A DNA stretch of 36,872 bases. Origin: Thioalkalivibrio sp. Its GTDB lineage: Bacteria; Pseudomonadota; Gammaproteobacteria; SpSt-1174. The position numbers were made by a program, and so were the translations under genes. The stretch lies in assembly GCA_011046015.1 (NCBI GenBank), contig DSBO01000125.1, forward strand, positions 1 to 36,872. The letters are read 5' to 3'. The notes beneath the pieces are model-generated. The model was not told the DNA's origin and ran no database searches. It saw nothing but the letters and a program-made list of their open reading frames with translations. How positions within the stretch are numbered: the stretch's first letter is position 1; each line of letters starts with the position of its first letter. This document shows positions 1-36,872 of the stretch, one piece after another.

Positions 1-83
1 CCCAAACACCCAAACACCCAAACACCCAAACACCCAAACACCCAAACACCCAAACACCCAAACACCCAAACGCCCGAACGCCC
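1..83. repeat. Octanucleotide tandem repeat (CCCAAACA)n, truncated by window start
   Basis: Eight perfect CCCAAACA units at 1-64, then degenerating CCCAAACG, CCCGAACG, CCC. Confidence 0.97.
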
Positions 84-110
84 TTACAACGGTTCACGTA
101 CCACGTCTGA

Positions 111-455
111 CTAACCCGGCGGCCACCCCAGCGATCGTCCGCCCAGCACGTGCAGGTGCACGTGAAACACGCTCTGCCCTGCACCGGCGCCGCAGTTCAT
201 CACGGTGCGGTAGCCGCTCTCCGCGATGCCGTCGACCTCCGCCACCTGCTGCGCACCGAGGAAGAGCTTGCCCATCAGCGTCGCATCGTCCTGCTCGGCG
301 TGATGAAGCGTCTCGATGTGCTTGCGCGGAATGACCAGCACGTGGGTCGGCGCCTGCGGGTTCAGATCACGAAAGGCGATGACGTCGTCGTCCTGATACA
401 CCACCTCCGCCGGAATCTCGCCGGCCGCGATACGGCAAAAGATGCAATCGGACAT
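111..455 (-). CDS. hinT: HIT family (histidine triad) nucleotide-binding protein
   Basis: MSDCIFCRIAAGEIPAEVVY start and C-terminal HVHLHVLGGR histidine triad. Start trimmed from ORF start 497 to the MSDCIFC Met. Confidence 0.93.
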   Translation of the reverse strand: MSDCIFCRIAAGEIPAEVVYQDDDVIAFRDLNPQAPTHVLVIPRKHIETLHHAEQDDATLMGKLFLGAQQVAEVDGIAESGYRTVMNCGAGAGQSVFHVHLHVLGGRSLGWPPG

Positions 456-483
456 AGCTACTCCTTCATTCATCGTGTTTTTC

Positions 484-540
484 GCCACAGAGGGCACAGA
501 GCATAAAAGCCACCTCGATCACCTCTGTGTCCTCTGTGGC
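484..540. repeat. Intergenic inverted-repeat element (CCACAGAG family), copy 1
   Basis: GCCACAGAGGGCACAGAG ... CTCTGTGTCCTCTGTGGC: 18-bp arms with one mismatch. Related copy at 20170-20241. Confidence 0.85.
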
Positions 541-566
541 AAACAAAGCCTTCGCAACAGGCCCTC

Positions 567-1163
567 TCAGTATTGTTTTCTGCCCTGAAAGGCATGCGAC
601 AGGGTCTGGCTGTCGGCGTACTCGAGTTCGCCGCCGATGGGAATGCCGTGCGCGAGCCGGGTGGTGGAGATACCGCGCTCGGCGGCCAGCTCGCTGATGT
701 AGTGCGCGGTCACCTCGCCTTCCACGGTAGGGTTGGTGGCGAGGATCACTTCCTGCACCTCGCCCTCGTCGAAACGGCGCTCGAGTTCGTCCAGACCGAG
801 TTCTTCGGGGCCAATGCCGTCGAGCGGCGAGAGGTGCCCCATGAGCACGAAGTACAGGCCGCGGTACACCGACGCCTGCTCGATGGCGAGCACGTCAGCC
901 GGCGTCTCGACGATGCACAGCTGCTCGCCCTGCCGAGCCGGGTTGGCGCAGATGCGGCAGACCTCCAGCTCGGTGAGCGTGCGGCAACGCTTGCAGTGGC
1001 CGATCTTCTCCACCGCCTCGCGCAGGGCATCGGCCAGGCGCAGGGCGCCGTCGCGCTCGCGCTCGAGCAGGTACAGCGCCATGCGCTGCGCCGACTTCGG
1101 GCCGACCCCCGGCAGGATCTTCAGGGTGTCGACCAGGTTCTGCAGTACGGAGCGTTCCGACAT
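567..1163 (-). CDS. recR: Recombination mediator protein RecR
   Basis: [17 protein letters not shown], four-Cys zinc finger (CKRC..CRIC), Toprim-like [15 protein letters not shown]; synteny with ybaB and dnaX. Confidence 0.97.
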
Positions 1164-1173
1164 GCGACCGCGA

Positions 1174-1497
1174 TCAGAACGGCAGCTTCATGCCGCCCGG
1201 CAGGTTCATGCCGGCGGTGATGCCCGACATGCGCTCGCTGGTCTCGCGATCCACCTTGTGCACGGCATCGTTGGTGGCCGCCGCGATCAGGTCTTCGAGC
1301 ATTTCACGGTCATCGCCCATCAGGCTATCGTCGATCTCGACGCGGCGCACCTCGTGCTTGCCGGTCATGGTGACCTTGACCATGCCACCGCCGGACTCGC
1401 CCGTGACTTCCATCGCGGCGATTTCTTCCTGCGCCTTCTGCATGTCGGCCTGCATCTTCTGGGCCTGCTTCATCAGGTTGCCAATTCCGCCTTTCAT
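1174..1497 (-). CDS. YbaB/EbfC family nucleoid-associated protein
   Basis: [27 protein letters not shown]...[20 protein letters not shown]; sits between recR and dnaX. Confidence 0.96.
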
Positions 1498-1510
1498 CGT
1501 CTCTCACCTA

Positions 1511-3286
1511 TCATTTACTGGTCAGGGGTTTTACCGATCCCGGGATCAGTTCGGCACCGAAGGTCTCTCTCAGCGCCCGAGCCACGGAATCCTCGGCTAT
1601 AGACTGTTCCGCCGCCTGCTGCCGTTCGGCCACGCCGCGTTCCACGGCCTGTGCGGGGGTGTCCTCGACGTGGTCGACGATCTCGATGACGAGCTTCAAC
1701 GGCTCGCCAAAGTGATCCGACAACGCCTTCTCGATACGTTCCTCCACACTCCGGGTGCGCAGGCTCTCCTGTGCCCGCGCGAGCATCAGGGTGACGCGAC
1801 CGCCCTCGATGGCCTTGAGCGAGCAGTTCGTGGCCAGCGACCGGGCCATGGCCCGCAGGCCGAGCTGGTTCACCAGTGTGTGCCAGTTGATGTCGCTGAC
1901 ATCCCGGGCGGATGCCGCCTCGGCCACCGCGGTGGGCTGTGCCGCCATGGGCGCCGCCGGGGCTTCGACCACCGGAGTCGCCGGCACCGGCCGGGCGGCG
2001 GGAGACGGGTCGGGCGCCGGCGGGGTTGTCGGGGCCGGCGGCCTCAGCGCAGGGCCGGATTCAATCGTTTTTTTTTGCGCCGGGCGCGCGGCGCTGACCG
2101 CGGCCAGGGCCTCGTCGCGGGCGTTCGCCGTCTCGCCGGACGGGGCCGCCGGGGCCGCATCTGCGCGTGGACTCGCCCCGCCACCGGCTGCCGCTGACGC
2201 CTCCACGGGACGGAAGGCCTGCATGCGCAGCAACACCATCTCGAACCCGGCCTGCGGGTTCGGGTTGAGCGGCAGGTCGCGCCGGCCCAGCAGCGCGATC
2301 TGGTAGTAGAGCTGCACGTCTTCCGGCGAGAGGCGCTCGGCCAGCGCGCAGATGCGCGCGGCATCGGATTCGACGCTGTCCACCGCCTCCGGCACGATCT
2401 GGGCGAGCGCCACCTGGTGCAGCAGGGCAATCAGGTCATCCAGCACGCCCTCGAAATCCGGCGCCTGCTCGGCCACCCGCGCCACGGCGTCGATGAGGCC
2501 GCGGCCCTCGCCGGCCGCCACGGCATCGAGCAGTCCGAAGACGTGCTCGCGCGAGATCCCGCCGAGCATGTCGCGCACCTCGGCGTCGGTCACCGCCCCG
2601 CCGCCGAAGGCGATGGCCTGGTCCAGCAGGCTCAGCGCATCGCGCATGGAGCCGTCGGCCGCCACCGCGATCTGGTCGAGCGCGGCGGCATCGGCACGGA
2701 TGCCCTCCTGCTCGAGGATGTGTGTGAGGTGGCCGGAGATCATGGTGGCCGGCATGCGCTTCAGGCTGAACTGCAGGCAGCGCGAGAGGATGGTCACGGG
2801 CAGCTTCTGCGGGTCGGTGGTCGCCAGCAGGAACTTCACGTGTGGCGGCGGCTCTTCCAGGGTCTTCAGCAGGGCGTTGAAGCTGTGCCCCGAGAGCATG
2901 TGCACCTCGTCAATGAGGTAGACCTTGAAGCGCCCGCGGGTGGGGGCGTACTGCACGTTGTCCAGCAGCTCGCGGGTGTCCTCCACCTTGGTGCGCGAGG
3001 CGGCATCCACCTCGATGAGATCGACGAAACGGCCCTCGTCGATCTCGCGGCAGGCGGCGCACTCGCCGCAGGGCCGGGCCGTGATGCCCGTCTCGCAGTT
3101 CAGGCACTTGGCGAGGATGCGCGCCACGGTGGTCTTGCCCACCCCACGCGTCCCGGTGAACAGGTAGGCGTGATGCAGGCGATCCTCTTCCAGCGCGTTG
3201 ACCAGCGCACGCAGCACGTGGGTCTGCCCCACCATCTGCTCGAAATTACGCGGGCGCCACTTGCGCGCAAGGACTTGATAACTCAT
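1511..3286 (-). CDS. dnaX: DNA polymerase III subunits gamma/tau
   Basis: MSYQVLARKWRPRNFEQMVGQTHVLRAL...GTRGVGKTTVARILAKCLNC...IDEVHMLS. Start trimmed from 3328 to MSYQ at 3286. Confidence 0.97.
   Translation of the reverse strand: MSYQVLARKWRPRNFEQMVGQTHVLRALVNALEEDRLHHAYLFTGTRGVGKTTVARILAKCLNCETGITARPCGECAACREIDEGRFVDLIEVDAASRTKVEDTRELLDNVQYAPTRGRFKVYLIDEVHMLSGHSFNALLKTLEEPPPHVKFLLATTDPQKLPVTILSRCLQFSLKRMPATMISGHLTHILEQEGIRADAAALDQIAVAADGSMRDALSLLDQAIAFGGGAVTDAEVRDMLGGISREHVFGLLDAVAAGEGRGLIDAVARVAEQAPDFEGVLDDLIALLHQVALAQIVPEAVDSVESDAARICALAERLSPEDVQLYYQIALLGRRDLPLNPNPQAGFEMVLLRMQAFRPVEASAAAGGGASPRADAAPAAPSGETANARDEALAAVSAARPAQKKTIESGPALRPPAPTTPPAPDPSPAARPVPATPVVEAPAAPMAAQPTAVAEAASARDVSDINWHTLVNQLGLRAMARSLATNCSLKAIEGGRVTLMLARAQESLRTRSVEERIEKALSDHFGEPLKLVIEIVDHVEDTPAQAVERGVAERQQAAEQSIAEDSVARALRETFGAELIPGSVKPLTSK
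2061..2077 (-). promoter_or_regulatory. Putative dnaX slippery site (A9) with immediate -1 frame TGA
   Basis: Minus strand reads C-AAAAAAAAA-CGATTGA. Frame 0 is CAA AAA AAA ACG ATT GAA; after a -1 shift it reads AAC GAT TGA. Confidence 0.8.
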
Positions 3287-3374
3287 GAGGAATTCAGGGC
3301 GAACCGGTTGGCCTACGGAGGCCCACACTATATCAGAGAGTGGCCGCGAGCCGCACCAGCCGGACGGGCAAAAG

Positions 3375-3399
3375 AAAAGGCCGGACAGGCCGGCCTTTT
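3375..3399 (-). terminator. Rho-independent terminator downstream of DUF4168 gene
   Basis: Minus strand AAAAGGCCGG-CCTGT-CCGGCCTTTTCTTTT: 10-bp stem with T-rich tail. Confidence 0.8.
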
Positions 3400-3423
3400 C
3401 GGTGCGCGCAGTGCCGCCAGGGC

Positions 3424-3810
3424 TTACTGCAGCTTGCTTTCCACCTTCTCGCGCAGCGCCGGATCCTGGTCCAGGGCCTGCACCACGTTGTTGTACTCCG
3501 GCACGCTCAGGCCGCTCTCTTCAACGGCGCTGACCATCTTCTGCTGGGTCTCCTGCTGCAGGGCAGCCGCCTCTTCCTGGCTGCTCACCTGCTCCAGCTC
3601 GGTGGCGAATTCCTGCTGCAGCTCCTGAATGTCCGCATAGGCGACGACAAATTTCTCCAGCGTGGCGTCATCCACGTTGGTGGCCGCACCCTGCTGCATG
3701 CCAGCCGGCGGCTGCGACTGCGCACCCGGCTGGGCCATGGCGGCCCAGGGCGAAAGCACCAGGGCGGTACCGAAGGCGGCGGCGATCAGCGTGTGTTTGA
3801 CGTGGTTCAT
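3424..3810 (-). CDS. DUF4168 domain-containing secreted protein
   Basis: Signal peptide (MNHVKHTLIAAAFGTALVLSPWAAMAQ) then DDATLEKFVVAYADIQELQQEF...QKMVSAVEESGLSVPEYNNVVQALDQDPALREKV. RBS AAAGGAGG. Confidence 0.85.
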   Translation of the reverse strand: MNHVKHTLIAAAFGTALVLSPWAAMAQPGAQSQPPAGMQQGAATNVDDATLEKFVVAYADIQELQQEFATELEQVSSQEEAAALQQETQQKMVSAVEESGLSVPEYNNVVQALDQDPALREKVESKLQ

Positions 3811-3853
3811 GTGTCCTCCTTTGCTGCTTCAAGTTGAATGCACCGAAGCAGGG

Positions 3854-3869
3854 AGCAAGGGCTGTGCCA
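3854..3869 (-). promoter_or_regulatory. Putative sigma-54 (-24/-12) promoter for the DUF4168 gene
   Basis: Minus strand TGGCACAGCCCTTGCT against consensus TGGCACR-N4-TTGCW; 44 bp upstream of the ATG at 3810. Confidence 0.78.
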
Positions 3870-3948
3870 GACAGCCCTGAACCGCGGCACCATGCGGTCG
3901 CGGGCCCGTAATACCCGCCACACTCCCGCCGACAGCCGCCGGATGCCT

Positions 3949-3980
3949 GGGTCAGATTGGCACATGTGGCAGCCTGACCC
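3949..3980. promoter_or_regulatory. 32-bp imperfect palindrome, candidate upstream activator site
   Basis: GGGTCAGATTGGCACATGTGGCAGCCTGACCC: 7-bp perfect outer arms, CACATGTG core, 13/16 symmetric pairs; about 95 bp upstream of the sigma-54 promoter match. Confidence 0.6.
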
Positions 3981-3987
3981 GGCCGAC

Positions 3988-5391
3988 TCAGCCGCCCCCC
4001 TCCTCCAGATAGCGGTACAGCGTGCGTCGGCCGATACCGAGTACCTGCGCCGCACGGCGCTTGTTGTTGTTCATCCGCTCCAGTACATGGCGTACATAGC
4101 GCTGCTCGACCTCTCGCAGCGGCGGCAGCTGGCCGGCCGGAACCAGCACCGGCGGGCCCTCGCCCGGCGCGGCTGGCACCGCGACGCCCTGGCGCTTCGC
4201 GCCCTCGCGGATACGGGCCGGCAGGTCCGCCACGCCGATCTCCGTGCCGCGGCAGAAGGCCACGGCACGCTCGATGGCATTGGACAGCTCGCGCACGTTG
4301 CCGGGAAAGTCATAGGCCCGCAGACACTCGATCGCCTCCAGGGTGATGCCGCGCACCGGGCTGTGGCTCGCGCCGGCGAAACGCGCGACGAAATGTGCCG
4401 CCAGCAGGTCGATGTCGTCCTCCCGCTCGCGCAGCGGCGGGACGCTGAGGGCAAAGGTCTCCAGGCGGTAGAACAGGTCGGCACGAAAACTGCCGGCGTC
4501 GATGTCGGCCTCCAGGTCGCGGTTGGTGGCCGCAATGATCCGCACGTCCACCCGGCGCTCCCGGTTCTCGCCCACCGGACGCATGCGGCCATCCTGCAGG
4601 ATACGCAACAGCTTGGACTGCATCTCCGGCGGCATCTCCCCCACCTCGTCGAGCAGCAGCGTGCCGCCCTCGGCCTCGGCGAACAGCCCCTTGCGGGCGC
4701 GCTGGGCACCGGTGAAAGCCCCGGCGCTGTGGCCGAACAGCTCGCTCTCCAGGAGCTCGGCCGGAATGCCGGCGCAGTTCATGGCCACGAACGGCCCGTC
4801 GCGGCGGTCGGACTCGGCGTGCAGCGCACGGGCCACCAGTTCCTTGCCCACCCCGCTCTCGCCCAACACGAGCACCGGGCCGTTGGCGCCCGCGATGCGG
4901 CGAATCTGCTCGAACAGCTCGCGCATGACGGGGCTGCGGCCCAGCAGGCCATGAAAGTCGCCGTTTCCCAGCATGTCGCGGTAACGCGCCAGCTCCCGGC
5001 GCAGCTCGCGCCGCTCCAGCGTGCGGGCCACCGCCAGCCGCAGATGATCGAGCTGCAGCGGCTTGGTGAGGAAGTCGTCCGCCCCCTGTTTCAGCGCCTC
5101 CACCGCCTGCTCCACCGTGCCGAAGGCCGTGATGATGATGAAGCCGGGCGGCAGCGGCTGTTGCCGCGCGCTGGCCAGCAGCTGCAGGCCGTCCTCGCCT
5201 GGCAGGCGCAGGTCGCTGATCACCAGTGCCGGGGTCTCGGTGCGCAGCCGTTCACGCGCGCTCGGCACGTCGGCCGCCTCGATCACCGTGTGACCGGCGT
5301 CCTCCAGCTCCTCGCGAATCAGCTCGCGCAGGCCGGCATCGTCCTCCACCAGCAGGATGGTTGCGGGGTGATCATGCGTCATGGGATGCAT
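3988..5391 (-). CDS. Sigma-54-dependent response regulator (NtrC family: REC-AAA-Fis HTH)
   Basis: Receiver domain, GESGVGKELVARALH Walker A, ESELFGHSAGAFTGA (intact GAFTGA), C-terminal RRAAQVLGIGRRTLYRYLEE. Confidence 0.96.
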   Translation of the reverse strand: MHPMTHDHPATILLVEDDAGLRELIREELEDAGHTVIEAADVPSARERLRTETPALVISDLRLPGEDGLQLLASARQQPLPPGFIIITAFGTVEQAVEALKQGADDFLTKPLQLDHLRLAVARTLERRELRRELARYRDMLGNGDFHGLLGRSPVMRELFEQIRRIAGANGPVLVLGESGVGKELVARALHAESDRRDGPFVAMNCAGIPAELLESELFGHSAGAFTGAQRARKGLFAEAEGGTLLLDEVGEMPPEMQSKLLRILQDGRMRPVGENRERRVDVRIIAATNRDLEADIDAGSFRADLFYRLETFALSVPPLREREDDIDLLAAHFVARFAGASHSPVRGITLEAIECLRAYDFPGNVRELSNAIERAVAFCRGTEIGVADLPARIREGAKRQGVAVPAAPGEGPPVLVPAGQLPPLREVEQRYVRHVLERMNNNKRRAAQVLGIGRRTLYRYLEEGGG

Positions 5392-6868
5392 CCTGCTCGT
5401 CTATCTTCGGCTCCAGGGGTAGCCACAGGCAGAACCGGGCGCCGCCAAGGTCACTGGCCAGCACCTCGATCTCGCCGCCGTGGTCGCGGGCCGCCGCATG
5501 GGCCACAGCCAGCCCGAGGCCCGTGCCCTCGCCCACCGGCTTGGTGGTAAAGAAGGGCTCGAACAGGTGATCGCGCAGCTCCGGGGCCACCCCGGACCCG
5601 TCGTCATCGACCTGGTAACAGAGGCGCCCGCCGTCCACGCGCCAGCTCACGCGCACCTGGCCGGCGGCGGCTTGCAGGGCATTGCCCACCAGGTTGCGAA
5701 GAGCCTGCTCCAGCCGCATGGCGTCCACGTCGATGGTCGGCGTGGACGCCGCCTCGTCCAGCCACAGCGCCACCCCGCGGGTACGCGCCTGCTCGCGCAG
5801 CGGCTCGAGCACGGCCCGCAGCGGGCGGTCGGCCGGCATGGCCCGCAGACGCAGGGGGTTGCTGCGTCCGAAATCCAGTAGCTGACGGATGATGCGCTGC
5901 ATCCGGTCGGCCTCCCGACGGATGGCCTTGATGGCGGCAACGGCCGGCTCGGGGAGGTCGTCGCGACGCAGCAGGCGTTGGGCCTTGCCATCGACGGTGC
6001 TCAGCGGGCTGCCCAGTTCATGCGCCACGCCGCCGGCCAGCTGGCCGAGCGCGGCCATCTTTTCCGAGCGGTGCAGGCGCTCGCCCAGGGCCTGCAATTC
6101 CCCGCGCGAGCGCTCGATGGCATCGAGCATCTGGTTCACCGCCAGCGCCAGCGCCAGCACGCGGAACTCCCGCGCGCCCTGCGCGTCCAGCCGGTGGGCG
6201 AGGTTGCCCTCGCCCACGCGGCGCAGGCCACCCTCGATGCGACGCATGTGCCGGCCCACCGCCCAGCGGTGGCCCAGCAGGAAGATGAACACCAGCCCAA
6301 AGCCGGTGGCCGCCACGACCGTCAAGGTATGCAGGCGCACCTGGTGGACGTAGCCGTCGAAGTCGCTGCCCTTGCGCGTCACCTGTAACAGCCCGGAGAT
6401 GCGGCCACCGGCATCGGTCAGGGGCACGAAGTAGGAGAACACCTCCTCGCCCCCCACGCGTCCGAACTCGCCCTGCCGCTCGCCGCTGTCGGCCAGCATC
6501 GCGACGCGATCGCTGGCCATGGTGGCGTTCAGCCCCCCGCTGGCAGCGATCTCGCGGCCGTCGCTGTCATAGACGAACACCCCGTACACGCGGTCGATGC
6601 TGAAGGCCGATTCCAGGGCCTGCTGTACGGTTCGCTCATAGCCGCGCTCCAGGGCATGGCTCACCGGCAGGCGAATGGCCCGCGCGACCAGCTCGATGTC
6701 CTTCTGCATGCGTGCCTGGGTCAGGGACTCGAGATAGGTAACGCTGTACCAGCCGGTGAGTGCGGTAGCGGCCAGCAGGGGCAGCACCACGACGGCGAAC
6801 AGGGTAGCCGCAAGCGACGGGGCGTGCCCCGCCCACAGCGGCGCCAGAAATGATCTCAATTGGCGCAT
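5372..6868 (-). CDS. Membrane sensor histidine kinase (HAMP, HisKA, HATPase_c)
   Basis: Two TM segments, GGVAHELGSPLSTVDGKAQ H-box, N-box (NLVGNALQAA), FEPFFTTKPVGEGTGLGLAVA. Overlaps the regulator start by 20 bp. Confidence 0.95.
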   Translation of the reverse strand: MRQLRSFLAPLWAGHAPSLAATLFAVVVLPLLAATALTGWYSVTYLESLTQARMQKDIELVARAIRLPVSHALERGYERTVQQALESAFSIDRVYGVFVYDSDGREIAASGGLNATMASDRVAMLADSGERQGEFGRVGGEEVFSYFVPLTDAGGRISGLLQVTRKGSDFDGYVHQVRLHTLTVVAATGFGLVFIFLLGHRWAVGRHMRRIEGGLRRVGEGNLAHRLDAQGAREFRVLALALAVNQMLDAIERSRGELQALGERLHRSEKMAALGQLAGGVAHELGSPLSTVDGKAQRLLRRDDLPEPAVAAIKAIRREADRMQRIIRQLLDFGRSNPLRLRAMPADRPLRAVLEPLREQARTRGVALWLDEAASTPTIDVDAMRLEQALRNLVGNALQAAAGQVRVSWRVDGGRLCYQVDDDGSGVAPELRDHLFEPFFTTKPVGEGTGLGLAVAHAAARDHGGEIEVLASDLGGARFCLWLPLEPKIDEQDASHDA

Positions 6869-7060
6869 GAGTCAGAATGATACAATTTTTCGCCCCTCCT
6901 TACGAACCGGCCACCCTTCCCCACCGGCGCCGTAAACCCCACGCCCCGCATCACGACAACTGCCGTGCGGGTGAACTGGTACGGGATTTGCTGCGTACCG
7001 GGCATGGACAAACACGACCACAGCCATCGATTCCAGAGCAACGACCATGCCGGAGGCCCC

Positions 7061-7423
7061 ATGCGATACCTGATGCTCACGCTCCCCGCCCTGCTGTTCC
7101 TGAGCCTTGCCAGCGCGACGGCCGCCGGGCAGTGCCTCGAGGTCAAGGACCCGCGCATCGACCCGGATCGCACCGACACCGATTCGTCGGCCCTGGCCTG
7201 GGCGGCCCGCATCGAGAACACCTGCGACCGCGCCTACGACGCGGACATCACGGTGCACTTCACCAACGAGGAGGATGAATCCATCTATGAGGTGCGCAAG
7301 CTGATCACGGTGGAACGACGCGGCGCCACGGAAGCCGGCGCCCGGCAGTACCTGCCCGCCATCTACATGAGCGACATCACGGGCATCGACATCGACATCG
7401 AGGAACGCAAGCGCCCGTACTGA
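7061..7423 (+). CDS. Hypothetical secreted protein
   Basis: Signal peptide MRYLMLTLPALLFLSLASATAAG. Start chosen at 7061 rather than the ORF start 6965. Confidence 0.65.
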   Translation: MRYLMLTLPALLFLSLASATAAGQCLEVKDPRIDPDRTDTDSSALAWAARIENTCDRAYDADITVHFTNEEDESIYEVRKLITVERRGATEAGARQYLPAIYMSDITGIDIDIEERKRPY

Positions 7424-7445
7424 GGCGGAAAAACGGAAGGGAAAA

Positions 7446-7562
<117 letters not shown>

Positions 7563-7691
7563 TTGAACGCGGGTGATAATGAGCGGCGCATCATACCGGC
7601 TGCGGGGCGGCAGGGGCAAGCGGGCGGATCGGAGCGCGCCCTGCCACGGTGGCGCCTTGACGCTCGGACTGACCGGTCCTAAATTGAGCCC

Positions 7692-8279
7692 ATGCCCGCC
7701 GGAAGACGCGTTGCATTCGACCCACACGTCGCCCTGGAGGCGGCGATGCAGACCTTCTGGACCCGGGGCTACGCGGCCACCTCGCTGCAGGACTTGCTGG
7801 CCAGCATGGGCCTGTCCAAGAGCAGCCTGTACCAGACCTATGGTAGCAAGCAGCAGCTCTTCGAGCGCTGTATCGACCATTACCGGCATCAGTTCACCGC
7901 CACCCTGGCCGCGCGCCTCGAGACCGCCCCCTCGGCCCTCGACTTCATCCGCGACACTCTGTACGCCGCCACCGACGAGATCCGCCACGGCCATCCACGC
8001 CGCGGTTGCCTGATCATGAATACCGCCAGCGAGATCGGCCAGGACAACGAGGAGATCGCCCGCCACGTGAGTGAAGGCATCCGCGCCTTGCACCGCATCT
8101 TCCAGCGGGCCGTGGAACGTGCTCAGGCCGAGGGTGACATCCCGCTCGAACGGGACTCTGCCACCCTCGCCCACTACCTGGTCACCCACCTGGCCGGGCT
8201 GCATACCATGGTGAAGGCCGGAGCCAGTCGCCGGGAGACCAAGGCCACTGCGGCCACGGCGCTCAGGGCCCTGGGCTGA
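7692..8279 (+). CDS. TetR/AcrR family transcriptional regulator
   Basis: ALEAAMQTFWTRGYAATSLQDLLASMGLSKSSLYQTYGSKQQLFERCI HTH. Confidence 0.95.
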   Translation: MPAGRRVAFDPHVALEAAMQTFWTRGYAATSLQDLLASMGLSKSSLYQTYGSKQQLFERCIDHYRHQFTATLAARLETAPSALDFIRDTLYAATDEIRHGHPRRGCLIMNTASEIGQDNEEIARHVSEGIRALHRIFQRAVERAQAEGDIPLERDSATLAHYLVTHLAGLHTMVKAGASRRETKATAATALRALG

Positions 8280-8321
8280 TCCGCGCCCTGGTTCGGGCGC
8301 CCCGGACGAGACAGGCGGGCG

Positions 8322-8726
8322 TCAGCCCTGCTTCTTCAAAAGGTCCCGGATTTCCGCCAGCAGGGCCTCTTCCTTGGAGGGGGGCGGCGGGGCCGCAGGT
8401 GCCGCCTCTTCCTTGCGCTTCATCGAATTGATCGCCTTGACCGCAATGAAGACGGCGAAGGCGACGATGATGAAGTCGAACACGCTCTGGATGAACACGC
8501 CGTACTTCAGCGTCACCGCCTCGGCACCCTCTTCCGCCGCCTTCAGGGTGACCGCCAGGTCGGAGAAATCGACCCCCCCGACCAGCAGGCCCAGCGGCGG
8601 CATCACCACGTCCGCCACGAACGATGAAACGATCTTGCCGAAGGCCACGCCGATGATGATCCCCACCGCCATGTCGACCACGTTGCCCTTGACGGCGAAC
8701 TCCCTGAACTCCTTCAACACGCTCAT
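8322..8726 (-). CDS. mscL: Large-conductance mechanosensitive channel
   Basis: [54 protein letters not shown]...[13 protein letters not shown]-type C-terminus (here [15 protein letters not shown]). Confidence 0.97.
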
Positions 8727-8836
8727 GGACTGACTCCCCTTTTTGTTGGTGTCCATCGCCATCCGGAGCGAGCCCGGACGATGTGCTGTTACCGCCCCAG
8801 AAGATTAGACCATGGCGAGGAGAGCAGTATGGACGA

Positions 8837-9418
8837 TCACACTGCCCGGCCGGCAGCCGTCGCCTCGGGCACTTCGACGAGCGTGCCCGTCTTGCAGTCA
8901 TAGATGTACCCGTACACGGGGATGTCACCCGGCACCAGCGGATGGGCCTTGATGCGCTTAACGTCCTCCACCACACTGGCCGCATTGTCGGCAATGGTCA
9001 GCCAGTTGATGTAACGCCCTTCCGGGGAACCGGGACCCTTGCCCGTATCGTGCCAGCCGCTGGCATCGACTGTCGCCGTCGCCAGGCTGGAGGCCAGCAG
9101 GTCGGCCATGATCTCGTTGGTGAAGGTCTCCATGCCGCAATCGGTGTGATGGATCACGAACCACTCCCGCGTCCCCAGCAGCTTGTACGAGATCACCAGC
9201 GAGCGGATGGCGTCGTCGCTCGCACGCCCGCCCGCATTGCGGATCACGTGGGCATCCCCCTCGGCCAGCCCAGCGTACTTTGCTGGATCCAGCCGCGCAT
9301 CCATACAGGTGAGGATCGCAAACCGTCGTCCGGGCGGCATCGGCAGCTTGCCCTTGTCGCCGAAGTTCGATGCATAGTCCGCGTTCGCGGCCAGTACTTC
9401 CTTGACGACCTGGCTCAT
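8837..9418 (-). CDS. Beta-class carbonic anhydrase family protein
   Basis: [40 protein letters not shown] zinc-site motifs. Confidence 0.9.
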
Positions 9419-9473
9419 GACAGTTCCTCCTCCGTTGGGTTGGCTGGAAGAGCATAGTCGAGCCGGTACGGAC

Positions 9474-10745
9474 TTACCGGCCGGAGTCCCGGCGGAAATA
9501 CTCCGGCACCCAGGCCGGTGGCCGGCGCACAGGCACCCGCGGCACCACCGACTTGTGCCCCCGTTGCAGATGATCGGCCAGCTCCCGGCCCGATACGGCC
9601 GCCCCCGCCCTGCCGAAGCGCTTGCGAAGCACCGCCTCCAGCAGCCCCGTCAGGACTTCGTCCGGTCCATGGTGTTCGCACCGTGATGCGCTTTGTTCTG
9701 GGGTGGAATCTGCGTAGCCCGTCAGGACTTCGTCCGGTCCATGGTGTTCGCACCAGCGACGCAGCCAGCCCCCCGCCGTGAGATTCGCGCCCCAGCCTTC
9801 GGCCTGCGCATGCTGGCGCAACGCGGCGATGATCTCCTCCGCGTTTACCGCCGCCCGCAGCTGCACCAGCGCCCGCCGGCGCGCCCGCCTGCGTGCCCAT
9901 GCCTGTCGCAGACGGCGCCCTGCCGACACCAGGCCCACCAGCACGACCGCCGACAGCAGCAACACCAGCACGATGCGCCAGCCGATGCCCACAACGGGCG
10001 TGGCCGGCGGCTGATGCCGGACCCGCTGCAGGCGCCCCGTATCCGGGTCGAAATACTGGAACTCCAGTGTCGGCAACCGGAGCATGCCGTTACGCAGTGG
10101 CTTGAAGGGGATTTCGTGCACCACTTCACCGTGTACGCCATCGAGGGCCGGGGCCTTCTGCCGCCGGCTGGCCGGGGACAGAAACTCGATGTCCTTGGTC
10201 GACTCGAGTTGCTGCAGGATCGCGGGCAGGCTCTCCGGCAGTAGGCCCGCACCCGTCAGCCGGACGCGCCAGTAGGCCAGGCGCCCGGGCCTTAGCAGGC
10301 CGGCCGGCTCGATGCGGGATTCGATGCGCACCTCGCCCACGCTGAGCGTGGGCGGAATATAGGCCGGCAGCGCGCGCACATGCAGCGACTGTGGCGGCAG
10401 CCGGTACTCGCGCTCGGTGGTGCCACCCAGGCGATAGCCCACCGGGGGGAGGTGTAACCGGTACTCACCCGGGGCCTGCGGAAACAGCGCCCAGCCGATA
10501 CGCAGACGGTCGGACTCGCGTGCAAAGGGCAGCACCACTGCCTCCATGCCCGGGAGGTCTGGCACCTCGGTCTCGAGCACCGCAAAGCGGTCGGCCGCCG
10601 CCACCTCGACTGTCACGAGCACGGCCTCGCGGGTCCAGACGCGCTCGTCCGACAGGCGGTAGGTAAAATCCTCCGGCGCGGCCGCCAGGGCCAGACCACA
10701 GGCCACCAGCAGCCAGCCCGCCACCAGCCCGCGGCCCGTCACCAT
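9474..10745 (-). CDS. BatD-like protein
   Basis: Signal peptide, beta-sandwich-like extracytoplasmic region, C-terminal TM and cytoplasmic tail; last gene of a MoxR/DUF58/VWA operon. Start ATG at 10745 overlaps the upstream stop. Confidence 0.7.
9646..9754. repeat. 37-bp direct repeat pair inside the BatD-like CDS
   Basis: CCCGTCAGGACTTCGTCCGGTCCATGGTGTTCGCACC at 9646-9682 and 9718-9754 (72-bp offset). Duplicates [12 protein letters not shown] in the protein. Confidence 0.95.
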
Positions 10746-12586
10746 GGCGCCACCCCCTGCATCCGGGCCGGCTCGTCCAGCGGACTCACGAAGCCCTCCT
10801 CCAGCTCGAACAGCGTCTTCCACAGCAGCGGCTGGTCGTCGGCCAGGGCCTCCATGCGCAGGCGGGCAATCCCCACCGCCTGCTCGCGACGCACGCGATC
10901 ACGGTCCACCCCCTGCGTCGGCTGCGTCAGGCGCAGCCGCTCCAGCCCGCGCAGGATCAGGGCCTCGGGCAACGCGTCCGGATCGACCGGGTCCGGCACG
11001 AAGGCCTCGTTCTCGCCGTCGGCCAGCGAGACGGTCGTGTTCTCGCCGACTTCCAGCCCCTCGGCGGCCCGCCGGCTGACCGGGCCGGTGCCGGCCCGCT
11101 CCGCCAGGCCTTCGCCCAGGCGCTCCTCCACGGCCTCGAGCAACACCTCGCTCAACGCCAGATTGTGCCGGGTGGTCACGCGTTCGGGCTGGTAATTGAG
11201 GGCGTCGCGGAAGCTGGCCAGCGCGCCGGCGTAGTCGCCCAGGCGGAACTGGCTGTTGCCGAGGTTGTGCAGCGCCAGGGCACGCTCGGCATCCGAGCCG
11301 GCCGCCAGCACCGCCTGGCCGAAGCGCGCCGTGGCCGTCTCGTAATCCTCCTGCCGGTAGCGGCCCACGCCCTCGCCCAGCAGGCCACGAAACCCCGCCA
11401 CCCGGCCATAGAACTCGGCCGCTGCCGCATACTCGCCCGAGGTCAGGGCCTGATAGGCCCGCTGCTCGGCCTCGGCCGCCTGCAGCGGCGAGGACGGCAG
11501 GGGTAGCAGGAGACCGAGCAGCAGGACGGCGGCCAGGGGCGCCGTCCCTGCCATCCTCGCTCGCAGGAGCGGCGGGGCCAGCAACAGGAGAAACCCCGGC
11601 AACAGCGCCCAGCGGTAGAGTTCGCGCCAGAGGATGTCGTCCTGCGCCGCCTCTGGCGCTGGCAGGCGGGCAGCGATGCCTGCATCGTAGAGCCGGCGCC
11701 AGTCGCCATCGTCGGCACGCACCGGGCTGAAGGCTCCGCCCCCGCGGGCGGCGAGCACCTGCAGCCGCCCGGCGTCCAGGCGCGAGATCACGGGTCGGTC
11801 ATGCACGTGCAGCCAGCCGCCCTCCGGGGTCGGTACCGCCGCACCCTCGGCCGTGCCCACCCCGAGTATGTAGAGCGGCACTCCCGCCTCGGCAAGCGCG
11901 CTCGCCGCCGCCTCCAGGCGCGCCCCGTCCTCAGCGGCCGCCTCCGCCGGTTCGCCCGACGCCCCAAAGTCGCCGTCGGTGATCCACAGCAGGGCGGCAT
12001 GGTCTGTTCCGGCCAGGGCCGCGCCTGCGGCTTCCAGGGCCACGGCATGGCGGCTGCCGGCGGTGGGCAGCACCAGTGTCTCCAACTGGTCGAGGTAGAA
12101 ATCGAGCGCATCGGCATCGGCCGTGGGGGGTACGAGCAGGTGCGGGCGTCCGGCATAGACCATCACGCCGATGCGCAGGCGTCCGGCACGGGCACGCAGT
12201 TCGTCGAGTTCGATGCGCGCGCGGCGCAGACGCTGGGGCCGGATGTCCGTCGCCTGCATGGAGGGCGAGGCATCCAGTAGCACCAGCAGGGTGGCCGGGG
12301 CCATCGGCGCCTCGCCGGCCACCGCGAGCGGCACGCGGGGGCCGGCCGCTGCCACGGCCAGCAACACCCAGGCCATCCACGACGCGGCGGCGGCCGCCCG
12401 GCGCCACGGCGTGCCCGTCCCGGCGTCGGCATCGACCACCCAGGGCCGCAGCGCCGGCGCCGCGTAGCGCCCCTGGCGCTGCCGGCGCAGGGCTTGCAAC
12501 AGACCGAACAACAGGGGCTGGGTCGCGAGCAGCAGCCACAATGGCTCGCGCCACTGCAGCTGGGTGAGTTCCGCCCAGCCGATCAT
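10739..12586 (-). CDS. VWA domain plus TPR protein (BatB/BatC-like fusion)
   Basis: MIGWAELTQLQW start; VWA MIDAS LLDASPSM; later TPR ALALHNLGNSQFRLGDYAGALASFRDALNYQP. The ORF-track start at 14056 is an out-of-frame extension. Confidence 0.85.
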   Translation of the reverse strand: MIGWAELTQLQWREPLWLLLATQPLLFGLLQALRRQRQGRYAAPALRPWVVDADAGTGTPWRRAAAAASWMAWVLLAVAAAGPRVPLAVAGEAPMAPATLLVLLDASPSMQATDIRPQRLRRARIELDELRARAGRLRIGVMVYAGRPHLLVPPTADADALDFYLDQLETLVLPTAGSRHAVALEAAGAALAGTDHAALLWITDGDFGASGEPAEAAAEDGARLEAAASALAEAGVPLYILGVGTAEGAAVPTPEGGWLHVHDRPVISRLDAGRLQVLAARGGGAFSPVRADDGDWRRLYDAGIAARLPAPEAAQDDILWRELYRWALLPGFLLLLAPPLLRARMAGTAPLAAVLLLGLLLPLPSSPLQAAEAEQRAYQALTSGEYAAAAEFYGRVAGFRGLLGEGVGRYRQEDYETATARFGQAVLAAGSDAERALALHNLGNSQFRLGDYAGALASFRDALNYQPERVTTRHNLALSEVLLEAVEERLGEGLAERAGTGPVSRRAAEGLEVGENTTVSLADGENEAFVPDPVDPDALPEALILRGLERLRLTQPTQGVDRDRVRREQAVGIARLRMEALADDQPLLWKTLFELEEGFVSPLDEPARMQGVAPW

Positions 12587-13638
12587 GTTCCCCTCCCCGT
12601 AAACTGCCGGCCGAGCCGGGCCAGGGTGAGCAGGAACAGCCCGGCCAGCAGTGGCCAGTGGTAAAGCGGCCAGGTCCAGCGCTGGGGCTCGACGTCGAGG
12701 GCGTGGGCCTCCTGCCGATTGATGGCATCGATGGCCTCGCGCAGGCTCGCGGTGTCCCGGGCGAGGAAATGCCGGCCACCGGTGGCGTCGGCCAGGCGCT
12801 CGAGCCGGGCCATGTCCACCGGGGCGTAGATGAGTCCGCCCCGTGTCTCCTCGGCCGCCGCCTCGTCGGTAGCGCCGATACCCACGGTGTAGAGGCGCAT
12901 GCCGGCCTCGGCCGCCAGGGCCGCGGCGGCTTCGGGCACGATCCCGCCGGTGGCCTGGTCGGCGTCGGTGAACAGTACCAGGAAGCGGCGCCGCTCGGCG
13001 TCTGTGGCCGGCGCGGCCCGGTCCAGCTCGCGCACGCCCAGGGCGATGGCCTCGCCCAGGGCGTTGAAGCGGCCCGCCACGCCGGTGCGCAGGCGCTGCA
13101 CCTGGGCCCGTGCGAGGTCGGTGTCCGTGGTCAGCGGCACCAGGGTGTGCGAACGCTCGGCGAAGACGATGACCGACACCCGGGCCTGCGAGAGTCCGGC
13201 GATGAAGGGGTCGAGCAGGCCCTTGAGTACGGCCATGCGCGAGACACGCTCGCCGTCGAGCACATAATCGCGCAACACCATGCTTACCGAGGTGTCCACT
13301 ACCAGCACGATGTCGCGCACCGCCGGCGGATCGGGCAGGCGCTCGCCCACACGCACGGGCTCGGCGAGTGCCAGCACTAGGCAGCTCAGGCCGAGCAGAC
13401 CGAACAGCCGCCACAGCCAGCGCCAGCGTGCGCGCGGCAGGGGCCGAGGCGGCAGCAGGTCGATCAGCGGATGCAGGTAACGGACGATGCGTCCTCCCGT
13501 CTCCGGGGCATTCGGCTGACGCCGGCGCCAGCCCCAGGTCAGCACCGCCAGCAGCGGCAGGAGCAGCAGCCAATAGGGCTGCAGCAGGGTAATCGTCCCC
13601 AGTGCGAGCCCGTCCGCCATGACCTCCCCCGGGTTCAT
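12583..13638 (-). CDS. VWA domain-containing membrane protein (BatA-like)
   Basis: IVLVVDTSVSMVLRDY MIDAS motif, N- and C-terminal TM helices; ATGA overlap with the downstream gene. Confidence 0.87.
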   Translation of the reverse strand: MNPGEVMADGLALGTITLLQPYWLLLLPLLAVLTWGWRRRQPNAPETGGRIVRYLHPLIDLLPPRPLPRARWRWLWRLFGLLGLSCLVLALAEPVRVGERLPDPPAVRDIVLVVDTSVSMVLRDYVLDGERVSRMAVLKGLLDPFIAGLSQARVSVIVFAERSHTLVPLTTDTDLARAQVQRLRTGVAGRFNALGEAIALGVRELDRAAPATDAERRRFLVLFTDADQATGGIVPEAAAALAAEAGMRLYTVGIGATDEAAAEETRGGLIYAPVDMARLERLADATGGRHFLARDTASLREAIDAINRQEAHALDVEPQRWTWPLYHWPLLAGLFLLTLARLGRQFTGRGT

Positions 13639-14099
13639 ACCGCCCCCCGCGGCCAGCGCCGCAGCCAGAAAGCCGCCTCGGCGAGCAGGGCCCGGAGGTT
13701 CTCGGGCGGGCAGCCGCCGGGGGCGAAACGCGCCGCCTCCAGCCGCAGCACGAAGTCCTGCCAGCGACATGCAAGCTCGGCCGGCAGCGCCGGAGCTGGC
13801 GTCCGGGGCGATAGCCGGGACAACCCCAGGCCCTGACGCAGGGCATGCGCCAGGTGCAGGGCGACGTCCCGTGGGGCGAGTTCGCCATCCCGGGCGATAC
13901 GCGCCAGCTGTCGCAGACGCCGATGCGCGAGCCCGCGCGGAGAATACAGCCACCACCAGAGCAGCCAGCCCGCCAGAAGCAGCAATGCCACGAGCGCCAG
14001 CCAGGGCAACAGCTCGACGGCCGCCAGCGCCTCTGGCGCCGGCAGTTCCACGTCAAGCAGGCCGGCGTCGAGCAGGCCGGATGCCTCGGTCGTGCTCAC
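13635..14099 (-). CDS. DUF4381 domain-containing protein
   Basis: GTG start overlaps the DUF58 stop (GTGA). TM LLPWLALVALLLLAGWLLWWWLY and ELACRWQDFVLRLEAARFAP, in the usual position for this family. Confidence 0.78.
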   Translation of the reverse strand: MSTTEASGLLDAGLLDVELPAPEALAAVELLPWLALVALLLLAGWLLWWWLYSPRGLAHRRLRQLARIARDGELAPRDVALHLAHALRQGLGLSRLSPRTPAPALPAELACRWQDFVLRLEAARFAPGGCPPENLRALLAEAAFWLRRWPRGAV

Positions 14100-15079
14100 G
14101 GCAGCGGCACCTCCCGCTCGATCGCTTCCGTTTCCGCCGCCAGGCGTCGGCAGGGAATGCCCGCCGCGCGCAGGAGCGACTCGCGCCCGGCCAGGCAGGC
14201 CTCGGCGGCCTGCGCGTAGTCGGCCCTCAGGGCCGCGTCGTCGGTGTTCACGTAGCGGGCCGCCTGGCCGGCCGCCGGCGCGAGCCACAGAGGTCCTACG
14301 GCCGGCAGGGCCTGCTCGGCCGCATCGACGATGTGCAGGGCCTGCACCGCGTGGGCATCGGACAGGGCGAGCAACGTGGGCACGAGCGTGGCATCCAGAT
14401 CGGCGAAATCGCTGATGAGGTAGATGCGCGTGCCGCGCGGCAGGCTCGCCCGCAGCACCTCCAGTGGCGCGGCCAGGGCCGGTGGTGCAGCCGCATGCCC
14501 GGCTCCCGGCAGGTGTTGAGGCGGCAGGCAGGGGGCGGTGGCGGCCCGTGCCAGGGTATAGGCCCCCGCCTCGCCCATGAGCCCGCGCAGCCAGCGGGGC
14601 CGGGCCTCCAGCATCACGCCGCCGAGGCCCGTCTGCGCCCGCGCCGCGGCAAAGGCGATCAGGGCCGCAGCGCGCGCGGCCTGTGTGACCTTCAGGCGCC
14701 TGCGCGTGCCAAAACGCATGCCCGCACGCCGATCCACCAGCAGGAACACGCCGGGCCGGCGCTCCTCGCGGAAGACCTTCACGTAGTGCTCCCCCGTGCG
14801 CGCCAGCAGACGCCAGTTGATGAAACGCGGCTCATCGCCCGGCTGGAAGGGTCGGCTCTCCTCGTAGTCGAGGCCGGCCCCGAGTCGGCGGGCGTGAACC
14901 TCGCCATGCTGGGGGTAATCCGCCTCGCGCCGGCCGGCCGCGCCCGCAGCGACCAGGACAGCGCGACGCGCGAGTTCGCGCAGGTCGGCCTCGTCCAGCA
15001 GCGGCGCCTGCACGCCGGCAGGGCCGGCCACCCCCCCGCGCCCGCGTCGCCAGGCCGAAACGGTCTGCAGCCAGCTCAT
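14096..15079 (-). CDS. DUF58 domain-containing protein
   Basis: GLDYEESRPFQPGDEPRFINWRLLARTGEHYVKVFREERRPGVFLLVD, the DUF58 signature. Confidence 0.93.
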   Translation of the reverse strand: MSWLQTVSAWRRGRGGVAGPAGVQAPLLDEADLRELARRAVLVAAGAAGRREADYPQHGEVHARRLGAGLDYEESRPFQPGDEPRFINWRLLARTGEHYVKVFREERRPGVFLLVDRRAGMRFGTRRRLKVTQAARAAALIAFAAARAQTGLGGVMLEARPRWLRGLMGEAGAYTLARAATAPCLPPQHLPGAGHAAAPPALAAPLEVLRASLPRGTRIYLISDFADLDATLVPTLLALSDAHAVQALHIVDAAEQALPAVGPLWLAPAAGQAARYVNTDDAALRADYAQAAEACLAGRESLLRAAGIPCRRLAAETEAIEREVPLP

Positions 15080-15081
15080 AC

Positions 15082-16053
<972 letters not shown>

Positions 16054-16128
16054 TCCGGATCGGGATTGAATACGGGATGTCTGGCGTTGACGCCGCCCCT
16101 GACGGAAACATTCCTCGCGCAGCGGCCA

Positions 16129-16788
16129 TCACTCGGTCTCCACCGGCATGCCGGCCGCCTTCCATTCGGGGAAGCCATCCTGCAGCCGGCGCGCCCTGAG
16201 ACCCTGGCCGCGCAGGCGCTCCACCGCCTCGAAGGCCAGCACGCAGTGCGGACCGCGGCAGTAGGCCACCACCTCGCCGCTGTCGCGCAGTTCGTCGAGG
16301 TGCCGCTCCAGCTCGGCCAGCGGGATGTTCACGGCACCGGGCAGGTGCCCGGCGGCGTACTCCTCGGAGGGACGCACGTCGAGCACGGTGACCTCGCCCT
16401 TGCGCGCGCGTTCCAGCAGATCCTTCACCGGCATGGGCTCCAGCGCGTCCTTCACGGTGAGGTAGGTATCCACCAGCACCTTCACGTCGGCCAGGTGCCG
16501 CTCGGCCACGCCGCGCACGCACTGCATGAGCAGCACCACGTCGTCGCCCGTCAGACGGTAATAGACATGCAGCCCCTCCTTGCGCGAGGTCACCAGCCCT
16601 ACCTGCCGCAACTGCTGCAGGTGCTGCGAGGTGTTGCGCACGGACAGTCCGGACACGCGGGCGAGATCGTCGACGTTGCGCTCGCCCTGGGCGAGAAACT
16701 CCAGCAGCTCCAGCCGGTGGCCGTTGCCCAGGGCCTTGGCCACGCGGGCGAACTGGGCGAAGAGGTCTTTCTTGAAATTACCTGACAT
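16129..16788 (-). CDS. ArsR-family HTH regulator fused to a rhodanese domain
   Basis: N-terminal wHTH (LARVSGLSVRNTSQHLQQLRQVGLVTSRKEGLHVYYRL), C-terminal rhodanese (VLDVRPSEEYAAGHLPGAVNIP...YCRGPHCVLAFEA). Confidence 0.95.
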   Translation of the reverse strand: MSGNFKKDLFAQFARVAKALGNGHRLELLEFLAQGERNVDDLARVSGLSVRNTSQHLQQLRQVGLVTSRKEGLHVYYRLTGDDVVLLMQCVRGVAERHLADVKVLVDTYLTVKDALEPMPVKDLLERARKGEVTVLDVRPSEEYAAGHLPGAVNIPLAELERHLDELRDSGEVVAYCRGPHCVLAFEAVERLRGQGLRARRLQDGFPEWKAAGMPVETE

Positions 16789-16803
16789 GCGCCATCTCCG
16801 GTG

Positions 16804-16829
16804 ACTATTCCACTAATCTATGGAATAGT
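16804..16829. promoter_or_regulatory. Perfect palindromic operator candidate in the divergent promoter
   Basis: ACTATTCCA-CTAATCTA-TGGAATAGT: 9-bp perfect inverted arms directly upstream of the ArsR-rhodanese gene. Confidence 0.75.
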
Positions 16830-16927
16830 GTATCTTAATTTTGCATCCTGACCAACAGGACAGGGCGTGCCGGCCCAAACCGGCGCGCGCTGGACAACGT
16901 ATCCGCTGCGAGACAGAGGGTTATCAC

Positions 16928-17788
16928 ATGGATCTCGACCAGATCATCATGCAATACGAGCCGGCCATCCGCCTGTCGGCCTTCCTCGGCGTCTTTGCCC
17001 TGATGGCCGCCTGGGAGGTGCTCGCGCCCCGCCGCCAGCTTACCACCCCCAAGTGGGTGCGCTGGAGCAGCAACCTCGGCCTGGTGTTCCTGAACACCTT
17101 CCTGCTGCGCCTGGCCTTCCCGGCCGCCGCCGTGGGGGTGGCACTGCTGGCCCAGGAGATGGGCTGGGGGCTGTTCAACGTGGTGGACGTGCCGTTCTGG
17201 TTCGCCATCCTCGCCTCGGTGCTGATCATGGACTTTGTGATCTGGCTGCAACACGTCATGGTGCATGCCATCCCGCTGTTGTGGCGCATCCACCGCATGC
17301 ACCACGCCGACCTCGACTTCGACGTGACCACCGGCTCGCGCTTCCACCCCATCGAGATCTTCCTCTCCATGGGCATCAAGTTCGCGACCATCGTCCTGCT
17401 CGGCCCGCCGGTGGTGGCGGTGGTGATCTTCGAGGTGCTGCTCAACGCCACGGCCATGTTCAACCACAGCAACATCCGCCTGCCGCTGGCCGTGGACCGG
17501 GTGCTGCGGCTGTTCATCGTCACCCCGGACATGCACCGCGTGCATCACTCCATCGAGGACGACGAGACCAACAGCAACTTCGGCTTCAATCTCTCGATCT
17601 GGGACCGCCTATTCGGCACCTACCGCGCGCAGCCGCGCGCCGGCCACGAGGGCATGACCATCGGCATCCGCGACATGCGCGAGACGAAGCTCTGCGCCTG
17701 GCTGCCCGGGATGCTGGCCATCCCCTTCGTCGGCAAGGTGACGGGCTACGCCATCAATCGCCGCCAGTGGGGAAAGAGCGATGACTAA
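16928..17788 (+). CDS. Fatty acid hydroxylase / sterol desaturase family membrane protein
   Basis: His clusters HVMVH, HRMHH, HSNIR, HRVHHS among TM helices. Start trimmed to 16928. Confidence 0.92.
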   Translation: MDLDQIIMQYEPAIRLSAFLGVFALMAAWEVLAPRRQLTTPKWVRWSSNLGLVFLNTFLLRLAFPAAAVGVALLAQEMGWGLFNVVDVPFWFAILASVLIMDFVIWLQHVMVHAIPLLWRIHRMHHADLDFDVTTGSRFHPIEIFLSMGIKFATIVLLGPPVVAVVIFEVLLNATAMFNHSNIRLPLAVDRVLRLFIVTPDMHRVHHSIEDDETNSNFGFNLSIWDRLFGTYRAQPRAGHEGMTIGIRDMRETKLCAWLPGMLAIPFVGKVTGYAINRRQWGKSDD

Positions 17789-18746
17789 GACCCTGACACG
17801 CATCGCCCTGCTGCTGGTGCTGGTCGCCGGCATCGCCCTGGCCATCGTCTACCGCGACGCCTTCGACGCGGCGGCGCTCGAGGCCTGGGTGGACAACGCC
17901 GGGGCCGCCGGCCCCGTGGCCTTCGTGCTGATCTATGCACTGGCCACCGTGCTGTTCCTGCCGGGCTCCGTGCTGACCCTCGCCGGCGGGGCCCTGTTCG
18001 GCCCGGTGCTCGGCACCGTTCTCAACCTCACCGGTGCCACGCTGGGCGCCGCGCTGGCCTTCCTGGTCTCGCGACACCTGGCCTCGGACTGGGTGGCGCG
18101 CAGGACCGGCGGGCGACTCAGGCAGCTCATCCAGGGCGTGGAGTCCGAGGGCTGGCGCTTCGTGGCCTTCGTGCGCCTGGTGCCGCTGTTCCCCTTCAAC
18201 CTGCTGAACTACGCGCTGGGGCTCACGCGCATCCCCTTCTGGCATTACGTGGTCGCCTCCTACGTCTGCATGCTTCCCGGCGCCATCGCCTATACCTATC
18301 TGGGATATGCCGGGCGCGAGGCCATCGCCGGGGGCGAGTCGCTGATCCAGAAGATCCTGCTCGGCATCGCCCTGCTCGCGGTCGTGGCCTTCCTGCCCCG
18401 CCTGGTCGCGCGCCTGCGCCGCGGCCCGACGCTCGACATCGCCGCGCTCAGGGCACGCCTCGATGCCGGTGACGACCTGCTGGTGCTGGACGTGCGCACG
18501 CCCGAGGAATTCACGGGCGAACTCGGGCATATCCAGGGCGCCCGCAACCTGCCGCTGGATGCCGTGGCCACAAGCAGCAGCGAACTGGCCGACTGGCAGG
18601 AGCGCCCGGTACTGCTGGTCTGCCGCACCGACAGGCGCTCGGCCAAGGCGGCGCAGATCCTGGCCCGCAAGGGGTTTGCCGACGTCCACGTCGTCGCCGG
18701 TGGCATGGAGGCCTGGAACGCGGCCGGGCTTCCGGTCGAACGCTGA
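17781..18746 (+). CDS. VTT (TVP38/DedA-like) membrane protein fused to a C-terminal rhodanese domain
   Basis: FVLIYALATVLFLPGSVLTLAGGALFGPVLG...RLVPLFPFNLLNYALGLTRI, then LVLDVRTPEEFTGELGHIQGARNLPLD...LLVCRTDRRSAKAAQIL. Confidence 0.93.
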   Translation: MTKTLTRIALLLVLVAGIALAIVYRDAFDAAALEAWVDNAGAAGPVAFVLIYALATVLFLPGSVLTLAGGALFGPVLGTVLNLTGATLGAALAFLVSRHLASDWVARRTGGRLRQLIQGVESEGWRFVAFVRLVPLFPFNLLNYALGLTRIPFWHYVVASYVCMLPGAIAYTYLGYAGREAIAGGESLIQKILLGIALLAVVAFLPRLVARLRRGPTLDIAALRARLDAGDDLLVLDVRTPEEFTGELGHIQGARNLPLDAVATSSSELADWQERPVLLVCRTDRRSAKAAQILARKGFADVHVVAGGMEAWNAAGLPVER

Positions 18747-18771
18747 CGATCTCAACCGAAGGAGGTACGAG

Positions 18772-19122
18772 ATGAAACGCGCACTCATCATCCTGAACGA
18801 CCCGCCCTACGGCACCGAGCGCAGCTTCAACGGCCTGCGCATGGCCAAGGCGTTGCAAAAACAGGTCGAGGACGGCGTCGACGTCTTTCTCATGGCCGAT
18901 TCGGTGGGCTGCGCCCGCGCCGGGCAGAAGATCCCGCAGGGGTATTACAACCTGGAGCTGATGCTCAAGGCCGTGCTGCGCAAGGGCCGCGTGCTGCTCT
19001 GCGGCACCTGCATGGACGCACGCGGTCTCAGGGACGAGGACCTGGTGGAAGGCGCCGAGCGCTCCACCATGGACGAACTCGGCGAACTCACCGCCGCGGC
19101 CGACAAGGTCCTGATCTTCTGA
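18772..19122 (+). CDS. DsrE/YchN family protein
   Basis: ALIILNDPPYGTERSFNGLRMAKALQKQ...VFLMADSVGCARAGQKIPQGYYNLELMLKAVLRKGRVLLCGTCMDARGL. GGAGG RBS. Confidence 0.9.
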   Translation: MKRALIILNDPPYGTERSFNGLRMAKALQKQVEDGVDVFLMADSVGCARAGQKIPQGYYNLELMLKAVLRKGRVLLCGTCMDARGLRDEDLVEGAERSTMDELGELTAAADKVLIF

Positions 19123-19138
19123 TCACGGTAAGCTAGGA

Positions 19139-19172
19139 TGCCCCGGTTAAAGTGCGAACTTCGATCGGGGCA
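19139..19172 (+). promoter_or_regulatory. Hairpin upstream of arsS
   Basis: TGCCCCG-GTTA-AAGT-GCGA-ACTT-CGAT-CGGGGCA: 7-bp and 4-bp perfect stems, symmetric 4x4 internal loop, GNRA-type GCGA loop. Confidence 0.6.
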
Positions 19173-19198
19173 CCACACGCAGGACAGGACAACCGGAC

Positions 19199-20161
19199 AT
19201 GCACGCCACACTGCCATTACTGAAAGACACCGACTTCCCCGCCATCCGCCGCGGTCGGCTCACCACGCTGCAGGTCAACCTGGGCTATCGCTGCAACCAG
19301 AGCTGCCTGCACTGCCACGTGAACGCGGGACCGAACCGCAAGGAGATGATGACGGCCGAGACCATCGACACCGTCGTCGACTTCCTCCAGGCAGGCGGCA
19401 TAGAGACCCTGGACCTCACCGGTGGTGCACCCGAACTCAATCCGCATTTCCGCGATCTCGTCGCCCGCGCGCGCGCGCTCGGCGTCCACGTGATGGATCG
19501 CTGCAACCTCACCGTCCTGAATGAACCCGGCCAGGAAGACCTGGCGGATTTCCTCGCGGCACATGACGTGGAAGTCATCGCCTCCCTGCCCTGTTACCTC
19601 GAGGAAAACGTCGACGGGCAGCGCGGCCAGGGCGTGTACCACGGCAGCATCGAAGGGCTCAAAAAGCTCAACGCACGCGGCTACGGCCAGGCCGACGGCA
19701 GCCTGGTGCTGGACCTCGTCTACAACCCGACCGGCCCCTTCCTGCCCCCGGCGCAGGCCGCGCTCGAGGCCGACTACAAACGCGAACTCGCCGCACGCTT
19801 CGGCATCGCCTTCAACCGGTTGTTCACGCTCACCAACCTGCCCATCCAGCGCTTCGGCAGTACGCTGGTGAGCAAGGGCCAGTTCGACGACTACATGCAG
19901 CTGCTGCGCGGCGCCTACCGCGCGGAGAACCTCGACGCGGTGATGTGCCGCTCGCTCTTGAGCGTGGACTGGCAGGGTTACGTCTACGACTGCGACTTCA
20001 ACCAGATGCTCGGCCTGCCGCTGGCCGTTGAGGGCAAGGCCAGGCCGAAACTGGCCGACCTCCTCGGCCGCGACCTCGAAGGCAACCCGATCGTGATCGC
20101 CGACCACTGCTACGGCTGCACCGCCGGGCAGGGCTCGTCCTGCGGCGGGGCGTTGAGCTAG
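19199..20161 (+). CDS. arsS: Arsenosugar biosynthesis radical SAM protein ArsS
   Basis: VNLGYRCNQSCLHCHVNAGPNRKEMM radical SAM CxxxCxxC, C-terminal MCRSLLSVDWQGYVYDCDFNQML...DHCYGCTAGQGSSCGGAL (DUF3641-like). Confidence 0.93.
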   Translation: MHATLPLLKDTDFPAIRRGRLTTLQVNLGYRCNQSCLHCHVNAGPNRKEMMTAETIDTVVDFLQAGGIETLDLTGGAPELNPHFRDLVARARALGVHVMDRCNLTVLNEPGQEDLADFLAAHDVEVIASLPCYLEENVDGQRGQGVYHGSIEGLKKLNARGYGQADGSLVLDLVYNPTGPFLPPAQAALEADYKRELAARFGIAFNRLFTLTNLPIQRFGSTLVSKGQFDDYMQLLRGAYRAENLDAVMCRSLLSVDWQGYVYDCDFNQMLGLPLAVEGKARPKLADLLGRDLEGNPIVIADHCYGCTAGQGSSCGGALS

Positions 20162-20169
20162 GTTTTTTT

Positions 20170-20241
20170 GCCACAGAGGGCACAGAGGGCACAGAGCCCA
20201 CAGAGCAGAACCGCTCGAATCACCTCTGTGCCCTCTGTGGC
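20170..20241. repeat. Intergenic inverted-repeat element (CCACAGAG family), copy 2
   Basis: GCCACAGAGGGCACAGAGG (20170-20188) and CCTCTGTGCCCTCTGTGGC (20223-20241): perfect 19-bp arms. Confidence 0.9.
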
Positions 20242-20291
20242 GCAAGAAAGCCTTGCAGCCAGGCAAAAAACAACCGATTCAGGAGACACCG

Positions 20292-21413
20292 ATGGACGTT
20301 CGCCAATCCGTACTCGACCGCTACTCCGAAGGCGCGCAGCAGCGCGTGGAGGCCCTGTGCTGTCCGGTGGACTACGATGCCCGCCTGCTCGAGGCCATCC
20401 CGGACGAGATCCTGGAACGCGACTACGGCTGCGGCGATCCGTCGCGTTACGTGCGCGAGGGCGACACCGTGCTCGACCTCGGCGCCGGCGGCGGCAAGAT
20501 CTGCTACATGGCCGCACAGCTCGTCGGCCCCGGGGGCTTTGTGATCGGCGTGGACATGAACGACGACATGCTCGCCCTCGCCCGCCGTCATCAGGGCGAC
20601 ATGGGAAAGAAGCTCGGCGGCAATCGCGTCGACTTTCGCAAGGGTTACATCCAGGATCTCGCGCTGGACGTCGGCGCGATGGAACGCTTCCTCGCCGAAC
20701 ACCCCGTGAACGATGCCGCGGGCTACACCCGCCTGCACGACTGGCAGGCCGCGCAGCGCCGCGAACAGCCGCTGATCGCCGATGCCTCAGTGGATCTCGT
20801 CATCTCCAACTGCGTGCTCAACCTGGTACCGGACGCGGACAAGACCCAGCTGGTGCGCGAGGTCTTCCGCGTGCTCAGGCCCGGTGGGCGCGTGGCGATC
20901 TCCGACATCGTCAGCGACGAGCCCATCCCCGAACACCTGAAGAACGACCCGGCGCTGTGGAGCGGCTGCATCTCCGGGGCCTTCCAGGAAGAGGCATTCC
21001 TCGAGGCCTTCCGCGAGGCCGGCTTCGTCGCCGTGGCCTACGACAAGTGGGACGCCGCGCCCTGGCAGGTGATCGAGGGCATCGAGTTCCGCTCGGTCAC
21101 GCTCACTGCCACGAAGCCCGAGGCCACCCCCTGCCTCGACTACGGTCATGCCGTGATGTACCGCGGTCCGTTCTCGGAAGTGTCCGACGACGAGGGTCAC
21201 GTCTACCCGCGCGGCGCGCGCATCGCCGTGTGCGAGCGCAGCTACCGGCTCCTCACCGAGGGGCCCTACGCCGACCAGTTCATCGGGTTTGCACCGCGCA
21301 ACCCGGGTGAGCCGCGCACGTTCTGTGCACCGGCCGGCACCCGCCGTCCGGCCGCCGAGACCAAGAGCCCCCTCGCGCCCACCTGCGACAGCGAGGGCAG
21401 CTGCTGTTGCTGA
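20292..21413 (+). CDS. ArsM-like methyltransferase of arsenosugar cluster
   Basis: ALCCPVDYDARLLEAIPDEILERDYGCGDPSRYV, SAM motif VLDLGAGGGKICYMAAQLVG, C-terminal SEGSCCC; directly downstream of arsS. Confidence 0.88.
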   Translation: MDVRQSVLDRYSEGAQQRVEALCCPVDYDARLLEAIPDEILERDYGCGDPSRYVREGDTVLDLGAGGGKICYMAAQLVGPGGFVIGVDMNDDMLALARRHQGDMGKKLGGNRVDFRKGYIQDLALDVGAMERFLAEHPVNDAAGYTRLHDWQAAQRREQPLIADASVDLVISNCVLNLVPDADKTQLVREVFRVLRPGGRVAISDIVSDEPIPEHLKNDPALWSGCISGAFQEEAFLEAFREAGFVAVAYDKWDAAPWQVIEGIEFRSVTLTATKPEATPCLDYGHAVMYRGPFSEVSDDEGHVYPRGARIAVCERSYRLLTEGPYADQFIGFAPRNPGEPRTFCAPAGTRRPAAETKSPLAPTCDSEGSCCC

Positions 21414-22090
21414 GGATCTCGGTCATCGTGCCGGCGCTCAACGAGGCGGCGACGATCGCGGCCACACTCGCGCCGCTGCAGGCCGCGCGTGCGGCCGGTC
21501 ACGAGATCATCGTGGTCGACGGCGGCAGCACGGATGCCACCGTCGACCGTGCCCGTGCGCTGGCCGACCGGGTGATCGTCAGTCCGCCCGGCCGGGCCAC
21601 GCAGATGAACGCGGGGGCACGCATCGCGACCGGCGATATCCTGTGGTTTCTGCATGCCGACACCCTCGCACCCGCCGATGCGATCGATACGCTTTGCGCT
21701 GCACTCGCCGACGGACGCCGCTCCTGGGGCCGCTTCGACGTGCGCCTGTCCGGGAATCGCTGGCCATTTCGCGTGATCGAGCGCGCCATGAACCTGCGCT
21801 CCTGCCTGACGCGCATCGCCACCGGCGACCAGGGCATCTTCGTCACGCGCCAGGCCTTCGCGGCCGTCGTCGGCTATGCCGACATCCCGCTGATGGAAGA
21901 CGTCGAGCTCAGCAAGCGCCTGCGAAAACACACGCCACCGGCCTGCCTCAAGACACGGCTCGTCACCTCCAGCCGGCGCTGGGAACAGAACGGCATCATC
22001 CGCACCGTGCTCCTCATGTGGCGCCTGCGGCTGGCCTACTTCGTCGGCGCCGCTCCCGACGCCCTGGCCGAGCGCTACCGTCGTGGCTGA
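21407..22090 (+). CDS. GT2-type glycosyltransferase, TIGR04283 arsenosugar-associated family
   Basis: ISVIVPALNEAATIAATLAPLQ...IVVDGGSTDATVDRA...WFLHADTLAP; TTG start overlapping the upstream stop. Confidence 0.88.
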   Translation: MLRISVIVPALNEAATIAATLAPLQAARAAGHEIIVVDGGSTDATVDRARALADRVIVSPPGRATQMNAGARIATGDILWFLHADTLAPADAIDTLCAALADGRRSWGRFDVRLSGNRWPFRVIERAMNLRSCLTRIATGDQGIFVTRQAFAAVVGYADIPLMEDVELSKRLRKHTPPACLKTRLVTSSRRWEQNGIIRTVLLMWRLRLAYFVGAAPDALAERYRRG

Positions 22091-22742
22091 CCAGGGCGAT
22101 ACCGCGGTCATCGTCTTCGCCCGCGCCCCCGTGCCGGGCGCCAGCAAGACGCGCCTGATCCCGGCCCTGGGCGCGACGGGTGCGGCCGCACTGCATGGCG
22201 CGATGATCGAGCGTACCCTCCAGACACTGGCCGCGCTGCCGCACGCGTATGACCTGCAGCTCTGGTGCGCGCCGGACACGCAACACCCGCTGTTCGCACG
22301 CCTCGCCCAACCACACCGCACAAGCCTGCACCGCCAATGCGGTGATGACCTGGGCGCACGCATGTATCATGCGCTGAACGCCGCCCTGCACGATCATGCA
22401 CAGGCCATCATCGTCGGCACCGACTGCCCCGGCCTGCTGCAAACCGATATCGAGACCGCACAGGAAGCACTGCGACATGGCGCGGACGCCGTGATCGGGC
22501 CGGCAGCGGATGGTGGTTACTGGCTGCTCGGCCTGCGCAACGTGTCGCCCGGACTCTTCGCCGACATCGCCTGGGGCGGCGACACGGTTTATGCCGACAC
22601 CGTGGCGCGTCTCGCGTCGCTGGACTGGCGCTGGCGGGCCCTGCGCACACTGGCCGACGTGGACCGACCGGAAGACCTCGTCCACGTCCCCGCCGATTGG
22701 CTGGCCGACACCTTGCTTGAAGACACAAGAGAGAACACATGA
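22083..22742 (+). CDS. TIGR04282 / DUF2064 arsenosugar-associated glycosyltransferase
   Basis: VIVFARAPVPGASKTRLIPALG...IIVGTDCPGLLQTDI...GPAADGGYWLLGL; GTG start overlapping the upstream stop. Confidence 0.9.
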   Translation: MADQGDTAVIVFARAPVPGASKTRLIPALGATGAAALHGAMIERTLQTLAALPHAYDLQLWCAPDTQHPLFARLAQPHRTSLHRQCGDDLGARMYHALNAALHDHAQAIIVGTDCPGLLQTDIETAQEALRHGADAVIGPAADGGYWLLGLRNVSPGLFADIAWGGDTVYADTVARLASLDWRWRALRTLADVDRPEDLVHVPADWLADTLLEDTRENT

Positions 22743-22966
22743 ACTGGCTCGACAAACTACCGCTTGGCATGCTCGTCATCATCGCCGCGACCCTGGGACT
22801 CGCGCCCTTCCTGCCGGAACCGCATATCTGGGAAAAGCTCAAGATGCTTGTTGCGGGCGAACTCAGCCGCGCCATCGACATCTTCGACCTGCTGATGCAC
22901 GGCGCCCCCTGGCTGCTGCTCTTCGCCAAGCTCGGGCGTCTTGCGCAGAAAAAGCTCACGGTCTAG
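22739..22966 (+). CDS. Small hypothetical membrane protein (75 aa)
   Basis: ATGA coupling with the preceding gene; two hydrophobic segments (LGMLVIIAATLGLAPFL, DLLMHGAPWLLLFAKLG). Confidence 0.75.
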   Translation: MNWLDKLPLGMLVIIAATLGLAPFLPEPHIWEKLKMLVAGELSRAIDIFDLLMHGAPWLLLFAKLGRLAQKKLTV

Positions 22967-22978
22967 GAAGGAGGTAAC

Positions 22979-23359
22979 GTGAACGTGCGCACGACAGGCC
23001 TGATCTTCGTCTATAACGCCGACAGCGGCCTGTTCAACACCATGGCCGACATCGGCCACAAGATCTTCTCGCCCCAGACCTACGCCTGCGAGCTCTGCGC
23101 GCTCACCCACGGCTATTTCCAGGAACGCCGAGAGTGGCGCGACTTCGTCGAATCCCTGCCACTTGCCTGCGAGTTCATGCACCGCGACGAGTTCCTGCGC
23201 GCACACCCCGAGCAAGACGGGCTGCGCTTCCCCCTGGTGCTGCGCAAGAATGATGGCGCGCTGCAGGTCTGCCTCACGCGCGAGGATCTGGCCGCCTGCA
23301 GCGACCTCGACGCCCTGCAGCAGGCCATCCGTCGCTGCCTGCCGGCCGGCGATACCTGA
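22979..23359 (+). CDS. Conserved hypothetical protein with a CELC motif (126 aa)
   Basis: GTG start with GGAAGGAGG RBS; YNADSGLFNTMADIGHKIFSPQTYACELCALTHGYF. Confidence 0.8.
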   Translation: MNVRTTGLIFVYNADSGLFNTMADIGHKIFSPQTYACELCALTHGYFQERREWRDFVESLPLACEFMHRDEFLRAHPEQDGLRFPLVLRKNDGALQVCLTREDLAACSDLDALQQAIRRCLPAGDT

Positions 23360-23391
23360 TCCGAGGCACGCCCACTTCAGGAGCAACCACC

Positions 23392-23703
23392 ATGCACGCC
23401 ACCGCCGAATTGCAGGTCATCCCGCTGGGTAGCGGGGTCTCGGTACGCCCGGAGATCCTGCGGGTCATGGAGGTCCTGAAAGACTATGACTTCCTGATCG
23501 AGCCCCATGCCTCGGGCACGAACATCGAGGGAAAACTGGAGGACGTCCTCGCCGCCGTGGCGCAGGTGCATGAAGTGCTGCACGCCGAGGGGACGGTACG
23601 CCTGGTGAGCTATCTCAAGCTCGAAACCCGCACCGACAAGACGCCCACGCTCGCCGGCAAAAAACTCCAGGCCTCACCGCAAGGCCATCGAGCCAGCAGC
23701 TGA
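23392..23703 (+). CDS. MTH1187/UPF0045 family thiamine-binding protein
   Basis: ATAELQVIPLGSGVSVRPEILRVMEVLKDYDFLIEPHASGTNIEGKLEDVLAAV. Confidence 0.85.
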   Translation: MHATAELQVIPLGSGVSVRPEILRVMEVLKDYDFLIEPHASGTNIEGKLEDVLAAVAQVHEVLHAEGTVRLVSYLKLETRTDKTPTLAGKKLQASPQGHRASS

Positions 23704-23833
23704 AGTACAAGAAAGGGGATCGCGGAGATCGTCCGTGGTCCGTTGCAAACGCCGGTTTACCATAGCGGGAATGACGAAATCATCGCAGTGGACGCGTAAA
23801 GCACAAAAGTCACCACGGCCGACGCCCCTGTCG

Positions 23834-23907
23834 CGTCATCCCTGCGAACGCAGGGATCCAGTAAACGCAGGCGCCTTCATTCCCGCCTTCGCAGGAAGGA
23901 CGACTTG
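23834..23907. repeat. REP-like intergenic palindromic element
   Basis: CGTC-ATCCCTGCG-AA-CGCAGGGAT-CCAG, followed by an inverted half CATTCCCGCCTTCGCAGGAAGGACGAC. Related fragment GCGGGAATGACGAAATC near 23765. Confidence 0.7.
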
Positions 23908-23957
23908 AAGAGCGCCGAGATGCGCCGGGGCAACCTGCCGGGAGAGCGGGCCGGCGC

Positions 23958-24644
23958 TCATTCCTTGAACAGGATGCGCAGCCTCCCCTCACGTACCTCG
24001 ATCTCCTCCACGCCGTCGGCGAAGGACTGCCAGAAGCCCGGGTCGTTGCCGAACTCCTGCACCAGGTCGATGTTCTTCAGGTTGCCGAGCCAGGCATTGG
24101 GAACCGGCACGCCCCACAGGCTCACGCCCTTCAGGATCACCACCGGCCGGCCGTTCGCGTAGCGCAGTTCCATGCCCGCCGTCACCTTGAGCGTCTCGCC
24201 GCCCAGCACGGGAAACTCCGGGTCCAGCGGCACCAGCAACTTGGCGCTGGCAAGGTTGTCGGAGAGGTCGATCGCGAGCCGGTGTGCGAGGTCGGTATTG
24301 CGTGCGAGCAGCGCGTTGAGTTCCTTCTCCGTGAAGCTGATCTCGCGGCTCGCCCCTGCCTCACTATAGGGCTCGGGGGTGAGCGGCTCACGAGGGGCCG
24401 GGGCGGCGCGACCGGCGGCGTCTCGTTGCCCGCTCAGCGGATCGAGCCGGTCCAGCTTGGCCTCCAGCACCCGCTCCTCCTTCTGGTTCAGCGTGACGGG
24501 CCGGAATTCGGCCGGGAACAGGTAGGCCCATACGATCCAGAGCGTGATGCCGACCGACAGGGCCACGGCGAGCAGTACCAGTCCAGTCGCCTTCCAGGGA
24601 AAACCGGGCCTGACGGGCACGGGCGGTTGGGGCTCGGCGTTCAT
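23958..24644 (-). CDS. Hypothetical single-pass membrane / periplasmic protein
   Basis: TM WKATGLVLLAVALSVGITLWIVWAYL, then a compact soluble domain (FTEKELNALLARNTDLAHRLAIDLSDNLASAKLLVPL). Confidence 0.8.
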   Translation of the reverse strand: MNAEPQPPVPVRPGFPWKATGLVLLAVALSVGITLWIVWAYLFPAEFRPVTLNQKEERVLEAKLDRLDPLSGQRDAAGRAAPAPREPLTPEPYSEAGASREISFTEKELNALLARNTDLAHRLAIDLSDNLASAKLLVPLDPEFPVLGGETLKVTAGMELRYANGRPVVILKGVSLWGVPVPNAWLGNLKNIDLVQEFGNDPGFWQSFADGVEEIEVREGRLRILFKE

Positions 24645-24923
24645 CGTGATTGCTCCGGGTTCGTGAACACATGCGTATACCAAGCATATCAGCAACGCGA
24701 TGAAAAACACCCGTCGCCGGTCCGGTCACGGCCACGCGAACCACAACGGGCTATATATGTCTTAATGCAGTCGTATCGCGCGTCTCACTCGGCTCCGCCC
24801 GTTTGCCAGGCACGGGGGGCGCCGGTAAAGTGGACGAGGAAAGCCCCGCGACGGCCTGAACGGCAGGCGACGCGGCCAATGGACGGTCCCGCACCACCCG
24901 CCCACACCTGACCCCAGCACCGC

Positions 24924-27878
24924 ATGCCCAGTCGCTTCACCCGCTCACACCTGACGATCGCGCTCCTGCTGGCACTGGGTCTGCTGTTCGCGGGCGTGCT
25001 GCAGATCGCATTCGACTCGCCGGACAGGGTCGAGCGCGCGCAGATGCAGCGCTGGATCGAGGAGATGAAGACCGCCTCCCGCGGCCCCTTCTACCGCATC
25101 CGCTGGTTCTGCAACGATGGCAGCGTACTGCCGCCGGGTGAGTACGTCTGCCGGGAGCGCGGCGGCGGCGTACAGCACGGCGAATGGAACGAACGCACCC
25201 TCGCGATCCGCGCCCAGGGCTACCTGGTCGGCACCCTGCTCGCGGACCTCGACACCGCCGACTACGTCGGCCCCGCGCCGCGCCTGGACGACCTGCGCCA
25301 GATCCTGCTCGAACAGTTCCTGATCGAGAACGACGACGGCTGGGTGTTCCGTCAGGCCCGTTACTACCGCGGGGCCATCCAGGTCGAGGACGAGCGCCGC
25401 ATGGCACGCGAACTGCTGCTTGCCATGGTCGACGATCCCGCCTGGCGCGACCCGTCACGGTACCTGCTGTTGCGCGAGGCGGCCCGCCTGCTGCCGATCG
25501 ACAGCGAGCCCCCGGCCGCGGCCACGGTGCGCCAGCTCGCCATCGACATCGCCGAGCAGGACCCCGGCTTCCAGGACATGCGCGTGAAGCTGCACGGGCT
25601 GCCCGACGCGCGCGACCCCCAGCGCGTACGCGACTACGCCGCCCAACGGGGCCTGCCGCAACTGGCAGACGACTACCGGCGACTGGCCGCCGAACTCGAC
25701 ACCCTCTACGCCCCGCAGACCGCAGTGAACCGGCTCGCCGAGCTCGCCGCCGAGAGCCGCAGCCCACGGGTCAAGTCCCGGCTGCAGGCGGCGATCACTG
25801 GCCTGCGCGGCGCCCGCGAGCTGGAGACCCGCCTGCACCTAGCCGCGGACCACGCCGTGCAATGGCGCAGGCTGTTCATGGCCAGCACGGAACTGGCCGC
25901 GCCTGACCGGCTCACCCTCCTGCAGGCCGGCCTGGCCCTGGAGCAGGAGGCCTACGCCGTCGGCAGCCGGCTGGCAGAGGAAGAGACCCGCGCCGATCGC
26001 CTCACCCGCCTGCGATGGCTGGCGAGCCTCGGCGCCACCCTGCACGCGGCTGGCTTTCTCTCCGATCGCCAGTGGCAGCACCTGGACCTGCACCTCGATG
26101 TGCTGGCACTGACCCCGCAACTCGCCGCCGAGACCTATGCCGGCGAGCTGCGTTACGTCGCCCGGGTGTCGCCGTGGGCGCATCGGGCGCTGGGCTTTCA
26201 CTTCGACCCGACGGTCGAGCGCTGGACCGACATCACCCCGCTTGCCGTGCACTACATCCCCGACCGGCTGCGCGGCAGCCCGCTCCTGACCTATTCCCGC
26301 GTGCTCGACACGCTACTGGAGGACGCCAACCGGCAGATCGGCGTGCGCCACGAACTGTTCGGGCGGGAAGTCGCCGGCGGCCTGCGTGCGCTCAATCCGG
26401 GGCTGCGCCGTGGCGTGCTGCTGATGCCGCCGGCCGATCCCGAGGGCTTTCGCACGGACGGCATCTACCTGCTGCCCTCGACCACGCCCGAGCTGCCGCC
26501 GGTCGCGGGCATCCTCACCCGGGGAGAGGGCAGTTCGCTCTCGCACGTACAGCTGCTCGCGCGCAACCTCGGCATTCCCAACGTGGTGCTCGACGACGCC
26601 CTGCTCCCGTGGATCGAGCCCTATCTGGGCCGGCGCGTCGTGCTCGCCGTGACGCCGCGTGGGCGCGTGCAGATCGCCGCCGACGGCCCCGAGTGGAACG
26701 CCGTCTTCGGTCTCGAGGCCCAGGCGCCCGACGTGGTCATCGTGCCCGACCTGCGCAAGCTCGACCTGCGCAGTACCGGTCTGCGCCCCCTGGGCGAACT
26801 CCGCGCCCGCGATTCCGGCCGCACGGTAGGCCCCAAGGCCGCCAACCTCGGCGAACTGGCCCACCACTACCCGGCGCAGGTCAACCGCGGCCTGGTCGTG
26901 CCCTTCGGCGTGTTCCGCGAGTTTCTCAACCAGCCGATCGCCCCCGGCGGCCCCGCGGCCTACGATTGGCTACGCGCCGAGTACGCCCGGTTGCAGCGCA
27001 TCCTGGACCCTGCGCAGCGTCAGGCCGAGACCCGCCTGATGCTCGAACGCCTGCGCCACTGGATTGTCACCACCGACCCGGGCGACGCCTTTCGCGAGCA
27101 GCTGCACACCGCGCTGGTAGCCAGTTTCGGCAGCGCCGACACCCGCGGTATCTTCGTGCGCAGCGACACCAACGTCGAGGACCTGCCGGGCTTCACCGGC
27201 GCCGGACTCAACCGCACCGTGCCCAACGTGGTCGGCTTCGAGTCCATCGTCCAGGCGATCCAGGCGGTCTGGGCCTCGCCCTTCAGTGAACGCGCCTACG
27301 CCTGGCGCCAGGCGCACATGCGCCAGCCCGAGCACGTCTATCCGGCCGTGCTGCTGCTGGAGACCTTCCCCTCGAACAAGTCCGGCGTGCTGGTCACCGC
27401 CGACATCGAGACGGGCGATCACCGCTGGCTGAGCATCGCGGTGAACGAGGGTGTGGGCGGCGCCGTCGACGGCCAGGCGGCCGAGGAGCTGCGCGTGCAC
27501 CGCGTGACGGGGGAAACGCGCCTGCTCGCCCAAGCCACCGCGCCGCGGCGCACCGAGCCCGCGCCGGGCGGGGGCATGCGCCAGGTCGCCGCCAGCGGCC
27601 GCGGCGAGGTCCTCACCCCCGACGAGATCGAGCAACTGCGCCGCCTGGCCAACGACGTGGAACGGCGCATTCCCATGCCCATCACCGCCCACGACCGGCC
27701 GGCCCCCGCCGACATCGAATTCGGCTTCAACCACGGCCGCCTCGCCCTCTTCCAGATCCGCCCCGTGGTCGACAACCCCCGCGCGCGGCGTAGCCTCTAC
27801 CTCACCGAACTCGACGACCGGGGACTGCAGGGCCCGAAGGTGATGGTGGACCTGACGGAAAGCCCTGGAGACAGATAG
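24924..27878 (+). CDS. Membrane-anchored PEP-synthase/GWD-like dikinase (swivel His domain then ATP-grasp domain)
   Basis: N-terminal TM LTIALLLALGLLFAGVLQIAF; swivel motif GILTRGEGSSLSHVQLLARNLGIPNVV; ATP-grasp motifs GPKAANLGELA...LVVPFGVFREFL, FVRSDTNVEDLPGFTGAGLNRTVPNV, GRLALFQIRPVVDN. Confidence 0.85.
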   Translation: MPSRFTRSHLTIALLLALGLLFAGVLQIAFDSPDRVERAQMQRWIEEMKTASRGPFYRIRWFCNDGSVLPPGEYVCRERGGGVQHGEWNERTLAIRAQGYLVGTLLADLDTADYVGPAPRLDDLRQILLEQFLIENDDGWVFRQARYYRGAIQVEDERRMARELLLAMVDDPAWRDPSRYLLLREAARLLPIDSEPPAAATVRQLAIDIAEQDPGFQDMRVKLHGLPDARDPQRVRDYAAQRGLPQLADDYRRLAAELDTLYAPQTAVNRLAELAAESRSPRVKSRLQAAITGLRGARELETRLHLAADHAVQWRRLFMASTELAAPDRLTLLQAGLALEQEAYAVGSRLAEEETRADRLTRLRWLASLGATLHAAGFLSDRQWQHLDLHLDVLALTPQLAAETYAGELRYVARVSPWAHRALGFHFDPTVERWTDITPLAVHYIPDRLRGSPLLTYSRVLDTLLEDANRQIGVRHELFGREVAGGLRALNPGLRRGVLLMPPADPEGFRTDGIYLLPSTTPELPPVAGILTRGEGSSLSHVQLLARNLGIPNVVLDDALLPWIEPYLGRRVVLAVTPRGRVQIAADGPEWNAVFGLEAQAPDVVIVPDLRKLDLRSTGLRPLGELRARDSGRTVGPKAANLGELAHHYPAQVNRGLVVPFGVFREFLNQPIAPGGPAAYDWLRAEYARLQRILDPAQRQAETRLMLERLRHWIVTTDPGDAFREQLHTALVASFGSADTRGIFVRSDTNVEDLPGFTGAGLNRTVPNVVGFESIVQAIQAVWASPFSERAYAWRQAHMRQPEHVYPAVLLLETFPSNKSGVLVTADIETGDHRWLSIAVNEGVGGAVDGQAAEELRVHRVTGETRLLAQATAPRRTEPAPGGGMRQVAASGRGEVLTPDEIEQLRRLANDVERRIPMPITAHDRPAPADIEFGFNHGRLALFQIRPVVDNPRARRSLYLTELDDRGLQGPKVMVDLTESPGDR

Positions 27879-27942
27879 TGGCCACCGTCAGCCCGGCAAG
27901 GGGCCACGGACAGCCGACCATCCCATGACCTATGATCACCCT

Positions 27943-29232
27943 ATGACCCGACCCGTCCGCCACGCCCTGCCCCGAGTCCTCGTCATCCTTGCGCTGTCGG
28001 TCGCGTCGGCCGTGGCGCTCGGGTACCCGATCGATGCCTACGAGGAGACCGGGATCGGGCGGCTGGAGGGGTATCGGCTGGCGAGCGAGGGAAAGATTAC
28101 GGGGAACTGGCTACCGTCGGGGGCGAAGCTGGGGCGCGACCAGATCCGGCTGCGTCTCACCGACCAGCCGGATTTCGAGATCCCGCCGGCCGACGCCGAA
28201 CTGACCCGGGCCATCGTCGATCTGCTCGGCGAATCCGCCCGCCACACCAGCGTGAGCGTGCTGGACCTGAGCGACCCGCAGGCGCCGGTCTATGCCGAGC
28301 ACAACGGGCGCGCGCTGCGCAATCCTGGCAGCGTGGGCAAGATCATGCTGGTGACGGCGCTGCTGCAGGCGCTGGCCGACCTGCATCCCGACGACATCGA
28401 GGCACGCAAGCGCCTGCTGCGCGAGACGCAGGTCACGGCCGACGCCTTCATCCGCCACGACGATCACGACGTCCCGATCTGGCGTCCCGAGATCAACCGC
28501 ATCGTGCGCCGGCCACTGCGCGAGGGCGATGTGGCCAACCTGTGGACCTACCTGGACTGGACGCTCTCGGCCAGCTCCAACGCCGCGGCCAGCACGGTGA
28601 TGAAGCAGCTCATGCTGATTCGCCACTTCGGCGCGGACTACCCGGTGTCGGCAGACGACGAACTGACCCTGTTCCGCGACATGCCCTACAAGGAGCGCAG
28701 CGCCCTGCTGCTCGACAGCCTGCTGTCACCGCTCGAGCGCAACGGCCTGGACCCGGACCAGCTGCGCCAGGGGGCGTTCTTTACCTACGAGGGCAAGCGA
28801 CGGGTGGGTGGCACCACCAGCACCAGCACGGTACGCGAGCTGGCGCGGCTGCTGGTGCACATGGAAAAAGGGGAACTGGTGGACGCGTGGTCCAGCCGGG
28901 AGCTCAAGCGGCTGCTGTACATGACCCAGCGGCGCATCCGCTACGCGGCCTCACCCGCCCTGAGCGATGCCGCCCTGTACTTCAAGTCGGGCTCGCTCTA
29001 CAAGTGCGACCGCACGCTGGACCCCAACTGCGGCAAGTACGAGGGCAACGTCTACAACCTGATGAACTCGGTGGCCATCGTCGAGTCGCCGGCCGGCGAG
29101 CCACGGATGTTCTACCTGGTGGCGCTCACGTCAAACGTGGTGGGCAAGAACTCGGCGGTCGAGCACCAGACCTTCGCCACCCGGCTGCATCGCCTGCTCA
29201 AAGCCCGGCAGTCCGTACCGGCGTCTCCATGA
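27943..29232 (+). CDS. Exported serine hydrolase of beta-lactamase/PBP fold
   Basis: Signal peptide; NPGSVGKIM (SxxK), SASSNAAAS (SxN), YFKSGSLYKC (KSG). Alternative start at 27925. Confidence 0.85.
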   Translation: MTRPVRHALPRVLVILALSVASAVALGYPIDAYEETGIGRLEGYRLASEGKITGNWLPSGAKLGRDQIRLRLTDQPDFEIPPADAELTRAIVDLLGESARHTSVSVLDLSDPQAPVYAEHNGRALRNPGSVGKIMLVTALLQALADLHPDDIEARKRLLRETQVTADAFIRHDDHDVPIWRPEINRIVRRPLREGDVANLWTYLDWTLSASSNAAASTVMKQLMLIRHFGADYPVSADDELTLFRDMPYKERSALLLDSLLSPLERNGLDPDQLRQGAFFTYEGKRRVGGTTSTSTVRELARLLVHMEKGELVDAWSSRELKRLLYMTQRRIRYAASPALSDAALYFKSGSLYKCDRTLDPNCGKYEGNVYNLMNSVAIVESPAGEPRMFYLVALTSNVVGKNSAVEHQTFATRLHRLLKARQSVPASP

Positions 29233-30091
29233 TGATGCCGTCCAGCTCGACGATGATCTGCTTCAGCCACTCGCCGCCGCTGGGGTTCTGCGCCAGCGCC
29301 ACGGCGATGTAGGTGCGTCCGCCATGCTCGACGATCGCGCTGTCGGCATGCCAGTCGCGCCAGGTGCCGGACTTGCGGTAGATCTGCGCATCCGGCGCAT
29401 CGGCCAGCAGGCCCTGCACGAACTTGTGCTTGATCGCCGGGTCGCCCAGCATGGTCTTCATCTCGCGCGACAGCTCCGGCGACACCAGGCGGCCGGTCTC
29501 CAGCAGGTAATAGAAGCGGGCCACCTGGAAGGCGGTCGCCCCGTGGGAGAGGTTGTGCAGCGGGTCGCGACGGTAGGCCGCACCGCGCCCGTATTCCTTG
29601 CCGACCCAGAGCCCACCGTTGAGGTTCGCATCGTACAGACGATACTTGGGCGAACTCAGCAGATCGTTGATATAGTCACGCCCCACCCGGTGGATCATCT
29701 CGGTGGCGGCGACATTGGAGGACTGGCGGATCATGCGGGTCATCAGCTGGCGTGTCTCGGTATCCAGCTTGAGCCTGCCCTCCTGCACGCGCTCGAAGGC
29801 CGCCAGCAGAATGGCGATCTTCGGCAGGCTGGCGGCGTAGACCATGTCGTTGCCGTTGACGTGGGCGAGACGCGGGCGGTCGCGATCAGTCACGTCGACC
29901 AGGGCCACGGCCAGCTGGTGGGCGCGCACCGCGCCGTCGAGCTTCAGGAGGCCGAGGCGTTCCTCGAGCCGTTTTTGCAGGGCCGGGTCGGCGGCATCCC
30001 GCAAAGAGATGCGATCACCGACCGGAGCCGCGTGTACCGCGGAGAGCAGGCTCAGCGAGAGCCCGAGGACCATCAGCAGTCGCAACAGCAT
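29198..30091 (-). CDS. Exported serine hydrolase, class A beta-lactamase-like
   Basis: Signal peptide MLLRLLMVLGLSLSLLSAVHAA; YAASLPKIAI (SxxK), RQSSNVAAT (SxN), YRKSGTWRDWHADSAIVE (KSG). Confidence 0.9.
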   Translation of the reverse strand: MLLRLLMVLGLSLSLLSAVHAAPVGDRISLRDAADPALQKRLEERLGLLKLDGAVRAHQLAVALVDVTDRDRPRLAHVNGNDMVYAASLPKIAILLAAFERVQEGRLKLDTETRQLMTRMIRQSSNVAATEMIHRVGRDYINDLLSSPKYRLYDANLNGGLWVGKEYGRGAAYRRDPLHNLSHGATAFQVARFYYLLETGRLVSPELSREMKTMLGDPAIKHKFVQGLLADAPDAQIYRKSGTWRDWHADSAIVEHGGRTYIAVALAQNPSGGEWLKQIIVELDGIIMETPVRTAGL

Positions 30092-30143
30092 GGACTACCT
30101 CCTGACCGTATGAAATGTAGGCATAATAGTAACTGATACGGCC

Positions 30144-30164
30144 CATAAGGTCAGTCTTATGACC
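30144..30164. promoter_or_regulatory. Two interleaved dyads in a divergent promoter region
   Basis: CATAAG-GTCAGT-CTTATG (30144-30161) and GGTCA-GTCTTA-TGACC (30149-30164) between divergent genes. Confidence 0.5.
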
Positions 30165-30197
30165 CGCAAAAATGACAATTATCAAAGATACTGAGCA

Positions 30198-31487
30198 ATG
30201 ATCATGCGTTTCCTGCGCGACACCTGCCTCGTGCGCTGTGTGCTGCTGTTCACGAATTTCCTCCTGATCATCGCCGCGGTCTATCACCTCAAGCCGGCCA
30301 GCCGTTCCATCTTCATCAGCTCGCTGGGCACCGACTACCTGCCGTACGTGTGGATCGCCACCGCGCTCGCGCTCGCGCTCACCATCGGGATCTATCACCG
30401 CCTGATCGCACACTACTCCCGCATCCACGTGGTGCTCGGGAGCTGCACCCTCGTCATTGCCATACTGCTGGCCTTCTACCCGCTGCTCAGCGACAGCGGC
30501 TTCGCCCAGGCCTTCGCCTTCTACATCTTCGTCGACATGGTCAGCGTGATCCTGGTCGAACAGTTCTGGAGCCTCACCAACACCACCTTCAGCACCAGCG
30601 AAGGCAAGCGCTGGTACGGCCTGATCGCCACCGGCGGCCTCGTGGGGGGCATGGTCGGCGGCAGCGCCTCCAGCCTCTGGATCCGCCAGTTCGGGCTGGA
30701 AACCATGGACCTGCTCCTGGTCGCCGCGGGCATCTTCGCCCTGCTCGCGCTCCTCACCCTGCTCATGGGCAAGCTCGGTCTCTACGAGGAAAAGGCCGGG
30801 GTACCCAATCACCGCGACGACTCCACCGGGGACTGGCGCGCCATCCTGCACCACCGCTACCTGCTGCTGATCGCCACGATCCTGCTGCTCGCCCAGATCG
30901 CCGAGCCGATCATCGAGTACCAGTTCATGAAGGTCGTCGAGGCCTCCATCGCCGGACGCGACGAGCGCACCGCCTACCTCGGGGCCTTCTTCAGCGTGAT
31001 GAGCGCGGTCGCCATCGGCATCAACCTGCTGATCACGCCGCTGGTACATCGCTGGCTGGGGGTGCTGGGGGGATTGTTCGCGCAGCCGCTGGCCGTGATG
31101 GCCGGCAGCCTGTGGTACATGTCGCAGGCCACGCTGCAGGCCGGCGCCTTCCTCAAGATCTCCGATCGCGGCCTGTCCTACTCCATCAACCGCGCCTCCA
31201 AGGAACTGCTCTATGTCCCCATCGAGCCGGTCCTGATGTTCCGCGCCAAGGCCTGGATCGACATGTTCGGCTACCGCCTCTTCAAGGTCGCCGGCTCCCT
31301 GCTCATCCTGCTGCTCACCCAATGGCTGCCCTGGACCCTCAGCGCCGCCCAGCTCGGCTGGCTGGTGCTCGGCATCTGCCTGATCTGGATGTTCGCCCTC
31401 ACTCACCTGGGCACCCAGTACCGGGACATCCTCGCCCGCGCCGCCGCGCTAAAGGTCGACGCCATCGGCGCCGGCAGCAGGCATTAA
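30198..31487 (+). CDS. ATP/ADP translocase (NTT)-like / MFS-related polytopic transporter
   Basis: About 12 TM helices; YHLKPASRSIFISSLGTDYLPYVWI, EQFWSLTNTTFSTSEGKRWYGLIATGGLVGGMVGG, SINRASKELLYVPIEPVLMFRAKAWIDMFGYRLFK. Confidence 0.68.
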   Translation: MIMRFLRDTCLVRCVLLFTNFLLIIAAVYHLKPASRSIFISSLGTDYLPYVWIATALALALTIGIYHRLIAHYSRIHVVLGSCTLVIAILLAFYPLLSDSGFAQAFAFYIFVDMVSVILVEQFWSLTNTTFSTSEGKRWYGLIATGGLVGGMVGGSASSLWIRQFGLETMDLLLVAAGIFALLALLTLLMGKLGLYEEKAGVPNHRDDSTGDWRAILHHRYLLLIATILLLAQIAEPIIEYQFMKVVEASIAGRDERTAYLGAFFSVMSAVAIGINLLITPLVHRWLGVLGGLFAQPLAVMAGSLWYMSQATLQAGAFLKISDRGLSYSINRASKELLYVPIEPVLMFRAKAWIDMFGYRLFKVAGSLLILLLTQWLPWTLSAAQLGWLVLGICLIWMFALTHLGTQYRDILARAAALKVDAIGAGSRH

Positions 31488-31523
31488 GCGATCCGGCCGA
31501 CGGTCAGCGGCGGACCTTTTCCC

Positions 31524-32072
31524 TCACCACATCAGGTCGTCCGGCACCTCGTAACCCGCGTAGGGGTCATCCGCATCCGGTTTCGACTCGGTGGCCGGAC
31601 GGGCCATCACGCGGCTGGCGTCGCGGTCACGGATCTTGTCCGCCACCTCGGCCGGCACCAGTTCGTAGCGTTCACCGTCGCGCACGATGTCCAGCCGGCC
31701 CCGGGCGAGCTGGGCGCGCTGGGCGGGGGTGACCGGCAGCGACTTCAGCGTCTTCCCGTCCGTGAAGTGGTAGGCCTCGTCGGCCCCCTCGCGCGGCAGG
31801 CGGTTCTGCTCGATGAGCTGGCGCACCTGCGCGACCAGCGCCTTGCGCTCGGCCGCCGCCTTGCGCTCCAGGTTCAGCTGGCGGTCGCGCTCGGCCTTCT
31901 CCGCCGCCGCCTTCTGGGCGGCCAGCGCGGCCTCGTTGGCCTGCGGCGCGGGCGACGCCTTCGGGCCCTTGTGCTTGCCCTTGGCGGCGCGCTTGTCGTG
32001 CTTCGCCTTCTTCGCCTGCTTCTCGTTCGCCACTCCCGCCTTGAGGAGCTGATCCATCAATGAGTTAGCCAT
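31524..32072 (-). CDS. DUF2058 domain-containing protein (YaiL-like)
   Basis: [32 protein letters not shown]...[53 protein letters not shown]. Confidence 0.92.
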
Positions 32073-32324
32073 GAACCTCTTCCACTATCCCGTTGTCTCT
32101 ATGCGGGTGCCCGGTGCTGCGCGCGCCCCGACCACCATGGTGATCGGGGCGCCGCCACCGATCGTGGCCCGCCGCGCTTCGGCCCGGCAACCCGGATGCA
32201 GAGTCTACCGCAGAACGGCACCCGGACGGGCACCATGGGCCGCCACCCTGCCCTTTACCGTCCAAAACCGGTACAATCGCGCCCCTTTTACGCGCCTTCG
32301 CGCCCCCAGCCCCTGGAATACCTC

Positions 32325-33914
<1,590 letters not shown>

Positions 33915-33935
33915 TCGCGGGCCGCCCCCTCCGGC

Positions 33936-33950
33936 CCCGAGGCTCGGGGT
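33936..33950. terminator. GC hairpin between convergent genes, possible terminator
   Basis: CCCCGA-GGC-TCGGGG followed by TTGGGC; no long T tract. Confidence 0.35.
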
Positions 33951-33963
33951 TGGGCTACGCGCT

Positions 33964-36342
33964 TCAGCCCTCCGGCGCGGCGAACTGGCCGCCGAGCACC
34001 CGGTTTCGTCCGGCGGCCTTGGCGGCGTAGAGCTGCCGGTCAGCCGCCGAGACCAGCTGAGCGACGCTCTCGAAACCGTCGATGGCCATCACGCCGGCGC
34101 TGATCGTCAGGCCGTAACGCTGGAGATACGAGTGCTCGGAGACCGCGCGGCGGATCTTCTCGGCGACCTCGTGGGCCTGGTCGGCCGGGCACTCCGGGCA
34201 GATGAGCAGGAACTCCTCGCCGCCCCAGCGACCGAAGACATCGCTTCGCCGGATGAGCTCTTCAACGAGCGCGGCGAAACGCCTGAGTACCTCGTCACCG
34301 GCCTGGTGGCCGTGGACATCGTTGATCTCCTTGAAGTGATCCAGGTCGAAGAGCACCAGCGACAGATCACGCCCATAACGTCTCGACCGGTCGAACTCCT
34401 CGCTGAGCACGCTATCCAGGTGATGCCGGTTGAAGACGCCCGTGAGCTTGTCAGTGATCGACATCTCCTGCAGCAGCCGGTTCTTTTCCCGCAGCTCCCG
34501 TTCGGCCTGAGCGAGGCTGGCGTTGACCCGCTGGATACGCTGGTTGAGCGCCTGCGTGCGCACGAGGTAGACGGACAGCAACAGGAACAGAAACAGGGCC
34601 GCGAACAGCAGCGGCAGCAGCTTGTTCCACGGAAAGGGTTGCGAGACGCTCAGCCGCACCCAGCGGTTGTAGATCTCGTTGTGCTGTTCGACGCTCATGG
34701 AGGCCAGGGCCTTGTCCATGGCGCTGCGCAACAGCGGCCAGTCGTCGCGCACGGCGATGCCGAGATCGAAGGAGTACGGCGTCTGGCCGGAGATCTTCAG
34801 GTTGGCCAGCCCCTCGGCCTTGATGATGTGGCTCACGGCCGCGAGGTTGTCGATAAAGGCATAGAGTTCGCCACCGGCCAGGTCCTTGAGCCCCGCCAGG
34901 GCGCTGTCGTAGCGCTCCAGCGACAATCCCGGGTAGTAGCGTGAGAGCAGCTCGTCGGAGGCATAGCCACCCACCACCCCGATCACCCGGCCCTCGAGCT
35001 GATTGAAGTTGGAGATATAATCCACGTCGTCGCGGGTCACGATGATCATCGGCGAACGCACGTAGGGCGACGTGAAACTCAGGTACTCGCGCCGGTTGGG
35101 CGTCGATGCCGCGGCCGGCAGCAGATCGATCTCGCGCGCCCGCGCCGCCTCGAGTATCTCCTCCCAGCTCAGTCCCTCCACCAGCTCGAACTCGATATCC
35201 AGTGTTTCGGCGAGGATCTCCAGGTAATCCGAGGCAATGCCCCTGAAGTTCTGCTCGGCGTCGAAAAACTCGAACGGCGGCCAGCCCACCGACTCCACCC
35301 CGAAGCGCACGGTACCGAGCGAATCGAGGAACGCACGTTCCGCATCCGAAAGCTCGAGCCCGGTGTTGCGAGCGGATTCAAACACCAGTCCTGCCGCATC
35401 GCCGCCCCCCGTGTTCAGCAGCTGCAGGCTTTGCAGCCGGGTCAGGATATAGTCGATACGTCCCCGATCGAGACTGCCCAGCTCGGAGGTGTGGCGATCG
35501 ATGAGCGTCTCCATCCCCCGCGCCTCGTTCATCAACGCGGCACGTGACTTGCCCTGCGTGTTGTAGCGTTGGTAAATCAGCTCAACCATCTCGGCCTTGT
35601 GATCCAGCGCATACCGCCAGCCACGCAGCACCGCACGGCGCATGGCCGCCACGCGCTCGGGATGCGCGCTCGCCTCCTGCTGGCTGGTGAACAGCATGTC
35701 GCCATAGAGGCTCAGGCCGTAATGCCGGGGATGAATGACGTTGACCTCGTGCCCCATCTCGCGGAACACGAAGGGCTCGTTGGTCACGTAGATGGAGATG
35801 GCGTCGACGTCGCCGCTGATCAGCTGGCTGACGCGCTCGTCCCAGCCCGTGCGTATTAATCCCTCCCTGAGGATGCCCTGGTCGGCCAGCAGGGCAAGGA
35901 TATCCACGCCGTCGGAGTCGTTCTCGTAGAAGGCGAGGCGACGCCCCACCAGGTCGCGCGGCGTCGTCAGCCCGGAATCGGCCATGGTCATGATTGCATT
36001 GGCCGAGTGCTGCATGATGGCGGCGACGATCACCACCGGCTCGTGATTGGCGTGGTGCAGGAACAGCACGGAGTCCGACACACCGTACTGCGCCTCGCCG
36101 GAGAGCACCTGCTGGATGATGTTGCGCTCGGTCGCTCGCTCCCGCAGCGTGACCGTCAGCCCCTCCTCCGCGAAATAGCCCTGCTCCAGCGCCGCATAAA
36201 AACCTGCGAACTGAAACTGGTGCAGCCACTTGAGCTGAATCACCACCTCTTCATCGGCGGCGGCAGTCAGTGGGCTCGCGACAGCAGCCAGGGCCAGCAA
36301 GATGCAGCCCAGCCAGCAAGAAGACAGGGATCGGCGAGGCAC
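33964..36342 (-). CDS. Diguanylate cyclase with NMT1/THI5-like and SBP_bac_3-like periplasmic sensor domains
   Basis: VIQLKWLHQFQFAGFYAALEQGYFAEEGL (NMT1-like), VRFGVESVGWPPFEFFDAEQNFRGIASDYLEILAE (SBP_bac_3), TM, LTGVFNRHHLD...RRSDVFGRWGGEEFLLI (GGDEF). Start uncertain: GTG 36342 proposed; the ORF Met at 36462 lies in repeats. Confidence 0.88.
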   Translation of the reverse strand: MPRRSLSSCWLGCILLALAAVASPLTAAADEEVVIQLKWLHQFQFAGFYAALEQGYFAEEGLTVTLRERATERNIIQQVLSGEAQYGVSDSVLFLHHANHEPVVIVAAIMQHSANAIMTMADSGLTTPRDLVGRRLAFYENDSDGVDILALLADQGILREGLIRTGWDERVSQLISGDVDAISIYVTNEPFVFREMGHEVNVIHPRHYGLSLYGDMLFTSQQEASAHPERVAAMRRAVLRGWRYALDHKAEMVELIYQRYNTQGKSRAALMNEARGMETLIDRHTSELGSLDRGRIDYILTRLQSLQLLNTGGGDAAGLVFESARNTGLELSDAERAFLDSLGTVRFGVESVGWPPFEFFDAEQNFRGIASDYLEILAETLDIEFELVEGLSWEEILEAARAREIDLLPAAASTPNRREYLSFTSPYVRSPMIIVTRDDVDYISNFNQLEGRVIGVVGGYASDELLSRYYPGLSLERYDSALAGLKDLAGGELYAFIDNLAAVSHIIKAEGLANLKISGQTPYSFDLGIAVRDDWPLLRSAMDKALASMSVEQHNEIYNRWVRLSVSQPFPWNKLLPLLFAALFLFLLLSVYLVRTQALNQRIQRVNASLAQAERELREKNRLLQEMSITDKLTGVFNRHHLDSVLSEEFDRSRRYGRDLSLVLFDLDHFKEINDVHGHQAGDEVLRRFAALVEELIRRSDVFGRWGGEEFLLICPECPADQAHEVAEKIRRAVSEHSYLQRYGLTISAGVMAIDGFESVAQLVSAADRQLYAAKAAGRNRVLGGQFAAPEG

Positions 36343-36414
36343 GTTCAGGGTTCCGATCGAAACATATGCCGCCAGAATAGCAGAAAAACGCCCCAAATCA
36401 CGGCTCACATGCAC

Positions 36415-36858
36415 GAGCGGCGAAAGCCGCGATGCCCATGCTGACCATTGCTGCCACCCCAATCGCGCCTCGCAGCGCTCCTACCAACCCCGCGCTTTAC
36501 CCGTAGGAGCGGCGAAAGCCGCGATGCCCCTGCCCGGCAACGCTGCCCCACCCAATCGCACCTCGCAGCGCTCCTACCCATTCGGTGTCTACCCGTAGGA
36601 GCGGCGAAAGCCGCGATGCCCATGCCGGGCAACGCTGCCACACCCCAATCGCGCCTCGCAGCGCTCCTACCAATCCCGAGCTTTACCCGTAAGCGGCGAA
36701 AGCCGCGATGCCCAGGCCCGGAGGAACTGCCACCCCAATCGCGCCTCGCAGCGCTCCTGCCACTTCAGGGTTTACCCGTAGGAGCGGCGAAAGCCGCGAT
36801 TCGCAGTGGTGCCTGCGCCCGGCGTGATGATCGCGGCTTGCACCGCTACGAACCCAGG
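36415..36858. repeat. REP/BIME-type palindromic array, period about 92 bp
   Basis: GAGCGGCGAAAGCCGCGAT heads at 36415, 36507, 36599, about 36691 and 36782, alternating with inverted AATCGCRCCTCGCAGCGCTCCT; degenerate inverted copy ATCGCGGCTTGCACCGCTAC near 36832. Confidence 0.93.
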
Positions 36859-36872
36859 AAGCAAAAAGGCCC

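Follow-up and report, generated by a model that had tools for sequence, protein, structure and literature searches.

Enzymes of the rifampin phosphotransferase (RPH) and PEP synthase/PPDK superfamily are cytoplasmic proteins that combine an ATP-binding fold with a phosphohistidine domain placed after it, whereas in plant GWD the phosphohistidine domain comes first and is followed by a C-terminal ATP domain. The NTT/TLC translocases of chlamydiae, rickettsiae and plastids are associated with energy import, while the roles of NTT proteins in free-living bacteria are considered open, and for the NTT-HEAT-cNBD fusions, which join a transporter N-terminus to HEAT repeats and a cNMP-binding domain, the function was stated as unknown by Major et al. 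in 2017 (PMC5381601). PBP-A, a serine enzyme with SxxK, SxN and KSG motifs, is a DD-carboxypeptidase and DD-endopeptidase (PMC11189452). The PBP-A of Thermosynechococcus elongatus has not been reported together with a dikinase or a carrier. In this work, we describe a conserved locus that encodes, side by side, a dikinase predicted to be exported, two PBP-A-like serine enzymes and an NTT-family carrier.

The window analysed, i.e., the whole stretch of 36,872 nucleotides of contig DSBO01000125.1 (Thioalkalivibrio sp., assembly GCA_011046015.1), contains five open reading frames at 23958-31487, which our ORF check placed at the same positions as a first-pass annotation that had joined them, speculatively, in a candidate five-gene envelope system. 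Four of these genes constitute the module: DIK, a putative exported dikinase of 984 aa (24924..27878, + strand), assigned from Pfam matches, a 65-sequence alignment, a structure model, Foldseek and an N-terminus test; HydA (435 aa; 27925..29232, + strand) and HydB (297 aa; 29198..30091, - strand, convergent with HydA), two PBP-A-like serine enzymes that look exported; and NTT, a TLC/NTT-family membrane carrier of 429 aa (30198..31487, + strand), assigned from the TLC ATP/ADP transporter profile, a tree and invariant charged residues. The fifth gene, an anchored hypothetical (23958-24641, - strand) with no family match at curated cut-offs in profile searches, was confirmed as an open reading frame and excluded from the module, as it was found in only 1 of 80 related loci (L050), at about 8.5 kb from DIK. 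Readings of the locus as an anti-phage defence system (no PADLOC match), a phage element (no viral contig encoding a relative) or a plasmid element (no plasmid place covering 80% of DIK) were likewise rejected.

Against one of the refuting outcomes named in the first-pass annotation, the neighbourhood recurs in other genomes. Scanning the genomes of 84,980 species yielded the 80 loci, which belong to at least four phyla and span Pseudomonadota (Gamma and Beta groups), Myxococcota and other 'delta' MAGs, Nitrospirota and Thermodesulfobacteriota. Taking as denominator the 53 loci whose downstream sequence spans 5 kb or more, HydA was present in 49, HydB in 48, an NTT-family carrier in 50 and all three in 46, and the order DIK-HydA, then HydB on the opposite strand, then NTT, was conserved in 46 of them, a linkage far beyond chance. 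HydA immediately follows DIK in the same orientation in 67/73 loci and, since the commonest spacing between both genes is -4 bases (ATGA), it is usually translationally coupled to DIK in these relatives. Within the class of the window genome, full-length DIK homologues in other genomes had HydA adjacent in four of four cases, and HydB and NTT as well in three of them. Three loci (L055, L059 and L093) were exceptions, having enough flanking sequence and at least two partners missing nearby. Clustering of all flanking ORFs revealed no further conserved neighbours beyond the four families and an NTT-HEAT-cNBD protein; the remaining large clusters have the appearance of antisense or shadow ORFs, and the genes found between split modules include Lon-like and pyruvate kinase genes, among others (names assigned by eye). 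One locus (L098) comes from a record titled as a Klebsiella pneumoniae MAG; its module resembles those of environmental Gammaproteobacteria, and the label is probably wrong.

Conserved co-occurrence of these families was also evident at the genome scale, and was near-exclusive in two phyla. In a sample of 229 Gammaproteobacteria spread over many families, DIK was encoded by 22 genomes; HydA occurred in all 22 and in one other (a remnant in G206), HydB in 21 and the NTT1 carrier subfamily in 20, both being absent from every other genome (Fisher p <1e-26 for each of the three with DIK, kinship of the genomes being uncorrected). In several of these genomes NTT1 is unlinked, lying on a different contig or at a distance of tens of kb (e.g., G199, G068, G175 and G164). 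A second sample comprised 141 genomes from the phylum of a 'Deltaproteobacteria' MAG placed in Myxococcota (G230, the genome of locus L048); here, DIK, HydB and a high-scoring NTT2 (at least 656 bits, the next genome reaching 389) all mark the same 11 genomes, and the NTT-HEAT-cNBD protein was found in 8 of these 11 and nowhere else. A same-genus genome that is 100% complete (G001) has none of the four genes, which indicates that the module is accessory. Furthermore, the distances for DIK correlate with those for HydA, HydB and NTT1 (Mantel r 0.74 to 0.89), and in one genome (G011) an in-frame stop in DIK is accompanied by the absence of HydB and by an NTT reduced to a fragment, a coordinated decay that supports a joint function of the module genes. 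Such decay is also seen in the DIK-less Gammaproteobacterium G206 (L121, 8147-11076), which retains a truncated HydA adjacent to genes for an NTT2 carrier and for a HAD acid phosphatase that is secreted; NTT2 may serve a different use of nucleotide or phosphate in the periplasm there.

Both serine enzymes carry the motifs that the first-pass annotation had read as those of SxxK/SxN/KSG hydrolases, namely Ser136-x-x-Lys139, Ser217-Ser-Asn219 and Lys354-Ser-Gly in HydA, which also has an invariant Cys361/Cys369 pair, and Ser88-x-x-Lys91, Ser124-x-Asn126 and Lys240-Ser-Gly in HydB; none of the three motifs varies among 44 HydA and 35 HydB relatives. The Beta-lactamase2 profile matches HydA at 3.1e-6 and HydB at 2.6e-23. 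The nearest fold to HydA, and its best PDB match, is PBP-A (2j8y, E 1e-10), with no sequence similarity to PDB entries detectable by profile search, and the closest solved sequence to HydB is the PBP-A TLL2115 (E 2e-4). HydA and HydB share fold and motifs with PBP-A of T. elongatus, and differ from it, as far as reported, in their association with a dikinase and a carrier. Neither is a canonical class A beta-lactamase by the NCBIfam cut-off, which HydB misses (12.2 vs 200 bits) and for which HydA has no match, and the omega-loop region of HydB, as placed against class A enzymes by eye, has no invariant Glu. The PBP-A likeness points no less to peptides of the peptidoglycan type than to the remodelling of a glycan. 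A hydrophobic N-terminus was found in 37 of 57 HydB; many Myxococcota HydB (e.g., L048 14240-15142) have no obvious signal at the chosen start, and in these the start codons may be misplaced or the copies may not use Sec.

Taken together, these results lead us to regard as probable that the four genes form an envelope module for ATP-dependent periplasmic phosphotransfer, in which ATP would be supplied through the NTT carrier and HydA and HydB would work on the same polymer as the dikinase. The NTT-family carrier would let ATP out of the cytoplasm in exchange for an incoming nucleotide; the exported DIK would bind this ATP in its C-terminal domain and, by a mechanism inferred from the PPDK/RPH/GWD superfamily, transfer a phosphate, by way of His541, to an acceptor that the helical N-terminal domain would hold, with release of AMP and phosphate; and HydA and HydB, as PBP-A-like DD-peptidases, would act on the polymer before or after its phosphorylation. 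Peptidoglycan, or an envelope polymer linked to it, is our tentative choice of acceptor, one that we would sooner doubt than defend, since the only pointer to it, and a weak one, is the PBP-A likeness of the two enzymes. Against the supply step, dikinase chemistry yields AMP, which is poorly carried by classical ATP/ADP exchangers, and the return of the nucleotide is therefore unaccounted for. Also against it, the periplasm has been described as lacking ATP (PMC9177699) and as containing nucleotide-degrading enzymes (PMC7432876). When a kinase was engineered into the periplasm of E. coli, the plates used to test it contained 2.5 mM ATP (PMC5038940), which fits a periplasmic kinase needing an ATP supply. 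That the carrier could feed a periplasmic dikinase had been put forward in the first-pass annotation; the near-exclusive co-occurrence in two phyla and the three NTT lineages found at the locus speak for it. Linkage, gene order and co-occurrence are established by the data; the direction of ATP movement and the shared pathway are inferred.

The assignment of the carrier to the NTT/TLC family, as first annotated, is strongly supported by its sequence. The window protein matches TLC (PF03219) at 3.9e-16, scoring 59.4 bits where the gathering threshold is 21, and the family profile matches two solved carriers over about 310 positions, 9j3n ('ADP,ATP carrier protein 1'; E 4.6e-21) and the chloroplast carrier 9j3j (E 4.5e-13). 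It resembles the chlamydial, rickettsial and plastid translocases in these respects, and differs from them in being borne by free-living hosts, in being tied to a putatively exported dikinase, in falling below the NCBIfam NTP/NDP exchanger cut-off (TIGR00769; 48 vs 387.2 bits for NTT1) and in that energy export, instead of import, is presumed. NTT1 being so far below this cut-off, its substrate could differ. A possible but rather unlikely alternative is that the module is real and its carrier moves a cargo other than ATP (a muropeptide, a phosphorylated sugar or another anion, e.g., the product of the exported enzymes), with the ATP for the dikinase imported through porins or derived from lysis. 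Besides the missed cut-off, TLC proteins, which fall within the broader MFS fold (MFS_1 also matches the window protein), include carriers of NAD and other compounds, and no nucleotide transport was seen when a relative was assayed (PMC5381601). However, many charged positions are invariant across the carrier family, and it is three NTT lineages, not arbitrary MFS families, that recur beside an ATP-binding enzyme predicted to be exported.

These lineages, NTT1, NTT2 and HEAT, were recovered with SH-aLRT values of 100, 99 and 100, respectively, in a quick, midpoint-rooted tree without bootstrap. NTT2 sits within a clade of unlinked NTTs from DIK-less genomes, which argues that a type of carrier, not one ancestral neighbour, has been retained; that the locus can hold distinct carriers, all from a single superfamily, suggests that nucleotide-type transport is what is needed. 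The third lineage includes the 1,050 aa protein that lies by DIK in 14 loci (divergently upstream in 13), all from Myxococcota wherever a phylum is given, and that resembles the described NTT-HEAT-cNBD fusions in its cNMP-binding domain and in its putative transporter N-terminus and HEAT repeats. In the L048 representative, the cNMP-binding domain matches at 5e-21, HEAT (21.2 bits) and MFS_1 (30.9 bits) are both below gathering, and TLC does not match directly; related proteins at the DIK loci L068, L062 and L117 do match TLC. As far as the papers searched show, this is the first genomic context for such fusions. Shorter NTT-HEAT fusions without the cNBD, with TLC above gathering, were observed after NTT1 in L117 (15373-18820) and beside HydA in L068 (6672-8894).

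Regarding the dikinase, DIK matches PPDK_N (PF01326; 2.5e-30) and the PEP-utilizers phosphohistidine domain (PF00391; 5.7e-6) in Pfam, and is arranged as a hydrophobic export signal (residues ~9-25), an all-helical domain (~38-472), the phosphohistidine domain (516-555) with the catalytic His541, and the ATP-binding domain (634-954). His541, Lys638, Arg746, Glu932, Gln944, Arg946, Cys63 and Cys76 are invariant in the 65 aligned sequences, and intact catalytic and ATP sites strongly support the predicted catalytic competence. The structure model (pLDDT 91) matched mainly the ATP domain of rifampin phosphotransferase in Foldseek (E 4e-13), with no PDB match to the N-terminal helical domain itself. 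DIK thus shares with the RPH and PEP synthase/PPDK superfamily the ATP-binding fold, the invariant ATP-site residues and the phosphohistidine domain, and differs in its reversed domain order, its probable export, its own helical domain of ~430 residues and the absence of a PEP/pyruvate or rifampin domain. A PEP synthase/PPDK was rejected, as the C-terminal barrel is absent (no PEP/pyruvate-binding barrel at E up to 1 in Pfam) and the His domain precedes the ATP domain; a rifampin phosphotransferase, as the NCBIfam full-length equivalog gave 91.6 vs 999 bits over the ATP domain only. The label 'GWD-like' in the first-pass annotation holds for the domain order, in which DIK resembles the plant enzyme, and for nothing else: DIK is bacterial and apparently exported, matches no starch-binding or GWD-specific family, and hits none of the carbohydrate-binding models of Pfam even at E values up to 1, and a GWD was rejected as well.

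The ATP domain is also matched by the NCBIfam prodigiosin/undecylprodigiosin ligases, which raises the reading, to our judgement improbable, that DIK is an ATP-driven ligase (cf. PigC/RedH) that would couple a peptide or small molecule in the envelope, its product then being trimmed by the PBP-like enzymes. It would be in keeping with the several acceptors used across the superfamily and with a helical domain unlike any solved acceptor domain, but phosphotransferases are better matches to the same ATP domain, and no recurring biosynthetic genes were found around the locus.

Contrary to what a cytoplasmic dikinase would display, a hydrophobic N-terminus was found in 74 of 75 DIK, followed by a strict AxA in 54, compared with 1/22 for cytosolic PPS-like controls, all scored with a home-made rule and not with SignalP; together with the positive n-region in 65 of the 75, this strongly supports export as a prediction. 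In the window protein the cleavage motif is only weak, and DIK may here be anchored in the membrane rather than cleaved. We give very little credence to a DIK tethered to the inner membrane with catalysis in the cytoplasm, beside an NTT acting as an ordinary nucleotide importer and neighbours linked by regulation only, a reading that draws on this weak motif and is opposed by the AxA and n-region counts, the invariance of Cys63 and Cys76, the exported look of HydA and HydB, and the near-exclusive co-occurrence.

The protein families are known, and no description of the four-gene module was found in the papers searched, a weak negative given that subscription journals lay largely outside the search. 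According to a review, how ATP would get from the cytosol into the periplasm is unknown, and E. coli lacks ATP/ADP translocases (PMC7432876). We see an even chance that some Gram-negatives run an ATP-fuelled periplasmic chemistry, in which a dedicated NTT-type carrier would deliver ATP to an exported dikinase, the latter phosphorylating a polymer of the envelope; if true, the periplasm of module-bearing species would not be ATP-free, and free-living bacteria would export energy via NTT proteins. The union of an apparently exported ATP-dependent enzyme and an NTT-family carrier in one conserved module allows the question of periplasmic ATP to be put to a direct test in cultured strains, among which Guyparkeria, Hydrocarboniphaga effusa AP103 and Sinimarinibacterium are carriers of the module. 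It also gives the NTT proteins of free-living bacteria a first context, and a phosphorylated polymer of the envelope may come to light.

Some loci encode another, divergent paralogue of DIK (L085 1807-6026, L122 3714-7946 and G311:C77), which in L085 and L122 shares 31-34% identity with the DIK of the window. The L085 paralogue lies divergently beside a HydB-like gene, and the pairing of a dikinase with a PBP-A-like enzyme therefore recurs.

Follow-up and report, generated by a model that had tools for sequence, protein, structure and literature searches.

Introduction

The plant glucan and phosphoglucan water dikinases, GWD and PWD, carry a swivel domain followed by a C-terminal ATP-grasp domain. 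In these enzymes the β phosphate is transferred via a histidine (PMC7569903). Across the superfamily, ATP phosphorylates the swivel histidine, the phosphate is passed to a second site, and AMP and Pi are released (PMC4844700, PMC12167813, PMC7569903). A GGxT(S/C)HA motif has been described for the swivel (PMC12167813). In HpeHI, CreHI and PpsAB, which act on phenols, one part holds the acceptor domain together with the swivel and the other part holds the ATP-grasp (PMC12167813).

Nucleotide carriers of the NTT/TLC family have been catalogued in free-living bacteria, fusions with HEAT or cNMP domains included, with no known role; an NAD transporter is among those characterised, and one NTT moved no nucleotides in assay (PMC5381601).

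Here we describe a locus of Thioalkalivibrio sp. in which genes of these two kinds lie close together. It belongs to a 36,872-nucleotide stretch, contig DSBO01000125.1 of assembly GCA_011046015.1, which we call the window. The dikinase of this locus is predicted to work in the periplasm; since the periplasm is normally held to lack ATP, an intact ATP-dependent phosphotransferase needs an energy source there.

Results

A dikinase with the swivel ahead of the ATP-grasp

The ORF check of the window confirms the dikinase gene at 24924-27878 on the plus strand, coding for 984 aa. Its features are as follows.

24924..27878, + strand: dikinase-type phosphotransferase, predicted exported, 984 aa (ORF; Pfam PEP-utilizers then PPDK_N; 76 full-length relatives; AlphaFold model)
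24942..24992, + strand: N-terminal hydrophobic segment, aa 7-23, putative signal peptide or anchor (same position in 75/76 relatives)
25035..26348, + strand: N-terminal helical domain, about aa 38-475 (outside Pfam families; secondary structure of the model)
25110..25151, + strand: Cys63 and Cys76, candidate disulfide flanking a β hairpin (76/76 conserved)
26382..26723, + strand: His swivel domain, about aa 487-600, motif (S/N)(S/A)LSHVQLLARNLGIPNVV (Pfam PF00391; PEP synthase swivel alignment)
26544..26546, + strand: His541, predicted phospho-carrier (76/76 conserved; aligns with the swivel His of PDB 8a8e)
26769..27818, + strand: C-terminal ATP-grasp, about aa 616-965, with K638, R746, D930, E932, Q944 and R946 (PPDK_N; residues in 76/76; Foldseek to rifampin phosphotransferase, RPH)

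The N-terminal domain bears an invariant motif, GPF...W(F/Y)C.DG...C...GGG.QHG, and matches no Pfam family in the window protein or in 18 aligned relatives. It is followed by the swivel (PEP-utilizers, PF00391, at aa 516-555; 26.3 bits against a cut-off of 23.1) and then by the ATP-grasp (PPDK_N at aa 634-954; 106 bits against a cut-off of 27, E=2.5e-30), while a Pfam scan down to E=1 finds no PEP-binding barrel. A new N-terminal domain, a swivel and an ATP-grasp make an unusual order for a dikinase, and this order holds up. The best sequence matches in the PDB, PEP synthases and RPH, lie at the ATP-grasp region. A preliminary description of the gene had called it a dikinase with the swivel in front of the ATP-grasp and no PEP barrel: the Pfam matches and the conserved residues bear out all three points, and every sequence motif quoted there is present in the ORF. 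A standard PEP synthase with misread order is ruled out by the Pfam order and the absent barrel; a separate PEP-synthase-like protein is encoded on contig 100 of the window's genome.

A scan of named genomes yielded 80 dikinase loci. Its seeds were the peptides DDGW(I/V)(F/W)R and NLGIPNVV, so conservation at these positions partly reflects how the loci were selected; His541 and the ATP-grasp residues fall outside them. Loci occur in the Gammaproteobacteria (Halothiobacillus, Guyparkeria, Thioalkalivibrio, Hydrocarboniphaga, Sinimarinibacterium), in the Betaproteobacteria (Rhodocyclaceae, Thiobacillus), and in Myxococcota, Desulfobacterota and Nitrospirota. Full-length relatives from these Gamma- and Betaproteobacteria, Myxococcota, Desulfobacterota and Nitrospirota are 36-67% identical; within the window's class, genomes G003, G047, G011 and G027 hold full-length relatives of the same architecture. 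Full-length relatives with identity up to 67% rule out a chance ORF or a pseudogene.

Export signal and cysteine content

In 75 of the 76 dikinase relatives, a strongly hydrophobic N-terminal segment precedes the conserved GPF motif, and an AxA-type cleavage site follows this segment in 54 of the 76, individual starts being uncertain because start codons were set by rule. The window dikinase may stay anchored, as its own cleavage site is only weak; its residues 7-23 form a helix in the AlphaFold model. None of the 76 bodies shows a second membrane span, the highest 19-residue hydropathy mean being 1.57.

Cys63 and Cys76 are present in all 76 relatives and constitute the only recurrent cysteine columns: the mature body has no further cysteine in 57 of the 76. 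On average, mature bodies contain 0.25 Cys per 100 aa, five-fold less than the 1.30 of 12 cytoplasmic PEP synthase paralogues, from which a comparable hydrophobic N-terminal segment is absent. A cytoplasmic protein with a wrong start codon is ruled out by the 75/76 export segments and the cysteine depletion. Altogether, the dikinase is almost certainly exported and predicted to work outside the cytoplasm. The N-terminal transmembrane segment and periplasmic body proposed in the preliminary description are thus matched by a hydrophobic segment that all but one of the 76 relatives keep as an export signal and by the depletion of cysteine, and the Cys pair noted there is fully conserved, a candidate disulfide.

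Catalytic residues and structure

Residues H541, K638, R746, D930, E932, Q944 and R946 do not vary in any of the 76 full-length relatives and align with their counterparts in PEP synthase and its paralogues. Because these residues are intact, the chemistry of the superfamily, with phosphorylation of the swivel histidine, transfer to a second site and release of AMP and Pi, is probably retained.

The AlphaFold2 model, built from 69 sequences (pLDDT 91.4, pTM 0.89), replaces an earlier one from 4 sequences (pTM 0.41). Its N-terminal domain is helical and has a small β hairpin where the Cys pair lies; the swivel and then the ATP-grasp follow. In Foldseek searches, RPH and PEP synthase match over the ATP-grasp, with TM scores of 0.86-0.89 when normalised to the isolated RPH domain 5hv6. 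Significant matches among the PDB and viral models are all ATP-grasp or dikinase structures, and none of the best Foldseek matches in the same sets falls on the N-terminal domain alone, which has no solved relative there. Cytoplasmic topology, lost catalytic residues or a standard PEP synthase architecture, named beforehand as outcomes contrary to the proposal, were not found.

Partner genes and their co-inheritance

The dikinase is one of four genes that make up a module in the window, the other three being:

27925..29232, + strand: hyd, serine enzyme of the β-lactamase/DD-peptidase fold, predicted exported (PF13354; directly downstream of the dikinase)
29198..30091, - strand: bla2, second serine enzyme of the same fold, predicted exported (PF13354, E=2.6e-23; convergent with hyd)
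30198..31487, + strand: NTT/TLC-family nucleotide carrier, divergent from bla2 (PF03219; profile matches to 9j3n and 9j3j)

The preliminary description covered 24924-27878 alone and missed these conserved partners, the nucleotide carrier included.

We searched with profiles 276 genomes of the window's class, each of 90% completeness or more except for the genome of the window itself. The dikinase N-terminal domain is found in 27 of them. hyd occurs in all 27 and in G239, where the gene sits at a contig edge; bla2 occurs in 25 of the 27, and again in G239. The window-type carrier (>550 bits) is present in 22 of the 276 genomes, all among the 27, and never without the dikinase. Fisher tests of co-occurrence with the dikinase give p values from 4e-28 to 1e-36, with the reservation that kin genomes are not independent. 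At the level of families, 20 have the dikinase, 17 of which have all four genes. Of the 56 loci whose downstream flank reaches 4.8 kb or more, 47 likewise have all four, arranged in several orders.

Linkage alone does not account for the co-occurrence, since the carrier of several genomes (G183, G065, G120, G162) sits on a different contig or at a distance of tens of kb. No NTT is found at 1e-10 in the dikinase genomes G195 and G212, nor at 1e-5 in the genome of locus L054. Neighbour clustering finds no other conserved genes around the module across the locus set; it was run on non-overlapping ORFs, the six-frame version being spoiled by antisense ORFs in GC-rich DNA.

The four genes thus appear to be inherited almost all-or-none. 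The module also appears to spread laterally, because same-genus G001 and same-family G002 are without it and because its Nitrospirota and Desulfobacterota members nest inside proteobacterial sequences. Phage or plasmid cargo was considered and rejected, the N-terminal domain having no match on phages or plasmids; so was a defence system, as none of the four proteins has a PADLOC match.

Several copies deviate. At locus L005 (genome G011) a TAG stop breaks the dikinase frame in the interval 3084-3112, only a fragment of the carrier is present and no bla2 is detected; either decay of the module or an assembly fault may explain this. Genome G162 has, besides a standard module, a more distant paralogue of the N-terminal domain (G162:C179:6057-7532, E=1.7e-59) in an open frame of 1416 aa, adjoining a weak bla2 match. 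Locus L097, titled 'MAG: Klebsiella pneumoniae', has the complete module in a divergent form; this MAG is probably mislabelled or mixed.

Elsewhere in the window, positions 19199-22742 hold an arsenosugar biosynthesis cluster: ArsS radical SAM (TIGR04167, 461 bits), an ArsM-like methyltransferase, and TIGR04283 and TIGR04282 glycosyltransferases. On the minus strand, 33964-36462 encodes an 832-aa protein with a substrate-binding domain of the amino-acid ABC-transporter type followed by a GGDEF diguanylate cyclase domain.

Two serine enzymes

Both hyd (SxxK139, S217xN219, K354SG; 68 relatives) and bla2 (S88xxK91, S124xN126, K240SG) keep the class A β-lactamase motifs SxxK, SxN and K(S/T)G, conserved at 95% or more. 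Export signals are seen in 61 of 68 hyd and in 36 of 55 bla2 sequences, start sites being less sure for the latter. Neither enzyme passes the NCBIfam bla_class_A cut-off, bla2 scoring 12.2 of 200 bits, and no conserved deacylating Glu lies between SxN and KSG of bla2. The two look like peptidase- or transferase-type rather than drug-degrading enzymes. The dikinase and hyd genes, 46 nt apart in the window, overlap by 4 nt in L004, L005 and L006, which points to translational coupling.

The nucleotide carrier

The carrier scores 59.4 bits against PF03219 (TLC; cut-off 21). Its profile matches the Chlamydia-type ADP,ATP carrier 9j3n (E=5e-22) and Arabidopsis NTT1 9j3j (E=4e-14), and Pfam also gives a weak MFS_1 match. 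In NTT1, we take four charged residues, K155, E245, E385 and K527, to be essential. Of these, E245, E385 and K527 correspond to D113, E240 and K363 of the carrier, which are conserved, and K155 falls in a gap.

In the tree, window-type carriers form one clade (support 99/100), and the Myxococcota loci have a separate NTT clade (98/100) at the same place. Recruitment of these two large clades on separate occasions is likely, short of proof because the deep forks of the tree are unresolved. The carrier of Marinobacter L096 groups with an unlinked NTT (100/99, one MAG). Loci L061, L067, L114 and L078 encode longer NTT proteins, with HEAT (L067) and cyclic-nucleotide (L078) domains where scanned.

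At five Myxococcota loci (L044, L045, L046, L047, L052; about 1-6 kb, minus strand), an extra NTT-like protein of about 1050 aa is encoded divergently upstream of the dikinase; where scanned (L044), it has a C-terminal cyclic-nucleotide-binding domain. The dikinase can therefore have NTT-type proteins on both sides.

Discussion

We propose that the module comprises a dikinase of the envelope, acting in the periplasm. ATP bound in its C-terminal ATP-grasp would phosphorylate His541 of the swivel, from which the phosphate would pass to an acceptor bound by the new N-terminal domain; the products would be AMP, Pi and the phosphorylated acceptor. The neighbouring NTT-family carrier would feed it, swapping cytoplasmic ATP for the spent nucleotide, and the two exported serine enzymes would act on the same envelope substrate. 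To the computed export signal, intact catalytic residues, fold and four-gene co-inheritance, this adds a presumed catalysis, an export of ATP and an acceptor of some nature. Taken as a whole, we give the proposal an even chance.

As the dikinase is tied to an NTT carrier and its ATP must come from the cytoplasm, exchange through the carrier would be the simplest source, an assumption that could fall either way. That the substrate is linked to peptidoglycan or to a glycan is a doubtful guess from the serine enzymes. A literature search for a periplasmic dikinase, or for NTTs supplying exported enzymes, found nothing direct. Only tentatively, we suggest an undescribed system of envelope energisation in free-living bacteria, in which a dedicated NTT would export ATP into the periplasm and a secreted dikinase would phosphorylate an envelope polymer or metabolite alongside two secreted acyl-serine enzymes.

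The carrier could instead work inward, taking up nucleotides or another metabolite, with the periplasmic dikinase running in reverse or consuming external ATP as a scavenger. The co-occurrence of dikinase and carrier fits this too. The NTTs characterised from intracellular bacteria import nucleotides and energy (PMC5381601), and bacterial and protozoan PPDK works towards ATP formation (PMC5371819). However, reverse synthesis would depend on extracellular AMP, Pi and a high-energy phosphoester, many hosts are cultured and free-living (Guyparkeria and Hydrocarboniphaga, for instance), and the PEP-type barrel is absent; we consider inward transport unlikely. We judge cell-wall recycling improbable to the same degree. 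There the NTT-like protein would be a permease for another anionic wall fragment, activated by the dikinase in the periplasm for the serine enzymes. SxxK, SxN and KSG of the DD-peptidase/β-lactamase fold are indeed intact in both enzymes, the carrier does match MFS_1 weakly, and K155 of NTT1 has no counterpart in it; yet its significant matches are ADP/ATP carriers, and what the Myxococcota loci have instead is a separate NTT lineage, not a general MFS permease.

It is very unlikely that the module inactivates an antibiotic or toxin, as an exported RPH relative with two β-lactamase-like enzymes might suggest. The closest solved ATP-grasp is that of RPH and both neighbours are Beta-lactamase2 in Pfam, but the RPH model gives 91.6 of 999 bits over the ATP-grasp only, neither serine enzyme reaches the bla_class_A cut-off, bla2 is without the conserved deacylating Glu, plasmids and phages yield no match, and a resistance enzyme that depends on ATP would operate more easily in the cytoplasm. 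We give as little credence to an exported protein that is no longer an ATP enzyme and keeps its swivel and ATP-grasp folds for binding or regulation: free ATP is generally held to be scarce in the periplasm, which would favour it, but all 76 relatives keep the seven catalytic positions unchanged.

For the envelope dikinase fed through an NTT carrier, co-inheritance with a nucleotide carrier of the ATP/ADP family offers a concrete and testable answer to the question of its energy source. Some of the numerous NTT carriers without a role in free-living bacteria would also gain one, and the co-inheritance points to an envelope modification in several phyla, whose acceptor the sequence does not name. 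Altogether, the module suggests that the cell envelope has a dedicated route for using ATP.

Among known systems, PpsA (PEP synthase, or pyruvate,water dikinase) has ATP-grasp and His-swivel chemistry in common with the window dikinase, and their catalytic residues align. In contrast to PpsA, which follows the order ATP-grasp, swivel, barrel, the window dikinase has its swivel before the ATP-grasp, is without the PEP/pyruvate barrel, is predicted to be exported and carries a new N-terminal domain; neither the GGxT(S/C)HA motif nor the regulatory Thr of that motif is present in its swivel. It scores 80 of 739.75 bits with the PEP_synth equivalog model. RPH, the best structural match of the ATP-grasp, is likewise without a PEP barrel, whereas its ATP-grasp comes first; the 91.6-bit match to NCBIfam RIF_Ptrans_rph is confined to aa 630-949, and we know of no RPH that is exported.

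As for HpeHI, CreHI and PpsAB, a fusion of H with I would give acceptor domain, swivel and ATP-grasp as in the window dikinase, a comparison of order alone; they differ in being two proteins with phenol substrates, and no export of them is reported. By Pfam and PDB profile matches, the partner carrier belongs to the NTT/TLC proteins, set apart from those known by its own well-supported clade tied to this dikinase.

Plant GWD and PWD, plastid enzymes unlike this one, share the swivel-before-C-terminal-ATP-grasp order, and are likened to it by order alone. No N-terminal carbohydrate-binding (CBM) domain of their kind is found by Pfam in the window protein or the 18 aligned relatives. The GWD-like reading of the preliminary description stands for domain order and is not supported for kinship: no GWD or carbohydrate-binding domain is detected, and the ATP-grasp is nearest to RPH and PEP synthase in sequence and structure. 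From its sequence, that the protein would work like a dikinase stands; that it is a GWD is not supported.
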